In this document: positions 1 to 64,000 of the stretch, in pieces
Layout of the letters: the number at the start of each line of letters is the position of its first letter
Position numbering within the stretch: position 1 is the first letter of the stretch
NCBI GenBank assembly: GCA_020054095.1
Contig: JAGVMA010000063.1
Coordinates: 1-64,000, forward strand
DNA length: 64,000 bases
Reading direction: 5' to 3'
DNA from: Bacteroidia bacterium
Lineage (GTDB): Bacteria; Bacteroidota; Bacteroidia; JADZBD01
Program-made: the position numbers and the translations under genes
The notes under the pieces: generated by a model
Told to the model about the DNA's origin: nothing
Databases searched by the model: none
What the model saw: the letters and a program-made list of their open reading frames with translations, nothing else

Positions 1-1
1 C

Positions 2-283
2 ATAGATGTAGATTTAGTGAGCGATATAGTTTTGTATCAAAACATGCCTAATCCATTTGGCGAAAGCACCATCATAAAATATTATTTGCCAAGCAACATT
101 ACCTCAGCCGTAATGAACTTTATGGATGAAACAGGTCGCATAATAAAAGAAGTGCAACTAACACAAACGGGCGATGGGCAAATCACCATCAATGCCCAAG
201 ACCTTGCATCGGGCATTTATACTTATTCGCTTTATGTAAATGGCCAAAATGTGCAAACAAGAAAAATGCAAAAGGTAAAATAA
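2..283 (+). CDS. C-terminal end of a T9SS cargo protein (type A sorting domain), partial
   Basis: The reading frame is open from the left edge, so this is the end of a longer gene whose start lies outside the window. The visible 93 residues look like a T9SS type A sorting domain. There is an LYQNMPNPF block followed by a TIIKYYLP strand, a central G-rich turn, an LASGIYTYSLYVNG segment, and a basic end (TRKMQKVK). Such domains direct export across the outer membrane and are usually cleaved or anchored at the surface. This fits the T9SS genes later in the window. The catalytic or structural part of the protein is not visible, so its function cannot be stated. A GTG at 17 is in frame but is probably internal. 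A bidirectional terminator follows. Confidence 0.8.
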   Translation: MDVDLVSDIVLYQNMPNPFGESTIIKYYLPSNITSAVMNFMDETGRIIKEVQLTQTGDGQITINAQDLASGIYTYSLYVNGQNVQTRKMQKVK

Positions 284-302
284 TAGGAGAATTTTATTGT
301 AG

Positions 303-339
303 AAAACCCTCGCTCCACTTACAGCGGGGCGAGGGTTTT
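303..339. terminator. Bidirectional rho-independent terminator
   Basis: An inverted repeat of 11 bases (AAAACCCTCGC at 303-313, GCGAGGGTTTT at 329-339) is flanked by A and T runs on both sides. It lies between two convergent genes and overlaps the last codon of cdsA by two bases, so it can end transcripts from both directions. Confidence 0.8.
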
Positions 340-1189
340 AATTTTTAGCCAACAGCCAATACGCACACACAAAAGGTGCTGAAAGCAGCACGCCATCAAA
401 CCTATCTAAAATGCCACCATGACCGGGTAAAATACCGCCTGAATCTTTCACTCCCAAGCTGCGCTTAAACATGCTTTCAACCAAATCGCCAAGTGTGCCT
501 GTAACAGATACTATGGCGGCTGTTACCAGCCATTGCATTGTAGTGAGTTCGGTAAAATAAATTGCAATTATGTATGCGGTAACTTGTGTAAGCAAAATGC
601 CGCCTATGGTTCCTTCCCACGTTTTTTTTGGCGAAATACGTTCAAATAATTTTGTTTTGCCTATTCCTCGGCCTACCAAATAGGCAAACGTATCATTGCT
701 CCAAACAAGAAAAAAATATCCTAATAATAAATTAGTACAATACGCTTCGTCCAAAACATTTAATTGCACATTAACCGATAAAGAAGTAACGGCCAAAAAA
801 ACAAATGGAACGGTTACATATATTAATCCTAAAACCGTGAATGCTACGTTTAAAAATGGTTGTTCTTTTTTACGAAACAGCTCAAAAAAGAAAAGCATAA
901 AAAATGCGGGAATAATTAGCCAAATATGAGCAGTGTAATAAGAAAGTGCGGCAATGCCATCGGCAATTAAAAACATAAGAGAAAACGAAAACACTGTTCC
1001 GAATACAACGCCAATGTGTTTTTGCGGATGAAGATTTGCTTTCTGCAACAAACTGTAAAACTCCCACAAGCCAAGACAAATAATGAGTGTAAACAAGGCG
1101 GCCATTGTAATATAGCTAAAGCCGATACAAAAAACCATTACCAGCACAAATGCTGCTCCTGTAATTGCACGTGTTAAAAAATTACTCAT
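338..1189 (-). CDS. cdsA: Phosphatidate cytidylyltransferase
   Basis: CdsA makes CDP-diacylglycerol from phosphatidic acid and CTP in the inner membrane, the branch point for phospholipid synthesis. The 283-residue protein has about seven or eight hydrophobic segments. Near the C-terminus it carries the family signature: SPKKTWEGTIGG, then GDLVESMFKR, then KDSGGILPGHGGILDRFDG with the conserved Asp residues. Its length is normal for the family. The start overlaps the end of the DUF2007 gene by 8 bases, so the two are probably translationally coupled. It is the last gene of a minus-strand run starting at rsfS and ends in a bidirectional terminator. Confidence 0.95.
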   Translation of the reverse strand: MSNFLTRAITGAAFVLVMVFCIGFSYITMAALFTLIICLGLWEFYSLLQKANLHPQKHIGVVFGTVFSFSLMFLIADGIAALSYYTAHIWLIIPAFFMLFFFELFRKKEQPFLNVAFTVLGLIYVTVPFVFLAVTSLSVNVQLNVLDEAYCTNLLLGYFFLVWSNDTFAYLVGRGIGKTKLFERISPKKTWEGTIGGILLTQVTAYIIAIYFTELTTMQWLVTAAIVSVTGTLGDLVESMFKRSLGVKDSGGILPGHGGILDRFDGVLLSAPFVCAYWLLAKN

Positions 1190-1391
1190 TCCCGGTGTTG
1201 CTTATAATGTATTTAGCTCTTATAACATTTGTATTGACTACATATAACTCAAACTCGCCAATAGATTTATAAAACGAATCTTGATTGTTGCGAATAACAA
1301 CTTCTATCTCATTGGCTTCGAGCAATGCCTTGGTCATTTCAGCTAAATGCAAATGAGGGGTGGAAAATATCATTTCCCAGTCTTTACTCAT
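1182..1391 (-). CDS. DUF2007 domain small protein
   Basis: This 69-residue protein matches the DUF2007 pattern. It has a start like FSTPHLHLAEMTKALLE, a central IEVVIRNNQDS, then FELYVVNTNVIRAKYII. DUF2007 proteins are small, soluble, PII-like folds often called putative signal-transducing proteins; the ligand is unknown. It sits between a LUD-domain gene and cdsA and overlaps cdsA by 8 bases. The link to lipid synthesis is only positional. Confidence 0.75.
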   Translation of the reverse strand: MSKDWEMIFSTPHLHLAEMTKALLEANEIEVVIRNNQDSFYKSIGEFELYVVNTNVIRAKYIISNTGNE

Positions 1392-1416
1392 AACAATACA
1401 AAGTAAGCAAGAATAT

Positions 1417-2070
1417 TTAAGCTACCGGAGTGGTATCGTCCACTAAAAACACAAATATTTCTTTGGGGCCATGTGCGCCTTGCACTAGTGTTTTTTCGAT
1501 ATCGGCTGTACGGCTAGGGCCCGTGATGCACGAAATAAGCGATGGCATTTGCCCATTGTATTTTTCGCTGATTTGTTTCAGCGCATCCTTATGCGTCATT
1601 ACCAATTGCGAAGTGTAAACAAGCACTACATGGTAATTAGGAAAAACGGGCAACCTCCTGCCCGATGGCTGGCGCGAGGTAATAAAAATACTGCCGGTGC
1701 GAGCCACCGCACTTTCACAGAGTGTAACGCCCACATCTAATTTCGAGAAATCTGTTTCATTATCCGTAAACGGGATATTAGCTTCTGATAATAATCGTTT
1801 TAATTTGGGTTCCATGGCAAATACAAGCCCGAAATTATTTTCTTTAATAAGCGCATCTAATCCAAGTGCAAATTCTTTTTCTTTTTCGCAAAACAAAAAT
1901 TTACCATTAAGCTTTGTAAATTTTTGTGCAAATAAAATCTCCATCGGTTCGTCCGGAATATTATAAATACTGGTTTCCCAATCTAAATCGGGTTGCTCTT
2001 GTGTGGTTTTATGAATTAGCGCCTGACGTACTTTTTTTAAAATTTTTTCGCGCGAAGTAGTATCACTCAT
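1417..2070 (-). CDS. LUD domain protein (LutC/YkgG family)
   Basis: The 217-residue protein resembles LutC-type LUD proteins. It has an N-terminal helix (SREKILKKVRQAL), a central segment VGVTLCESAVARTGSIFITS, and the PNYHVVLVYTSQLV and ITGPSRTADIEKTLVQGAHGPKEIFVFLVDD blocks. The last two are the usual conserved family regions. In the lut operon LutC takes part in L-lactate oxidation together with iron-sulfur partners LutA and LutB. Neither partner gene is here, so a role in lactate use is not supported. Instead it sits 7 bases after ftsH and before DUF2007 and cdsA. Its function in this setting is unknown. Confidence 0.8.
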   Translation of the reverse strand: MSDTTSREKILKKVRQALIHKTTQEQPDLDWETSIYNIPDEPMEILFAQKFTKLNGKFLFCEKEKEFALGLDALIKENNFGLVFAMEPKLKRLLSEANIPFTDNETDFSKLDVGVTLCESAVARTGSIFITSRQPSGRRLPVFPNYHVVLVYTSQLVMTHKDALKQISEKYNGQMPSLISCITGPSRTADIEKTLVQGAHGPKEIFVFLVDDTTPVA

Positions 2071-2077
2071 TACTAAG

Positions 2078-4144
2078 TTAAGTAAGCTTTGTTATTATTG
2101 GGCCTTCGTTCTTTTGCTCTTCTTCCTGCTTGGTGGTAGTTTCCTCTTTTGTTTGCTCAACACCATTTTTATGCTCGGCTTCATTAAAGCTGTTAAACTT
2201 TGCTTGTTCTGGTCTTTCAAATGGGCGGATACCAAAAATCTCTTCCAAATCTTCCTTAAAAATTACTTCCTTTTCTAAAAGTTTATTGGCAAGAACTGAA
2301 AGCTTTTCTTTGTTTTCAGAAAGTATTTTTTTAGTTCGCTCGTATGCATTATCAATCATTTTCTTTACTTCTTCATCTATCGCTTCGGCCGTTTTTTCGC
2401 TGTAAGGTTTATTAAATGCGTATTCATTTTGGCCTGATGAATCGTAAAAGCTAATGTTACCTATGCGCTCATTCAATCCGTAAATAGTTATCATGGCATA
2501 AGCTTGCTTGGTAATTTTTTCCAAATCGCTTAATGCGCCTGTAGAAACTTTTCCGAAAACTATTTCTTCTGCTGCGCGTCCGCCTAATGCTGCACACATT
2601 TCATCAAACAACTGGTCGGCAGTGGTAATTTGTCTTTCTTCGGGCAAATACCATGCTGCGCCTAATGAGCGCCCACGCGGAATAATAGTAACTTTTACAA
2701 GCGGACTTGCATGCTCAAGCAACCAACTCACAGTAGCGTGTCCGGCTTCGTGGTATGCAATTACTTTTTTCTCCTGAACAGAAATTACTTTGTTCTTTTT
2801 TTCTAAACCTCCAATAACACGGTCAACTGCATCTAAAAAATCTTGACGACCAACTACTTTTTTGTCTTTTCGGGCGGCAATTAAAGCTGCTTCGTTACAA
2901 ATATTTGCAATATCAGCACCCGAAAAGCCGGGGGTTTGTTTCGCCAAAAAATCAATATCTACCGTGTTATCAATTTTTAATGGTTTTAAGTGAACTTTAA
3001 AAATTTCTTTACGCTCGTTCACATCTGGCATGTCCACATATATTTGCCTATCGAAACGGCCGGCACGTAACAGCGCTCTGTCTAAAATATCGGCACGGTT
3101 TGTTGCTGCTAAAATAATTACACCACTATTAGTCCCAAAACCGTCCATTTCGGTGAGCAATTGGTTAAGCGTGTTTTCGCGCTCATCATTTGCTCCATGC
3201 GATACACTTTTACCGCGTGCTCGTCCTATGGCGTCTATCTCATCAATAAAAATAATACAAGGTGATTTTTCTTTCGCTTGACGGAACAAATCGCGAACGC
3301 GCGATGCACCCACACCAACAAACATTTCAACAAAATCAGAACCTGAAAGTGAAAAGAATGGAACCTTTGCTTCACCGGCAACTGCTTTTGCCAATAGAGT
3401 TTTACCAGTTCCGGGAGGGCCAACCAACAATGCGCCTTTCGGGATTTTTGCACCTAACTCGGTGTATTTTTTAGGATTTTTCAGGAAGTCAACAATTTCT
3501 TTAATCTCAATTTTTGCTCCTTCTAATCCGGCTACATCGTTAAAAGTAATTTGCACATTATTTTCTTTTTCAAAAAGAGTAGCTTTTGATTTACCGATGT
3601 TAAATATCTGTCCGGGTCCACCGCTTCCGCCACTCATTCTGCGCATAATAAATACCCAAATTAAAATCATTACTACCAAAGGTATAATCCAACTCAACTG
3701 CTCGCCCCAGCTTGTGCGCTCTATGCTTGTGGCTTCCACACGCTCTTGCTCAGGTATTTCTTTTTGTATATCGTTTAGTTTAGTGATGAACGATGTTACA
3801 TCTGGAAACTTGTAAACGTATTGCGGATCGGCTTTGCTGAATTGCTGCTTGGCAATTTGCTCGTATTTTTTTTCTTTTAATTTCTCGGCTTTAATATAAA
3901 CTTCGGCATAGGTTTTATTTACAATTTCTATGCGTTGCACATCCATGTTACGCACCATTTCGGCAAATTGCTTTGCATCAATCTCTTGCGAACCACCGCC
4001 AATTTTCACAAAGTTCAATGCTATCAGCGCAATGATGATGATGGCATAGATCCAATAAAAGTTAAACGAATTTTTCGGCATTTGCGGCTTCTTAGGCATC
4101 CTGTCCTTCAATCCACGTTTTTCATTATTTTGTTGTTCACTCAT
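2078..4144 (-). CDS. ftsH: ATP-dependent zinc metalloprotease FtsH
   Basis: FtsH is a membrane-anchored AAA+ protease that extracts and degrades damaged or regulated membrane and cytosolic proteins. The 688-residue protein shows two membrane segments (about 29-48 and 150-168) enclosing a periplasmic domain. The AAA+ domain has Walker A GPPGTGKT (242-249), Walker [12 protein letters not shown] (297-307) and second-region-of-homology arginines in RAGRFDR. The zinc site HEAGH is at 465-469. The C-terminal tail is Glu/Gln/Lys-rich and probably disordered. It follows rsfS by 26 bases and is followed by the LUD gene after 7 bases, so it is one operon. All catalytic residues are present. Confidence 0.97.
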
Positions 4145-4170
4145 TTTGTTAATCCTTCTAAATAATTTTG

Positions 4171-4545
4171 TTAAGCAACTTTCTTAATTTCTGCATCAGC
4201 CCACAGCGCTTCTAAATTGTAAAACTCGCGCACTTCTTTCTGGAAAACATGAACCACCACGTTAAAGTAATCTATCAAAATCCATTCGGCAACTTGTTTA
4301 CCCTCGCTGTGCCAAGGTTTTTCACCTGTTTCTTTCTTCACCATCTCTTCTACTGATTGAGTTATTGCCTCAATTTGCACATTTGAATCGCCTTCGCAGA
4401 TGATAAAAAAATCGGCCACCGCACTTTGAATTTCTCGTAAATCAAGGCAAACAATGTTTTTCCCTTTTTTTTCTTGAATTCCTTTTATAACTGCATCGGC
4501 AATTTTTTGCGATGATTCTTTCTTTTTTTTCTTTTTTGCCATCAA
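4171..4545 (-). CDS. rsfS: Ribosome silencing factor RsfS
   Basis: RsfS binds ribosomal protein uL14 and blocks 50S-30S joining when nutrients are scarce. The 124-residue protein has the DUF143 pattern: NIVCLDLREIQSAVADFFIICEGDSNVQIEAI, then GEKPWHSEGKQVAEWILIDYFNVVVHVFQKEVREFYNLEALW. The N-terminus is a run of lysines (MMAKKKKKK), and either Met could be used. It is the first gene of the run leading to ftsH and cdsA. A promoter-like TAACTTTGC lies about 70 bases upstream. Confidence 0.93.
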   Translation of the reverse strand: MMAKKKKKKESSQKIADAVIKGIQEKKGKNIVCLDLREIQSAVADFFIICEGDSNVQIEAITQSVEEMVKKETGEKPWHSEGKQVAEWILIDYFNVVVHVFQKEVREFYNLEALWADAEIKKVA

Positions 4546-4614
4546 GTATTTTTACAATTTTGTGCCTGCTCACAGTTATTTGACGAACGAGGCAACTACA
4601 TATTTTATATAGTT

Positions 4615-4623
4615 GCAAAGTTA
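4615..4623 (-). promoter_or_regulatory. Candidate -7 element (TAACTTTGC) for the rsfS-ftsH-cdsA operon
   Basis: Read on the minus strand this is TAACTTTGC, an exact match to the Bacteroidota -7 consensus TAnnTTTG with the extra C seen at several other starts in this window. No clear TTTG -33 box was found at the right distance. It lies between rsfS and the divergent birA. Confidence 0.45.
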
Positions 4624-4643
4624 ATGAAATAATTGCTTTAAAT

Positions 4644-5405
4644 ATGGCGCTGAAAACATTATTTACAGGACAAAATTTGCTTTGGATGGACGAGGTGGAC
4701 TCCACCAATTCTGTCCTTATGGGACTTGCAAAAAACGAAAAATTAGCACATGGCAGTGTGGTTTGCTCCTATAACCAAACTGCAGGGCGTGGACAGCGAG
4801 GCAACTCCTGGCAAAGTGAACCGAATAAAAATATTACTGCCAGCGTTTATTATCAGCTTGGTGCATTGCCGGTTGCCAATGCATTTGTACTCAATAAAAT
4901 AGTATCGCTCGCTGTGGCGGATACACTAAAAACAATAATGCCTAATCAATCAGTAAAAATAAAATGGCCTAATGATATTTTTGTTGACAACAAAAAAATA
5001 GCAGGAATATTAATTGAAAACACTTTGAAGCAAGATGCTATTGCTTATACTATAATTGGCGTGGGAATAAATATTAATCAGGAAAAATTTGATGTGCCAA
5101 CTGCTGTTTCGGTTAAAAATATTTTAGGAATTGATTACGATTTAAACAGTGCATTAAATATATTTTTAGAAAACCTTGAAGCACTGTACTTGCAGCTAAG
5201 AAGTGCAAAAACAGGTGAGCTAAACAAAGGATATTTTGCATCGCTTTACAAACTAAGTGAGCTGCAAAAATTTCAGCAGGCAGATAATACATTTGAAGCT
5301 ACAATTGAAGGAGTGAACGAACATGGAAAATTAATACTGAAAAAAAAAAATGGAACAGCCGAAACATATAATTTCAAAGAGATAAAATGGATTCATGAAA
5401 ATTAA
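4644..5405 (+). CDS. birA: Biotin--[acetyl-CoA-carboxylase] ligase
   Basis: BirA activates biotin to biotinyl-AMP and attaches it to the biotin carrier protein of acetyl-CoA carboxylase and related enzymes. The 253-residue protein starts directly with the ligase domain. It has MDEVDSTNSVL, then the biotin/ATP loop GRGQRGNSW, the lysine-containing KIKWPNDIFVDNKKIAGILIE and GVGININQ. There is no N-terminal helix-turn-helix, so this is the monofunctional type and not a repressor. The C-terminal small beta domain is present. A run of 11 A near its end stays in frame. Its last 11 bases overlap the M23 gene. Confidence 0.93.
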   Translation: MALKTLFTGQNLLWMDEVDSTNSVLMGLAKNEKLAHGSVVCSYNQTAGRGQRGNSWQSEPNKNITASVYYQLGALPVANAFVLNKIVSLAVADTLKTIMPNQSVKIKWPNDIFVDNKKIAGILIENTLKQDAIAYTIIGVGININQEKFDVPTAVSVKNILGIDYDLNSALNIFLENLEALYLQLRSAKTGELNKGYFASLYKLSELQKFQQADNTFEATIEGVNEHGKLILKKKNGTAETYNFKEIKWIHEN

Positions 5406-7116
5406 GCCTATTGCATTATTTCTTTTTATTTCACTTCAAATATTTGGACAAAATTACCCGACCAATTTTTTCAGGATGCCGGTGGATACGCTTGTTTCCC
5501 TATCGGGAAATTTTGGCGAAATACGTTACGATCATTTTCATTACGGCTGGGATATTCGCACAGGCGGAAAAGAAGGTATGAAAATAGTAGCTGCGGCCGA
5601 TGGTTATGTTTCGCGTATAAAAACCGGAACTTATGGCTACGGAAAAGTAATTTATGTTACACATGCCAATGGCTATGTTACTGTGTATGCTCACTTAAGC
5701 GCCTTTAATGATTCAATAGGATTTTATGTGAAAAATGAACAATATAAATTGCAATCGTATGAAACAGAGCTGTTCCCTAAAGTGGGAGAATTGAAAGTAA
5801 AAAAAGGAGAATTTATTGCGCTATCAGGCAACACCGGCTCATCTGAAGCGCCACACTTGCATTTTGAAATTCGTGACGAAAAAACTGAAGAGATAATTAA
5901 CCCTTATTTTTTCGGGCTTGATATACCCGATACGGTTAAGCCGTTTTTTAAAACATTGGCAGTTTATCCTTTACTGGAAGGTGTTGTAAACGGGACTACC
6001 AATCAACCCACATATATTGAGTTACAAAAAAAAAACGGCAAATATGTTTTTAAGAATAAAGACTCAGTTGTAGTTACCGGAAATTTTGGATTAGGAATTG
6101 AAGTTTACGATTTAGAAAACAAAACACCAGGACAAAACCAAATTTACTCACTTGAATTAGAGTTAAACGGAAAAATTGTTTACACTTTTGAGTTAAAACG
6201 ATTTGCGTTTGACCAAACTCGTTATGTTAATTGCCATATAGATTACAAAGCCCAGCGAAAAGACAAGAAAGGAATACAGCGCACTCATATAATTGATGGA
6301 AATAAATTTCCGGGTTATAGCACAACAGAAAATAATGGAATGTTAAACTTAAGCAACGATAGCATACACCGTGTACGATTTATTGCAAAAGATTTCTACG
6401 GCAACACAAGTGTTTTCACATTCTATATTCAATCAAAAAGAAATCAGGCAGCCGAAAACCGGATGCTTCAGGAAGAAGGGGGACTAAATAAATACCAAAT
6501 AAACTATAAAGATTCTTTTGCACTTAATGGTGATTATTTAAAACTATTCGTTCCAAAAAATACATTTTATAGTTCCTTTACTTTAGAAGTGAGTAAATTT
6601 CTCAGCATTAAACAAACCTATAGCATACCATTTGTTCTAAGAGATTATTATGTTCCGCTTCATAAATACATTACTATATCATTAAAAAATACTGTACAAG
6701 TAGCCGATTCTCTAAAGAAAAAACTGACGATTGTTTCGGTTAACAACAATGGTGGTTTTGTAAATGAGGGCGGAGAGTATAATGATAATTGGGTAACCAC
6801 TAAAACGAGAAGCATGGGCTTATACACAATAGCAATGGACTCTACTGCCCCAAAAATTAAAATCCCCATTTTGCCAAAATCAAAAAACATAAATACTTTA
6901 CAAGCGATTGAAATAAAAGTGAGCGATAATTTAACAGGGATAAAAGAATACAGCGCTTATATAGATGGCGAATGGATACTGATGGAATACGAACACAAGA
7001 AAAATACATTCATCATAATAAATGGTGATTTACCAAAAGGCAAGCACACTATAACCATTAATGCCATGGATGGAAAAGAAAACAAAAGCAGCATTAGTTT
7101 TGAATATGTGAAATAG
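5395..7116 (+). CDS. M23 family metallopeptidase (secreted)
   Basis: This is probably a periplasmic endopeptidase that cuts peptidoglycan cross-links. The 573-residue protein begins with a signal peptide (MKIKPIALFLFISLQIFG) followed by the M23/LytM domain. All zinc and catalytic residues are visible: His49 and Asp53 in HYGWD, and HLH at 154-156. The region after about residue 170 (some 400 residues) is rich in beta-strand patterns and has no fold I recognise; it may be Ig-like. The start overlaps birA by 11 bases in another frame, which suggests coupling. Long M23 proteins of this layout are common in Bacteroidota. Confidence 0.88.
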   Translation: MKIKPIALFLFISLQIFGQNYPTNFFRMPVDTLVSLSGNFGEIRYDHFHYGWDIRTGGKEGMKIVAAADGYVSRIKTGTYGYGKVIYVTHANGYVTVYAHLSAFNDSIGFYVKNEQYKLQSYETELFPKVGELKVKKGEFIALSGNTGSSEAPHLHFEIRDEKTEEIINPYFFGLDIPDTVKPFFKTLAVYPLLEGVVNGTTNQPTYIELQKKNGKYVFKNKDSVVVTGNFGLGIEVYDLENKTPGQNQIYSLELELNGKIVYTFELKRFAFDQTRYVNCHIDYKAQRKDKKGIQRTHIIDGNKFPGYSTTENNGMLNLSNDSIHRVRFIAKDFYGNTSVFTFYIQSKRNQAAENRMLQEEGGLNKYQINYKDSFALNGDYLKLFVPKNTFYSSFTLEVSKFLSIKQTYSIPFVLRDYYVPLHKYITISLKNTVQVADSLKKKLTIVSVNNNGGFVNEGGEYNDNWVTTKTRSMGLYTIAMDSTAPKIKIPILPKSKNINTLQAIEIKVSDNLTGIKEYSAYIDGEWILMEYEHKKNTFIIINGDLPKGKHTITINAMDGKENKSSISFEYVK

Positions 7117-7126
7117 AATCTTATTC

Positions 7127-7134
7127 TATATTTG
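7127..7134 (+). promoter_or_regulatory. Candidate -7 element (TATATTTG) for hbd
   Basis: TATATTTG matches the TAnnTTTG consensus exactly and lies 24 bases before the ATG of hbd. A TTTTG sits at 7098-7102, but the spacing of 24 bases is longer than usual, so the -33 box is doubtful. Confidence 0.4.
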
Positions 7135-7158
7135 TTCAAATTTTTATAAGAAAATAAC

Positions 7159-8049
7159 ATGAAAAATATTTCAGTAATAGGCAGCGGAACAATGGGCAAT
7201 GGCATAGCACACGTATTTGCGCAATGTGGTTACAATGTATCGCTTATAGATGTGCGCGAGGAAGCGCTTAAAAATGCGTTAGATACAATTGCTAAAAACG
7301 TAGACCGACAAATTGCAAAAGGTGCATTAAAAGAAGAAGATAAAACCAAAACACTTGGCAACATAAAAACATTTACAAAAATTGCCGATGGCGTAAAAGC
7401 AGCAGATTTAGTAGTCGAAGCTGCTACCGAAAACGTAGAACTTAAGCTTAATATTTTTCGTGAATTAGATGCAGCTGCACCTGCAAATTGTATTTTATCA
7501 TCAAATACATCTTCTATTTCAATAACAAAAATTGCTGCGGTTACTAAACGTGCCGATAAAGTAATAGGCATGCATTTTATGAATCCGGTTCCGGTAATGA
7601 AATTAGTGGAAGTAATACGCGGCTATTCTACTTCCGATGAAGTAACGCAATTAGTTATGCATACATCAAAAGCGCTGGGTAAAATCCCTGTTGAGGTAAA
7701 TGACTACCCTGGTTTTGTTGCCAATAAAATTTTAATGCCGATGATTAACGAGGCAATTATTACTCTACACGAAGGTACTGCGGGAGTTGAAGAAATAGAT
7801 ACTGTTATGAAATTAGGTATGGCACACCCGATGGGACCTTTGCAACTTGCCGATTTTATTGGCTTAGATGTATGCCTTGCAATTTTAAGAGTGTTACAAG
7901 ATGGTTATGGTAATCCCAAATATGCTCCGTGCCCATTACTTGTTAATATGGTTATGGCAGGGCATTTAGGTGCAAAAACCGGAAAAGGATTTTATCAATA
8001 TACTGCCGGAAGTAAAGATTTAGTAGTGGCTGATAGATTCAAAAAATGA
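7159..8049 (+). CDS. hbd: 3-hydroxybutyryl-CoA dehydrogenase
   Basis: The enzyme converts 3-hydroxyacyl-CoA to 3-oxoacyl-CoA with NAD(P), in fatty acid or butanoate metabolism. The 296-residue protein has an N-terminal Rossmann fold (ISVIGSGTMGNGIAHVFA, with the GxGxxG at 8-13). This is followed by SNTSSISITKIAA, the catalytic histidine in IGMHFMNPVPVMKLVEVI, and a C-terminal helical domain with GFVANKILMPMINEA and MGPLQLADFIGLD. Length is normal for the single-domain family. The gene stands alone and converges with bshA 9 bases downstream. Confidence 0.93.
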   Translation: MKNISVIGSGTMGNGIAHVFAQCGYNVSLIDVREEALKNALDTIAKNVDRQIAKGALKEEDKTKTLGNIKTFTKIADGVKAADLVVEAATENVELKLNIFRELDAAAPANCILSSNTSSISITKIAAVTKRADKVIGMHFMNPVPVMKLVEVIRGYSTSDEVTQLVMHTSKALGKIPVEVNDYPGFVANKILMPMINEAIITLHEGTAGVEEIDTVMKLGMAHPMGPLQLADFIGLDVCLAILRVLQDGYGNPKYAPCPLLVNMVMAGHLGAKTGKGFYQYTAGSKDLVVADRFKK

Positions 8050-8058
8050 ATTTATACC

Positions 8059-9189
8059 CTAAGCCTGCTTTAAAGTTTCTGCATACAATTTTTCATAAAG
8101 CGGTAGAACTTCGCCTAAATCATATTTTTTTGCTTGTTCATACGCTTGTTCTTTAAATTTATATAGCGTAGCGTCATCATTTAATATCTTTAAGGCGTTA
8201 TTCGCCATGTCATCCACATCGCCCACATTACTAGTATAACCTGTAATTCCGTTTATATTAACTTCGGGCAAGCCACCGGTATTAGTTGATATTACAGGCA
8301 CTTTACAAGCCATTGCTTCTAACGCTGCTAAGCCAAAACTTTCTGTTTCTGATGGCAATAGAAACAAATCGGCTACACAAAGCAATGGCGTAGGGTCGGT
8401 AATTTTTCCCATCGAACGAATATCGTTACAGGTATCCAACTCTCGACAAAGTTTTTCGATATTAGCTCGCTCTGGTCCATCGCCAACTAAAATTAATTTA
8501 GAAGAATATTTTTTTCTCACCTTCTCAAACACTCGTAATACATCATCAATTCGTTTTACTTTTCTGAAATTAGAAACGTGAATTAGAATGCGCTCGCCAT
8601 AAGGCGCAAATTGTTTTTTATCGCATTCTGACTTTGATTGCTGAATATAATCATCCACACAAATAAAATTCGGAATAACATGAATTGGTTTTTCTATTTT
8701 AAAATATTTCAAAGTATCCTGTTTCAAACTATCTGAAACTGCCGTTACGGCATCACTCTGATTTATGGCAAACGTAATAACGGGCTCAAAAGATGGATCT
8801 TTGCCGAGTAATGTAATATCGGTGCCGTGCAGCGTGGTAATAACAGGAATATTAATTCCCTCTTTTGCTAAAATTTGTTTTGCCATATATGCAGCACTCG
8901 CATGCGGAATTGCATAATGCACATGAAGCAAATCTAATTTTTCGTACTTAACCACATCTACTAATTTGCTTGACAAAACTAGCTCGTAAGGCTGGTAATC
9001 AAACAAAGGATAATCGCTCACTGAAACTTCGTGGTAAAAAATATTGCCCGATATAAAATCTAAACGTACAGGCTGACTGTAAGTTATAAAATGTACTTGA
9101 TGGCCTTTAAGTGCCAATGCTTTTCCTAATTCGGTGGCCACCACTCCGCTTCCACCAAAAGTGGGATAACACACAATTCCAATTTTCAT
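8059..9189 (-). CDS. bshA: N-acetyl-alpha-D-glucosaminyl L-malate synthase BshA
   Basis: BshA catalyses the first step of bacillithiol synthesis, joining UDP-GlcNAc and L-malate. The 376-residue GT4 glycosyltransferase begins with KIGIVCYPTFGGSGVVATELGKALA, which is typical of BshA. It continues with LLHVHYAIPHASAAYMA, TTLHGTDITLLG, VIPNFICVD, and the donor-site ETESFGLAALEAMACKVPVISTNTGG with the conserved E-x7-E. The presence of BshA suggests that this organism uses bacillithiol as its low-molecular-weight thiol. The bshB and bshC partners are not in the window. Confidence 0.93.
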   Translation of the reverse strand: MKIGIVCYPTFGGSGVVATELGKALALKGHQVHFITYSQPVRLDFISGNIFYHEVSVSDYPLFDYQPYELVLSSKLVDVVKYEKLDLLHVHYAIPHASAAYMAKQILAKEGINIPVITTLHGTDITLLGKDPSFEPVITFAINQSDAVTAVSDSLKQDTLKYFKIEKPIHVIPNFICVDDYIQQSKSECDKKQFAPYGERILIHVSNFRKVKRIDDVLRVFEKVRKKYSSKLILVGDGPERANIEKLCRELDTCNDIRSMGKITDPTPLLCVADLFLLPSETESFGLAALEAMACKVPVISTNTGGLPEVNINGITGYTSNVGDVDDMANNALKILNDDATLYKFKEQAYEQAKKYDLGEVLPLYEKLYAETLKQA

Positions 9190-9236
9190 TTTTAAAATAT
9201 TAAAATTTTATCTGCATCATGCAGAATATAAAATTA

Positions 9237-11072
9237 CTATTTAATTGCATCGTAAATTATCTCCTGAATTTTTGTGCGAATCCCCATTTTAGAAAGTTTA
9301 TTAATATCAGCATCGGGGTAAACTCTGTTGGAAAGAAAAATGTAAACTAATTTTTTTTCGGGATCAACCCAAGTAATTGTTCCGGTGAAACCGGTGTGTC
9401 CATAACTCATGTATGATACACAGCTGCAAACTGGGCTGTCTTTTTCCGGATTTATTTCTGGTTTGTCGAAGCCCAACGCTCTGCGATTATCTTGGCAAAA
9501 TTGGCACTTTGTAAATTCGTTTACAACCGCTGAATCGAGGTAACGAACACCGCCATATTCGCCATTTTGCAAATACATTTGCATCAGTATTGCCAAATCA
9601 TTTGCATTGCTAAATAATCCGGCATGGCCTGCTACGCCACCCATCATTGCCGCTCCTTGGTCGTGCACATATCCTTTCACTAATTGTTTTCTGAATTTTA
9701 CGTCATATTCAGTAGGCACAATTCTATTCTTATCAAATTTTTTAAGCGGATTGTACGTGAGTGTGGATGCGCCAAGTGGTGCATAAAAACTAACATTCAG
9801 GTAATCATCTAAAAACCTATCGGTTTGCTGTTCTACAATTTGCTTAATAAAATAGTAACCCAAATCGCTGTACTTGTATTTCCCTGCATCTTTAATTTCG
9901 GAATTCACTATCCATTTATATATTGAATCGACATACAATTTATTCATAAACATTTTATCTGTTACCTGATAAGGATACTGTGTACTGTAAGCTGTATCAT
10001 AAACTCCTTTTTTATATTCGCCTTTACTTACGGTTTTCATCCAAAAGGGAATCCATTCTTTTAAACCTGCTTGATGTGTCATCATCTCGCGAAAATTAAT
10101 TTTACTCTTATTCGTTCCTTTTAAATAAGGCAAATAAATACTTAGTGAATCATCGAGTTTCACTTGTTTATCCTGCACCATTTTCATCATAGCTGCTGTT
10201 GAGCCGGCTATTTTTGTAATGGATGCAAGGTCGTACAAATCAGTATTCTTTACTTTTACTTTGTTTTCGTAGGTGTGGTAGCCAAATGATTTTTGGTAAA
10301 TGACTTTACCATCTTTCGCAACTAAAATTTGACAACCGGGATATGCCTTGTCGTAAATTCCTTTCCACGCCACCGAATCAATTTTATTTAACTGCTCTGA
10401 ATTTATTTTCAACTCCTCGGGCAAAGTGTATTTCAAACGAGTGGGCGCAATGGTATTAATGCCCGTGCCAATTTTAAAATAATTAGATGCTGTAACGGGC
10501 AATTTCCCTTGTGATGAAATGCCGCCAAAAATTAGTTGGGCAGATAAGTCTTGATTATCGTCATACGATTCGTAAGACATAATAATTGCATCTGCCAAAT
10601 GCACACTGTCCATTTTTGCCAATATGTAAGGATTGCCGAATACATCTACAATTGTTTTCTTTTTTCTGATTATTTCGTTCAATACTTTTTTTAACTTATC
10701 GGTGAACCCGAAATTTTTAGCAGGAGAATTATTGGTGTTGTTCACCTGAACTATAACCAAATTATATTTTTCTAATTTCTTGTACAGCGAGTCGCACTGT
10801 GGTTGTTTACAATCTTTATCAAGTCCGTAACAATCTACCGATGTATAGTTATTTAAGCGTTGCTTAAAAACATTATCTTCGTCATAACCAAGCGATACAG
10901 CAGCAATCCGAAGCGTATCAAGTTTTTTAAGCGGAATTAAATCGTTGTTGTTTTTTAAAACAGTAATTGCGTACTCTACTAAATTTCTGTTCAATAATTT
11001 TGCCTGCTGGTTATTTAAATCGGCAACTAAATTTTTAGTGCTTATTTTTTTTGTTGATTTAAACCGCACCAA
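9237..11072 (-). CDS. C-terminal part of a GH3/beta-lactamase fusion: GH3 C-terminal domain plus serine hydrolase
   Basis: This frame continues the GH3 protein encoded just upstream (11042-12172) after a one-base frame change at an A8 run (11045-11052). The annotated GTG start at 11072 lies inside the upstream gene and is probably not used. The first 200 residues or so resemble a GH3 C-terminal domain. The rest is a class C beta-lactamase-like serine hydrolase with nucleophile motif SITK at 284-287, YSD at 401-403 and GHTG near the end. Such fusions are common in Bacteroidota envelopes and may act on cell-wall peptides or esters. In the intact form the protein would have about 970 residues. 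Confidence 0.8.
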   Translation of the reverse strand: MVRFKSTKKISTKNLVADLNNQQAKLLNRNLVEYAITVLKNNNDLIPLKKLDTLRIAAVSLGYDEDNVFKQRLNNYTSVDCYGLDKDCKQPQCDSLYKKLEKYNLVIVQVNNTNNSPAKNFGFTDKLKKVLNEIIRKKKTIVDVFGNPYILAKMDSVHLADAIIMSYESYDDNQDLSAQLIFGGISSQGKLPVTASNYFKIGTGINTIAPTRLKYTLPEELKINSEQLNKIDSVAWKGIYDKAYPGCQILVAKDGKVIYQKSFGYHTYENKVKVKNTDLYDLASITKIAGSTAAMMKMVQDKQVKLDDSLSIYLPYLKGTNKSKINFREMMTHQAGLKEWIPFWMKTVSKGEYKKGVYDTAYSTQYPYQVTDKMFMNKLYVDSIYKWIVNSEIKDAGKYKYSDLGYYFIKQIVEQQTDRFLDDYLNVSFYAPLGASTLTYNPLKKFDKNRIVPTEYDVKFRKQLVKGYVHDQGAAMMGGVAGHAGLFSNANDLAILMQMYLQNGEYGGVRYLDSAVVNEFTKCQFCQDNRRALGFDKPEINPEKDSPVCSCVSYMSYGHTGFTGTITWVDPEKKLVYIFLSNRVYPDADINKLSKMGIRTKIQEIIYDAIK

Positions 11073-12172
11073 TATTTAGCCATCAGAATTTTTTTACAGC
11101 GAATATCTATCTCTTGCTGCGCAATCAATCCACTATCAATTGCTTGTTTAATTTTTTGAATTCCTTCCGGAATATCATCCGGAAAAAGTAGCACATCATT
11201 ACCTGCGAGTAGCGCTTTCACGTTTATTTCGCCCGATGTGTAGTACTTGCTCACACCTTTCATATTTAAAGCATCGGTAAAAATTAAACCTTTAAACTGA
11301 AGTTTATCTTTCAGTAAATCTGTAACCACTTTTTTTGACAAAGTACTTGCTGTTTCTTTTGTTGTATCCAATGCAGGTATTGACAAATGTGCTACCATCA
11401 TACTGCCCAACCCTTGGCTAATCATTGTTTTAAACGGAAATAACTCTAAACTATCTAATCGCTCAATTGGTGAATTGATGGTGGGTAATGTTTTGTGTGA
11501 GTCGCTATCAGTATCGCCATGACCGGGAAAATGCTTTGCATTAGCGAGTATAAAATTATCCTGCAATCCTTTCATATACATAATTGCTTTGCGAGTAACA
11601 TTAATTTTATTTTCGCCAAACGAGCGATTGCCTATTACCGGATTGAGTGGATTGCTATTCACATCGGCCACAGGTGCAAAGTTTACATGAATACCCATGC
11701 GCTTACAATGGCGTGCAATTTCTGCTCCCATCTGATAAATCAAACTATCATTTTGTATAGCTCCCAAAGTCATTTGGCGCGGAAAAGCAATAGTGCTATC
11801 AAGTCGCATGGCAAGGCCCCATTCGCCATCTATAGAAACCAACAGTGGTACTTTACTTAACGACTGATAATAATTAGTAAGTTTTGCTTGCCTCAATGGG
11901 CCACCTTGAAAAAAAATAACACCTCCAATTTTATTTTCCTGTATTAGCTTTACCACATCTTTCGGCTTTTGCTTTTTTTCATCGCTGTAAGCTGCAATCA
12001 TAAAAAGTTGGGCAATGCGCTCTTCGGGCGATAGTTTTTTCATCACACTATCTGCCCAATGCGATGCTATGTCATTGATAAATGGTGGCGCAGCATTTTC
12101 TGCTGTAATAACTGCCACAAATGATGTGGTAAATAAAAGAAAAACTAAATAAAATAAAAATCTATTTCTCAT
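11042..12172 (-). CDS. N-terminal part of a GH3/beta-lactamase fusion: GH3 (NagZ-like) glycosidase domain
   Basis: The 376-residue frame has a signal peptide (RFLFYLVFLLFTTSFVAVITA) and a GH3 domain close to NagZ-type beta-N-acetylglucosaminidases. It shows IGGVIFFQGG, the substrate-site SIDGEWGLAMRL, the KHFPGHG...SH loop with the catalytic His (213-226), and the nucleophile Asp300 in FTDALNMKG. It stops at LNQQKK because eight A's are followed by TAA. Reading one extra A (or a -1 slip) gives LNQQKKISTKNLVADL, which continues smoothly into the downstream frame. It could be a true disruption, transcriptional or ribosomal slippage, or a homopolymer miscall. Its likely target is muropeptide sugars in the periplasm. 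Confidence 0.85.
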   Translation of the reverse strand: MRNRFLFYLVFLLFTTSFVAVITAENAAPPFINDIASHWADSVMKKLSPEERIAQLFMIAAYSDEKKQKPKDVVKLIQENKIGGVIFFQGGPLRQAKLTNYYQSLSKVPLLVSIDGEWGLAMRLDSTIAFPRQMTLGAIQNDSLIYQMGAEIARHCKRMGIHVNFAPVADVNSNPLNPVIGNRSFGENKINVTRKAIMYMKGLQDNFILANAKHFPGHGDTDSDSHKTLPTINSPIERLDSLELFPFKTMISQGLGSMMVAHLSIPALDTTKETASTLSKKVVTDLLKDKLQFKGLIFTDALNMKGVSKYYTSGEINVKALLAGNDVLLFPDDIPEGIQKIKQAIDSGLIAQQEIDIRCKKILMAKYWCGLNQQKK

Positions 12173-12258
12173 TATTGCTGCACATAAAAATACTTTTAGC
12201 GTAAATGCAAAAAGCGTGCTGCTAAACTACTTTTCAACATATAGACTGTTAATGTAAA

Positions 12259-12462
12259 TTAGGTTTTAAACCAATTAAGGCATTGCATATACGCATCGCG
12301 CATTCCTTCATACATGGCCTCACGACCAAAGTTACACGCCTGTTGCGACTCGTTAATTGTGTCTTTCGAATGGCTAATTTGGCTTTGGAGCCAATTCACA
12401 AAGCTTTCGATTTGCTCGGGAGTAAAGTTTTTCATGGGGATTTTGTTTTCGGGGTTTAACAT
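12259..12462 (-). CDS. Small hypothetical protein
   Basis: A 67-residue soluble protein without a signal peptide, 5 bases after the mltF-like gene and probably co-transcribed with it. A second Met (MKNFTPEQIESFVNWLQ, start at 12435) may be the true start, giving 58 residues. The pattern is mostly helical. I do not recognise the family. Confidence 0.5.
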   Translation of the reverse strand: MLNPENKIPMKNFTPEQIESFVNWLQSQISHSKDTINESQQACNFGREAMYEGMRDAYMQCLNWFKT

Positions 12463-12467
12463 TTTTA

Positions 12468-13967
12468 TTACTTTTTCACTACTTGTTCGGGCAATGTATT
12501 GGGAATAAAATTTTTGTAATGCTCATAACGGTTAATTATTTCTTTTACATAAGTACAAGGTTCAGCGCCTCTGCAGTAGCCGTGTTTTACAACAGGATCG
12601 TTATAATAAATTGATTTAGATTTTGAGAGCAAGTAAAACGAAACAGCATCCCAGTTGCCGCCCGCTTGCTCAAACTTAATTGCAAGGTTACGTGCATCTA
12701 TCACATGCCCTAGCCCAACATTGTATGACGCCAACACAAATTTTATTCGTTCATCTTTTTCCGGAATGTGTTTTTCCCAATACATATTAATTTTATCGAG
12801 GTATTTTGTACCGGCATTTATACTTTGTTCGGCAGTTGCATTTAACGTATCAATACCAAAGTAAACAGCAGTTTGTGGGATAATCTGCATCAACCCGCTT
12901 GCACCAGCCCACGATAGGGCATCATTATTAAACCTCGATTCTTGGCAAATAAGCGATGCGAGCATTCGCCAATCCCAATTAATTTTTGTTGCATACTTTT
13001 TTATCAGTTCATCGTACTCCGAAATATTATTGCCCGATTGCGAAAAATAGTCACTGTCTATTCGTTCTTTTACTCCTCTATTATTTTGAAAATATTTAGC
13101 ATAAGTGTGAGAAAAATTACCTTTTCGTTTTGCTTTTACAATCCAATTATTGATAATAGACAAAAGCATTTCTGAATTTTTTCTTACCGCCCATGCAATT
13201 TGCTGCGGCAAACTTAGTTCGGTTTTAGTATCAATATTCGGGAAATAGGTTTGGTTTACCATTGCCACATTTTCATCAGCAACAGTAAAATCAATTACTC
13301 CACCTGCAACCATACTAATAAGTTCTTCTGTTTCTTTTGTTCCGGGAGCGGCAATAATATTTATATCTCCTCCTATTTCTTCCGATATATTTTGTAATCG
13401 CTCGTAAAACGATGACTCCCTTCTCACATAAATTTCTTTGCCCACCAAATCATATACATTACGAATTAATTTTTTATTCAGTGTTTGTTGAGTCAATTTT
13501 TTCCAGTTATCAGGTTTGCGTTGCACAAGCACTTGGCAGGTATATAAAATAGGTTTGGTAAAATTTACTTTTGTAAGTCGCTCTTTTGTTATTGTTAAGT
13601 TAGCTGCAACAATATCTACATCTCCATTATTCAATTGCCAAAAAACATCATCTAAATTTTTTGCCAATTTTAGCTCTAATTCTATTCCTGTCGATTTACA
13701 AAAATCGCTTAGCAGTTCGTATTCAAAACCCATCGGCTCACCTTTGTATATAAAGTATCCGGTTGAACTGTAATCGGTAAGCACAATTAATTTTCCGCGC
13801 TTTAAAATACTGTCAAAATCTACAGTAGCATTTTCAGCATTAGGTTTTTTATGTGATTGAAAAATTGAATTAGAAGCAGACTTGTACTTATACATAAAAA
13901 CCAACCCGGTAAAGAGAGCAAGTAACAACAAACTGAAGCTTTTTAGTTTTATGGATGGGGTAACCAT
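12468..13967 (-). CDS. mltF: MltF-type membrane-bound lytic transglycosylase
   Basis: MltF-type enzymes cut glycan strands of peptidoglycan, giving 1,6-anhydro-MurNAc ends. The 499-residue protein has an N-terminal membrane anchor or signal (SFSLLLLALFTGLVFMY). A periplasmic solute-binding-like domain follows (about 55-290: GKLIVLTDYSS, GEPMGFEYELL, VDIVAANLTITKERL), which in MltF regulates activity. The SLT domain comes last, with catalytic Glu343 in ICQESRFNNDALSWAGASGLMQI. The gene has an almost perfect Shine-Dalgarno, unusual in this window. It is divergent from the Nudix gene. Confidence 0.9.
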   Translation of the reverse strand: MVTPSIKLKSFSLLLLALFTGLVFMYKYKSASNSIFQSHKKPNAENATVDFDSILKRGKLIVLTDYSSTGYFIYKGEPMGFEYELLSDFCKSTGIELELKLAKNLDDVFWQLNNGDVDIVAANLTITKERLTKVNFTKPILYTCQVLVQRKPDNWKKLTQQTLNKKLIRNVYDLVGKEIYVRRESSFYERLQNISEEIGGDINIIAAPGTKETEELISMVAGGVIDFTVADENVAMVNQTYFPNIDTKTELSLPQQIAWAVRKNSEMLLSIINNWIVKAKRKGNFSHTYAKYFQNNRGVKERIDSDYFSQSGNNISEYDELIKKYATKINWDWRMLASLICQESRFNNDALSWAGASGLMQIIPQTAVYFGIDTLNATAEQSINAGTKYLDKINMYWEKHIPEKDERIKFVLASYNVGLGHVIDARNLAIKFEQAGGNWDAVSFYLLSKSKSIYYNDPVVKHGYCRGAEPCTYVKEIINRYEHYKNFIPNTLPEQVVKK

Positions 13968-13972
13968 AGGTG

Positions 13973-13980
13973 CCTCCTTT
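13973..13980 (-). promoter_or_regulatory. Strong Shine-Dalgarno before the mltF-like gene
   Basis: On the minus strand the sequence AAAGGAGG lies 5 bases before the ATG. Most genes in this window have no such element, as is usual for Bacteroidota. It supports the chosen start at 13967. Confidence 0.65.
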
Positions 13981-14061
13981 TATTAGGTTTTTCACACTCC
14001 GTTTAACGCAAGCCAATGTGAATAGTGATAAATATTAGCTATACGGCACGCAATCGTTGAT

Positions 14062-14070
14062 TAAATTTGC
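14062..14070 (+). promoter_or_regulatory. Candidate -7 element (TAAATTTGC) directly before the Nudix gene
   Basis: Exact TAnnTTTG plus C, ending 3 bases before the ATG at 14074. If it is used, transcription would begin at or next to the start codon. No TTTG -33 box was seen. Confidence 0.4.
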
Positions 14071-14073
14071 CAA

Positions 14074-14721
14074 ATGTTCGACCAATTTATAGCACATGTA
14101 AAACACAGAATACAAGAGCCACTGCCGGGAGCTGAGGCGCAATACAAAATGGCGCCTATTGGTAGAAAAACTGCGCAAGAATATTTAGCTAAACAAAACA
14201 TAAAACCAAAAATTGGCTGCGTTATGATTTTGCTTTATCCCAGCGATGATAAAATAATGATTCCGCTTACGCTTAGAAGCACTTATGACGGCACCCACAG
14301 TGGGCAAGTTAGTTTCCCCGGTGGCAAACACGATGAGGCGGATACTGATTTAAGCCACACAGCTTTGCGCGAAACAGAAGAAGAATTAGGAATACAAAAA
14401 AGCAGTATCGTTTTAATTGGCAAACTTACCGACTTGTATATTCCGCCAAGCAATTTTTTAGTACATCCATTCTTAGGTTACTGTAACACAAAACCATCGT
14501 TCAAAAAAAACGAAAGAGAAGTGGCAGAAATATTAGAAGTAGAAACAAACCGTTTGGCCGATAAATCCATTATAAAACAAAAAAAAATATACAATAAAAC
14601 TTTTGGCTGGACAGTTAACACGCCTTATTATGAAATAGCTAACCAAACTGTGTGGGGCGCAACGGCAATGATAATAAGCGAGCTAAACGAGTTGATTTTA
14701 AATGAGCCCTCGGGCTTTTAA
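14074..14721 (+). CDS. Nudix hydrolase, CoA pyrophosphatase type
   Basis: It probably hydrolyses CoA or related nucleotide pyrophosphates. The 215-residue protein carries SGQVSFPGGKHDEADTDLS and the Nudix box with REtEEELGI (about 84-106). The pattern G-x5-E-x7-REUXEEXGU is met. The HSGQVSFPGG stretch is typical of the NudL/CoAse branch. Its 3' end overlaps the 3' end of the convergent DUF58 gene by 24 bases. Confidence 0.88.
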   Translation: MFDQFIAHVKHRIQEPLPGAEAQYKMAPIGRKTAQEYLAKQNIKPKIGCVMILLYPSDDKIMIPLTLRSTYDGTHSGQVSFPGGKHDEADTDLSHTALRETEEELGIQKSSIVLIGKLTDLYIPPSNFLVHPFLGYCNTKPSFKKNEREVAEILEVETNRLADKSIIKQKKIYNKTFGWTVNTPYYEIANQTVWGATAMIISELNELILNEPSGF

Positions 14722-16032
14722 CTCCAAGTACTTATTTATTGTGTTGATTGATAAATCTTCGGGGCGAGATAAAATGATTTGAATACCAAACTGGCGTAGC
14801 CCTTGTATTATCTGATATTTTTCGTGAACAAATTTTTGCGCCACGGTTTGATGATAAATGTCTTCCACGTTTTTGCAATCATTGGTAGTATAATCACTTA
14901 TCTCGGTGTTTTCAAAAAATATTACCACTAATAAGTGCTGCATGTTTATTTTACGAAGTATTGGCAACACGCGCTCGAGTGAATAAAAACTTTCAAAATT
15001 TGTGTAAAGAAAAAGCAAACTTCTTCCTTTTACAAAATTTCTGATAGAGTGGTAAAGCATCTCGTAATTTGCTTCAAAATTTCTGTCTTGTACGTGATAA
15101 AGACCGTCTAAAATTTTTCGCAAATGACTCATGCTGCTGTCTGCTTTAAGCATGCTGCCCTGTTTATCTGAGAAAGTAATTAAACCTGTTCTATCTTGTT
15201 TTTGAAGTGCTGTGTTAGATATAATTAATGAAGTATTAATTGCATGGTCGAGTAAACTGAGCCCATTAAATGGCATACGCATATTGCGGCTGTTATCAAT
15301 CACATTGTAAACTTGCTGCGAACGCTCTTCTTCATATTGGTTAACCATTATTTCGGCTTGCCTGCCTGTGGCTTTCCAATTTATTGTGCGCATATCATCG
15401 CCTCTCACATAGTTTTTTATTTGCTCAAATTCGTAGCTATGCCCTATTCTTCTTAATTTTTTCACGCCATGAAAATGGGCAATCCGAGCCATCGTTTTCA
15501 ATTCAAATTCCTTCATTTGAATAATGGATGGGTAAACAGGAACCATTGTTTCTGCTGCAACAGGAAACCTTCGTTCGATAAAACCAAGTGCTGTTTTAGC
15601 ATAAATATTTATTTTTCCAAACTGATATTCTCCACGCAAAGTGGGATGCAAAACGTAGTTTATAATTTGCTCTTCACCGGGGAGTAAGGTGATATTAAAA
15701 TTAAAATCGCGTTTTTGTAATTGGCTTGGCATCTCATCCACCACATTCAAATCTAACTTTAAGCCGAATTTATTTTGTACATAAATTTTCACATGATTAT
15801 CGCTGCCAAGCGAAAGTACTTTAGTAGTTACACGGTTAGCCGTAACATTTACCGATGGATTAAACAGCATAAAAACTTCGGCAAGCACCAATGCCATTGC
15901 AACCACAATTAATGCCTGTGCAATTGGGAATAAAAGACCTAACGTGAAACTAATTACAAACAGCAATGCAATGATGCCGAAAAGAAAAAAGAAACGATTG
16001 GTAATATATATGTTGCCGAAAAACTTGCGCAT
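14698..16032 (-). CDS. DUF58 domain protein (MoxR-associated)
   Basis: The 444-residue protein has two N-terminal membrane segments (about 13-30 and 34-52). A beta-rich region and the DUF58 core follow: HSYEFEQIKNYVRGDDMRTINWKATGR, then MVNQYEEERSQQVYNVIDNSRNM, which is a von Willebrand A-like fold with its DNSRN site. DUF58 proteins are found beside MoxR ATPases and are thought to be their clients or adaptors; no biochemical role is established for this branch. It follows the MoxR gene after 3 bases. It is the last gene of the operon and overlaps the convergent Nudix gene. Confidence 0.88.
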   Translation of the reverse strand: MRKFFGNIYITNRFFFLFGIIALLFVISFTLGLLFPIAQALIVVAMALVLAEVFMLFNPSVNVTANRVTTKVLSLGSDNHVKIYVQNKFGLKLDLNVVDEMPSQLQKRDFNFNITLLPGEEQIINYVLHPTLRGEYQFGKINIYAKTALGFIERRFPVAAETMVPVYPSIIQMKEFELKTMARIAHFHGVKKLRRIGHSYEFEQIKNYVRGDDMRTINWKATGRQAEIMVNQYEEERSQQVYNVIDNSRNMRMPFNGLSLLDHAINTSLIISNTALQKQDRTGLITFSDKQGSMLKADSSMSHLRKILDGLYHVQDRNFEANYEMLYHSIRNFVKGRSLLFLYTNFESFYSLERVLPILRKINMQHLLVVIFFENTEISDYTTNDCKNVEDIYHQTVAQKFVHEKYQIIQGLRQFGIQIILSRPEDLSINTINKYLELKARGLI

Positions 16033-16035
16033 ACC

Positions 16036-17019
16036 TTATCTGGGCACTTCTATTTTTTCAATTATCTCTTTAATAATATCTTCCGGATGCAGCCCTTCCA
16101 TTTCGCGCTCGGGGGTTAAAATTATGCGATGATTTAAAACCGGATAAGCCATTTGCTTAATATCATCTGGGGTAACAAAATCGCGGCCACTCATTACGGC
16201 AAGTGCTTTAGAAGTACGCATAATAGCAAGCGATGCGCGTGGCGATGCTCCCAAAAATAAATCGCCATTATTGCGTGTGTTATTTATTATTTCGGCAATG
16301 TATTTTAGCAACTCATCTTTAATGTGAATTTTTTCAATTATATCTCTGCATTCTTTAATATCATTTGCGCCTAAAACCGGATTAACATCTTGCGCAGTAG
16401 CAATTGAAAAATCGTTTTTAAATTTATTTAAAATCTCTGTTTCTTGCTCCAAAGTAGGATAGTGCAATTTTATTCTGAACACAAACCTATCTAATTGCGC
16501 TTCGGGTAGTTTATAGGTTCCTTCCTGCTCTATTGGATTTTGAGTTGCCATAATAAAAAATGGTGCATCCATTTTATAAGTAACGCCATCAATTGTTACC
16601 TGGCGCTCTTCCATTACCTCGAACAAAGCTGCTTGTGTTTTGGCAGGCGAGCGATTAATTTCATCTATCAAAACTAAATTTGAAAAAATAGGACCTTTGT
16701 TAAAAGTAAAGTCCGATGTTTTCATGTTAAATACAGATGTGCCCGTAACATCTGTTGGCATTAAATCGGGAGTAAATTGAATGCGCGAAAAACCTACCGA
16801 TAATGTTTTAGCAAGTAATTTTGCGGTTAGTGTTTTAGCAATGCCAGGCACTCCTTCGAGCAGTACATGACCATTGGTAAATAGCGCTACAAGCATTTGA
16901 TCTATCATTTGATCCTGGCCTACTATTACCTTTCGGATTTCGGTTTTCACTTGCATTACAGCAGCATTAATCCGATTAATGCTTTCCTGATTTTTGGATG
17001 TTAGGTTTGTTTCTTCCAT
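16036..17019 (-). CDS. MoxR family AAA+ ATPase
   Basis: A chaperone-like ATPase that probably remodels a membrane or vWA-domain partner, here most likely DUF58. The 327-residue protein shows the MoxR form of Walker A (LLEGVPGIAKT), Walker B VLIDEINRSPAKTQAALFEVMEE, the sensor region FIMATQNPIEQEGTYKLPEAQLDRF and the C-terminal lid with GASPRASLAIMRTSKALA. All nucleotide-binding residues are present. It is tightly packed between DUF4350 (8 bases) and DUF58 (3 bases). Confidence 0.93.
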   Translation of the reverse strand: MEETNLTSKNQESINRINAAVMQVKTEIRKVIVGQDQMIDQMLVALFTNGHVLLEGVPGIAKTLTAKLLAKTLSVGFSRIQFTPDLMPTDVTGTSVFNMKTSDFTFNKGPIFSNLVLIDEINRSPAKTQAALFEVMEERQVTIDGVTYKMDAPFFIMATQNPIEQEGTYKLPEAQLDRFVFRIKLHYPTLEQETEILNKFKNDFSIATAQDVNPVLGANDIKECRDIIEKIHIKDELLKYIAEIINNTRNNGDLFLGASPRASLAIMRTSKALAVMSGRDFVTPDDIKQMAYPVLNHRIILTPEREMEGLHPEDIIKEIIEKIEVPR

Positions 17020-17027
17020 TTTATTTT

Positions 17028-18302
17028 TTATTTACAATTTTTATAAAAATTATCTATTGATTGATGAAACTTAATGAGTTCAGTGTCTTCCATCATCATG
17101 CTTGTTTTAATGATGAGATTGTATTGACCGAATATGCCATCTACCACATGGTAAGGCAACTGCGATTTTAACGAAATTTTTTGCATCAATTGATTATCAA
17201 CCTGCGATGTGGGCAGGTGATATTTATTGCGAATAAAAGTTAAGAACTGTCGCATTTTCAAGCGGCATAAATTTTTGTGATCGTTCTGCAAAAAGTATAA
17301 TCGCCCCATGGTTTGCACAAATTCTAATGATGTGTTATTGTTAGGAACAATCATTGGTATAGGTTTCTGCTTTCGTTTAGCACGAAACAAAACATATACA
17401 AGAACCATGGCAAGCAAAATATACCAAGCCCAACGCATGCTTTTAAACGACAGTAAATATTGCAGCGGCCCTTCGTTTAATCCGTGCATGCCTTCTTGCT
17501 TTTGTTTCATGTAATGTGGCATGCGGTTGTATTCGTCCCAATACGTTTTGCCGGCAGGCAGATGAGAAAAAACTCCTGAGGCATAATCCACACCACTTTC
17601 TTCAATCATGTAATAGTTTGTGAACATGAGCGGAGTTGAATGAAAGTAGAAATGGCCTTTGCCGTAATCAACTCGCATAAAATTTACAAAGGCAGAATCA
17701 TTTTCTGTTTTAAAATAACCCAACTTTGTAAATGTTTGCGAATAATCGCACAGGTAATCATCATTCATATAGCTCCACCAATAATGAGTAGGGCCGTACC
17801 TGCGCTTGTGGCTGTACTTGTATGGCGATTTGGTTTTTAACGAATCATGGAAAAAATTAGCGAACACAACCGAGTCGGCTCTGTAACTAAATCCTTGGTA
17901 GTTATAACCACACTGATAATCATAGAGCATGTACAAAAACTCGTCAGGAATTTGTTTGCAACATATAAGCGCATTATTACCTTGATAAATAAAGGTGAGC
18001 AAATCTTCTTTTGAAGCTGAATCTAAAAAAAGCGCTTCACCAATAAAAACATAATTTGCATTTGTTAAACTATCTTTTTCATTTTTCAAATAACTGCTTA
18101 TTCCTTTTGTCATTTCAACAAATGTATCTTTCTCGAAATAAGTTTTAGCCATTTTATGTATTACATATCCACCATAAGGCTCCTTGTAGTCGTTATTATA
18201 ATTTTCGTACCACTGGTATTTTTCATCAGTGCGTGTAAAATAAAACAGTAAGCTCAGGCAAGCCACAATTACAATAATTATTATCCAAACCTGTTTACTC
18301 AT
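17028..18302 (-). CDS. DUF4350 domain membrane protein
   Basis: The 424-residue protein has an N-terminal membrane segment (about 4-22). An extracytoplasmic domain follows, with PYGGYVIHKMAKTYF and NYVFIGEALFLDSASKEDLLTFIYQGNNALI, which resembles the GATase-like DUF4350 fold. A second membrane segment lies near 292-310. The C-terminal cytoplasmic region is helical. It belongs to the MoxR/DUF58 module, 1 base after DUF4129. Function unknown; the layout would let it sense something outside the inner membrane and pass it to MoxR. Confidence 0.8.
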   Translation of the reverse strand: MSKQVWIIIIVIVACLSLLFYFTRTDEKYQWYENYNNDYKEPYGGYVIHKMAKTYFEKDTFVEMTKGISSYLKNEKDSLTNANYVFIGEALFLDSASKEDLLTFIYQGNNALICCKQIPDEFLYMLYDYQCGYNYQGFSYRADSVVFANFFHDSLKTKSPYKYSHKRRYGPTHYWWSYMNDDYLCDYSQTFTKLGYFKTENDSAFVNFMRVDYGKGHFYFHSTPLMFTNYYMIEESGVDYASGVFSHLPAGKTYWDEYNRMPHYMKQKQEGMHGLNEGPLQYLLSFKSMRWAWYILLAMVLVYVLFRAKRKQKPIPMIVPNNNTSLEFVQTMGRLYFLQNDHKNLCRLKMRQFLTFIRNKYHLPTSQVDNQLMQKISLKSQLPYHVVDGIFGQYNLIIKTSMMMEDTELIKFHQSIDNFYKNCK

Positions 18303-18303
18303 T

Positions 18304-19104
18304 TTATTTTACGTTTGTTTTTAGATTTTTCAAAAACACATCGAAGTGCGGAACAATTTTCAAAAATAAATTTTCTTCAATAGTGTTTTCGCCATACCAA
18401 GCATATTCAAATGTTTGTGTGATTTCTCTAAAGTCGGTGTAATTTTCTCTGCTGCTCATTTCTACCAAATACTCGTAATTTGTTTTGTCTTTTTTCCACT
18501 TTATCCATTCTTTAACGGATAGTTCTTTTATCACCATTAAATAATAAAGGCGCACGGCAAGTCGGTAATTTTTTTCGCTAATTGCTTTTTGCAAATAGGC
18601 ATCTAAATCCGATTCATGTAAATTTTCTTCTATCTTTTCGATATTAAACACTTCATTGTTCAGTGCCGTGTTTGACAAAAACAAAGTTCTCTTTAACAGT
18701 TTATACAAAACAAATGCTATTACAAAAACGGCAATTGCAATTAATGCAAAGCGTGCGAAAGATTTCCAAAATGAATAAGATGCATTAGGTTTATTCATCG
18801 TTTTTTTATATTTCTTTTTTGTAGTGGCTGAGTCTAATTTTTTTTCTGCTTCGGTGTAGTCAAATTCCTTGGTGATTTCCTGCCACTTGTTTTTATCAAA
18901 ATTGCGCTTGTTAATAGTATCTTGTAAATACAATGCATGCTTATCAATTAAAGTAGTGGTGTCAATTTCTTCGCCATTGTAGTACATATCAGATGTGTCG
19001 GCACTCAGCGCTTCTTGTACTTTCGCCTCAACCGGCTCGGTCTCTTGCCCAAAAAGATTAAAGCAAAATACACAAAAGAGCTGTGTAAAAAACTTACGCT
19101 GCAT
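18304..19104 (-). CDS. DUF4129 domain membrane protein
   Basis: The 266-residue protein begins with a signal-like hydrophobic stretch (FFTQLFCVFCFNLFG), then a periplasmic region of about 85 residues. A membrane segment follows (about 113-135, RFALIAIAVFVIAFVLYKLL). The cytoplasmic DUF4129 domain contains NYRLAVRLYYLMVIKELS, which matches the family's R-x-Y/LY core, and ends FEYAWYGE. It overlaps the SpoIIM gene by 11 bases and precedes DUF4350. It is part of the same membrane module; molecular role not known. Confidence 0.8.
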   Translation of the reverse strand: MQRKFFTQLFCVFCFNLFGQETEPVEAKVQEALSADTSDMYYNGEEIDTTTLIDKHALYLQDTINKRNFDKNKWQEITKEFDYTEAEKKLDSATTKKKYKKTMNKPNASYSFWKSFARFALIAIAVFVIAFVLYKLLKRTLFLSNTALNNEVFNIEKIEENLHESDLDAYLQKAISEKNYRLAVRLYYLMVIKELSVKEWIKWKKDKTNYEYLVEMSSRENYTDFREITQTFEYAWYGENTIEENLFLKIVPHFDVFLKNLKTNVK

Positions 19105-20977
19105 TTTGTGATGTGTTTTTTACAGTCGGCAATTTCATTTTTGCAATTTTATTTTTTAGCCCTGTTGCAGTTCTTATTTCGGTAATTGAAAAATGTTGTA
19201 ACGTGAAAGAAACAATGTAAATAGATAGTGCAAAATTTAGTCCTATATAATTTAAAAAACTAAAAAAGCCAACAAAAAACTTACGATACTGCTCGGGGCT
19301 TAAATTAATATTCCAATTAATTACTTCAAAAATAAACCAAGTGATGTACTCTGAGGAGAGTACGACCATGAATAAAAAGCAAATAATAATGTTGATGACA
19401 TGCAAGCCATAAGCTCTGGCAAAAAAAACCAAGCCAAATGAAAAGCCCTTGCCAAACGATGAAAACAAACTGTTTTTTTCAAATACCGATGAGCAATACC
19501 AATGCATATAAACCGGCATGAGTAAGAAAATAAACCAAACACATGCTTCGGGCGATGCATAAGCAAAAAGCGTGGAAACAATGCCTGCCAAAAAACTTTT
19601 TGTAAATATTTTTATCCAATACGCAGTATTTCTTTTCTGATTGGGCTCAATTTGTTTTTTAATAAAATAAACTGTTAAAAAAGCAGTAGCGGAATACATC
19701 AACCCGTTAACTATTGCAAGCAAAGGAAACCTGCCATAGCTGAAATATTGAACCAAATCAATGAAAGAGGTAAAAATATTCGCTATTGTATCAAAGAAAT
19801 TACCGGTGTTAAGCGAAAACTCAAATTTTAAATTATCACTTAATAAATAGCCGCAGAGTATTGCAGCCAAAACTGAAAAAGAAAAAACAAACCAAAATAG
19901 TTTCGAGAAAAAAACACGAAACAATCCAAATGTATGCTGCATTATTTCACCATTATTTTTTACTTCGGTTAGTTCTAATTTTTCTTCAACAGATTCAGGC
20001 AACTTGCCATCTTCTATTGGTTTTGAAAACCCTTTTCGCGAACGCTTATAAGGCAACCAAATAAAATATCCGAAAATAAATGCTGCGGAAACTAAAATGA
20101 GCAGCGCCTTTAAAATATCGGGGAAACCCGTGTAGCGTGTAATAAAACTTTCGATGAAAGCGGCAAATGTAATCACTGGAGCTATGCCAAGCATTATTTT
20201 TATTGCTCTGCGCGATGATAACCGAAACGATTGCATGCGCGTATACGTGCCCGGAAAAACCAATCCTATTCCAAAAGTAATTCCGGCACCACCTGCAATA
20301 ATAATACTCGAAATTTCTAACGTACCGTGCAGCCATATAGATAGTGCCGATTTAAGAAATAAACCATGCTGAACAAAAAAGTATTGAAAGGTGCCCACCA
20401 TTATTCCGTTATAAATCATAATAGCAATTGTACCAATAGCGTAAAAAATACCCATAATAAAAGTGCGCACTGCAACCATAATATTGTTGAACGTGATACC
20501 AAGCATCATAAAATCTTGCCGCTGTCCTTTGTAAACCGCCATCGGGTCGCCCTTTTGTATATTTTCCAGAGTCATTGATACATAATAATCGCCTAAAATT
20601 AATCTTGGAAAATCGGGATTATGAATGCAACAGAAAACACCAATTGCAGCTGACAATAAAAAAATGATAAGCGACAAAGTCATTGCCCTACGCGATTCCC
20701 ACATTATTTGTGGCAGCTCTTCTTTCCAAAAATTTACAAAGCGCTGTTTTTTTGTACTTCTGTTTTTATAAATGCTGTGAAATACTTTCTGCGAAACATT
20801 GTTCAAATAAACCCTAACTGAACGAAAGCGATAAAATGTTCGAGAATAAGAAAGGTCGTCAGTTATCTGAACAAATAAATTGCTCAGCTTCTCCGGATTT
20901 TTATTTGGATGCTTCAACTCCTTTTCAAATTCCAACCACTTATCCTTATTTTGCTTTATAAACTGTGTTTCTTTCAA
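19094..20977 (-). CDS. Stage II sporulation protein M-like membrane protein (SpoIIM family)
   Basis: The 627-residue protein has a soluble helical N-terminus (about 100 residues). A SpoIIM-like multi-membrane region follows, with FFVQHGLFLKSALSIWLHGTLEISSIIIAGGAGITFG carrying the family's WLHGxxE motif, and then further membrane segments up to residue 600. The start is TTG (KETQFIKQNKDKWLEFE), chosen because the N-terminal pattern matches relatives and no suitable ATG is nearby. Non-sporulating Bacteroidota keep this gene next to MoxR/DUF58. It may act as the membrane core of that module, but this is inference. Confidence 0.85.
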   Translation of the reverse strand: MKETQFIKQNKDKWLEFEKELKHPNKNPEKLSNLFVQITDDLSYSRTFYRFRSVRVYLNNVSQKVFHSIYKNRSTKKQRFVNFWKEELPQIMWESRRAMTLSLIIFLLSAAIGVFCCIHNPDFPRLILGDYYVSMTLENIQKGDPMAVYKGQRQDFMMLGITFNNIMVAVRTFIMGIFYAIGTIAIMIYNGIMVGTFQYFFVQHGLFLKSALSIWLHGTLEISSIIIAGGAGITFGIGLVFPGTYTRMQSFRLSSRRAIKIMLGIAPVITFAAFIESFITRYTGFPDILKALLILVSAAFIFGYFIWLPYKRSRKGFSKPIEDGKLPESVEEKLELTEVKNNGEIMQHTFGLFRVFFSKLFWFVFSFSVLAAILCGYLLSDNLKFEFSLNTGNFFDTIANIFTSFIDLVQYFSYGRFPLLAIVNGLMYSATAFLTVYFIKKQIEPNQKRNTAYWIKIFTKSFLAGIVSTLFAYASPEACVWFIFLLMPVYMHWYCSSVFEKNSLFSSFGKGFSFGLVFFARAYGLHVINIIICFLFMVVLSSEYITWFIFEVINWNINLSPEQYRKFFVGFFSFLNYIGLNFALSIYIVSFTLQHFSITEIRTATGLKNKIAKMKLPTVKNTSQNAA

Positions 20978-21102
20978 GCGATGTATTTAGAAAATTTAAC
21001 CGTAAATATAATTATATAAAGCAGCAATAAATACTTGTTTCAGCAAATTAATCTGTTCGTGTAAAGGATAATACTTTTTACATTTATGGGTTAGAAATCT
21101 AT

Positions 21103-21834
21103 ATGCCAAACATAGAAATATTTACTGCCCAAAATGTGCCTATCGAGTACGAACTTGCCGGCTTGCGCGATCGCTGCTTGGCGTTTTTACTTGACTTTAC
21201 AATAATATCGGCAGTATTAATAATACTGTTAATTGGCTTGGCATTTGCCGGTGTGGGCGAAACTTTAATGATTTACACTGTGTATTTTGTTTTCATTCCT
21301 ATTTTCTTTTTTTACTCGTTGGCAATGGAAATATTTAACGATGGACAATCGGTAGGAAAATTGGCATTAAAAATAAAAGTAGTGCGCCTAAGTGGCGATG
21401 AAGTTACGCCCAACGATTATATTGTGCGCTGGATGTTTAGAATGATTGACATTTATTTTTCTTTTGGCTCCATTGCATCTATGCTAGTGGGCTCATCAGA
21501 AAAGGGGCAACGCATGGGCGATATAGTAGCTAATACTACCGTAGTTCGGTTGCAACCACGTCACCAAATGGCATTAACCGATTTGTTAAAAATAGGAACT
21601 ACTGAAAATTACCAAGTAAAATTTCAGGATGCACGAAAACTAAATGAAGATGATATGCTGCTTTTAAAGCAAGTGTTAGAGCGCCATCAGCGATTTGAAA
21701 ACGATGCACACAAGCAAGCTGTAATTACCATTGCTAATAACATAGCAATGCAACTAAACTTAGAAAAAACTCCGGTTAACAAAATTGATTTTTTAAAAAC
21801 AGTATTGCGCGATTATGTTGTGCTTACCCGCTAA
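21103..21834 (+). CDS. RDD family membrane protein
   Basis: The 243-residue protein has the RDD pattern near its N-terminus (ELAGLRDRCLAFLLDFTIISAVLIILLIGLAF). A second membrane pair follows, then DGQSVGKLALKIKVVRLSGDE and GSSEKGQRMGDIVANTTVVR. The C-terminal 80 residues are soluble and helical. RDD proteins have been linked to transport in some species; its job here is unknown. It is transcribed away from the SpoIIM operon, a pairing common in Bacteroidota, so it probably belongs to that module. Its stop shares one base with the recX start. Confidence 0.85.
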   Translation: MPNIEIFTAQNVPIEYELAGLRDRCLAFLLDFTIISAVLIILLIGLAFAGVGETLMIYTVYFVFIPIFFFYSLAMEIFNDGQSVGKLALKIKVVRLSGDEVTPNDYIVRWMFRMIDIYFSFGSIASMLVGSSEKGQRMGDIVANTTVVRLQPRHQMALTDLLKIGTTENYQVKFQDARKLNEDDMLLLKQVLERHQRFENDAHKQAVITIANNIAMQLNLEKTPVNKIDFLKTVLRDYVVLTR

Positions 21835-22337
21835 TGCTTATGCAAGATAGAGTTGAGAGAGAGAAAAAAATTAGAATCACCAAAATAGATGTGGCGTATA
21901 AGAAAGCAGAAACATACTGCGCCTATCAAGAACGCTGCCAGCAAGAAGTAAGAAACAAATTATACGAATGGGGATTGTGGCCGGATGCTGTTGAAAAAAT
22001 AATCGCCCAGCTAATTACCGAAAATTTTTTAAACGAAGAACGCTTTGCAAAAGCGTATGCAGGTGGAAAATTCCGAATTAAAAAATGGGGACGTCTGAAA
22101 ATAAAAATCGAATTGAAAAAAAGAAGAATAACAGATTATTGCCTTAAAGCTGCAATGAGTGAAATAGATGATGACGACTACACGGCTGCTTTAAAACAAA
22201 TAATTGAAAAACGGCTTAGCCAACTAAAAGGTAAAAAACAGTTGCAATTTCAAAACGCTGCTCGCTATGCTATATCAAGAGGATACGAAGGCGATTTGGT
22301 GTGGGATTTAATTAAAACATTACAATCTAAATCATAG
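21834..22337 (+). CDS. recX: Regulatory protein RecX
   Basis: RecX binds RecA filaments and limits recombinase activity. The 167-residue protein shows the RecX three-helix repeats. The most visible parts are RCQQEVRNKLYEWGL, IIAQLITENFLNEERFAKAYAGGKFRIKKWGRLKIKIELKKR and the final NAARYAISRGYEGDLVWDLI. Length is normal. It overlaps the RDD stop by one base and is not adjacent to recA, which lies about 4 kb away on the opposite strand. Confidence 0.85.
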   Translation: MLMQDRVEREKKIRITKIDVAYKKAETYCAYQERCQQEVRNKLYEWGLWPDAVEKIIAQLITENFLNEERFAKAYAGGKFRIKKWGRLKIKIELKKRRITDYCLKAAMSEIDDDDYTAALKQIIEKRLSQLKGKKQLQFQNAARYAISRGYEGDLVWDLIKTLQSKS

Positions 22338-22338
22338 T

Positions 22339-22346
22339 TATATTTG
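22339..22346 (+). promoter_or_regulatory. Candidate -7 element (TATATTTG) directly before kynU
   Basis: Exact TAnnTTTG ending 3 bases before the ATG at 22350. It supports ATG 22350 over the TTG at 22344, which lies inside the motif. No -33 TTTG was seen. Confidence 0.35.
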
Positions 22347-22349
22347 AGT

Positions 22350-23630
22350 ATGAATTACCAAAACAGTTTACAGTTTGCAATTGAACAAGACCGTAACGAC
22401 AAATTAAAATCTTACCGCAATAAATTTTATTTTCCGATTATAAACGGAAAGGAGGCCATCTATTTTACCGGAAATTCTTTGGGTTTACAGCCAAAGTCAA
22501 CTCAAGATTATGTTTTAAAAGAATTGGAAGATTGGGCAACTCACGGAGTTGAAGGGCATTTTTTGGCACGTAATCCCTGGTTTTCCTATCATGAAATGTT
22601 TGCCAATCCGCTTGCGAAAATTGTGGGCGCTTTGCCAAGCGAAGTTGTGGTGATGAACCAGCTTACAAGTAATTTACATTTTTTGATGGCATCGTTTTAC
22701 AAACCTACTGCACAAAGATTTAAAATTATTTGCGAAGCCAAAGCTTTTCCTTCCGACCAATATGCAATTGAAACACAAGTGAAATTCCACGGCTACAATC
22801 CCGATGAAACAATTGTGGAAATTAATCCCCGAAAGGGCGAACACACAATAAGAACAGAAGATATTTTAAAAGCTATTAACGATAATAAAGATGCTCTGGC
22901 ACTTGTGTTAATTGGAGGCGTAAATTATTTAACAGGTCAGTTATTCGAGATTGAAAAAATTACAGCAGCGGCACATAGTGTGGGCGCTTATGCCGGTTAC
23001 GATTTAGCGCATGCTACTGGAAACATAAAATTAGAATTACATAAATGGAATGTGGATTTTGCATGCTGGTGTTCTTACAAATATTTAAACTCAGGGCCGG
23101 GATGCGTTGGTGGTGCATTTGTTCATGAAAAACATCACTCTGCAAAATTACCCCGACTTGGTGGTTGGTGGGGGCACAACAAGCAAAGCCGTTTTAAAAT
23201 GGAGAAAGGTTTTGATCCCATTCAATCTGCCGAAGCATGGCAGCTAAGTAACGCTCCTGTGGTTGCAATGGCTTGCCACAAAGCGGCTATAGATATTTTT
23301 GACGAGGCAGGGATGGATATTCTTTGCGATAAACGCGATAAACTTACCGGCTACTTAGAGTACATTGTTAATTGTATTAACACAGAAATAAAAAACAACA
23401 ACTATAAATTAGAAATAATTACACCTGCCGATAAAAATCAGCGCGGCTGTCAATTATCAATTGTAGCTCATGGATTAGGCAAAGATTTACACAAGCAGCT
23501 TTCGGAAAACGGAGTGATTGCCGATTGGCGCGAGCCAAATGTAATACGATGCGCACCCGTGCCGTTGTATAATTCATTTGAAGATGTTTTCAGGTTTGGC
23601 GAAATTTTGAAAACACTATTAAACAAATAA
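22350..23630 (+). CDS. kynU: Kynureninase
   Basis: KynU is a PLP enzyme that splits kynurenine or 3-hydroxykynurenine into anthranilate or 3-hydroxyanthranilate and alanine. The 426-residue protein shows YFTGNSLGLQP at the N-terminus and GHFLARNPWFSYHEMF. It also has the PLP phosphate/ring region YAGYDLAHATGNIKLELHKWNVDFACWCSYKYLNSGPG, with the Schiff-base lysine in SYKYLN, and RLGGWWGH. ATG at 22350 was chosen over an upstream TTG. Together with kmo downstream it gives two consecutive steps of the kynurenine pathway. Confidence 0.95.
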   Translation: MNYQNSLQFAIEQDRNDKLKSYRNKFYFPIINGKEAIYFTGNSLGLQPKSTQDYVLKELEDWATHGVEGHFLARNPWFSYHEMFANPLAKIVGALPSEVVVMNQLTSNLHFLMASFYKPTAQRFKIICEAKAFPSDQYAIETQVKFHGYNPDETIVEINPRKGEHTIRTEDILKAINDNKDALALVLIGGVNYLTGQLFEIEKITAAAHSVGAYAGYDLAHATGNIKLELHKWNVDFACWCSYKYLNSGPGCVGGAFVHEKHHSAKLPRLGGWWGHNKQSRFKMEKGFDPIQSAEAWQLSNAPVVAMACHKAAIDIFDEAGMDILCDKRDKLTGYLEYIVNCINTEIKNNNYKLEIITPADKNQRGCQLSIVAHGLGKDLHKQLSENGVIADWREPNVIRCAPVPLYNSFEDVFRFGEILKTLLNK

Positions 23631-23648
23631 TAAAAACAAAAAAATATT

Positions 23649-24869
23649 TTGAAATTCACTGAACTAAATTTAGAAGGAAGTTTGCAAGAAGGTTTGCATG
23701 CGATGGGATTTGAAACACTTACACCTATTCAGGAACAAGCCATACCGGTTATTCTAAACAATACCGATTTAATTGCGTGTGCACAAACCGGCACCGGAAA
23801 AACAGCAGCATTTGTTTTGCCGATTTTAAACAAATTAGCCGCTTCGGGCAACGACTCTACCAACACATTAATTGTGGTACCCACTCGCGAACTTGCATTA
23901 CAAATTGACCAAGCCATTCAGGGTTTCTCCTATTTCACATCCGTTAGCTCACTTGCAATATATGGTGGTAATGATGGAATTATGTTTGAACAGGAAAAAA
24001 AAGCACTTACTAACGGAGCAAATATTATTATAGCTACGCCCGGCAGATTGATGGCGCATTTGAATATGGGCTATGTAAAATTCGACAGTATACAGCATTT
24101 AATTTTAGATGAGGCCGACCGAATGCTTGATATGGGCTTTGTGGACGACATTGTTAAAATAACAACCTATTTACCAAAGCAACGACAAACATTAATGTTT
24201 TCGGCAACCATACCGCCAAAAATACGCGAGCTTGCAAAAAAACTGCTCACTAACCCAATTCAAATAAATATTGCAATATCAAAACCGGCTGAAGGAGTAG
24301 TGCAAGGTGCTTACATGACTTACGATTCACAAAAAAATAAACTCATTGAGCATCTTTTAACAGGCAATGATTTAACAAGCGTAATTATATTTTTATCAAC
24401 TAAACAAAATGTAAAAACGCTTGAGCGTGATTTACTAAAAGCCGGAATAAAAGCGAAAGCAGTTCATTCTGATTTAGAACAAGCGGAAAGAGAAAATGCA
24501 TTGCTAAGTTTTAGAAGCAAACAAACACAAGTGCTTGTTGCTACCGATGTACTTTCGCGTGGGATTGACATTGAAGATATTGGCTTGGTAATTAATTATG
24601 ATGTGCCGGGTGATGCCGAAGATTATATTCACCGCATTGGAAGAACTGCCCGCGCGGCTTCTAAGGGAGTTGCCTTAACCTTTATTAACGAGCACGACCA
24701 GTATAAGTTTTTCAAGATTGAAAACTTGATTGGCTCCGAAATAAAAAAACTACCACTACCCGATGGCTTTGGCGATGCTCCTGCATACAATCCGGAAGTA
24801 AAACCACAAAAAAAATCTTTTCAAAAAAAAAAGTTTTTCAAAAAACGAAACAATAAAAAACAAGCATGA
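23649..24869 (+). CDS. DEAD-box RNA helicase
   Basis: An ATP-dependent RNA helicase, probably for rRNA processing or mRNA unwinding. The 406-residue protein has the full motif set: Q motif FETLTPIQEQAIP, motif I AQTGTGKT, PTRELALQ, TPGRL, motif II LDEADR, motif III FSATI, and motif VI HRIGRTAR. The tail is rich in Lys/Phe (about 385-406, KKSFQKKKFFKKR), suited to RNA binding. The start codon is TTG; no closer ATG gives the conserved KFTELNL start. It overlaps kmo by 4 bases (ATGA) and lies between the two kynurenine genes. Confidence 0.93.
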   Translation: MKFTELNLEGSLQEGLHAMGFETLTPIQEQAIPVILNNTDLIACAQTGTGKTAAFVLPILNKLAASGNDSTNTLIVVPTRELALQIDQAIQGFSYFTSVSSLAIYGGNDGIMFEQEKKALTNGANIIIATPGRLMAHLNMGYVKFDSIQHLILDEADRMLDMGFVDDIVKITTYLPKQRQTLMFSATIPPKIRELAKKLLTNPIQINIAISKPAEGVVQGAYMTYDSQKNKLIEHLLTGNDLTSVIIFLSTKQNVKTLERDLLKAGIKAKAVHSDLEQAERENALLSFRSKQTQVLVATDVLSRGIDIEDIGLVINYDVPGDAEDYIHRIGRTARAASKGVALTFINEHDQYKFFKIENLIGSEIKKLPLPDGFGDAPAYNPEVKPQKKSFQKKKFFKKRNNKKQA

Positions 24870-26209
24870 GTAAAAACGTAACCATTGTTGGTGCAGGTTT
24901 AGTAGGTTCACTTTTATCCATTTATCTTTCTAAAAAAGGATACAACATTAATATTTACGAGCGTAGGGCTGATATGCGAAAGCAAAAAATGAGTGCCGGA
25001 AAATCAATTAACCTTGCATTAAGCGACAGAGGTTGGCGCGGATTAGAAGGCGTTGGAATTGCAGATGAAGTGAAAAAAATTGCCATTCCGATGTATGGAA
25101 GATATATCCATAATAAAGATGGCAGCACAGCGTTTCAGCCCTACGGGAAAAAAGAGCAAGCCATCTATTCAGTATCAAGAGCGGAAATAAATATGAAGCT
25201 GATGGACCTTGCTGAACAAAACTCAAATGTGAAATTACATTTTGATGAACGATGCACATCAATAGAAAGGCAATCACTCACCGCCCATTTCGAAAACAAT
25301 ATCACCAAGCAATTATCAGAAACAAAAGGTGATTTGCTCTTTGGTGCCGATGGTGCATTTGCAGCATCGCGCTTGAACATGCAATTAAGTACCGATAGAT
25401 TTGAGTACAACCAACATTATATTACAGCCGGTTATAAAGAGCTAATAATACCTCCGGGCGATAGCGGTAAATTTTTAATTGAAAAAAATGCGCTCCATAT
25501 TTGGCCACGCGGAAGTTTCATGATGATTGCTTTACCCAACCTGGATGGCAATTTTACCTGCACATTATTTTTACCTTTTGAAGGCGAAAAATCGTTTGCA
25601 AATTTAAAAACAAGAAAAGAAGTAAAAAGATTTTTTGAAACCGAATTCCCGGATGCCGTTCCATTAATGCCAACATTGATTGATGATTTTTTTGCTAATC
25701 CAACTTCATCACTAGTTACTGTAAAATGTTTTCCATGGACATTTGATAACCGAATTGCTTTAATTGGCGATGCTGCTCATGCCATTGTTCCATTTTTTGG
25801 ACAAGGTATGAATTGTGGTTTTGAAGATTGCGTAGTTCTTAATCAGTTAGTAGAAAAACACAATCATAACTGGGAAAATATTTTGGCTGAATACGAGCAA
25901 TTGCGAAAACCAGATGGCGATGCCATTGCTGATTTGGCCATTGGTAACTTTATTGAAATGCGCGATAAAACTGCTGATCCGAAGTTTTTATTACAGAAAA
26001 AAATTGAGGCGCGGTTTTCAGAAAAATATCCCGAAAAATGGATTCCACTTTATAGTATGGTTACATACAGCCCACACATAAGATATTCTACAGCACTAAA
26101 AGAAGGAATGAGGCAAGAGAAAATTATGCAGCAAATTATGCAATTGCCAAATATTGATACAACATGGAACAGTTCGCAAGTAGAGGAAAAAATACTTAGC
26201 TTACTATAA
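24866..26209 (+). CDS. kmo: Kynurenine 3-monooxygenase
   Basis: KMO hydroxylates kynurenine to 3-hydroxykynurenine using FAD, NADPH and oxygen. The 447-residue protein begins VTIVGAGLVGSLLSIYLSKKG with the FAD-binding GxGxxG. It has SAGKSINLALSDRGWRGLEGVG and the second FAD motif IGDAAHAIVPFFGQGMNCGFEDC. The C-terminal region is present, so length is normal. Its start overlaps the helicase stop by 4 bases. With kynU it would make 3-hydroxyanthranilate, used for NAD synthesis or further breakdown; the other pathway genes are not here. Confidence 0.95.
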   Translation: MSKNVTIVGAGLVGSLLSIYLSKKGYNINIYERRADMRKQKMSAGKSINLALSDRGWRGLEGVGIADEVKKIAIPMYGRYIHNKDGSTAFQPYGKKEQAIYSVSRAEINMKLMDLAEQNSNVKLHFDERCTSIERQSLTAHFENNITKQLSETKGDLLFGADGAFAASRLNMQLSTDRFEYNQHYITAGYKELIIPPGDSGKFLIEKNALHIWPRGSFMMIALPNLDGNFTCTLFLPFEGEKSFANLKTRKEVKRFFETEFPDAVPLMPTLIDDFFANPTSSLVTVKCFPWTFDNRIALIGDAAHAIVPFFGQGMNCGFEDCVVLNQLVEKHNHNWENILAEYEQLRKPDGDAIADLAIGNFIEMRDKTADPKFLLQKKIEARFSEKYPEKWIPLYSMVTYSPHIRYSTALKEGMRQEKIMQQIMQLPNIDTTWNSSQVEEKILSLL

Positions 26210-26533
26210 ATGATTTATGAAAACAAACCACTGTTGGTAAAAATACTTTTTGCAAACACTTACAAAAAACCAATTTTTGGCATTTACCGACCAAGCGCAT
26301 ATATAAAAGAATCGGGAAACTTTTGCAGCATTTGTAAATTCGATTTATTTAAAAAAGAAATTGAGCCCGGAAATGATTTGGTGTTTAATATCATTATTGA
26401 ATCGCCAGCAGGTTATGGCGAACATTTAAAGAAAGGCGCACTAATGAGCATTCGTAACGGACTTGATGAAGAAGGCCGAGCACTGATTCTTGAAATAATT
26501 GGGTATGTGAAAAACGAAAAACACCCTGTTTAA
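26210..26533 (+). CDS. Small EF-Tu domain-like beta-barrel protein
   Basis: The 107-residue protein begins at the base after the kmo stop, so it belongs to that operon. The pattern resembles the C-terminal barrel of elongation factor Tu as found in small free-standing proteins. There is an early GIYRPSAYI stretch, then EIEPGNDLVFNIIIESPAGYGEHLKKGALMSIRNGLDEEGRALILEI. This compares with the EF-Tu consensus of a PGD turn, a hydrophobic strand, LxxG, and F-I-R-E-G. There is no GTPase domain. Function unknown; the fold call is from pattern only. Confidence 0.6.
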   Translation: MIYENKPLLVKILFANTYKKPIFGIYRPSAYIKESGNFCSICKFDLFKKEIEPGNDLVFNIIIESPAGYGEHLKKGALMSIRNGLDEEGRALILEIIGYVKNEKHPV

Positions 26534-26552
26534 ATATAAACAGGGCGTTTAA
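26519..26552. terminator. Terminator between the kmo operon and recA
   Basis: Stem CCCTGTTT (26524-26531) with AAACAGGG (26538-26545), extended by an A-rich left side and T-rich right side with one G-T wobble. It lies between convergent genes and can serve both. Confidence 0.75.
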
Positions 26553-26570
26553 TTTATATACAAATCTAAA

Positions 26571-27605
26571 CTATGCCGTTACCGGCTCACTCATTTTTTG
26601 TTTTATTCTTGCTTCTATTTCTTCGGCTAATTCCAAATTATCGGCAAACAGTTGCTTAACCGCATCGCGGCCTTGTCCTAATTTCTGGCCTTCGTAGCTA
26701 AACCAAGAGCCGCTTTTTTGGGTAATTCCTGCTTCTACGCCTATGTCTATCACCTCGCCTACTTTTGAAATTCCTTCACCAAAAATTATATCAAACTCTG
26801 CCATGCGGAAAGGCGGAGCCATTTTATTTTTCACCACTTTAACGCGAGCTCTGTTTCCAACCGCAACATCGCCTTCTTTTATTTGACTGATTCTACGAAT
26901 ATCTAATCGTACCGATGCATAAAACTTTAGTGCATTTCCGCCCGTAGTTGTTTCGGGATTACCGAACATAACACCTATTTTTTCGCGCAGCTGGTTAATG
27001 AATATGCAGCAGCAACCTGTTTTGTTAATTGTGCCAGTTAGTTTTCTTAATGCTTGCGACATCAAGCGTGCCTGCAATCCCATTTTGCTTTCGCCCATTT
27101 CGCCTTCTATTTCGGCTTTGGGAGTGAGCGCTGCTACTGAGTCAATCACCACAATATCTACTGCGCCAGAACGAATGAGGTTATCTGCAATTTCCAATGC
27201 TTGCTCGCCATTATCGGGCTGCGATATTAAAAGTTCTTCTAAATCGCAGCCTAATTTTTGTGCATAAAAACGGTCGAACGCATGCTCAGCATCAATAATT
27301 GCAGCTATGCCGCCAGCCTTTTGTACACTTGCTATTGCGTGTATTGCTAATGTGGTTTTACCAGATGACTCAGGACCATAAATTTCTATAACACGTCCTT
27401 TGGGATAGCCGCCAATGCCAAGTGCAACATCAAGTCCGAGTGAGCCGGTAGGAATAGATTCTACTTTTTCAATGGCTTCGTCATCCATTTTCATAATGGT
27501 TCCTTTGCCATAAGTTTTCTCCAGCTTATCCAATGTTAATTGTAACGCTTTTAATTTTTCTTTACTTACACTGTCTTTTTCTTTTGCTTCTTCTTTTTTG
27601 CTCAT
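26571..27605 (-). CDS. recA: Recombinase RecA
   Basis: RecA forms filaments on single-stranded DNA and drives strand exchange and SOS induction. The 344-residue protein has Walker A GPESSGKT (77-84), Walker B in [12 protein letters not shown], loop region [24 protein letters not shown], and [29 protein letters not shown]. It is complete, with the usual short charged tail. It stands alone with about 60 bases to the upstream gene. No LexA-type operator was recognised. Confidence 0.98.
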
Positions 27606-27666
27606 GATAATAAATTTTAATGATTGGTTGAATTATTGAATTGTCATTATTTAGGTATTCTGTTTT

Positions 27667-28140
27667 TTAATTTAAGATTTGAGATGTATGGTTTTCGGTG
27701 TCTATTTCTGTGATTATTTTTTCGATGGTTGAATTTTCTGAAATGAGAAATGTGGTGCGCACAATGCCTTCCATCCATTTGCCAAAAATATTTTTCATTC
27801 CCCACACATCGTAAGCATTTATTATTTCTTTGTTCACATCGGCTATTAACGAAAAAGGCAGATTATACTTTAAAGCAAATTTACTATGCGATTTTTCGTC
27901 ATCGGCACTTATACCTATGACTTGGTATCCTGTTTCTAAAAGCAAATCATAGTTATCTCGCAAGTTACACGATTGTGCAGTGCAACCAAGTGTATCGTCT
28001 TTCGGATAAAAATAGATAATTAATTTTTTGCCTTTAAAATCACTCAAACTAATAATTTTTCCGTGCTGATTATTGCCCGAAAATGAAGGTGCGTGAGCGC
28101 CTGTGGTAAGCCGTGTTATATGTTTTTCTTGCATTTCCAC
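27667..28140 (-). CDS. bcp: Thioredoxin-dependent thiol peroxidase (peroxiredoxin Q/Bcp)
   Basis: Reduces hydrogen peroxide and organic hydroperoxides using thioredoxin. The 157-residue protein has the Prx motif YFYPKDDTLGCTAQSCNLRD. The peroxidatic Cys is in GCTAQ and a second Cys five residues later is the usual resolving one of the PrxQ group. The closing VRTTFLI strand is present. Start could be the first Met or the second two codons later. It probably has its own promoter upstream of recA. Confidence 0.9.
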   Translation of the reverse strand: MEMQEKHITRLTTGAHAPSFSGNNQHGKIISLSDFKGKKLIIYFYPKDDTLGCTAQSCNLRDNYDLLLETGYQVIGISADDEKSHSKFALKYNLPFSLIADVNKEIINAYDVWGMKNIFGKWMEGIVRTTFLISENSTIEKIITEIDTENHTSQILN

Positions 28141-28208
28141 TCTTATACAAATTACATAAAACTTTAGCTAATTACAACAGTGTATTTATTAACAATATGC
28201 TCCAAATG

Positions 28209-28243
28209 CAAAAGCCCCGTGCTTATTCGGCAAAGGGCTTTTG
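28209..28243. terminator. Terminator after the small secreted protein gene
   Basis: Stem CAAAAGCCC (28209-28217) with GGGCTTTTG (28235-28243), T-rich at the 3' side on the minus strand. It lies 18 bases past the stop of the gene at 28261-28689. Confidence 0.7.
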
Positions 28244-28260
28244 TAGATAGTCCTTATAAA

Positions 28261-28689
28261 TTATTTTCCTGAAGGATTAGTGTTTACGTTATTAACGCTC
28301 GCTTTTATTTCCCACAATTGCCAGTTGGTATCAAATTTATACCAAGTGCCATCAGGAGCTTCCCACTTCATTTCTGCCATTGCAGTCCAAGTTGTTCCAT
28401 TGTCAGTGCTTTGTTTTAAGGCATTGCCCTCTTTTTTAATTAAAGCGCCTGCTTTGTTTTCCCAAGTAGGAACAAAGTTTTTAGGATTGCGCCAATTTTT
28501 GCCATCGGGCGATACTATAATGCCATCGGGCACCATTTTAAAAAACATGGTTTTACCTTTCCACATATTATCTGCCGATTTTACCCAGTTTTCGGTAATT
28601 ACCGATGATTTAGGAATTGCATTAGCAACTGCGCTAACACTTGTAAACATTAGAGCCAAAGCCCCGAAGAATAGAATTGCTTTTTTCAT
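28261..28689 (-). CDS. Small secreted Trp-rich hypothetical protein
   Basis: The 142-residue protein has a clear signal peptide ending near ANA (KKAILFFGALALMFTSVSAVANA). The mature part is rich in Trp and has short repeated motifs of the form PDGKNWRNP, NGTTWTAM and PDGTWYKFD, which resemble BNR/sialidase-type turns (S/N-x-D-x-G-x-T-W). I do not know the family. It is a single-gene unit with a terminator and would be periplasmic or exported. Confidence 0.7.
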   Translation of the reverse strand: MKKAILFFGALALMFTSVSAVANAIPKSSVITENWVKSADNMWKGKTMFFKMVPDGIIVSPDGKNWRNPKNFVPTWENKAGALIKKEGNALKQSTDNGTTWTAMAEMKWEAPDGTWYKFDTNWQLWEIKASVNNVNTNPSGK

Positions 28690-28778
28690 TTTTATGTTTT
28701 TTTAGTTGAGGGTTTCGTTTTAATTATTGTGCAATTTACATATAAATTTTAAAAAATAGTTTTTTATTTCATCTTTTT

Positions 28779-29483
28779 TTAGGGCGTAGATAACGAAACA
28801 GGTATGACTTTTCCGTTAATAAACGTAGCGTTATTAACTGCAAATTTGTAAATAAAATCTGCCATTTTATTTGCCGATAGCGGTGCTTTGTAGCCGGGAA
28901 AAGCTTTTTCCAACATCTCCGTTTGCACCGCACCTAAGCACAAACAGTTTACGGCAATTTTATCGGATTTCAGCTCTTCGGCCAAACATTCAGACAAAAT
29001 TGCTAATGCTCCTTTGCTTGATGAGTAGGCGCTCAATCCTTTAAACTTGGCACTACCTTGGTAGCCACCCATGCTTCCAATATTTACAACATGTGCTTGG
29101 TGCGATTTTTTTAAGAATGGTAACAAACTTTGTATAAGAAAGAAAGGTGAAAAAACATTTACCGAAAACACCTCTTGCAAATTCTTTGCCGTAATTTCAT
29201 TGAAAGGTTTATTAACGATAGCGCCTGCGTTGTTAATAAGCACATCCACGCTATCAAGGTACTTATTTATTTCTACAAGTATGTTATCGGCAGACATATT
29301 AGTTAAGTCGGCAGCTATGGGATAAACTTTTGATTGGGGATGAACCTTGTTATTTCTGTCGGCAATGGTTTTTAGTAAAACGGAATTACGAGCAATGGCA
29401 ACTATTTTATTACCATTAGCAGCCGCAATATTCACCATCTGCTCGCCTATTCCTTTTGATGCGCCTGTTATTAATATGTTCAT
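28779..29483 (-). CDS. SDR family NAD(P)-dependent oxidoreductase
   Basis: A short-chain dehydrogenase of 234 residues with the Rossmann motif TGASKGIGEQM near the N-terminus and NNAGAIVN. Catalytic Ser is in NIGSMGGYQG, and Tyr and Lys in AYSSSKGAL (YxxxK). The C-terminal NCLCLGAVQTEML matches classical SDRs. Its substrate cannot be told from sequence. It is short for the family but all active-site residues are present. It is divergent from the gene at 29538. Confidence 0.88.
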   Translation of the reverse strand: MNILITGASKGIGEQMVNIAAANGNKIVAIARNSVLLKTIADRNNKVHPQSKVYPIAADLTNMSADNILVEINKYLDSVDVLINNAGAIVNKPFNEITAKNLQEVFSVNVFSPFFLIQSLLPFLKKSHQAHVVNIGSMGGYQGSAKFKGLSAYSSSKGALAILSECLAEELKSDKIAVNCLCLGAVQTEMLEKAFPGYKAPLSANKMADFIYKFAVNNATFINGKVIPVSLSTP

Positions 29484-29537
29484 AGAGTAGTTATTTTTAC
29501 CCGAAATTATTAACTTTACATGAGCAAATCACAGCAC

Positions 29538-30065
29538 ATGAAATTTATTTATTGCCTACTCATCAGTTTATTTTCTGTAACCGCTATGGCGCAGTTTTAC
29601 GATCCGGATGAATCAATCAATGGCGAGCCGTGGCTTAGCTGGAAACGCGTTTACACCGGTGGTCAGTTGGGCTTAAGTTTCGGGCAGTTAACATTTATAA
29701 ATATTTCGCCCGATTTTGGTTACCGCATCACCGATAGATTTTCGGCAGGTTTAGGCCCTATTTATATTTCATATAAAGACAACCGCCCACCTGTTTATTC
29801 CATAAAAATGTATGGCGGTAAAGTTTTCGCGCGCATGGATTTATTCAAATTTTTATTCGCACATACCGAGTATCAAATGTTGAATGTGCCGAGCTTTAAT
29901 TTTGTTGACCAACGATTATGGTTAAATAATGTGTGGGCCGGTGGTGGTCTATCGCAAGGCAGCGGCCCTATGCGTTTCTTTATTATGGCACTGTGGAATT
30001 TAGGTCCCGATGATAGTATTTTCCGTAGTCCGCAAATAACTGGCGGGGTGGGTATTGGTTTATAA
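29538..30065 (+). CDS. Predicted outer-membrane beta-barrel protein, small
   Basis: The protein (175 residues from this start) has a signal peptide (KFIYCLLISLFSVTAMAQ) and then alternating strands with many aromatic residues: GQLGLSFGQLTFINISPDFGYRIT, FSAGLGPIYISYKD, and a final GGVGIGL. This is typical of Bacteroidota outer-membrane barrels. The upstream ATG at 29520 is in frame, but a near-match to the -7 motif (TAACTTTA at 29511-29518) almost touches it, so the second Met fits better. Specific function not recognised. Confidence 0.65.
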   Translation: MKFIYCLLISLFSVTAMAQFYDPDESINGEPWLSWKRVYTGGQLGLSFGQLTFINISPDFGYRITDRFSAGLGPIYISYKDNRPPVYSIKMYGGKVFARMDLFKFLFAHTEYQMLNVPSFNFVDQRLWLNNVWAGGGLSQGSGPMRFFIMALWNLGPDDSIFRSPQITGGVGIGL

Positions 30066-30129
30066 ATTTATAGACCAACAGTGCTTTTTATCCGACAAAT
30101 TTCTTTATTTTAGCGCAAAACCCCCTAAA

Positions 30130-32598
30130 ATGAAGAACTTATTACTTGCTATCGCATCTTTGCTATGCTCTGCATTTATCGCCAATGCCCGAAATGACGA
30201 AAACCTTTTAAATCCATACACTCGATATTTCGATGATGCATATTTGGAACACCCCAATTTACCGAAAGGAGTATTAGAAGCTGTGGCATTTTGTAACACA
30301 CGTTTCTCACATTTAACTAACTACGAAGCAGAGAGTTGCATCGGTATACCTAAAGCATATACAGTGATGGGCTTAACTCTTGATGGCAAAAACTACTTTA
30401 AAAACAACCTTCAATATGTTAGTAGCTTAAGTGGAATTTCTGTTAATGAAATGTTACAATCGCCACAAAAAAGTATTTTGGCTTATGCAAAAGCACTAAG
30501 CGTTTTATTAGAGATAAACAAAAACACTGTTTCAAAAAATTACCAATTAACTGTAAATGACTTGGCAGATGCATTGGTAACATTATCTGAACTGCCTCAC
30601 GAAAATGCTAACCAATACTTTGCAGTTTACACACAACTTTATGGCTTTTTAAGTTTTATGACTGATCTAAAAAATCAAGAAATCTACAATTTCCCAAATC
30701 CGGATTATGACTTACCTGCCTATTTTGGAAGCAACTATGCTATCCTTTCTGCAAAGCATATCACTCTATCCGAAAAAGAAATAAAAGACGAAAACGGCAA
30801 TACTTTTAAAATTGAAAATCCGATAAATAGTATTCAAACTGTCGATTACCCCCCTGCACTCTGGGTAGCGGCCAACTCTAATAATTTTAGTACCTATCGC
30901 GGGGCATCGGTTTCGGCAGTTACCATCCATTTTGTACAAGGGAGTTACTCGAGTTGTATTAGTTGGTTTCAAAATCCATCTGCCGGTGTATCGGCACATT
31001 ATGTTTTGCGCAGCAGCGATGGACAAGTAACACAAATGGTTTTGGAAGCGCATCGTGCTTTTCATGTGGGCACCGAAAATCCTTACACCGTAGGATTAGA
31101 GCACGAGGGATATGTTTCGCAACAATCGTGGTACACACAAGCTATGTATCAATCATCAGCAGCACTAACGGCAGATATTTGTGCAGACTATGGCATCAAT
31201 CCGCTGCGCACTGGTTTTTACCCGTGGTTACCTACTACTTATTATAATCAATCATCAATACCCGGCTCATGCACCAAAGTAAAAGGGCACATGCACTACC
31301 CCAACCAAACGAATACCGACCCAGGGCCATACTGGGACTGGAATAAGTATTATATGCTTATAAACACACCACCCGCTGCCACAGTTTACACAAGTGCATC
31401 GGGTAATTTTTACGACTCAGGTGGCTCAAGTGGAAATTACAGCGATGACGAACGAATAGTTTGGCAAATTGCACCCACCAATGCTACACAAGTTACAATC
31501 ACGTTTAACTCATTCAGCACCGAAAATACTTGGGATTATTTATACATCTATGATGGCAGTTCGGTAAACGCACCATTGATTGGATATTACACCGGCACAA
31601 ATTCACCCGGCACTATCACATCAAGCGGAGGCGAGTTAACAGTAGAGTTTCGCAGCGACTGTGCCACTACTAGTGCAGGTTGGAATGCAAGTTGGACAAG
31701 CAATACGAGTAATAATGTTCCTACAAATTTATCGGTGAGTTCAAATGCGTGTCCGCAAATAGGTGTTACATTAAGTTGGCAAAACCAAGGTGCAGGCTGG
31801 TTTGTAGATGTATCTGACAATCCAAACTTTACTACGTTTTATAACAAAAGTGTTGCCAATGCTACATCAGTTGGATGCCCAGGAAGTTTTGAATTGTATC
31901 CATCGCAAGGTGTTTATCTGCAATTTATACCAAACACCACTTACTACTGGCGCGTGTGGGATGGCACAAATTTATATGCCGGCAATTCATTTACTACACC
32001 CGTGTGTGCTACAACTAATACAAATTGCACAGGTAACATTTATGATACAGGGGGGCCGAGCAATCCACATTCGGGTAACGAAGATTATACGTACACCATT
32101 CAACCAACAAATGCACAAAACGTAACTATAAATTTTTCGGCATTTGATTTAGAAGCGGGTTACGATTCGTTATACATTCATGATGGTTCAACCATTAATG
32201 CTCCCCTGATTGGTGGCTATACAGGTACCAATTCTCCTGGCAATATAACATCGAGCGGTGGTGCAATTACTTTGCACTTTGTTTCTGATCCATTTGTAAA
32301 CAATGCAGGGTTCTCAGCCACATGGCAATGTTCGCTACTATCTTCTTTGGGAAGCTACAATACAACTACTGACTTTAGTGTTTTCCCTAATCCCACTAGC
32401 GGAATTACAACTATTGTTAGTAGTAAAAAAATTAACAGCATACAAGTAATTAATGCACTTGGCGAAGTGGTTTTAACACAAGCGGTAAATGCAACCGATA
32501 ACACTCTAATTGATCTGTCAAACTTGCCCGCAGCGATTTACTTGATAAAAGCAGACGTTAGCGGCATAGAAGTAGTTAGAATAATAACGAAACAATAA
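30130..32598 (+). CDS. T9SS-secreted N-acetylmuramoyl-L-alanine amidase with CUB domains
   Basis: An 822-residue secreted protein that probably cleaves peptidoglycan amide bonds outside the cell. Order: signal peptide (KNLLLAIASLLCSAFIANA); a helical N-terminal region; amidase_2 domain at roughly 240-420 (VSAVTIHFVQGSYSS with a zinc-ligand His, AHYVLRSSDGQVTQMV, GLEHEG, and later GHMHYPNQTNTDPG). A first CUB-like domain follows (about 425-530), a beta linker, and a second CUB-like domain (about 645-745) with the matching motif GYTGTNSPG. Last is a T9SS type A sorting domain (FSVFPNPTSG...LPAAIYLIKADVSG). Start was set at MKNLLL because the frame upstream lacks a signal peptide. A TATTTTAGC box at 30106-30114 may be its -7 element. 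Confidence 0.85.
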   Translation: MKNLLLAIASLLCSAFIANARNDENLLNPYTRYFDDAYLEHPNLPKGVLEAVAFCNTRFSHLTNYEAESCIGIPKAYTVMGLTLDGKNYFKNNLQYVSSLSGISVNEMLQSPQKSILAYAKALSVLLEINKNTVSKNYQLTVNDLADALVTLSELPHENANQYFAVYTQLYGFLSFMTDLKNQEIYNFPNPDYDLPAYFGSNYAILSAKHITLSEKEIKDENGNTFKIENPINSIQTVDYPPALWVAANSNNFSTYRGASVSAVTIHFVQGSYSSCISWFQNPSAGVSAHYVLRSSDGQVTQMVLEAHRAFHVGTENPYTVGLEHEGYVSQQSWYTQAMYQSSAALTADICADYGINPLRTGFYPWLPTTYYNQSSIPGSCTKVKGHMHYPNQTNTDPGPYWDWNKYYMLINTPPAATVYTSASGNFYDSGGSSGNYSDDERIVWQIAPTNATQVTITFNSFSTENTWDYLYIYDGSSVNAPLIGYYTGTNSPGTITSSGGELTVEFRSDCATTSAGWNASWTSNTSNNVPTNLSVSSNACPQIGVTLSWQNQGAGWFVDVSDNPNFTTFYNKSVANATSVGCPGSFELYPSQGVYLQFIPNTTYYWRVWDGTNLYAGNSFTTPVCATTNTNCTGNIYDTGGPSNPHSGNEDYTYTIQPTNAQNVTINFSAFDLEAGYDSLYIHDGSTINAPLIGGYTGTNSPGNITSSGGAITLHFVSDPFVNNAGFSATWQCSLLSSLGSYNTTTDFSVFPNPTSGITTIVSSKKINSIQVINALGEVVLTQAVNATDNTLIDLSNLPAAIYLIKADVSGIEVVRIITKQ

Positions 32599-32609
32599 TT
32601 TATCGCACT

Positions 32610-32650
32610 AAAAAATCTTGCTGCAACAAAAAATGTAGCAAGATTTTTTT
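32610..32650 (+). terminator. Terminator after the amidase gene
   Basis: Stem ATCTTGCTGCA (32615-32625) with TGTAGCAAGAT (32634-32644), one wobble pair, followed by a T run. It lies 12 bases past the stop. Confidence 0.8.
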
Positions 32651-32661
32651 ATTTTTATTGA

Positions 32662-33540
32662 ATGCAAAAATATTTTGCGTTTCTGTTTTTCACGATTTAC
32701 TGTTTAGCTACAAATGCTCAGGAAGTTTTAAATGCCCCATTCACCATTTTAGGGCCTCGCGATGCAATGATTTATACCGATTTGAAATCGGCATACAAGG
32801 AAAAAGAAACAGTTTATAAGTTACAGTTAGAAGATGCAGTGATTGATACTGCAAAGCTGTTTAAGAAAATTAATCTCTTAAAAAATTTGCAAGTATTTTC
32901 TGTGCAAGCGAATAACATTGGCTATCTGCCCGAAGAATTTAGTGGGCTTAGCAGTTTAATTTATTTCAGAAGTAAAAACAACCCACTTAAGTACTTGCCA
33001 AAAAAAATTGGCGATTTGCAAAACTTAATGTACTTAGAATTATTCGACACACATTTTGATTCGCTGCCGATGGAACTTGGTTACTTGCAAAAATTAAAAA
33101 TATTTCATCTTCAAAACAATCTTACCGATACACTAAAAGTTTCGTTTGCGCTTGGCTATCTCAGTTCATTGCAAGACTTAATGATTTTCAATTCGTTTAT
33201 TGACACACTTCCTCGTGATTTAGGAAATTTAAAATCAATAAAACGAATTACACTGGCAAAATGTGGCCTAAAAAAAATTCCGAAAACGATGGGTAACTTA
33301 CAAACCTTGGAACATCTGGTGCTGGATAAAAACAATTTAACCTATCTACCCTCAGCTATTTGGCATTTAAAAAAACTTCGCTACTTATCGTTGAAAGACA
33401 ATTATTTCAATAAGATACCTGATGACATTTGCTTCCTTACTTCGCTCGAAACTTTAGATTTAAGGGGAAACAATTTATCGCCTTACGATGTGGAAATATT
33501 AAAAGCGCTTTTGCCGCTTGGCTGCTTGGTGCTTTATTAA
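32662..33540 (+). CDS. Secreted leucine-rich repeat protein
   Basis: The 292-residue protein has a signal peptide (KYFAFLFFTIYCLATNA) followed by about eight LRR units of 22-24 residues. The pattern is LxxLxxLxLxxNxLxxLPxxIxxL, for example LEHLVLDKNNLTYLPSAIWHL, LRYLSLKDNYFNKIPDDICFL and LETLDLRGNNLSPYD. LRR domains bind proteins; the partner is unknown. It has no visible T9SS sorting domain. Its stop is 1 base from the convergent ABC-F gene. Confidence 0.8.
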   Translation: MQKYFAFLFFTIYCLATNAQEVLNAPFTILGPRDAMIYTDLKSAYKEKETVYKLQLEDAVIDTAKLFKKINLLKNLQVFSVQANNIGYLPEEFSGLSSLIYFRSKNNPLKYLPKKIGDLQNLMYLELFDTHFDSLPMELGYLQKLKIFHLQNNLTDTLKVSFALGYLSSLQDLMIFNSFIDTLPRDLGNLKSIKRITLAKCGLKKIPKTMGNLQTLEHLVLDKNNLTYLPSAIWHLKKLRYLSLKDNYFNKIPDDICFLTSLETLDLRGNNLSPYDVEILKALLPLGCLVLY

Positions 33541-33541
33541 T

Positions 33542-35473
33542 TTAAAGTTTAGATTGCAATTGCTCCCAATTTTTCATTTCAACCTCTAACTGTTTTTTCG
33601 CATCTTCGTATTTTGCAAATGCCGCTTTATCGTTTATCACATCTTGATACTGCGATGGATTCATCAACTTATTGTCAAATGATTTTATTTCAGTTTCGAG
33701 GCGAGCAATTTCTTTTTCTGATTTTGAAATTTGGTTTTGCAACTGCTTTTGCTCTTTATCTTTTTCTTTTCGCTCTTCAGCAGATTTATTTTTATCTGCC
33801 TCTGCTTTCAATTGCTCATCCGTTTTTTTATTCGCAAACGGATTTTGTTCCAATTGCTTAAACGATTCAATTTTACGAGATGTTAAATATTCATTCACAT
33901 CGCCTATATATTGTTTCACATTTTTATTTTTAAATTCAAATGTGCGATTGCTCATTCCGGATAAAAACTCTCTATCGTGCGATACAATAATTAATGTACC
34001 ATCGTAATTCATAAGAGCATTTTTCAAAACTTCTTTTGACCGAATATCCAAGTGGTTAGTGGGCTCATCGAGTACTAACAAGCTATACGGCTCAAGTAAA
34101 AGCTTACACATTGCCAATCGGTTTTTTTCACCACCCGAAAGCACTCTTGCTTTTTTATCAATATCATCGCCACCAAATAAAAACGAACCTAATAAATTAC
34201 GAACTGATTTCCTAATATCGCCCACAGCTACTTCGTCTATCGTTTCAAAAACGGTTTTGTTTCCGTCTAAAGTTTCGGCTTGATTTTGCGCAAAATAACC
34301 TATGTTAACATTGGCGCCAATGTTAATTGTGCCTTCGCCTTGTTGCTCACCGGCAATTAATTTTATAAATGTAGATTTCCCTTCACCGTTTCTGCCTACA
34401 AAAGCAACTTTATCTCCACGCTCTATTACAAAATCCACATCTTTAAAAATCACTTTTTCGCCATACTGTTTTTTCACGCCAATTGATTCTACCACAATTT
34501 TTCCTGAACGTGGTGCAGGAGGAAATTTGAAGTGAATTTTTGCTGAGTCATCATCGTCCACTTCTACCACTTCAAGTTTATCTAACTTTTTAATGAGCGA
34601 TTGTGCAAAGGCGGCTTTGTCTTTTTTAGCACGAAACTTATCAATAAGCAATTGTGTTTTTTCAATGTATTTATCCTGATTTTTTTTTGCCGCCTCTTGT
34701 TGTTCTTTACGCTCTTTACGGAGCACTAAATATTTTGTATAGTTTGCCTTGTAATCGTAAATACGACCCATTGTAATTTCAATGGTGCGAGTTGTTATGT
34801 TATCAAGAAATGCTTTGTCGTGCGAAACCATTACTACGGCTCCATAATAATCTTTTAAAAATTCTTCGAGCCAGGTAATTGATTCTATATCCAAATGGTT
34901 AGTGGGCTCATCGAGTAAAAGTATATTGGGTTTTTGTAAAAGTAGTTTTGCTAATTCTACACGCATACGCCAGCCACCACTAAATTCATCCATCAGTCTT
35001 GTAAAATCATTTCTATCAAAGCCCAAGCCAAGCAAAGTGGTTTCTATGTCGGCATCTATAGAATAACCACCAAGCATATTCATTCGCTCGCCTAAATCGT
35101 GCAAATCAGTTAGCAGTTTCATATAAGCATCGCTTTCGTAATCGGTACGGGTTTCAAGCTGATGATTAATGTTATTGATTTTACTTTCAATAATTTTTAT
35201 TTCGGTGAATGCCGATGCTGCTTCGTCAAAAACTGTTTTACCAAGATTATGACTCATGTCTTGTGGCAAATATCCGATGGTGCAATTGTTTGGTTTTGAA
35301 ACTTCGCCAGTATCGAAATTTTGCAAACCCGATAAAATTTTAAGCATGGTAGATTTTCCTGAACCATTTTTACCGGCCAAACCAACTCTGTCGCGCTGGT
35401 TAATTAAAAACGAAACTTCTTCAAACAGCGGCTCACCGCCAAAACTCATAGTTAAATTACTTACCGAAATCAT
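33542..35473 (-). CDS. ABC-F family ATPase
   Basis: A soluble ABC protein with two ATPase domains and no membrane segment, acting on the ribosome as translation factor or protection protein. The 643-residue sequence has Walker A GKNGSGKST and GRNGEGKST, signature motifs FSGGWRMR and LSGGEKNRL, and Walker B LLLDEPTNHLD and LVLDEPTNHLD. A charged linker and a C-terminal coiled coil (about 560-643, Uup-like) are present. Which ABC-F subgroup it belongs to cannot be decided by eye. It is divergent from the DUF983 gene. Confidence 0.93.
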   Translation of the reverse strand: MISVSNLTMSFGGEPLFEEVSFLINQRDRVGLAGKNGSGKSTMLKILSGLQNFDTGEVSKPNNCTIGYLPQDMSHNLGKTVFDEAASAFTEIKIIESKINNINHQLETRTDYESDAYMKLLTDLHDLGERMNMLGGYSIDADIETTLLGLGFDRNDFTRLMDEFSGGWRMRVELAKLLLQKPNILLLDEPTNHLDIESITWLEEFLKDYYGAVVMVSHDKAFLDNITTRTIEITMGRIYDYKANYTKYLVLRKERKEQQEAAKKNQDKYIEKTQLLIDKFRAKKDKAAFAQSLIKKLDKLEVVEVDDDDSAKIHFKFPPAPRSGKIVVESIGVKKQYGEKVIFKDVDFVIERGDKVAFVGRNGEGKSTFIKLIAGEQQGEGTINIGANVNIGYFAQNQAETLDGNKTVFETIDEVAVGDIRKSVRNLLGSFLFGGDDIDKKARVLSGGEKNRLAMCKLLLEPYSLLVLDEPTNHLDIRSKEVLKNALMNYDGTLIIVSHDREFLSGMSNRTFEFKNKNVKQYIGDVNEYLTSRKIESFKQLEQNPFANKKTDEQLKAEADKNKSAEERKEKDKEQKQLQNQISKSEKEIARLETEIKSFDNKLMNPSQYQDVINDKAAFAKYEDAKKQLEVEMKNWEQLQSKL

Positions 35474-35477
35474 GGGC

Positions 35478-35486
35478 GCAAAAGTA
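35478..35486 (-). promoter_or_regulatory. Candidate -7 element (TACTTTTGC) directly before the ABC-F gene
   Basis: Exact TAnnTTTG plus C on the minus strand, with its final G 5 bases from the ATG at 35473. A transcript would have almost no leader. No -33 TTTG seen. Confidence 0.4.
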
Positions 35487-35506
35487 ATAATAAACTCATA
35501 AAGCGC

Positions 35507-35515
35507 TACATTTGC
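35507..35515 (+). promoter_or_regulatory. Candidate -7 element (TACATTTGC) directly before the DUF983 gene
   Basis: Exact TAnnTTTG plus C on the plus strand, ending 5 bases before the ATG at 35521. It is back to back with the minus-strand element for the ABC-F gene, 20 bases away. Confidence 0.4.
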
Positions 35516-35520
35516 AGCAC

Positions 35521-35886
35521 ATGGAGTTTAGAAGATTAGTGATATGTGTTTTAAAAAATAAATGCCCTAATTGTCAAGTGGGAAATTTTTTCTCGTCATC
35601 GGTATTTAGCATAAAACATTTTGCTGAAATGAATAAAAAGTGCGAGCAATGCGGTTTTGATTTCAAACAAGAGCCCGGCTTTTACTTTGGAGCAAGTTAT
35701 GTAAGTTACGCAATGCAAGTAGCTATTTTTTTAGGTCTCTATTTCGGGATGATTGTATTTTACCATCTTCCTATTACAAGTTTTATAATTGCAGCAATAG
35801 TTTTACAACTGTTTCTGCTACCTGTTATTTTTAGAGCATCGCGCTTAATTTGGGTAAGCTTATTTGCCGATTTTAAAAAGAAGTAA
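35521..35886 (+). CDS. DUF983 membrane protein with a zinc-ribbon-like N-terminus
   Basis: The 121-residue protein has two CxxC pairs (CPNCQVG and CEQCGF) about 30 residues apart, likely binding zinc, then FGASYVSYAMQVAIFLGLYFG and a second membrane segment. This matches DUF983. Function unknown. ATG 35521 was chosen over the TTG at 35512, which sits inside the -7 motif. Its end is 2 bases from the convergent hydrolase gene. Confidence 0.8.
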   Translation: MEFRRLVICVLKNKCPNCQVGNFFSSSVFSIKHFAEMNKKCEQCGFDFKQEPGFYFGASYVSYAMQVAIFLGLYFGMIVFYHLPITSFIIAAIVLQLFLLPVIFRASRLIWVSLFADFKKK

Positions 35887-35888
35887 AA

Positions 35889-36899
35889 TCAAATCCCTTT
35901 GATTCGCTGCCATAACGATGATAGCCCCGACATACGTGCCTTACGCCAATCGCCTTTTGAAATTTTTAAAGTCCCGTCTGCTTGTGGTTCCAACAAAAAC
36001 TTAAAAACAAAACTCGCTTGTTTATTATCCCAGCCACCCATTTGCCCAAACCGTATATCATTAAAATAAAGTTTACCGCCTTCGGATGTAATGATGTAAT
36101 ATCCTTTTGAAAATTTAATCAGCTTTTGCAATTGGTTATCCGTAGTATATGTGTTTATTAAATTTCGTTGATTAGGAAAAAAAGTAAAATCAATTGTTTC
36201 ATTTTTGTCGAGCATTGAGCGATAACCAACAAAATAACCAGTATCGGTTTCTGCCAGATGACACCAAAGAATATTATTAAAAGGTGTGGGAAAAGACATA
36301 GAGCGATTAGTTTTCACGCCAAGCAACTCCAACTGATTATCAAATTTAGCTTTTGTGCTGTATTGATTAATGACAGTGAAAAGCAGATAGATGCTGCTTA
36401 TAGCAATTCCAATGTAGTTCCATTTTTTACGCCTGTTGTTATTACTGCGTGCAATCATAACCATGATAAGGCAAAAAGCAAATGGCAGTGTATATAACGG
36501 ATCAACAATAAAAATACTATTTATGTCTATCCGGTAATTGCTAAAGGGCAAAAACAAAGGTGTGCCGTAACCTGTAAATGCATCAAGAAGCGGGTGAGTG
36601 AAAAGCGACCAGAAAAAAAGTTTTGTCCATTCAATTTTGCTAACCGTTTTATTTTTTGAAAATCGGTGAAGTAACAAACCTAAAAGCGGTGCAATTATAA
36701 ATGCAAATAGTAGCGAATGTGAATAACCCCTGTGCACAAACAAACCATCTACCGAATTAAAAAAAGGATTGAGTAAAACGTCTAAATCAGGAATGGTGCC
36801 GCCTACTGCGCCCCAAAGCAATGATTTGTTACCAATTTTTTTACCCAGCACCGCCTCGCCACATGCGGCACCTAAAACTATTTGTGTTATCGAATCCAT
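35889..36899 (-). CDS. Membrane-bound metal-dependent hydrolase (YbcI/DUF457 type)
   Basis: The 336-residue protein begins MDSITQIVLGAACGEAVLGKK and GGTIPDLDVL, followed by VHRGYSHSLLFAFIIAPLLG. These carry the His/Asp residues typical of the YdjM/DUF457 family. Four or more membrane segments follow, and the C-terminal half is a soluble beta-rich domain. Family members are proposed metal-dependent hydrolases; the substrate is unknown. A good promoter candidate lies just upstream. Confidence 0.8.
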   Translation of the reverse strand: MDSITQIVLGAACGEAVLGKKIGNKSLLWGAVGGTIPDLDVLLNPFFNSVDGLFVHRGYSHSLLFAFIIAPLLGLLLHRFSKNKTVSKIEWTKLFFWSLFTHPLLDAFTGYGTPLFLPFSNYRIDINSIFIVDPLYTLPFAFCLIMVMIARSNNNRRKKWNYIGIAISSIYLLFTVINQYSTKAKFDNQLELLGVKTNRSMSFPTPFNNILWCHLAETDTGYFVGYRSMLDKNETIDFTFFPNQRNLINTYTTDNQLQKLIKFSKGYYIITSEGGKLYFNDIRFGQMGGWDNKQASFVFKFLLEPQADGTLKISKGDWRKARMSGLSSLWQRIKGI

Positions 36900-36908
36900 T
36901 TTTCAATT

Positions 36909-36944
36909 GCAAAGATATGTTTTGATTACATTTGGAATCACAAA
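36909..36944 (-). promoter_or_regulatory. Promoter candidate for the membrane hydrolase gene
   Basis: On the minus strand TTTG (36941-36944) and TATCTTTGC (36909-36917) are 23 bases apart. The final G lies 10 bases before the ATG at 36899, so the leader would be very short. It overlaps a plus-strand element. Confidence 0.5.
36927..36934 (+). promoter_or_regulatory. Candidate -7 element (TACATTTG) for the DUF2461 gene
   Basis: Exact TAnnTTTG 20 bases before the ATG at 36955. A TTG at 36907-36909 is a possible but close -33 element (17-base spacer). It overlaps the minus-strand promoter for the hydrolase gene. Confidence 0.4.
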
Positions 36945-36954
36945 TACAAATGCT

Positions 36955-37617
36955 ATGATTGAAAAAAGCACCATCGGTTTTTTAAAAGCCATAAAAACAA
37001 ATAACAATAAAGAATGGTTTGATAAAAACAAAGACAAATATCTGGCTGCAAAAGAAAACATTGAAAACAATGTTGCTCTTATTGCGAAAGAAATGGCAAA
37101 ATTTGAAAAAGGAATGGCGGATATAAATCCTAAAAAATGTGTTTTCAGGATTTACCGAGATGTGCGCTTTTCAAAAGACAAACGACCTTACAAAACAAAC
37201 TTGGGTGCAAGTTTAAATCCCGGTGGCAAGCGTGATATGCAAGGCGGTTATTACTTGCATATAGAACCAAGTAAAAGTTTTTTGGCGGGCGGTGTTTACA
37301 TGGCCGAAACGCAACAGGTTAATGCCATAAGGCAAGAAATTGATTACAACCAAAAAGAATTTTTGAAAATTACAGGCGCCACTGATTTTAAAAAATATTT
37401 TAAAACACTTGATGCTGAGGATAAATTAAAAGCTACGCCTAAAGGTTATGACAAAAATCATCCACTGATAGATGTTTTACAAAACAAGCATTTTATTGTT
37501 ATGCACTATATGAAAGATGATTTTTTAGTACATAAGGACTTTGCAAAAAAAACTGCAATAATTTTCAAAGCCATGCTGCCGCTTAACTTGTTTTTAAGGC
37601 GCGCACTTGACTTGTAA
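36955..37617 (+). CDS. DUF2461 family protein
   Basis: The 220-residue protein matches DUF2461 (TIGR02453). It has LKAIKTNNNKEWFDKNKDKYLAAKENIE, then the core FRIYRDVRFSKDKRPYKTNLGA, GGYYLHIEPSKSFLAGGVYM, and the C-terminal KGYDKNHPLIDVLQNKHF. The family is widespread and of unknown function. The open frame extends 62 codons upstream, but that part lies in the divergent gene and promoter area, so the internal ATG at 36955 was chosen. The protein is complete. Confidence 0.85.
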   Translation: MIEKSTIGFLKAIKTNNNKEWFDKNKDKYLAAKENIENNVALIAKEMAKFEKGMADINPKKCVFRIYRDVRFSKDKRPYKTNLGASLNPGGKRDMQGGYYLHIEPSKSFLAGGVYMAETQQVNAIRQEIDYNQKEFLKITGATDFKKYFKTLDAEDKLKATPKGYDKNHPLIDVLQNKHFIVMHYMKDDFLVHKDFAKKTAIIFKAMLPLNLFLRRALDL

Positions 37618-37622
37618 TAGGA

Positions 37623-38474
37623 TTAACGGTGCCACATATCTTCTTCAAAAAGAAAAATGTTTTCTTTTATTTTATCTGCCTCTAGCAGAGCGTCCATGCC
37701 TTGCTTATATTGCACTATTGAACGGTCGTAAACATTACTTTCTTTATGAATAAAGCTGCTAAAAATGCGTTTTATAAATACATCATCAATAGACGGCTGT
37801 GGTGCTGTATTACCTTTCCAATACATGAGTTTTTCTTTTGCAAATAATTCGCGGCACTCGTTATAATAAATCCAAAATAACGGAGAATAGCCCCTAAAAT
37901 CTCCGCTGTTAGGATCGGTTTTTTCGATTAGTGGGCAAATGCCAATGATACGCACTTCCATTACCGAACGCTTATTATCAAAGAACCATACTTCCTTAAT
38001 CCAATAGCGCGTTATTTTGCTTTCGTCTATTTTCACCGGAACAATAACAGTATCCATATTGTTCGTAATTGGATTAAACTGTATTATTGTATCGTTCCAC
38101 GAAAGTATTTTTGCTGCTTTTTCGGCACTAAGAGATGAGTTAAACTCATCGTCAAATGCAGGGTTGCCGTAAGCGGTAATTTTTCCGGTGTATATGCCTT
38201 TGCATATTACTTCAAACAAACTGTTAGGGCACTGGCTTGTTCCATCTAAGGGATAAAACAGTGGCTGATTTATTTTTTCGCGAACATCAATTGTGCGCCA
38301 TATTGTTTTGCTCCACACAACATCGCTTTCGTTTACAAACTGATAAGGTGTGGGCTTACGTTGCTCATCAGTTAGCTGAGGGCATGGCAGTGGCTTAACT
38401 TGGTTGTTTAATACCGATTGTGCATTTGCATTACACATAACAATTGCTGCCAAAAAAAATGCTGATAGTTTCAT
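37623..38474 (-). CDS. GldN paralogue (second copy, GldO-like)
   Basis: The 283-residue protein has a signal peptide (KLSAFFLAAIVMCNANAQ) and is clearly similar to the neighbouring GldN along its whole length. Shared blocks include SDVVWSKTIWRTIDVREKINQPLFYP, ITRYWIKEVWFFD, RSVMEVRIIGICPL, DFRGYSPLFWIYYNECR, and SSFIHKESNVYDRSIVQY. GldN forms periplasmic rings with GldK in T9SS. In Flavobacterium johnsoniae a second copy, GldO, partly replaces GldN. Here the copy is separated from gldN by a strong terminator and has no promoter I can recognise. Confidence 0.88.
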   Translation of the reverse strand: MKLSAFFLAAIVMCNANAQSVLNNQVKPLPCPQLTDEQRKPTPYQFVNESDVVWSKTIWRTIDVREKINQPLFYPLDGTSQCPNSLFEVICKGIYTGKITAYGNPAFDDEFNSSLSAEKAAKILSWNDTIIQFNPITNNMDTVIVPVKIDESKITRYWIKEVWFFDNKRSVMEVRIIGICPLIEKTDPNSGDFRGYSPLFWIYYNECRELFAKEKLMYWKGNTAPQPSIDDVFIKRIFSSFIHKESNVYDRSIVQYKQGMDALLEADKIKENIFLFEEDMWHR

Positions 38475-38547
38475 ACAATAAAATTTTAAAAATTAAACTG
38501 CACTTGTACTGCCTACAAGCAAGCGGGGCGATGATGTATATAAAAGC

Positions 38548-38584
38548 AAAAACCGCCCCATTCTTTTGGTGGGGCGGTTTTTTT
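38548..38584 (-). terminator. Strong terminator between gldN and its paralogue
   Basis: Stem AACCGCCCCA (38551-38560) with TGGGGCGGTT (38570-38579), flanked by A and T runs. It lies about 17 bases after the gldN stop on the minus strand. The core GCCCC/GGGGC stem is the same as in the groEL terminator. Confidence 0.88.
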
Positions 38585-38600
38585 AAAATTTAGTTCAGAT

Positions 38601-39488
38601 TTAGTAATGCCACATATCGTGTTCCATTACGAATAATTCATCTTTAATTCTATCGGATTCTAACAAGCAGCCCATTTGGCCCGTATATTGAACAATGTAC
38701 CTATCGTATACGTTTGACTCTTTATGAACAAAACTTGAAAATAAGCGCTTGTGGAATATGTCATCGAAAGTTCTTCGCTCAGAATCGTTATGGCGGTTAA
38801 AAATTTCGTAACGACCAAACATAGGGCGACATTGAGGGAAATACAACCAAAACAATGGCTCATAACCTCTAAAGTCACCGGTATTCATATCAATCTTTTC
38901 CTTTAACGGACAGATTCCAATAATGCGAACATCCATAACCGAACGCTGCTTATCAAAAAACCAATCTTCTTTAATCCAATAGCGTTTAATGTTTTCGGTC
39001 ATTATCTCTTTCGGAACAGTTTTCATTGTCATATTACCTAATGAATCTTGTGTATAAACAGTATCCATTGTAGCAATCTTACCCTTCACTTGGTTCAACG
39101 TAAGTTCTAATTGAAACTCATCATCAAAAGCTGGTTGATCATACGCTGTAATTTCGCCCGACAATAATCCCATTTTTATAACCTTCCACAAACTTTTACG
39201 GTCGATTACCTCTTCGTTATCAGGATAGTATAATGGAAGATTAATTTTCTCACGTAAATCAATAGTTCTCCATATACGCTTACTCCACATAATATCTGCC
39301 TCACGCTCGTGAACATAAGTAATAGGCTTGCGCTTATTAATATGATCTTTTACCCAAGGATATTGCTGTGGTGGTGGCGTTTGGTTAATTACAGATGGAT
39401 TCTGTGCATTAACTGCCGGAAGCATGGCAATCATCATAGTTAACACGATGATTAACTTAGCTATTGGTTTGATGATGTTCATTATCAT
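38601..39488 (-). CDS. gldN: T9SS ring protein GldN (PorN)
   Basis: GldN/PorN is a periplasmic component that forms a ring complex with GldK beneath the outer membrane. The 295-residue protein has an N-terminal signal (IIKPIAKLIIVLTMMIAMLPAVNAQ). The family blocks ADIMWSKRIWRTIDLREKINLPLYYP, YWIKEDWFFDKQRSVMDVRIIGICPL, FRGYEPLFWLYFPQCR and ESNVYDRYIVQY follow. It lies 13 bases after gldM, so it is the end of the main operon. Confidence 0.93.
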   Translation of the reverse strand: MIMNIIKPIAKLIIVLTMMIAMLPAVNAQNPSVINQTPPPQQYPWVKDHINKRKPITYVHEREADIMWSKRIWRTIDLREKINLPLYYPDNEEVIDRKSLWKVIKMGLLSGEITAYDQPAFDDEFQLELTLNQVKGKIATMDTVYTQDSLGNMTMKTVPKEIMTENIKRYWIKEDWFFDKQRSVMDVRIIGICPLKEKIDMNTGDFRGYEPLFWLYFPQCRPMFGRYEIFNRHNDSERRTFDDIFHKRLFSSFVHKESNVYDRYIVQYTGQMGCLLESDRIKDELFVMEHDMWHY

Positions 39489-39501
39489 GGTTTTTGGTTT
39501 A

Positions 39502-41118
39502 TTATCCTATTACTTTTAAAGAAAAGCCAGGGATAGTTCTTACAGTTCCATCAGGACCTTTTACTTTCACATTCTCTATATAAACTTTACCGCCTGTTTT
39601 CGCTTTTCCTAATATTGTTTTTTGGGCACCTGTTAGTGATCCGCTCATTGATTTCTCGGTAACCTCAATACCATTTACGGTCATAGAAATATCAAATGAT
39701 ACAACATTAAATTTTAAATCAAAATCGAAGCCAACCATTTCTGCAAAAACGAAACCTGTAGCAACCAAGGCGCTTTTAGTGATGGTTAAGTTAGGGTCTG
39801 ATGCCTTTTTACCAGCAAAAGATGTTACAGGATCAGGAACCGGTTTTACACGAAATTTGAACGTACCCATGCTCGTATTTTTTCCGCCTAAGTTTGCGCT
39901 CACATTAATAGTTGATTCACCGGCTTTGGTTACACGCACAGTGTATTTTCCTTTTCCACCGCTTAATGAACCGCCACTCATAGATGGCTGAATTTTTTCG
40001 GCAGGAACTCCAGGTACAGATATTTCAACAGGATTATCTACGCCTATGTAGAACACGTTCATTTTTGTAGGAGACACAACCGCGGCAGGACGCGCTGCTA
40101 TGAATGAGCTCTTAAACGGATAAGCCGCCCAACTTCCATCGGGCTTTTTAACTTTAATTAACCCTGACCATTTTACTTCGCCTTCTGCAGTTGGTGAAAT
40201 CTTATAAACGCCCACACCTCTGTCTACTTTAACTGTGGTAGAATCTTGCGGGCCCGACATTTTTCCGGTAATAGAGTCAACATCGCCCAATACGATAACC
40301 GGATTAGATGTAGTACTGAAAGCCGCAACGAACACATCGGCTTTATACTCATCGCCTATTAAAACGTAGTTTGAACTTGCCACAACACGAGCTGCTAGCG
40401 TATCAAATTTGAAATCGGCAGCACTAATGTTTTTGAACAACAAGTTAACTGCATCGCCTTCCACGTTGCGCACATCGTTTTGCATTTTAGTTAAGTTAGC
40501 AATAGTAGCAGCTACCGGTAAGTTGTAGAAGTTATACCATTCCCAACTTACCATTTTTTCTTCCGATTGGTTGAATTTTTCGCCTAAGTTCATACCAATA
40601 TTAAAATTGGCTTTTTCTTTTTCGCTTAAAAATCCAAGAACCAATTTTTTATACGTTTCAATTTTAGTTTTTAACTCGGCAGCTTTACCGGTAACATTTG
40701 CCGGATCTTCGCCTATCATATAGTAAGTTGGCGTATCGTAATCGTCCAATTTATCAATGTTTTTTAATTGAAAAGTATCAGCTGTTTTTTGATCAGGTAA
40801 ACTCTGAGCATTCATTTTGATGTCCGCTTTCAAAAGCTGAATATAAGTCACCAAGTCATCAGATGCTTTTTGAATTGCATTAGCTTTATCGTAATAAGGA
40901 CGAGTTTTTTTCTCATCGTTAGCTAAAGCGGCTTCAAAAGCCGAATAAAGTATTCCATTTTTTTGTTGAGAGTTACGATTGGTTTCTTCCAAACCGGTGT
41001 TCATTACCACAAACGCATTAATAATCTCTTTAGATACGTTAAGCGCCAGTAGTGCTGTTAACACCAGGTACATCATTCCAATCATCTTCTGCCTGGGGGT
41101 TTCCTTTCCTCCTGCCAT
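39502..41118 (-). CDS. gldM: T9SS motor protein GldM (PorM)
   Basis: GldM with GldL forms the inner-membrane motor that uses proton flow to drive T9SS export and gliding. The 538-residue protein begins MAGGKETPRQKMIGMMYLVLTALLALNVSKEI, the family's single membrane segment with conserved start. A long periplasmic part then folds into several beta-rich domains. The C-terminus contains DFDLKFNVVSFDISMTVNGIEV. Length is typical. The gene follows gldL after 58 bases. Confidence 0.95.
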   Translation of the reverse strand: MAGGKETPRQKMIGMMYLVLTALLALNVSKEIINAFVVMNTGLEETNRNSQQKNGILYSAFEAALANDEKKTRPYYDKANAIQKASDDLVTYIQLLKADIKMNAQSLPDQKTADTFQLKNIDKLDDYDTPTYYMIGEDPANVTGKAAELKTKIETYKKLVLGFLSEKEKANFNIGMNLGEKFNQSEEKMVSWEWYNFYNLPVAATIANLTKMQNDVRNVEGDAVNLLFKNISAADFKFDTLAARVVASSNYVLIGDEYKADVFVAAFSTTSNPVIVLGDVDSITGKMSGPQDSTTVKVDRGVGVYKISPTAEGEVKWSGLIKVKKPDGSWAAYPFKSSFIAARPAAVVSPTKMNVFYIGVDNPVEISVPGVPAEKIQPSMSGGSLSGGKGKYTVRVTKAGESTINVSANLGGKNTSMGTFKFRVKPVPDPVTSFAGKKASDPNLTITKSALVATGFVFAEMVGFDFDLKFNVVSFDISMTVNGIEVTEKSMSGSLTGAQKTILGKAKTGGKVYIENVKVKGPDGTVRTIPGFSLKVIG

Positions 41119-41176
41119 AGTATTTTTATATTAAAATATTAGTACTAAGTTTAGTTTCGGTTAATTGAATGAATTG

Positions 41177-41971
41177 TTATTTTTTAACATTCATTGCAGA
41201 TAGCATATTGCCATAAACATTATTTAAGGCAGCTAAATTGTTTGATAACTCGGCAATTTCTTGTTTATACTTTTCGGTATCGCTAACAGAGGCGCTCAAG
41301 TTACTCATCATTTTATTTATGCTTTCGTAGAATTGGGTAGAAGCTTTTAAGTTTTCTGCCGAACCTTGCAATTGCAACTCGTAAGAAGCGTTTAAAGCAG
41401 AAAGGTTTTTAGAAACTTTGTTCAGTTGCTCGCCAAAAGAAGCGCCATCATCGTTAGATAATGATAAGCCCATTAATGATTCAGCAGCTTTTGAGTATGA
41501 TGAAGATAATGAATTAACATTTTTTGCAGCTGATTTAACGCTATCTACATACTCGTTAGTAGCAACTGTAGCATTTGATATATCAGAAACTTTGTTTACT
41601 GTATCAGTCAGTCCGCGCATTCCATCGCCTAAGCTTGCTATGAGTTCAGGACCAATTTTAGCTTCTTCAAGCATTTTATCTAATGTTTCGGTAACGGATG
41701 CATCTTCTTCAATTGCTTTTTCATCGCCATGACCATCGCCATGCATGCCTGCAAGCTCCGGGTAAACTAAACTCCAATCAACTTCTTCATGTATTGGCTC
41801 AAAAGCCGAGAATATGAATATGACAGCTTCTGTACTTAGACCAATGATAAGTAGTAATCCGGCAAAAGGCCAGTGCTGAATTTTAAAAAGAGCACCCACG
41901 ATAACTACTGCCGCGCCAATACCGTATAGTTTGGCCATGAAATTTTTCCACGCTTTTGTTCCTGGTTTCAT
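41177..41971 (-). CDS. gldL: T9SS motor protein GldL (PorL)
   Basis: Partner of GldM in the inner-membrane motor. The 264-residue protein has two N-terminal membrane segments (about 13-30 and 35-55: LYGIGAAVVIVGALFKIQHWPFAGLLLIIGLSTEAVIFIFSAFEP). The conserved Lys-Ile-Gln-His-Trp-Pro turn lies between them, and a conserved Glu in the second segment may take part in proton use. The rest is a cytoplasmic coiled coil. Length and layout match the family. Confidence 0.95.
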   Translation of the reverse strand: MKPGTKAWKNFMAKLYGIGAAVVIVGALFKIQHWPFAGLLLIIGLSTEAVIFIFSAFEPIHEEVDWSLVYPELAGMHGDGHGDEKAIEEDASVTETLDKMLEEAKIGPELIASLGDGMRGLTDTVNKVSDISNATVATNEYVDSVKSAAKNVNSLSSSYSKAAESLMGLSLSNDDGASFGEQLNKVSKNLSALNASYELQLQGSAENLKASTQFYESINKMMSNLSASVSDTEKYKQEIAELSNNLAALNNVYGNMLSAMNVKK

Positions 41972-42036
41972 AATTTGTAATTTTTAGAGGTTAGTTGTTT
42001 AAGGTTAACTGTTGATTTGATTTGGTTTTATTATTT

Positions 42037-43518
42037 TTACAAGTCATCTCCTTTATCGCGGCCGAGGTAGGTCATTACGCAACGGAATCCGATATATGAT
42101 TTGGCTGTATCTTGATATTCATAAGTACGTGTACCGGTTTGCAAATAGAAACCCACATCTTTCCAAGAACCTCCACGTATTACTTTTCGTTTTAGTACTG
42201 ATGGGTCGCCATCTTTTGCATCGTATAAATAATCAGGGTTTAAATCGTGGTTAAAGTCATAAGCAGCTTCATCGTAAGCACCGCTTGTCCACTCAGATGC
42301 GTTACCTGCCATGCAATACAAGCCCCATTCGTTAGGCGAGTACGATGTTACTTTTACTGTGTGGAATCCACCATCCACAAAGTAACTACCGCGCATTGGT
42401 TTAAAGTTTCCTAAGAAACAACCGCGAATGTTACGGATATATGGACCTCCCCAAGGGTAAGGCGATTGATCAAGACCACCGCGAGCAGCATATTCCCACT
42501 CCGATTCGGTTGGTAAACGATAATCGTTTACTAATGTTTGACCATTAGTCATTAACCAACTGTGGTGCAAATTAGTACGCCAAATACAAAAAGCCGTAGC
42601 CTGTTTCCATGATACGCCTACTATTGGATATTCATCGTAAGCCGGATGCCAGAAATAGTTATTAGTCATTGGCTCATTAAATGAGTAGGTGAAATCGTGC
42701 ACCCAGCATAATGTATCGGGGTAACAGTTAATTACATCTTTTTTAATGAATACTTTACGGTCTTTTCCGCCTTCGCCATTTACTGTGTATGAACCTAAAG
42801 AGGTATCGGCAGTGGTAAAGCCCACTCCATTGATAAACATTTTACCGTCTTCATTTGGATCAGGATCAGGGGATTTTTTCCATTGGAAACGATTGCTTTT
42901 ACGAGCAGCTGTGCGAATATCAATCCACCAATATGCATAGTTTAATTTACGGCTATCTATTTCCTTTTTGCGCATAAATCTTTCGCGTTCAGGTAAATAC
43001 ATGTCTTCTAAGATAGAACGGTATTCCTCATCAGGGCTATCCCATTTAATTTTATAATCCCAGCTAATAGGAACAGGATCGGGGTAAGTATTACCAACCA
43101 AAACCGGCTGATTATAGAACCAATCTTCCTCAGGGATAATGTACTCTTCTATACCTGCATTTGCAAGCAAACGTCTGGCTATAGAATCGCGCACCCAATA
43201 TACAAATTGGCGGTACTCATTATTGGTTATTTCAGTTTCATCTATATAGAATGCCTGAATAGAAACCGTTTTCGATTTTTGAGTGAACGCATAAGGAACG
43301 TCTTGGTCGCTTTGTCCCATATTGAAACTTCCCGGAGGGCAAAAAAGCATTCCGTATGGATCTTCCATGAACCATACTTCGCGCCCTTGTACGCCTATAA
43401 GTTGTCCGTTACCTTTATTACAAGCGGTAATAAAAGATACTACTCCGGCTATAAAGATAACTGCCTTTAGGCGTTTCCAGTTTTTACCGGGGTGTTGGGT
43501 CAATTTATTGTTTTTCAT
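42037..43518 (-). CDS. gldK: T9SS lipoprotein GldK (PorK)
   Basis: GldK is an outer-membrane lipoprotein that forms the periplasmic ring with GldN. The 493-residue protein has a lipobox near residue 33 (VVSFITACNKG). It continues with an FGE-sulfatase-like fold: PPGSFNMGQSDQD, FYIDETEITNNEYRQFVYWV, LPTESEWEYAARGG and NASEWTSGAYDEAAYD near the C-terminus, and RKVIRGGSWKD. This fold is normal for GldK and GldJ, which have no sulfatase activity. The order next to porP, gldL, gldM and gldN supports GldK over GldJ. Confidence 0.92.
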   Translation of the reverse strand: MKNNKLTQHPGKNWKRLKAVIFIAGVVSFITACNKGNGQLIGVQGREVWFMEDPYGMLFCPPGSFNMGQSDQDVPYAFTQKSKTVSIQAFYIDETEITNNEYRQFVYWVRDSIARRLLANAGIEEYIIPEEDWFYNQPVLVGNTYPDPVPISWDYKIKWDSPDEEYRSILEDMYLPERERFMRKKEIDSRKLNYAYWWIDIRTAARKSNRFQWKKSPDPDPNEDGKMFINGVGFTTADTSLGSYTVNGEGGKDRKVFIKKDVINCYPDTLCWVHDFTYSFNEPMTNNYFWHPAYDEYPIVGVSWKQATAFCIWRTNLHHSWLMTNGQTLVNDYRLPTESEWEYAARGGLDQSPYPWGGPYIRNIRGCFLGNFKPMRGSYFVDGGFHTVKVTSYSPNEWGLYCMAGNASEWTSGAYDEAAYDFNHDLNPDYLYDAKDGDPSVLKRKVIRGGSWKDVGFYLQTGTRTYEYQDTAKSYIGFRCVMTYLGRDKGDDL

Positions 43519-43542
43519 ATTTCCTGGTTTTGTGATGCAAAA

Positions 43543-43575
43543 GGGCCTTTATACCATTAGGAGTATAAAAAGCCC
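43543..43575 (-). terminator. Imperfect terminator or attenuator between porP and gldK
   Basis: Stem GGGC-C-TTTATAC (43543-43554) with GTATAAA-AA-GCCC (43563-43575), containing a small bulge, with T's at the end on the minus strand. It may reduce but not stop read-through from porP into gldKLMN. Confidence 0.5.
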
Positions 43576-43635
43576 AAAGCAAATAGACCTGCTTTAACGT
43601 AAGGTTTTATATAAAGGTTACAATTATTGTTAAAA

Positions 43636-44595
43636 TTATTTTAAGAAACGTGGGTTAATGTGACTTTGTTTTTTGGTTTTAGGTACAGGTTTGAAGCAAT
43701 ATCCTATTAAAACCTCGAAAGTATTGCTGCTGTAGTTCTTTAAATCAGATAAAGTAACATCGTAAGCAACTCCTATTTTTAGGACATTATTTCCTTTAAC
43801 ATACTGATAACCAAGCATTGTTGCAATAGCATCTGTCATACGATAAGCACCGCCTAACCATACCATGTTTCTATACATTACGTTTACTCCTGCATCAAAA
43901 ATAGTAGCTTTTAAATCAGATTTAACTAATACTGAAGGGATTAGCTTAAAATCAGAGCTTAAATCGAACTCATAACCTGCATTTAAAAATATGTGCTGTG
44001 CGTTTTTAAACTCAAGTGATTTAGTACCGTCTGTTTTTTTGTTTACTTGGCCAGGTAAGTGGCTTGCTGCTAAACCAATATATAATTTAGACGTAGTATA
44101 ATATAAGCCAAAGTTAACATCATAAGTTATGGAAGAAATTTGGTTAGTAGGAATGCTTGGGTCGGATGCACCATCAGTTCCATCCGGAGCAAACCAATTA
44201 TCTTTAAATTTTTTCTGAATCATACCTGCATCCACACCAATACCTAATTTACCAACTGCGCCTACAGGCAAGTGGTAGGAGTATGCTCCACGTGCAAATA
44301 ATGAATTATCATTACCTAATTGGTCTTGCATGATAGTTAAGCCTGCACCACCTCTCAATGCTGTATTTTGCAACACTGGTGCATCAAAGTTAACTAACAT
44401 AGTTTTAGGTGCACCCGGAAACTGTAACCATTGTTGGCGATACATTACAGCGGTACAAATACCACCACTTGTACCGGCATAACCCGGATTATAAGTTAAT
44501 TTGTTTTGCATGTACTGCGAAAATTGTTGATCTTGTTGGGCAAAACCAGCTACAGCAGTGATGGTTAGCGCAATTGAAGTAATGATTTTTTTCAT
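43636..44595 (-). CDS. PorP/SprF family T9SS membrane protein
   Basis: An outer-membrane barrel protein of 319 residues. It has a signal peptide (KKIITSIALTITAVAGFAQ) and the family's start QDQQFSQYMQNKLTYNPGYAGTSG. Repeated barrel strands follow, with ALRGGAGLTIMQDQLGN, AGMIQKKFKDNWFAPDG, HIFLNAGYEFDLS and a final FEVLIGYCFKP. PorP in Porphyromonas gingivalis lies directly upstream of porKLMN, as here. Members link the T9SS rings with the outer membrane or with surface adhesins. A good promoter candidate lies upstream. Confidence 0.9.
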   Translation of the reverse strand: MKKIITSIALTITAVAGFAQQDQQFSQYMQNKLTYNPGYAGTSGGICTAVMYRQQWLQFPGAPKTMLVNFDAPVLQNTALRGGAGLTIMQDQLGNDNSLFARGAYSYHLPVGAVGKLGIGVDAGMIQKKFKDNWFAPDGTDGASDPSIPTNQISSITYDVNFGLYYTTSKLYIGLAASHLPGQVNKKTDGTKSLEFKNAQHIFLNAGYEFDLSSDFKLIPSVLVKSDLKATIFDAGVNVMYRNMVWLGGAYRMTDAIATMLGYQYVKGNNVLKIGVAYDVTLSDLKNYSSNTFEVLIGYCFKPVPKTKKQSHINPRFLK

Positions 44596-44647
44596 CGTTT
44601 TTCTAAGGTTTTGATGTTTTTTTGTTCAGGGTAAACCTTTAAGGTCG

Positions 44648-44679
44648 GCTAAGGTAAGACTAATATTTAAAAAAACAAA
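44648..44679 (-). promoter_or_regulatory. Promoter candidate for the porP-gldKLMN cluster
   Basis: On the minus strand TTTG (44676-44679) and TACCTTAGC (44648-44656) are separated by 19 bases. The -7 box differs from TAnnTTTGC at one position. It lies about 53 bases before the ATG of the PorP/SprF gene. Confidence 0.55.
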
Positions 44680-44760
44680 TTTTTTAACATTTTGGGGTTA
44701 ATACCTTTCAACCATAAATTAACAAAAAGACGCACCTGCTTACTGATGGTTGCCGAGCGA

Positions 44761-45939
44761 TTAAAAACTAAATTTCTGATACGTTTGCCACCATTGGTCA
44801 GGCAATTCATCTTTTAAAGCTGTTTGGTAAGTATTGTAAGAGCATGGTACATGTGTATGCCTTTCAAAACTTAGTCTTTTGTCGGGTGGGTATGGCACTT
44901 CCATCCACCATCGGTCAGACTTTATGCTTTTGTAAAAAACTATTTCGTTTTTGAGTTCTTTTATCGCTACGCGGTATTTTGTAAAGTCGGTTGTTTTTTT
45001 AAAAGGGTAATCGCTTTTTCGGTTATAGAAACCATCAATAAAGCACCAAATCATTTGAGCCAGCAATTGTGCACTTTGTGTGTGCTTGTCTAATTTGGGG
45101 TTGAACTCATAAAAGCCAATTGAAGTACATTTGTCGCTCATGCCTGCATAGCGCATAAGCTGGCAAATTTCATCGGCATAAAAGCCATTGGGGCCTGCTT
45201 GTGCCGATGCCGGAGAGTCGCTCATTTTTATGGCTGAAATATCCACGGAAATAATATCGGCATTGCGAATGGCGGGCTCGGTATCTTCCATATTTTGCCT
45301 CACCGAGCCAAGCCGGATAACATCAAAAAAAAGCTTGTCCATCATTCCTAAGTAATCAGGATTGGTAAGATACGTTTGATAACCTACATTACTAAAATTA
45401 AAAAGATGATTGGGCTGATGCTGAATAATTTTACCGAGCCAGGTTTGCGATGTGAGTAAATCATCGGCAGTGCCTAAATCAAGCGAAGCATCAATGGATG
45501 TGAGATTAACAGTAGCTTCAATATTTTGATAGGCCAGATAATTGGCAAATGTTAAATGCTGTGCGCCACCAATAATGATGGGCGTTATTCTGTTTTTAAT
45601 CAACTCATTTAAAACGCTACGAAGCGCAAAGTAGCTGTCATCAATAGTATGGCCGGCATTAATGTTTCCTAAATCAGCAATTTTTATTTCATGATTACCA
45701 TTAAAAAGTTTATAAAGCTGTGGCCGAACCGCATCGGCACCGCCCTGGCAATTGTTATCGGGCTGGGCATTCCGGCTTTCGTTTACTCCAAAAAATGCTA
45801 AATTAATTTTTCTTAAATCCGGAAAAGCTGCTGACGAAAAATTAGCTGCAATGTTTTTGCCTATTGAACTATTAGCGAAATTTTCTGCCTTTAATTCATC
45901 ACTTTCAATTGCTGTAAAGTAAACCGAAATATCTTCCAT
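44761..45939 (-). CDS. Arginase-fold protein annotated as formimidoylglutamase family, with lost metal ligands
   Basis: The 392-residue protein aligns by pattern with the ureohydrolase family. The usual metal-binding motifs are altered. GGDH is GGAQH (124-128); DAHxD is DASLD (150-154), with His replaced by Ser; and DxD is DIS at 233-235. About three of the six manganese ligands are therefore missing. The fold seems intact, so it may be a non-catalytic or differently acting member. It is 90 bases from topA on the same strand. The name formimidoylglutamase should not be taken as a proven activity. Confidence 0.7.
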   Translation of the reverse strand: MEDISVYFTAIESDELKAENFANSSIGKNIAANFSSAAFPDLRKINLAFFGVNESRNAQPDNNCQGGADAVRPQLYKLFNGNHEIKIADLGNINAGHTIDDSYFALRSVLNELIKNRITPIIIGGAQHLTFANYLAYQNIEATVNLTSIDASLDLGTADDLLTSQTWLGKIIQHQPNHLFNFSNVGYQTYLTNPDYLGMMDKLFFDVIRLGSVRQNMEDTEPAIRNADIISVDISAIKMSDSPASAQAGPNGFYADEICQLMRYAGMSDKCTSIGFYEFNPKLDKHTQSAQLLAQMIWCFIDGFYNRKSDYPFKKTTDFTKYRVAIKELKNEIVFYKSIKSDRWWMEVPYPPDKRLSFERHTHVPCSYNTYQTALKDELPDQWWQTYQKFSF

Positions 45940-46029
45940 TTTTGCTTCTTAAACTAAAACGAAAGTAAGGGCAGTTTAAATTGGTTAACTGATGGCAGCC
46001 AATTGTTTATTAACAGAGTTTTTAAAAAG

Positions 46030-48588
46030 CTATTTTTTTGCGGCTACTTTTTTTGCGGCTTTCTTTACTGCTTTTTTTACAGGCTTGACAACCTTTGCAG
46101 TTATTTTTTTTGCCGCTACAGTTTTTGTTTTAGCCGATTTCTTTTTCTGGTTAAAGCCCGCTATTTCCAAGCATAAGTCTAATGTCATTTCGAGCGGGTG
46201 TTTATCAGCAGGAATTTTAAAAAACTTTTTGCCCGCTTGTATGCAAGGCCCCCAGCGGCCGTTTACTACTTTTACTCGGCTATCTTCTTCCCAATATTTA
46301 ATGAGCTTCTCTTTTTCTTTTTGAATTTTATCTTTCAGCAAAACAATTGCCTCGCTAAGAGTGATTGCAAATGGATCGGCATTTTTTGGCAAGCAGGCAT
46401 TGATGGTATCGTACTTTAAGTAGTTTCCAAAAAAACCTTTGGCAACTATCACATCTTTACCTTCAAATTGACCAAGAATTTTAGGTAAACGCGGGCCTGT
46501 TAAAATTTCTTTTATACGCTCAAATGTAACCGTGTATGGGTCATCTGTTTTCGGTAAGGAAATAAATTGGTTTTGATATTTTATATACGGGCCGTATCTG
46601 CCGATAGAAACCACCACTTCTTCGCCATCGTGCAAGCCTAAATTACGTGGCAGCTTAAATAAATCGAGTGCCTCTTCAAGCGAAATTGTTTCGATGCTTT
46701 GTCCTTTTCTGAGCGATGCAAAAATGGGTTTCACCTCATCTTCTTGTCTGCCTATCTGCGCCATCGGTCCAAAACGACCTATGCGCACTAAAATTTCTTT
46801 TCCTGTTTTTGGATCTTTTCCTAAAACGCGCTCACCACTTGCACGCTCACTATTTTCGCTGGTGTGCTCCACCGTTTTGTGAAATGGCTTGTAGAATTCT
46901 TGCAGCATTTTTGTCCACGATAATTTTCCCTCAGCCACCTCATCAAACTCCTGCTCTACTCTTGCGGTAAAATTATAATCCATTATATCTTTAAAATGCT
47001 GCAACAAAAAATCGGTAACTACCATTCCAATATCGGTAGGGAAAAGTTTAGATTTTTCGGCTCCTGTATTTTCGGTTTTCACTTCTTTTGTAATGTTATC
47101 GGCCTTAAGCGAAATGTGATTGTAATTGCGCTGTGTGCCTTGCCTGTCTTCTTTTACCACATATCCACGTTTTTGAACTGTGCTAATTGTGGGTGCATAA
47201 GTGGAAGGACGACCAATGCCCAATTCTTCTAATTTTTTTACTAAGGTTGCTTCCGTGTATCGAGCCGGATGGTGTGTAAAGCGCTCTACGGCTGTAATTT
47301 CTTGACGTGCTAGACTTTCGCCTACTTTCATTGGTGGCAATATTCCTTCTGCATTTTCCTCGTCTTCATCATCTTTTCCTTCGAGATAAACTTTTAAAAA
47401 TCCATCAAATTTTAACACTTCGCCTTTGGCAATAAAATTTTCAGTGGCTGTAGAAACTTTAATAGTAACTGTTGTTTTCTCTAATTCGGCTTCTGCCATT
47501 TGCGATGCTAAAGTGCGTTTCCAAATTAAATCGTACAGGCGCATTTCTTGTACTTCGCCTTCCACACTGTGTTGGTTCATAGCTGTTGGGCGTATGGCTT
47601 CGTGTGCTTCTTGTGCACCTTTGCTTTTGGTAGCAAATTGGCGAGTTTTTACATAGCGGTCGCCATATACGCGAGCTATTTCGGCAGCGGCTTCGGTAAT
47701 TGCAGTTTGCGAAAGGTTAACACTATCCGTACGCATATAAGTTATCTTTCCTTGCTCGTAAAGGGTTTGCGCTATGCGCATGGTTTGTGCCACACTGTAG
47801 CCAAATTTCCTGCTCGCTTCTTGCTGTAAGGTAGAGGTGGTAAATGGTGCCGATGGTGATTTTTTTGCCGGCTTGGTTTCTAAATTAGTGATGCTGAAAT
47901 TTGCCGATTTACATTTCTCTAAAAAGGCGGTTGCATCATCAAGCGTATTAAATTTTTTGCCCAATTCGGCTTTTATAATTGCTTGGCCTTCGGTTTCGAA
48001 AATGGCGCTTACTTTATATGACGAAGTGCTTTTAAATTCCATTATTTCGCGCTCGCGCTCAACTATTAACCGCACCGAAACGCTTTGCACTCGCCCGGCT
48101 GATAAGGACGGACGAACTTTTTTCCACAAAATGGGCGATAATTCAAATCCAACTAATCTATCTAAAACTCTGCGAGCTTGCTGTGCATCTACCAAATGCT
48201 TATCAATTGTGCGCGGGTTATCAATGGCATTCAAAATTGCATTTTTAGTAATCTCGCCATAAGTAATGCGCTTTGTTTTTTTACTGTCGAGGCCTAATGC
48301 TTCAGATAAATGCCAGGCAATGGCTTCACCCTCACGGTCTTCGTCCGTTGCAAGCCATACTATTTCGGCAGCTTTGGCTAATTTTTTGAGTTCGGCTACC
48401 ACCGCTTTCTTATCGGCCGATATTTCATATTCGGGCTCAAAGTTTTTCTCCACATTCACACCCATTCCTTTTTTTACCAAATCGCGAATATGTCCTATGG
48501 ACGATTTAACCGTAAAATCTTTACCTAAATATTTTTCAATGGTTTTGGCCTTAGCCGGTGACTCAACAATAAAAAGATTTTTGCTCAT
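46030..48588 (-). CDS. topA: DNA topoisomerase I
   Basis: TopA relaxes negative supercoils. The 852-residue protein has the Toprim domain with TDEDREGE (81-88), the active-site Tyr284 in GKITYMRTDS, and RPSTYAPTISTVQKRGYV. Repeated C-terminal beta domains follow (FGPMAQIGRQED, YGPYIKYQ, WGPCIQAGKKFFK). No zinc-finger Cys clusters are present. The last 50 residues are a Lys/Ala-rich histone-like tail (AKKITAKVVKPVKKAVKKAA) suited to binding DNA. It follows a 318-base intergenic region. Confidence 0.96.
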   Translation of the reverse strand: MSKNLFIVESPAKAKTIEKYLGKDFTVKSSIGHIRDLVKKGMGVNVEKNFEPEYEISADKKAVVAELKKLAKAAEIVWLATDEDREGEAIAWHLSEALGLDSKKTKRITYGEITKNAILNAIDNPRTIDKHLVDAQQARRVLDRLVGFELSPILWKKVRPSLSAGRVQSVSVRLIVEREREIMEFKSTSSYKVSAIFETEGQAIIKAELGKKFNTLDDATAFLEKCKSANFSITNLETKPAKKSPSAPFTTSTLQQEASRKFGYSVAQTMRIAQTLYEQGKITYMRTDSVNLSQTAITEAAAEIARVYGDRYVKTRQFATKSKGAQEAHEAIRPTAMNQHSVEGEVQEMRLYDLIWKRTLASQMAEAELEKTTVTIKVSTATENFIAKGEVLKFDGFLKVYLEGKDDEDEENAEGILPPMKVGESLARQEITAVERFTHHPARYTEATLVKKLEELGIGRPSTYAPTISTVQKRGYVVKEDRQGTQRNYNHISLKADNITKEVKTENTGAEKSKLFPTDIGMVVTDFLLQHFKDIMDYNFTARVEQEFDEVAEGKLSWTKMLQEFYKPFHKTVEHTSENSERASGERVLGKDPKTGKEILVRIGRFGPMAQIGRQEDEVKPIFASLRKGQSIETISLEEALDLFKLPRNLGLHDGEEVVVSIGRYGPYIKYQNQFISLPKTDDPYTVTFERIKEILTGPRLPKILGQFEGKDVIVAKGFFGNYLKYDTINACLPKNADPFAITLSEAIVLLKDKIQKEKEKLIKYWEEDSRVKVVNGRWGPCIQAGKKFFKIPADKHPLEMTLDLCLEIAGFNQKKKSAKTKTVAAKKITAKVVKPVKKAVKKAAKKVAAKK

Positions 48589-48906
48589 TATATCTGTAAG
48601 TTTCGCGTTTATTTAAGGTTGTTTCTAATGCTTATTTCACTAAAAAACATGAGGTGTTTTCTCTAAATTTTATTTTTTTTCGGGCTGCAAAGGAAAACAA
48701 ACTATTTTGATATTTCCAAATCTCAACTTGTAAGTGCCTCCATTTTCGGGCATTTTTAACCCATTATTTTTATCCTATTATGTAGTATGTAAATTCTTTT
48801 AGAGCGCTTTTACTCATTGATATTTGCCATTTTGTCACGCTCACATATTTTAGCTACTTTTGTTTCCCTGAAAAAAATTTTGGAATTTAATCAACAAAAA
48901 CAAAGA
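48589..48906. other. 318-base intergenic region between topA and miaB
   Basis: It separates the divergent topA and miaB genes. It holds the miaB promoter candidate (48831-48862). I saw no promoter match for topA, no small gene and no strong hairpin. Confidence 0.6.
48831..48862 (+). promoter_or_regulatory. Promoter candidate for miaB
   Basis: TTTG (48831-48834) and TACTTTTG (48855-48862) are 20 bases apart, an exact fit to the Bacteroidota promoter. A start point near 48867 rules out the longer open frame beginning at 48817 and leaves about 40 bases of leader. Confidence 0.65.
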
Positions 48907-50331
48907 ATGAGGCAATCGGGCGAACAAATGGAAGAAAGCAGACAAGGTGAAGCGATGGTTTTAGAAAACCCTAACGGAACCAAAAAAATGTTTTTAGAAA
49001 GTTACGGTTGCGCCATGAATTTTTCTGATAGCGAAATTGTTGCTTCGGTATTAGCCGGCAAAGGATATACATCTACCAATAACTATAAAGAAGCCGATGT
49101 GGTTTTAATAAACACCTGCGCCATTCGCGATGCAGCCGAGCTGCGTGTGCGCAACCGGTTAAAAGAATTTAATGCCGTAAAAAAATACAATCCCAAGTTA
49201 ATTGTGGGTGTTATGGGCTGCATGGCCGAGCGATTGAAATCGAAATTTCTGGAAGAAGAAAAAATAGTTGACATAGTGGTTGGCCCTGATGCTTACCGCG
49301 ATTTGCCTCATTTAATAGAATCGGTAGAAGGCGGACAAAAAGCGGTGAACGTACTTTTATCGTTGCAAGAAACGTATGCCGATATAAGCCCCGTTAGATT
49401 AGATTCTAACGGAGTTACTGCATTTATAAGCATTACTCGGGGCTGCGATAATATGTGTTCGTTTTGTGTGGTGCCATTTACACGTGGCCGCGAACGAAGC
49501 CGTGAGCCGGAAAGTATTATTAACGAAGCTCGTCAGTTATTTGAACAAGGTTACCGCGAAGTAACATTGCTGGGGCAAAACGTAGATTCTTATTTATGGG
49601 CCGATGGAAAAGCAAAAAAAGAATTAACCGATGAAGAAGCAAAACGCGGATTTAGTTTTGCCGATTTGCTGGATGCGGTAGCAAAAATATCGCCCGAATT
49701 GCGGATACGATTTTCTACCAGCAACCCTCAAGATATGACAGATGATGTGCTGCACGCCATTGCCCGCCACGAAAACATATGCAACTATATTCACCTGCCG
49801 GTGCAAAGCGGCAGCAGCACAATGCTTAACCGCATGAATCGTGGTTACACGCGCGAAAAATATTTTGAGCGCATTGCAGCCATCCGGCAAATTATTCCCG
49901 ATTGCGGATTATCAACCGATATTATTACCGGTTTTTGTGCCGAAACAGATGAGGAGCATGCCGAAACTATTTCGCTGATGGAAGCCGTGAAATTTGATTT
50001 TGCATACATGTTTGCTTACAGTGAGCGCCCGGGCACTGCTGCTGCAAAAAAATATACTGATGATGTGCCCGAAGAAATAAAAAAAGCACGCCTGCAACAA
50101 GTAATTGCGCTGCAACAAAAACACTCGGCCGAACGAACTAAACAAGGTGTGGGTAAAATTCACAAAGTATTGGTGGAGGGTGTTTCAAAAAAATCGAGCG
50201 AAATGTTTTATGGCCGCAACTCGCAAAACACTACTGTGGTTTTCCCGAAAGGAAACCATAAAAAAGGCGAATATGTGAATGTGCTTGCCGAGGAATGTAC
50301 GCTGGCAACTTTAATTGGAAAGGTGATTTAA
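48907..50331 (+). CDS. miaB: tRNA-2-methylthio-N6-dimethylallyladenosine synthase MiaB
   Basis: MiaB adds a methylthio group to i6A37 of tRNAs reading codons that start with U. The protein (474 residues from this start) has the N-terminal domain with three cluster Cys (ESYGCAMNFSDSE, NTCAIRDAAE, GVMGCMAERL). The radical SAM motif CDNMCSFC lies within ISITRGCDNMCSFCVVPFTRGRE, followed by GYREVTLLGQNVDSY, HLPVQSGS and a C-terminal TRAM domain. The start could be 48907 or the Met at 48928; the open frame upstream to 48817 precedes the promoter candidate. It heads a run leading to groEL. Confidence 0.94.
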   Translation: MRQSGEQMEESRQGEAMVLENPNGTKKMFLESYGCAMNFSDSEIVASVLAGKGYTSTNNYKEADVVLINTCAIRDAAELRVRNRLKEFNAVKKYNPKLIVGVMGCMAERLKSKFLEEEKIVDIVVGPDAYRDLPHLIESVEGGQKAVNVLLSLQETYADISPVRLDSNGVTAFISITRGCDNMCSFCVVPFTRGRERSREPESIINEARQLFEQGYREVTLLGQNVDSYLWADGKAKKELTDEEAKRGFSFADLLDAVAKISPELRIRFSTSNPQDMTDDVLHAIARHENICNYIHLPVQSGSSTMLNRMNRGYTREKYFERIAAIRQIIPDCGLSTDIITGFCAETDEEHAETISLMEAVKFDFAYMFAYSERPGTAAAKKYTDDVPEEIKKARLQQVIALQQKHSAERTKQGVGKIHKVLVEGVSKKSSEMFYGRNSQNTTVVFPKGNHKKGEYVNVLAEECTLATLIGKVI

Positions 50332-50402
50332 AAATGAGTAATACAGAAATAAATAAAACAATAATTAAGTGATTTTTTAAAATGAAAAATAACTCTAATA
50401 CC

Positions 50403-50457
50403 TTGAATCTAAAATCTAACATCTTACCTCTTGATTCTAAAATCTTGGTTCTAAAAT
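50403..50457. repeat. Short repeat tract (TTGnnTCTAAAAT x3) upstream of the sigma-54 activator
   Basis: Three copies of a 13-base unit: TTGAATCTAAAAT (50403-50415), TTGATTCTAAAAT (50431-50443) and TTGGTTCTAAAAT (50445-50457). The ATG of the next gene (50456) begins at the last two bases of the third copy. Confidence 0.6.
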
Positions 50458-51676
50458 GAAAATACAAGACATAAAAAATCGTTTCGGAATTATAGGCACA
50501 TCGCCTTTGCTTGATAGAGCAATGGATATTGCTATACAAGTAGCGCCTACCGATTTAAGCGTTTTAATAACAGGCGAAAGCGGAACGGGTAAGGAAGTAT
50601 TTCCGCAAATTATACACCAATTAAGCAGCCGCAAGCATGGCGCTTACATTGCCGTTAACTGCGGTGCAATACCCGAAGGCACAATTGATTCGGAATTATT
50701 TGGCCACGAAAAAGGCTCGTTTACGGGCGCTAACGAAATGCGAAAAGGATATTTTGAAGTGGCCGATGGCGGCACCATTTTTTTAGATGAAGTAGCCGAA
50801 ATGCCATTGGCAACACAAGCCCGCTTGCTGCGTGTACTCGAAACGGGCGAGTTTATTAAAGTGGGATCATCTAAAGTGCAAAAAACTAATGTACGCGTGG
50901 TGGCTGCCACCAATGTTAATTTACCACAAGCGATAGAAAAAGGAAAATTCAGAGAAGATTTATACTACCGCCTCAATACAGTGCCCGTTACCGTGCCACC
51001 TTTGCGCGAACGCAAGCAAGATATTCATTTATTGTTCCGGAAATTTGCCGCTGATTTTTCGGCAAAATACCGCATGCCGAGCATTAAGCTGGATACCGAT
51101 GCCGAAAAACTACTCACCAATTATTATTACCAAGGCAACGTGCGCCAATTGAAAAATATTACCGAACAAATTTCTATCATCGAAAAAACGCGCGACATAA
51201 ATGCCGATACTTTAATACGCTACCTCCCGCAGCATAACATTACACAACAACCCATGCTGGCTAAAGCCGATGGCGTGCAAACCGAATTTACTGAACGCGA
51301 CATTTTATACAAAATACTTTTTGATCTCAAGAAAGACATGAACGATTTAAAAAAAATTGTGGTAGATTTAATTGAAAACGACTCGGTATTAAAACAAGAT
51401 TTTATGCCCGAAAACGAACACATCATCAAAAAACTTTACCAAGATGTGGGCCTTACCGAAACCACTACCCTTAAACTTGGCTACAACGAAAATAAAGATT
51501 ACGATAACGGAACCATTGTGATAGAAGAACCACGATCGCTCCAGCAAGTAGAAGAAGAAATGATAAAAAAAGCATTAGAAAAATACAAAGGCAAACGCAA
51601 ACATGCCGCCAATGAATTAGGAATATCTGAACGAACGCTTTACCGAAAAATTAACGAATATGGAATAAAGGAATAG
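50456..51676 (+). CDS. Sigma-54 dependent transcriptional activator without sensor domain
   Basis: The 406-residue protein begins directly with the AAA+ domain. It has Walker A GESGTGKE (40-47), the sigma-54 contact loop GSFTGA (87-92, usual form GAFTGA), and Walker B GGTIFLDEVAEM (105-116). It then has VRVVAATNVNL and the arginine fingers in FREDLYYRLNTVPVTVPPLRER. A C-terminal Fis-type helix-turn-helix is present (RKHAANELGISERTLYRKINEYG). There is no N-terminal receiver or GAF domain, so control must be through level, partner protein or a cis signal. The gene is part of the miaB-lptE-secG-groE neighbourhood. Its targets are unknown. Confidence 0.92.
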   Translation: MKIQDIKNRFGIIGTSPLLDRAMDIAIQVAPTDLSVLITGESGTGKEVFPQIIHQLSSRKHGAYIAVNCGAIPEGTIDSELFGHEKGSFTGANEMRKGYFEVADGGTIFLDEVAEMPLATQARLLRVLETGEFIKVGSSKVQKTNVRVVAATNVNLPQAIEKGKFREDLYYRLNTVPVTVPPLRERKQDIHLLFRKFAADFSAKYRMPSIKLDTDAEKLLTNYYYQGNVRQLKNITEQISIIEKTRDINADTLIRYLPQHNITQQPMLAKADGVQTEFTERDILYKILFDLKKDMNDLKKIVVDLIENDSVLKQDFMPENEHIIKKLYQDVGLTETTTLKLGYNENKDYDNGTIVIEEPRSLQQVEEEMIKKALEKYKGKRKHAANELGISERTLYRKINEYGIKE

Positions 51677-51707
51677 AAAAAATTTAAAATTGTAAGTTTA
51701 CAACTTT

Positions 51708-51799
51708 AAATCACTTTTAAAATAAAAAAATGGCTTTCGGAGTAAAAAAACCGGCTTTTTGCTTATAAAAAATCACTTTTGATAAGAAAAAAATGACTT
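51708..51799. repeat. Direct repeat pair in the gap before lptE
   Basis: Two imperfect copies about 30 bases long begin at 51708 and 51770. Both start AAATCACTTTT and contain an A run followed by ATGGCTTT or ATGACTTT. They lie in the 199-base gap between the activator and lptE. No convincing gene was found there. Confidence 0.45.
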
Positions 51800-51833
51800 T
51801 TAAAGCACCAAAAGTTAAAAATGAAAAAACTAA

Positions 51834-51894
51834 GATTAACAAATCAACAAATTACCTCACCAGCAAATTAACTAATTGGCACATCAACAAATTA
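51834..51894. repeat. CAACAAATTA repeat tract overlapping the lptE start
   Basis: ATCAACAAATTA occurs exactly at 51843-51854 and 51883-51894, with the related CAGCAAATTA at 51861-51870. The tract runs across the presumed TTG start of lptE (51876), so the first residues of LptE (AHQQIK) are encoded by repeat sequence. Confidence 0.5.
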
Positions 51895-52382
51895 AAATAA
51901 TAATCACCCTTTTGCTCGTTACATTATACTCGTGCAAAATGCGCTACTCGTTTACCGGAGGCGAAAAAGGCAACGCCAAAACCGTGCAAGTACAATTTTT
52001 TAAAGTAGATGCACCACTCGCAAAACCCACCACAGGCATCGTTTTCACGGAAGCATTAAAAGATATAATGCAAAACCAAGGCAAACTTGAACTGATAACC
52101 ACCAATGCCGATTTAAACTTTGAAGGACAAATAACCGCTTATGCCATTACGCCCGTTGCCATCCAAAGCAACGACCAATCGGCCCTCAACCGATTAACCA
52201 TCACCGTACAAGTGAAATACACCAATACATTAGAAAAAGAAAAAAGTTTCGATCAATCCTTTTCGCGATTTGTAGATTACGAAAGTTCAAAAAATCTATC
52301 ATCAGTAGAAGATGAATTGATAACCGAAATAGTGCGCCAATTGGTACAAGATATTTTTAACCGATCGCTAAGCAACTGGTAA
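51876..52382 (+). CDS. lptE: LPS assembly lipoprotein LptE
   Basis: LptE plugs the LptD barrel that inserts lipopolysaccharide into the outer membrane. The 168-residue protein has a lipobox near residue 20 (LLLVTLYSC). It continues with AKTVQVQFFKVDAP, LIMQNQGKLELITTNADLNFEGQITAYAITPVA and LNRLTITVQVKY, a pattern common in Bacteroidota LptE. The start is unclear. TTG at 51876 directly follows an in-frame TAA, and no ATG lies before the lipobox, so TTG is the best choice. Confidence 0.8.
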   Translation: MAHQQIKIIITLLLVTLYSCKMRYSFTGGEKGNAKTVQVQFFKVDAPLAKPTTGIVFTEALKDIMQNQGKLELITTNADLNFEGQITAYAITPVAIQSNDQSALNRLTITVQVKYTNTLEKEKSFDQSFSRFVDYESSKNLSSVEDELITEIVRQLVQDIFNRSLSNW

Positions 52383-52387
52383 ATTAC

Positions 52388-53458
52388 ATGAACAAGCAAC
52401 AATTCATATCGTATTTAGAAAATCCACATTTGCTCGATGAAAAATCGCTGCAAGAAATAGCACCACTTGCCAGCCAGTTTCCTTATTGCCAAAACCTGCA
52501 CCTGCTGCTTGCTAAAAACCTTCACAATTTAAGCAGCATCCATTTCGATAAACAAATAAAAATTGCAGCAGTTTATGCCACCGATAGAAAAAAACTTTAT
52601 CAGTTAATAAACAATAAGTACAAAGTAGAAAGTATTAAGCACGAAGAGAAAAGTACTGAGAGCCAAGAAACAAGAGTTGAGATTAAAGAGGAAAAAATAA
52701 TTCAAATTGAAGAACCTCTAACCACCACCAATTTACAATCTACAATTGAAAATTTACAAATTGAAGAACCTCTAATCACCAACAATTTACAATCTACAAT
52801 TGAAAATTTACAAATTGAAGAACCTCTAACCACCAACAATTTACAATCTACAATTGAAAATTTACAAATTGAAGAACCTCTAACCACCAACCAGCAACCA
52901 GTAACAAGTAACCAACTATCAACCGAATTTGAAGAAATAGAAAAATTAGAAAAAGAAAAAATCACACTCGATGAACAATACCAAATACAAGCCGTAGAAG
53001 CCGAAATAGAAATAGGCATAGAACACGCCACCGAACAATTAGAATCACAAGTATATAACTTTGAAGAAGCTGAAACCAGCAACCAGCAACCAATAACCCA
53101 AAACACCGAATTAAGTTTTACCGATTGGCTAAAAATAAGCACCCAACAAAACATAACCCAATTACCAACAGAAGAAACAACAGCCGAAGAAAAATCAGAA
53201 GATTTAATAGAAAAATTCATAAATACACCACCCGAAAAAATAAAACCCAAAAAAGATTTTTACAACCCCATTAACATGGCACGCCAGAGCGCGCTCGATA
53301 ACAGCGAGTACGTAACCGAAACATTAGCAACCATTTACGAAAAGCAAGGCGCTTACTCAAAAGCCATCCGCGCTTACGAAATATTGATTTTGAATTATCC
53401 CGAAAAAAGTGTTTACTTTGCCGCCCGAATTGAGGAAATAAAGAAATTGATTAATTAA
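52388..53458 (+). CDS. TPR-like protein with a repetitive central linker
   Basis: The 356-residue protein has a conserved N-terminal part (about 1-75: QQFISYLENPHLLDEKSLQEI, FPYCQNLHLLLAKNLHN) and a C-terminal helical repeat (about 290-356: YVTETLATIYEKQGAYSKAIRAYEIL) typical of TPR. Between them lies an acidic linker made mostly from three full copies and one partial copy of an 18-residue unit (IEEPLTTTNLQSTIEN), and from Asn/Gln/Thr-rich stretches. The gene lies 5 bases after lptE and 13 before secG. Function is unknown; the linker is likely disordered and variable between strains. Confidence 0.8.
   Translation: MNKQQFISYLENPHLLDEKSLQEIAPLASQFPYCQNLHLLLAKNLHNLSSIHFDKQIKIAAVYATDRKKLYQLINNKYKVESIKHEEKSTESQETRVEIKEEKIIQIEEPLTTTNLQSTIENLQIEEPLITNNLQSTIENLQIEEPLTTNNLQSTIENLQIEEPLTTNQQPVTSNQLSTEFEEIEKLEKEKITLDEQYQIQAVEAEIEIGIEHATEQLESQVYNFEEAETSNQQPITQNTELSFTDWLKISTQQNITQLPTEETTAEEKSEDLIEKFINTPPEKIKPKKDFYNPINMARQSALDNSEYVTETLATIYEKQGAYSKAIRAYEILILNYPEKSVYFAARIEEIKKLIN
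52703..52890 (+). repeat. 54-bp in-frame tandem repeat
   Basis: Units start at 52703, 52757 and 52811 and are nearly identical over 54 bases; a fourth partial unit starts at 52865. Because 54 is a multiple of three the frame is kept. Differences are single bases (for example ACC to ATC). The sequence TTTACAATCTACAATTGAAAA is low-complexity and resembles non-coding repeat tracts nearby. Confidence 0.9.
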
Positions 53459-53471
53459 AATAACACACTAC

Positions 53472-53819
53472 ATGGCATTTATTCAAGTACTTATTATCAT
53501 TATCTCGATACTACTTGTATTAGTAGTATTGGTACAAAATTCAAAAGGCGGTGGCATCGCATCAAACTTTGCAGGCAACACACAAATAGTAGGCGTAAAA
53601 CGCCAAGCCGAATTAATAGAAAAAATAACTTGGGGTTTTATCATCGCACTTTTTGTGCTATGTATAGCCACCGCATCGTTTAAAGGCGAAGTAGTAAACA
53701 CTAAAACCGATTCGGTAGTTAAAAACACCGAAGCACCTATGCAACCTAATCCGGGCGGAAACGGAACAGGCGTTCCGCAAATGCCTCAGCAAGGCGGTAG
53801 CGATACAATTAAACCTTAG
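53472..53819 (+). CDS. secG: Preprotein translocase subunit SecG
   Basis: Accessory subunit of the SecYEG channel. The 115-residue protein has two membrane segments (about 3-20 and 52-70) with the conserved VLVQNSKGGGIASNFAGNTQIVGVKRQAELIEKITWG between them. The C-terminal tail is Pro/Gly/Gln-rich (MQPNPGGNGTGVPQMPQQGG), as in many Bacteroidota. It lies 13 bases after the TPR-like gene and before groES. Confidence 0.92.
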   Translation: MAFIQVLIIIISILLVLVVLVQNSKGGGIASNFAGNTQIVGVKRQAELIEKITWGFIIALFVLCIATASFKGEVVNTKTDSVVKNTEAPMQPNPGGNGTGVPQMPQQGGSDTIKP

Positions 53820-53976
53820 TTTGTGTTTGTCAGTTTGGCACTGAAAAAATTTCCATCCCAAACACTTCGCTGAAAAATTGTCGCACTATTTAAGTTCACA
53901 ACCCATTGGCACAAAATATGACAAAGCCAAGCGTAAAAAAAATTTAATCATTAACAATTTAATCTCTAAATAAACT
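53820..53976. other. Intergenic region before groES with two TTGGCAC motifs
   Basis: This 157-base gap holds TTTGGCAC at 53835-53842, within an inverted CAGT-n5-ACTG at 53832-53844, and TTGGCAC at 53906-53912. These resemble the -24 half of sigma-54 promoters, but neither has a correct -12 TTGC; the second has ATGAC there. No CIRCE element was seen. Regulation of groE here is undecided. Confidence 0.35.
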
Positions 53977-54267
53977 ATGGCCAAACTAAACATTAAACCA
54001 GTAGCCGGCACTCAAAACAGAGTGGTGGTAGAACCGGCAGCAGCCGAAGAAAAAACAGCAGGCGGAATTATTATCCCCGATACGGCAAAAGAAAAACCAC
54101 AACGCGGAAAAATTGTAGCTGTGAGCGAAACCGATGAAAAAGGAAACAAGCCCGCAGTAAAAGTAGGCGATACAGTATTGTACGGTAAATATGCAGGTAC
54201 TGAAATTACTGTTGATGGCAAAGAATTACTCATCATGCGCGAATCAGATATTTTCGCAATCATTTAA
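53977..54267 (+). CDS. groES: Co-chaperonin GroES
   Basis: Heptameric lid of the GroEL chamber. The 96-residue protein shows [45 protein letters not shown], including the mobile loop with the GGIIIPD hydrophobic tripeptide, and [29 protein letters not shown]. Length is typical. It is 38 bases from groEL. Confidence 0.97.
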
Positions 54268-54293
54268 TTTATCATTCAACACTAATAATTTAA

Positions 54294-55940
<1,647 letters not shown>

Positions 55941-55960
55941 TCGCAATTGAAATAGTTCAG

Positions 55961-55995
55961 AAAAACCGCCCCGCAAAATGCGGGGCGGTTTTTTT
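55961..55995 (+). terminator. Strong terminator after groEL
   Basis: Stem AAAAACCGCCCCGC (55961-55974), loop AAAAT, then GCGGGGCGGTTTTT (55980-55993) and further T's. It resembles the gldN terminator. Confidence 0.93.
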
Positions 55996-56011
55996 ATGCG
56001 GTTAGGTTTAG

Positions 56012-56020
56012 TAAATTTGC
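56012..56020 (+). promoter_or_regulatory. Candidate -7 element (TAAATTTGC) directly before the 56-residue gene
   Basis: Exact TAnnTTTG plus C, with 5 bases between its G and the ATG at 56025. No -33 TTTG; the groEL terminator T run lies at that distance. Confidence 0.4.
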
Positions 56021-56024
56021 AGCA

Positions 56025-56195
56025 ATGTTTAACAAAAAAAGGTTTTATAAAATTTGTAAAATTGGCTTAGCTCTTACATTTTGTATTTCACTCACCTTGC
56101 ATTTAATTAATTTGTTACCCATTTACATTACTATGCACTTTTGTCTGCCATGGCTAATGGCAATGTTAGCAACACACATTCTATTTAAAAAATAA
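56025..56195 (+). CDS. 56-residue membrane protein
   Basis: A short gene read from sequence: MFNKKRFYKICKIGLALTF, then a hydrophobic stretch (CISLTLHLINLLPIYI) and a second one (MHFCLPWLMAMLATHILF) ending in KK. It probably has two membrane helices with basic ends inside. The stop overlaps the ATG of the next gene (TAATG at 56193-56197), so the two are likely coupled. It has its own -7 motif. Family not recognised. Confidence 0.55.
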   Translation: MFNKKRFYKICKIGLALTFCISLTLHLINLLPIYITMHFCLPWLMAMLATHILFKK

Positions 56196-57015
56196 TGCGC
56201 CACACTTTATTCCTTTTTTTAATTACGTTAAATTTTTGTGCTGCACAAGAAACTAAAACCTGTAATTGCCCGGGCAAAAACAAGGACAAAAAAAAGCACC
56301 TTTTACATTGCTTGGGGCTATAACCGAGATGCATTCAGCAAAAGCGATATAAATTTTAAAAGCAATGCCGGCCTGTATGATTTTACAGCGTATGATGTAA
56401 AAGCAAAAGACCGCCCAAATTTTGAAGCCATTACACCTTTCAGACGACCAAAATATTTTATATTAAACATATCAATACCTCAGTACAATTACCGCCTTGG
56501 CTATTACAACAACAAAAACAACTGGGGTTTTGAAATTAACTTCGACCACACTAAATATGTAGTTGAACAATATCAAACCGTAAGAGTAAAAGGCCAGATT
56601 TATGGCGAAACAATAGACAAAGACACGATCCTCTATCCCGAATTTTTACAATTTGAACACACCGATGGTGCTAATTTTTTTATGGCAAATGTGATGAAAC
56701 GCCACTGCCTATTTTCTGGTAAGCACCACCAATTATGGGCATTGGCAAAAGCGGGTATTGGTATTGTAATTCCTAAAACTGAGGTTACGCTATTTAGTAT
56801 TAATAGAGACAACCGTTTTCATATTGCCGGATGGATTACCGGAATAGAAACCGGCTTGCGTTACGATTTTTTTAAAGCACGGCTTCATTGAGTTTACTGC
56901 AAAAGGCACTTTTGCAGATTATAGAAGCGTATTAGCAATAGGAGATTCAAGAGCCGGCCATCGTTTTTTTACAGCCCAAGCCATTTTAACTGCCGGTTAT
57001 AGGTTTGGTCTATAG
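56195..57015 (+). pseudogene. Outer-membrane beta-barrel protein gene with two frameshifts
   Basis: Three reading frames join into one plausible protein of about 270 residues. It starts RHTLFLFLITLNFCAAQET (signal peptide) and breaks at an A8 run (56288-56295), where seven A's would keep the frame. It continues STFYIAWGYNRDAFSKSDINF to ETGLRYDF, breaks again at a T7 run (56867-56873), where six T's would keep it, and ends HGFIEFTAKGTF...ILTAGYRFGL, a typical barrel end. Both breaks are one extra base in a homopolymer. The coding pattern between them is well kept, so recent decay, slippage or sequencing error are all possible. Confidence 0.7.
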
Positions 57016-57133
57016 TTTTTTCTATTTCAATTTCAATCTTTTATATTTTTTTTGCGATGTGATTAAACCTTTTTAAAAACCCCACGTCCTAACATCAACA
57101 AACACAAAAACAAAAACCCTCAATACACGAAAC

Positions 57134-58003
57134 ATGAAAACAAGAAAATTTTTATTCGCAACACTATTAATTAGTTTAACTGCAAGCACACTATTTACAT
57201 CGTGCCGCAAAAACGATGAAGACAATGAAACCGGTGCAGCAACCGACAATGCTTTTGCAGAAGCAAATTTTAACGATGTGGCAAATATTGCCGACCAAGC
57301 CGGATTTAACGGCAACACATCAACCTACCGCACCGGGCAAGATGATGGCACATTATTAAGTGCCTGCGCCACCGTAACTCGCGATACCGCTAACTCGTCA
57401 AACCCCGATACCATTACAGTTGATTTTGGTTCTACTAATTGTTTATCCTTAGATGGCCGTTACCGCAGAGGAAAAATTGTAATCACCTACTCTGGCGGTC
57501 AGAATTACCGCGATTCAGGTTTAGTAGCCACCATTGTTCCGCAAAATTATTTTGTAAACGATAACGGAATAAGCGGTACAAAAACAATTACTAACCGCGG
57601 CCATATTACAAATGGAAAATTAACTTGGGATGTGGTTACAAGTGGAACAGTAGTTTTAGCTAACAATGGCGGAACTATTACCTGGAACTCTACAAAAACA
57701 AAAGTTTTATTAGCCGGAGAAACATATTACAACGGTCCTATAACTTGGCAAACTGCAAAAGTAGGTATCACAGGTTCGGCTAATGGCACCAGCGCTCAAG
57801 GCGAAAGCTTTACAGCAAACATTACATCGCAATTAATCCGCGATTTTAGTTGTACTGCAAATCGTAAACATTTTGTACAAGGCACGTTTGATTTCACGCC
57901 CGGCTCTCGTCCCACTCGCACTGTTGATTTTGGTAACGGAGCTTGCGATAACACCGCTACAGTTACAATCAATAACAATACTTATACAATCACATTAAGA
58001 TAG
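57134..58003 (+). CDS. Predicted lipoprotein, function unknown
   Basis: The 289-residue protein has a lipoprotein signal with lipobox near residue 24 (LTASTLFTSCRKND). The rest is beta-rich and dominated by Thr/Asn/Gly, with repeated strand patterns such as GKIVITYSGGQNYRDSG, GTVVLANNGGTITWNST and NNNTYTITL. It has six Cys besides the lipid Cys or fewer, with no motif I know. It is probably anchored in the outer membrane and may be surface-exposed. Confidence 0.75.
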   Translation: MKTRKFLFATLLISLTASTLFTSCRKNDEDNETGAATDNAFAEANFNDVANIADQAGFNGNTSTYRTGQDDGTLLSACATVTRDTANSSNPDTITVDFGSTNCLSLDGRYRRGKIVITYSGGQNYRDSGLVATIVPQNYFVNDNGISGTKTITNRGHITNGKLTWDVVTSGTVVLANNGGTITWNSTKTKVLLAGETYYNGPITWQTAKVGITGSANGTSAQGESFTANITSQLIRDFSCTANRKHFVQGTFDFTPGSRPTRTVDFGNGACDNTATVTINNNTYTITLR

Positions 58004-58022
58004 TAGGTTAAGTAGGTTAACT

Positions 58023-58060
58023 AAAAAGTGCGCTCGGTATTTATTTGGGCGCACTTTTTT
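58023..58060. terminator. Terminator between convergent lipoprotein and lamin-tail genes
   Basis: Stem AAAAAGTGCGC (58023-58033) with GCGCACTTTTT (58049-58059), flanked by A and T runs, so it can work in both directions. Confidence 0.8.
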
Positions 58061-58075
58061 TATAGTGTTAAAACG

Positions 58076-60688
58076 CTATAGCTTTGTTGCAAGTACGCAA
58101 GTTTTTTTAATCTTGCGCACATTACCTTCCGAATCAAAAACTTCAAAATAGATAATGTAAATTCCAATTTTTGATTTTTCGTTTTTATCATTTACCCCAT
58201 CCCACGAAAAAGTGCCGTTAGCACCAATTAATTCGTTTCTTACCAATGTGCGTTCAAGCCGGCCTTTGTTATCGTAAATGGTAATATTTGCTATATAGCC
58301 CGATGAACTAAAGTTGTATGATATATTAACCACATCGTTATAACCATCGTTATCAGGCGAAAAAACTTCGGGCTGAATAGTTATTTCTGATGAGTTTTCG
58401 CCTGTGCTGTATTGCGAATTTTTATAAGCTGGTGTAGCGTATCCTACATTTTCTGCAGCCGAGTGCCAATTGGTTTTGTCTTGCGTTGACCTATCGTAAT
58501 TAATTCGCTCAAGCGAAACACCTTTCGTATTATTTAAAAGCGGAAAATGCCAATTGCCAAAATAAATTAATTTATCAATAATCGTTTGCGATTGATTAAT
58601 GAGCACCACCACATCGCCATCAATATTCATAGATGGAAGTGATGTCATATCCAAAAACCCTTTAGGATTAGTGGTGGTGTATTGCATTCTAACAGCATTT
58701 GAATTTGTAGAAAGCACCAAATAATTGCCCGGAAAAAACAAATAACCATTAGCAGAAATAATTTTAATATCCGCCAATGTATTTGTAATGGTATCCATCG
58801 TGCACAAATACAATTCTTTTAAATCAATCACTTTTGATGAGCGGTTATAAATTTCCACAAAGTCCACTCCATTATCTTTTGGGTCGGGTAAAATTTCATT
58901 TATCACCACATCATTTATTTGGCAGGGTTGTGGTATAGCAAACAAGGCTGTATTTGAAACGCTAACAGCATTACCTGCACAATCCTCAATTAAATTTGTA
59001 ACCGTAAGCGTATATATAATTCCATTTGAGAGTTGCACCGGCAAAATCAATTTCACGCTCTTAAAATCGGGTTCAATTGGGTTTACGGCAATGGGATTTC
59101 CTATTCCATTATCAATAGAAAAATTAGTTGTACTTAGCAAAGTAGTACTATCAAGTGGTTCAGTAAAATAGGCAACAATGGTGTCGTAAGATGCAATTAC
59201 ACCTACTCTTAAAAGCTGAGGTGATGTGTTATCTAAATTTGCAGCACGCACCGAATTTCTTTTTCCGGGTGTGCCGCCCGAGGCATTAACCGATGCCCGC
59301 CAGTTATTTTCTGCTGCACACGGATTGTTTGGGTCAATCATCTCAAGCGACCAACCGCCATCTTCTTTACTCGCATCGGCATACCAATTATCGCTATACG
59401 AAATGGTGTGCATCACTTGCCCAAAACTATCGCGCAGTATAATTATTTGTCCCGTGTTAGTTAATGCCGGAAAACTCACAACTGCCGCCACGTTTATTCC
59501 TGTAAAGTTAGGTGCACCGGTTGTAGATGTTAAAACAATAAAACTATCGGCAGGTATTGTAACATCGGGTAAAATTTTTGTGTTAGAGCCAACGGTAATT
59601 GTCCAGTTGACCAATTTTATAGGAAAATTTTTACGGTTAAATAGTTCTACGTATTCAAAATTGGGAAGTAATAAAGGTGGATCGGGGTCGGCCATTATTT
59701 CATTAATCACAACATCAAAAAGAGCAGGCGAGTAAAACACAAATGGCGTATTGTTATTAGGATTAATAACATTTGAGTTCAAATCTTCTACGGATGTAAC
59801 TTGCAAAAGATTAGTTATGTTCTGTGGAAAATTAGTGGCGAAGGTTAAATGAACTAATGATATATCGTTAACATCGCGCGCAGCAAAAGTGGGCACACCT
59901 ACTCCATTATTTACTATATAATTTGTGTTTAATTGTGATGTAGTTAAGCTCACCGCTTCATTAAAGTGAACATCTAATTGGTTTGCTGAAATAATCTTTA
60001 CCGAATCAACGAGCGGAGATGTAACATCAACTATAATTGGCCCGATGTAAAAATCATCGAAATAAAATTTAGTGGCGTTACTCGAAGTATAAAAACAGTT
60101 AATGCCAAAAAAATTAGTAGTAGTAAAAGTGTTGTCGGTTCCTTGTGCTTCTTGTGTGTAGTTTGTTCCACCGGATGAATCAATAAATAAAGTCCAAAGA
60201 CCGGCAGCATCGCGCGTAACTTTAACACGAATAATAAACGCATTTGCAATAAGGGTGGTGCCGCGGCAAACAGAACTGCTCACCGTTCCGCTTTGGCGAA
60301 AAAGTTCTACTTGGTCACCCGAGAGCGCCTCACCAAATTGCAAATAATAACCATTGAGCGCACTTTGTAAATTTTGCTGATCAGAGACCAAATATACACG
60401 CGCATTATTACTCGCGGATGCAGAGAAATTTAAACGTATCCAGAAATTCCACTCGGCATTATTTATTGACTGCGAATTAGTGGTACTCAAAAAACTTGTA
60501 TCGGTACCAGATGAATTTAGTTGCAATTGCATCGAACCATTCACTGTAAAATCGGTGTCGTTTCCTATCCAAGCAGGAGCAGAACTAAAATTTCCATCAG
60601 TAAAATCATCGGTAATTTGGGAGGATACATTTAAACTGATAAGTAAAAATGATAGGGAGAAAAATATGCGGGATAATAATCTTAACAT
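58076..60688 (-). CDS. Secreted lamin-tail domain protein with gliding-motility-type C-terminus (T9SS type B)
   Basis: The 870-residue protein has a signal peptide (LLSRIFFSLSFLLISLNVSSQ), then a lectin-like jelly-roll region (about 25-215) and an Ig-like part. A first lamin-tail domain follows (DVVINEIMADPDPP, FEYVELFNRKNFPIKLVNW; about 325-430), a bacterial Ig-like stretch, and a second lamin-tail domain (DVVINEILPDPKDN, DFVEIYNRSSKVIDLKELYL; about 600-710). The CHU_C/T9SS type B end has VFSPDNDGYNDV and FSWDGVNDKNEKSKIGIYIIYFEVFD. Lamin-tail domains are seen with surface nucleases and phosphatases, but no catalytic domain is visible here. Likely a surface adhesin or matrix protein. Confidence 0.85.
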   Translation of the reverse strand: MLRLLSRIFFSLSFLLISLNVSSQITDDFTDGNFSSAPAWIGNDTDFTVNGSMQLQLNSSGTDTSFLSTTNSQSINNAEWNFWIRLNFSASASNNARVYLVSDQQNLQSALNGYYLQFGEALSGDQVELFRQSGTVSSSVCRGTTLIANAFIIRVKVTRDAAGLWTLFIDSSGGTNYTQEAQGTDNTFTTTNFFGINCFYTSSNATKFYFDDFYIGPIIVDVTSPLVDSVKIISANQLDVHFNEAVSLTTSQLNTNYIVNNGVGVPTFAARDVNDISLVHLTFATNFPQNITNLLQVTSVEDLNSNVINPNNNTPFVFYSPALFDVVINEIMADPDPPLLLPNFEYVELFNRKNFPIKLVNWTITVGSNTKILPDVTIPADSFIVLTSTTGAPNFTGINVAAVVSFPALTNTGQIIILRDSFGQVMHTISYSDNWYADASKEDGGWSLEMIDPNNPCAAENNWRASVNASGGTPGKRNSVRAANLDNTSPQLLRVGVIASYDTIVAYFTEPLDSTTLLSTTNFSIDNGIGNPIAVNPIEPDFKSVKLILPVQLSNGIIYTLTVTNLIEDCAGNAVSVSNTALFAIPQPCQINDVVINEILPDPKDNGVDFVEIYNRSSKVIDLKELYLCTMDTITNTLADIKIISANGYLFFPGNYLVLSTNSNAVRMQYTTTNPKGFLDMTSLPSMNIDGDVVVLINQSQTIIDKLIYFGNWHFPLLNNTKGVSLERINYDRSTQDKTNWHSAAENVGYATPAYKNSQYSTGENSSEITIQPEVFSPDNDGYNDVVNISYNFSSSGYIANITIYDNKGRLERTLVRNELIGANGTFSWDGVNDKNEKSKIGIYIIYFEVFDSEGNVRKIKKTCVLATKL

Positions 60689-60722
60689 TTTGCGTTTTCT
60701 GAGTAAATATAGCTACTTTCGC
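60689..60722 (+). promoter_or_regulatory. Promoter candidate for the DUF5686 gene
   Basis: TTTG (60689-60692) and TACTTTCGC (60714-60722) are separated by 21 bases; the -7 box differs at one base from TAnnTTTGC. It overlaps the region that should drive the divergent lamin-tail gene, where TATATTTA is the nearest minus-strand match. Confidence 0.5.
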
Positions 60723-60790
60723 AAATAATCAATTAATGATTTTATCAATAGCTTGTAACATTTAACACACGGGTAACGTCATAGTAAACA

Positions 60791-63256
60791 ATGAGAAAAA
60801 TATACTGTTTCATTTTATTTATTGGTTTACAATTTATTCCCCTTATTGCTTCGGCAACTATTTTAACCGGCAAAGTAACCGATGTAAAAGGCGAAGCACT
60901 CCCTTTTGCAAATGTATTTATTGAAAAAACCACCAAAGGAACCACTACCAACAAAGATGGAATTTATACAATTGACTTACAGCCTGGCGAATACGATATC
61001 TCATATAAAATGCTCGGCTATAAAAAGCAAACACTACACATCGTAATCAGTAATGAGAAATTGATTAAAAACATAACCCTTGCCGAAGAGATTTACACTT
61101 TTAACGAAGTAGTTATTAATGCCGATGGCGAAGATCCCGCTTATACAATTATTCGCAAGGCAATAAAAAAACGAAAATTTTATCGCGAACAAGTTGATGA
61201 ATATTCTTGCGATGTTTACATAAAAGGCGTACAACGTGTAACCGATTATCCAAAAAAATTTTTAGGACAAGAAGTAGATATGGAAGGCGACATTGATACA
61301 ACAACCGGAATTGTTTATTTATCTGAATCGGTATCGCAATTTAATTTTAAGCAAAATGACAACATAAAAGAGGTAATGATTTCGTCAAAAGTAAGTGGCG
61401 ATAACAAAGCATTTAGTTACAACCGTGCATCGGATATGCTTTTTAACTTTTACGATAATTTGATAGAAGTAGGTGGCTTAAGTGAGCGCGGATTTGTTTC
61501 GCCAATATCAAACAATGCACTGTTCTTTTACAAGTTCAAATTAATTGGTTCGTTTTACGAAAATGGCGAATGGGTAAATAAAATTGAAGTATTGCCAAAG
61601 CGGAAAAACGATCCTGTTTTCAGAGGTTATATTTACATTGTTGACAATTCGTGGCGCATACACAGCACCGATTTGTTTCTTACCAAAGACGCTCAAATTG
61701 ATTTTGTGGATACACTCTATATCAACCAAACATTTTTACCTGTTGACAAAGATGTGTGGCTCGTTTTCCAGAATAAATTCATGTTTCATTTTAGTGTTCT
61801 TGGTTTTAAAGGCAATGGCATGTATGTAGGCGTGAATGCGAATTACAATATAAAGCCAAATTTTCCGAAAAAGTTTTTTACCGGTGAAGAAATGAAAGTA
61901 ACCGATGACGCCAATAAAAAAGACACCGCTTACTGGAAAGATGCAAGGCCGGTTCCACTCACCAAAGAAGAAGAAGACGATTACCGCAAGCGCGACAGTA
62001 TGGAGCGCATAAGAAATTCAAAACCATATTTAGATTCTATTGATAAAATATCAAACAAACTTACTTTCGGAAAAATATTTTTAAACGGTTATCAATATTA
62101 TCAACGGTATAAAAAACGCTCCACTTTTTTTTCACCACTCATACAAGCCGTTCAGTTTAACACCGTTCAGGGTTTAACCATCAGCCAAGATTTCAGCATC
62201 ACAAAAGAGCTTGAAAAAAATCGTTTCCGCAAAATTTTTGTAAAAGGAATGTACGGTAGCAGCAACAAACATTTTAATGCCGAAGCGGGCTTCACATTTA
62301 ATTATCGCCAACAAAAATTTGAGCGAATAGAAATAAAAGGCGGATTAGAAACGGCACAGTTTAACAACCGCAATCCCATACAACCACTCATAAATACCTA
62401 CTACACTCTTTTTGACAAAAAAAATTACATGAAACTTTACGAGCGATGGTATGGCGAAATAAACCACCGAATAGAAATTGTGAACGGATTAATGTTATAC
62501 ACTTCAGCAGTTTATGCCGACCGTATGCCGCTAAAAAACACCACCGATTTTACATTTGTAAAAAAAGCACGCGAGTACAGTTCTAACAATCCGGTTGTTC
62601 CCAATAACGATTCGGTGTTTTCGTTTAACAGGAGTCAATCGTTTGAATTAAGCGCAAGTATTCGCATCCGTTTCAAACAAAAATATTACACCCGTCCGTT
62701 TCAAAAAATAATTACCGGCTCAAAATATCCGCAATTAAGTTTCGATTATAAAATTGCATTGCCAAAAGTACTTGGCGCTGATGTAAGTTATCAGTTTGGA
62801 AAATTTTCCGTTAGTGATGAAGTAAAGCTAAAATTGTTTGGCACCTCGCGCTATTATGTTTCGGCTGGCATGTTTTTTAGTACTGATAGTATGCAGTTTA
62901 TGGATTACTATCACTTTAATGGCAACCAAACCATGCTTTCAACCTTTGATTTGCGTAATTTTAATTTGCTGCCGTATTATAAGTATAGTACCAATCAATC
63001 TTTTGTTGAGGCCCATTATGAACACAGTTTTGGCGGATTTATTTTTAATAAAATACCGCTACTGCGTAAATTAAAATTAAACGAAGTGGTTGGCGTACAT
63101 TATATTTCAAGTAACACGCTACCACAATATGCCGAACTATTTGTTGGCATTGAGAAATTAAGAGTAATGCGCATTGACTTTGTAACCGCATTTCAAAAAA
63201 ATGAAAAAGTAAGCGCAGGTGTTCGTTTCGGATTAAAAATTGGATCATTTCAATAG
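60791..63256 (+). CDS. DUF5686 / carboxypeptidase-like regulatory domain outer-membrane protein
   Basis: The 821-residue protein has a signal peptide (KIYCFILFIGLQFIPLIASA). A carboxypeptidase-regulatory-like beta domain follows (about 22-105: GKVTDVKGEALPFANVFIEKTTKGTTTNKDGIYTIDLQPGEYDISYKMLGYKKQ). The DUF5686 part has NEVVINADGEDPAYTIIRKAIKKRKFY and YSCDVYIKGVQRV, and the second half is a predicted outer-membrane barrel. This layout is common in Bacteroidota, but its function is unknown. It ends 8 bases before the M16 peptidase. Confidence 0.88.
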   Translation: MRKIYCFILFIGLQFIPLIASATILTGKVTDVKGEALPFANVFIEKTTKGTTTNKDGIYTIDLQPGEYDISYKMLGYKKQTLHIVISNEKLIKNITLAEEIYTFNEVVINADGEDPAYTIIRKAIKKRKFYREQVDEYSCDVYIKGVQRVTDYPKKFLGQEVDMEGDIDTTTGIVYLSESVSQFNFKQNDNIKEVMISSKVSGDNKAFSYNRASDMLFNFYDNLIEVGGLSERGFVSPISNNALFFYKFKLIGSFYENGEWVNKIEVLPKRKNDPVFRGYIYIVDNSWRIHSTDLFLTKDAQIDFVDTLYINQTFLPVDKDVWLVFQNKFMFHFSVLGFKGNGMYVGVNANYNIKPNFPKKFFTGEEMKVTDDANKKDTAYWKDARPVPLTKEEEDDYRKRDSMERIRNSKPYLDSIDKISNKLTFGKIFLNGYQYYQRYKKRSTFFSPLIQAVQFNTVQGLTISQDFSITKELEKNRFRKIFVKGMYGSSNKHFNAEAGFTFNYRQQKFERIEIKGGLETAQFNNRNPIQPLINTYYTLFDKKNYMKLYERWYGEINHRIEIVNGLMLYTSAVYADRMPLKNTTDFTFVKKAREYSSNNPVVPNNDSVFSFNRSQSFELSASIRIRFKQKYYTRPFQKIITGSKYPQLSFDYKIALPKVLGADVSYQFGKFSVSDEVKLKLFGTSRYYVSAGMFFSTDSMQFMDYYHFNGNQTMLSTFDLRNFNLLPYYKYSTNQSFVEAHYEHSFGGFIFNKIPLLRKLKLNEVVGVHYISSNTLPQYAELFVGIEKLRVMRIDFVTAFQKNEKVSAGVRFGLKIGSFQ

Positions 63257-63264
63257 TTAAAACA

Positions 63265-64000
63265 ATGAGAAAACTAAAATTTACAATTGCTGCGAGTTTA
63301 CTTATAATGGCAACATCGCACGCGCAAGACATTCAGTATCCTACATTTTCTTCCACACTAAAAAATGGGATGAAAATAATTGTGTGCGAAAAACCCGGGA
63401 ATGATTATGTAGAATCTGAAGTTTGGTACCGTGTGGGAAGCAAAGACGAGAAACCCGGAATTAGAGGCATGGCACATTTGTTTGAGCACATGATGTTCAG
63501 AGGTACAAAAAAATATCCTGCTAATTCGGTTTTTGAAGAAGTGGATAAAGTGGGTGGCCAAGTGAATGCTTACACCACTTACGACCGCACAGTTTATCAC
63601 GAATATGTGCCCGTAACTGCACTCGAAAAAATGTTCGACTTGGAAAGCGACCGTATGCAAAACCTGATGGTAACGCAAGAAATTTTAAACACCGAGCGCG
63701 AAGTAGTAGGTCAAGAATTACGAAATGGCGAAAGTAATTGGTACGGAAAGTTAATAGCGGATAGATACCCATATTTGTATCCTAAAAATCATCCGTACGA
63801 AGTAGATGTAATTGGTTTTTTAGATGAGATAACAAAATTCACATCAGAGCAGTGCATGGAATTTTACAATAACTACTATAGTCCTAACAATGCATTTTTG
63901 GTGATAGTGGGCAATGTAAAACACGATGAGGTTTTTGTTTTAGCAGAAAAATATTTTGGAGCAGTTACAAAACAACTCAACATAAAAGCACCGACAAATA
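63265..64000 (+). CDS. M16 family zinc peptidase, partial
   Basis: The reading frame runs off the right edge; 245 residues are visible. It begins with a signal peptide (KLKFTIAASLLIMATSHAQ) and the M16 fold with the inverted zinc motif HxxEH (HLFEH) inside GIRGMAHLFEHMMFRGT. It continues with VNAYTTYDRTVYHEYVP and the third-ligand region TEREVVGQELRN, then FYNNYYSPNNAFLVIVGN. It is likely a periplasmic peptidase. A second M16 gene often follows, but that lies outside the window. Confidence 0.93.
   Translation, partial: MRKLKFTIAASLLIMATSHAQDIQYPTFSSTLKNGMKIIVCEKPGNDYVESEVWYRVGSKDEKPGIRGMAHLFEHMMFRGTKKYPANSVFEEVDKVGGQVNAYTTYDRTVYHEYVPVTALEKMFDLESDRMQNLMVTQEILNTEREVVGQELRNGESNWYGKLIADRYPYLYPKNHPYEVDVIGFLDEITKFTSEQCMEFYNNYYSPNNAFLVIVGNVKHDEVFVLAEKYFGAVTKQLNIKAPTN

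Follow-up and report, generated by a model that had tools for sequence, protein, structure and literature searches.

The gene described here occupies the interval between lptE and secG in the window, by which we mean the whole 64,000-nucleotide stretch of Bacteroidia DNA that was analysed. It encodes a protein of 356 amino acids, in which a linker separates two end regions, and the linker DNA holds both a 54-bp tandem repeat and more degenerate arrays built on a seven-base unit. The features of the locus are as follows.

51876..52382, + strand: lptE, the left neighbour (PF04390, E 1.4e-18)
52388..53458, + strand: gene for the 356-aa protein in the lptE-secG interval, an ORF with a helical N-terminal part (residues ~1-78), a linker and a TPR-like C-terminal end (~285-356)
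52598..52702, + strand: heptanucleotide array of AAGTANN/AAGANNN flavour (assigned by eye), 105 bases long and directly before the 54-bp repeat; z 5.0, 4.4, 4.6 and 3.7 at lags 7, 14, 21 and 28 (1000 codon shuffles)
52703..52756, + strand: unit 1 of the 54-bp repeat (TRF and unit comparison)
52757..52810, + strand: unit 2, differing from unit 1 at 2 positions
52811..52864, + strand: unit 3, with one difference from unit 1 and one from unit 2
52865..52891, + strand: partial unit 4, 27 bases, the same as unit 3 over those 27 bases
52873..52926, + strand: heptamer array of AACCAGY flavour overlapping the end of the 54-bp repeat (a lag-7 array; pattern AACCAGCAACCAGCAACC)
53062..53118, + strand: second heptamer array of AACCAGY flavour, directly before the SFTDWLK motif (pattern matches and array scan)
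53114..53134, + strand: SFxxWLK motif within the linker, here SFTDWLK, in which all 12 aligned orthologs keep F244 and W247
53472..53819, + strand: secG, the right neighbour (PF03840, E 2.8e-16)

An earlier note on this DNA had described the 54-bp repeat as in frame and, from the near identity of its units, recently expanded, and had placed it in an acidic linker between two conserved ends, beside lptE and secG. All of this is borne out. TRF reports a period of 54 at 52703-52891, with 3.5 copies, 97% matches, 0 indels and a score of 364, the remaining seven rows for the window scoring 50-67. The array keeps the frame of the ORF at 52388-53458, each unit specifying 18 residues, QIEEPL[T/I]T[T/N]NLQSTIENL, and any two full units differ at only 1 or 2 of their 54 positions, so that the repeat has both the unit divisible by three and the near-identical tandem copies of a coding minisatellite (VNTR). 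The draft genome comprises 87 contigs, and the copy number given here could therefore be a value of the assembly. That copy number varies between strains, as the note expected, stands as a prediction: among the 60 genomes of the search for relatives, none besides this one belongs to its genus. The ortholog in the only genome of the same family (G001) has neither a TRF tandem repeat nor a lag-7 signal.

What the earlier note overlooked, while being right about repeat, linker and context, is that a degenerate 7-bp array of a dispersed type underlies the 54-bp unit, which is secondary to it. Heptanucleotide periodicity runs from 52598 to about 52926 and again over 53062-53118. For the linker, identity at lag 7 is 0.479, compared with 0.322 in 1000 codon shuffles that preserve codon usage and amino-acid composition (z 10.2), and z is still 6.4 at lag 14 and 3.5 at lag 21. 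The lag-7 signal is absent from the N-terminal part (z 0.6), from the C-terminal part (z -0.3 at lag 7; z 2.8 at lag 21) and from 53102-53239 (z 0.7). Among the 57 ORFs of at least 120 aa in the window, this one ranks first for lag 7, its best 210-base segment giving z 10.8 (60 shuffles); the antisense frame of the same DNA is second (8.7) and the third reaches 3.9, and at the control lags 5, 8, 10 and 11 the maximum for any of these ORFs is 3.8. Seven-base periodicity in excess of the codon null is thus present, in units that are degenerate and inexact.

A match to the 356-aa protein is found in 55 of the 60 genomes searched, its own included, and in 14 of 20 genomes when the N-terminal part alone is used. 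Homologues of both lptE and secG are detected at 47 of the 55 ortholog loci, one or both being missed at L009, L019, L145-L147 and L158-L160, some of which are short loci. Both ends of the protein and its neighbourhood therefore recur across the class, and in the alignment of 12 orthologs the two ends and the mid-protein SFxxWLK motif are retained. Four further loci, from a scan of the genome contigs of named relatives, resemble the protein only at its C-terminal end and have a different gene context, as judged by eye from their neighbours, and for this reason they are not counted as orthologs. Linker length varies from 27 to 564 aa, with a median of 167, in the 50 orthologs for which both ends are detected within a single ORF (a count from which L023, L137 and L157-L159 are dropped). 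With its length varying while the ends stay constant, the linker probably serves as a spacer.

Domain assignments are sparse. The Pfam TPR matches at residues ~312-339 all fall under the curated cut-offs, the best being TPR_6 at 18.6 bits where 26.3 are needed, and no NCBIfam name scores above cut-off for the protein or for three of its orthologs. Structure prediction from the single sequence gives a poor model (mean pLDDT 47.7, with 244 of 356 residues below pLDDT 50), and only the helices of the C-terminal end, residues 311-356, are modelled confidently, at a block pLDDT of 88-94. The poor model of the linker is in keeping with disorder, though it is no proof of it. Two other repetitive stretches lie close by. 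The first, at 51838-51895, overlaps the start of the listed lptE ORF and has a periodicity of 24, 16 and 8 bases (z 5.7, 4.6 and 3.5 against base shuffles), possibly an octamer array, and the second, at 51708-51804 between the sigma-54 activator ORF and lptE, is a degenerate A-rich repeat of 20-21 bases.

Heptamer arrays are not confined to this gene. In its own genome the pattern AACCAGCAACCAGCAACC gives 55 overlapping matches with up to 3 mismatches, compared with 4 for the reversed control, and these form 18 clusters, 7 of them single; the ACAATTT flavour, in contrast, is found by pattern only in the lptE-secG linker gene. A scan with an array score that joins lags p and 2p covered 715 kb of this genome, made up of 33 stretches and the window, a sample that is not random since 15 of the 33 stretches hold a BLAST or AACCAGCAACCAGCAACC-pattern match. 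At a score of 0.66 it returned nine arrays at period 7, three at period 9 and none at any other period from 4 to 13, and simulated sequence gave no period-7 array at that score. At the looser score of 0.60 the counts are 15 at period 7, 11 at period 9, 10 at period 6, 7 at period 12 and 0-5 elsewhere, and single-lag scoring of 315 kb gave nine arrays at lag 21 and eight at lag 7.

Period 7 also stands above the other short periods when 14 genomes are pooled (1.83 Mb, score 0.62). There are 41 period-7 arrays, seven of which belong to this gene or its orthologs (three in its own genome, two in G057 and two in G016), against a total of 12 at periods 4, 5, 8, 10, 11 and 13; the codon periods 6, 9 and 12 account for 32 arrays, and 100 kb of E. 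coli K-12 yields none at the same score. The arrays come from the genome under study and five of the 13 sampled relatives, and the remaining eight of the 14 genomes, G001 of the same family among them, have no period-7 array at 0.62. In G057, a single contig, 260 kb contain 14 arrays at period 7 and one at the other periods from 4 to 13; G041 has four arrays at period 11 beside seven at period 7. A tandem duplication of ~45 bp in G041 (L136:8664-8767) takes in both heptamers and flanking DNA outside the repeat, perhaps a sign of a small dispersed element. No one heptamer word is common to all genomes, an idea we rejected because only a single canonical word (AAGAATC) among 46 arrays occurs in two genomes.

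In the ortholog linker, a lag-7 z of at least 3 is reached in three of the four scorable array-bearing relatives (G016, G047 and G057, the array counts of G016 and G057 including arrays inside this very gene) and in none of the eight array-free ones; G041 could not be scored, and G006 has four arrays in a 40-kb sample yet an ortholog linker without the signal. Across all 50 orthologous linkers, six reach this value (those of the genome under study, G047, G016, G039, G057 and G014) and 44 do not, whereas 23 control lags between 4 and 30 that are not divisible by 7 reach z 3 in 4 of 1150 tests. The G019 linker has z 4.4 at lag 14.

Two genera allow comparison between species. In genus g17, where six of seven genomes have a match, alignment by eye places an array at about the same site of the linker, and four of the six species carry different flavours there: AATCAAG in G016, CATTAAC/CATCAAC in G060, a CCATCCTC-like word in G064, and AAGTCTC followed by ACAAACC in G059. 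A weaker GAAACTG run lies at the site in G061 and none in G062. The whole-linker lag-7 values are 5.5 for G016, 4.1 for G060, 3.9 for G064, 2.2 for G061 and 1.1 for G062, with G059 unscored. At the G059 locus (L023, reverse strand, ~970-1896) the frame is interrupted inside the heptamer array and the two ends of the protein lie in separate ORFs, through either a genuine break or a fault of the assembly. In genus g15, by comparison, two homologous stretches have the GAGAGNN flavour in both G057 and G014, and one of them differs in length by 9 bases; the third species, G065, is too short in the alignment for comparison there.

We propose, at a probability of roughly 0.7, that the linker consists of degenerate heptamer arrays produced by a process that acts genome-wide, here and in some relatives of the class, and that the 54-bp amplification rides on it. 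A process of this kind most likely both supplies such linkers and reshapes them. Seven-base words would be duplicated side by side, the likeliest mechanism being slippage during replication with a 7-nt register. Since seven is not a multiple of three, the gain or loss of one unit within an ORF would break the frame, so that selection would retain only in-frame combinations.

Is slippage on its own sufficient? Every array could have arisen in place from whatever seed was present, without copying between loci, shared flavours then reflecting a preference of sequence. Such a scheme fits the differing flavours of congeneric species at about the same site and, for the most part, of different genomes, and slippage of a polymerase by 7 nt has been proposed in literature cited by two reports of heptamer repeats (PMC4679880, PMC4692102). 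Many same-flavour pairs, moreover, do not beat shuffles of their units. It fares less well against pairs of distant loci that share the order of their units. An intergenic leader on contig C80, which precedes an ORF read as a thiolase, has 51 identities with the linker in 63 ungapped positions across two flavours, scoring 39 when the maximum of 200 unit shuffles is 22; this pair was first found by BLAST (E 1e-6), and the C80 stretch was chosen for that match. When the best eight pairs per genome are compared with unit shuffles, some in G000, G057 and G041 beat all or nearly all of them and others fail. Unit order beyond the shuffle nulls links some loci by more than their words alone, and because of such pairs we infer that pieces of array are sometimes copied between loci. 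Slippage without copying is accordingly a possible account, but one that we doubt. In G057, a lipoprotein-like N-terminus and an intergenic array ~4 kb away (L192:15757-15806 and 19482-19543) carry the same words in the same order, with 28 identical bases. A phage or plasmid origin found no favour, 52598-53110 being unmatched in phage and plasmid collections (BLAST with the low-complexity filter on).

Start codons form the end point of several arrays, including two in the window:

50390..50460, + strand: heptamer array in the leader of the sigma-54 activator ORF, extending into its ATG (50456) (array scan)
41967..42015, - strand: weaker heptamer array in the leader into the start of the ORF at 41177-41971; its score of 0.60 equals the threshold (z 3.8 at lag 7 and 3.5 at lag 14, base shuffles)

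This position invites the view that the arrays are regulatory or RNA-binding elements first, their presence in ORFs being a by-product. In G047 a TAACTGA/TAACTAA array of ~170 bases (L018, ~927-1098) fills the space between lptE and the ortholog and ends just before its start, so that the same gene has an array in its leader and a periodic linker, and a regulatory role is what was proposed for the TAACTGA repeats of Beggiatoaceae (PMC4679880). Against this, flavour and strand vary, and many arrays lie away from starts: crude gene calling puts 6 of the 14 arrays of G057 within 25 nt upstream of a start (one of these six, and one of the other eight, being ortholog linker miscalled as intergenic), and 1 of 7 in G041. 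We consider a primarily regulatory nature unlikely.

Arrays also lie within protein-coding genes. Twenty-three arrays were inspected singly, from a list that mixes sampled with pattern-chosen arrays; four are outside any ORF of 60 aa, and two fall in ORFs of 64 and 74 aa. Some are located inside conserved domains. In a phosphoglycerate mutase the array-coded residues fall between matched stretches, the query running from 391 to 417 where the solved enzyme 1ejj runs from 387 to 390. The array of an amidohydrolase, at 147-171, is inside the PF01979 match; in G006 a radical-SAM enzyme read as MiaB has one at 232-276 inside the PF04055 match. Arrays lie beside the domains of a UbiD family protein and a methyltransferase, and in the C-terminal tail of a ribonucleotide reductase. 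The T-rich strand encodes hydrophobic N-termini in lptE of G006, two ORFs of G047 and one of G057, and from their sequence these look like signal peptides. On the preferred reading, arrays would persist mostly where protein or RNA is tolerant, in 5' leaders, loops, signal peptides and linkers. A 1,988-aa ORF of the same genome as the window (L078, C84:20001-32000) has four AACCAGY arrays between domains read as SPOR-like.

That heptamer repeats exist, also within genes, is already known. Direct 7-nt TAACTGA repeats have been described in Beggiatoaceae, some Cyanobacteria and five Bacteroidetes (MacGregor 2015, PMC4679880), and these resemble the present arrays in being dispersed, with many copies just upstream of start codons and some in ORFs. 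As that account presents it, the TAACTGA system consists of one nearly exact word whose in-ORF copies sit mostly at the periphery of proteins. The arrays of the window, unlike these, have other flavours, are degenerate, occur with several flavours per genome, lie inside linkers and enzyme domains and show turnover at one orthologous site. They fall outside the TAACTGA family, the window containing no direct pair of that unit in any rotation on either strand. Among our 211 sequences such pairs occur only in L192 of G057, as one pair within an array, and in the overlapping G047 loci L018, L185 and L186, so that TAACTGA appears as one flavour among relatives, in the leader array of G047 and the single pair of G057.

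Other systems share some of these properties. The heptanucleotide elements of Geobacter metallireducens, at 49 intergenic and intragenic places (PMC2700814), are likewise dispersed heptamer tandems that also occur within genes, but they are GC-rich, have four units and are read as regulatory, and protein linkers are not described in the portion of that report available to us. The heptameric repeats of Xanthomonas and Nostoc (PMC4692102) similarly vary in length and sequence between related genomes, differing in that they are G-rich and have been studied as intergenic G-quadruplex motifs. In literature whose coverage leaves most subscription journals outside, we found no account of Bacteroidia in which linkers, loops and signal peptides are formed by degenerate heptamer arrays of several flavours, and none of heptamer arrays turning over at an orthologous site. 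Rickettsia palindromic elements are dispersed, consist of palindromic DNA and survive in frame inside conserved protein genes. They are like the present arrays in their dispersal and their in-frame position within conserved genes; an element of this type was rejected here, as 52598-53118 contains no inverted repeat of at least 12 bases.

Could the repeat simply be a minisatellite of the usual sort, in which a tolerant, acidic linker has lately gained copies of a 54-bp in-frame unit and no deeper pattern underlies them? Near-identical units and a length divisible by three are what it predicts, and the repeats of archaeal Borg elements, described as A-enriched and recent tandem repeats that create disordered protein regions (PMC9879509), behave in the same way. 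The likeness to the present repeats extends to all of these properties, but the in-ORF units of Borgs are all divisible by three (PMC9879509), which is true of the 54-bp unit and false of the seven-base unit beneath it. A plain minisatellite is insufficient because the lag-7 signal lies outside the 54-bp copies: z is still 6.9 for the linker without its three 54-bp units and 5.0 upstream of the repeat. Nor does it predict that the linker shares 51 of 63 bases and their unit order with a leader elsewhere, and we regard it as decidedly unlikely. Selection at the protein level for a coiled-coil or amphipathic repeat, making the DNA seem periodic, has in its favour a long helix predicted at residues 174-228 by the single-sequence model and the helical look, by eye, of NLQSTIENLQ, but it is highly improbable because a 7-residue repeat would peak at lag 21 and the linker peaks at lag 7 (z 10.2 against 3.5), a periodicity that belongs to the DNA, and because similar arrays occur outside ORFs and the linker is so poorly modelled, with most residues below pLDDT 50.

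Our conclusion is that the 54-bp repeat lies within a degenerate heptamer array, of which it is a second-order amplification that keeps the frame. A composite of heptamers would have happened to span 18 codons, 54 bp in all, and then have been amplified in tandem. The amplification would lengthen a probably disordered spacer between the helical N-terminal and TPR-like C-terminal parts, neither of which it touches.

A broader reading, which we offer tentatively and think rather doubtful, is that a dispersal process in some Bacteroidia writes and rewrites degenerate heptamer arrays and copies pieces of them between leaders and ORFs. It may be a standing source of new protein segments, one strand giving hydrophilic linkers and loops and the other hydrophobic signal peptides, and within a genus it may overwrite homologous sites with different words. 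The TAACTGA repeats of other phyla might then be one word of a wider language. If this is true, a mutational process indifferent to codons would recurrently supply linkers, loops and signal peptides to ordinary conserved proteins, and the lptE-secG linker, easily found by its neighbours, would be a natural recorder of that process across the class. Why seven is a favoured unit of bacterial repeats would become a testable question, through comparison of species with and without the arrays.
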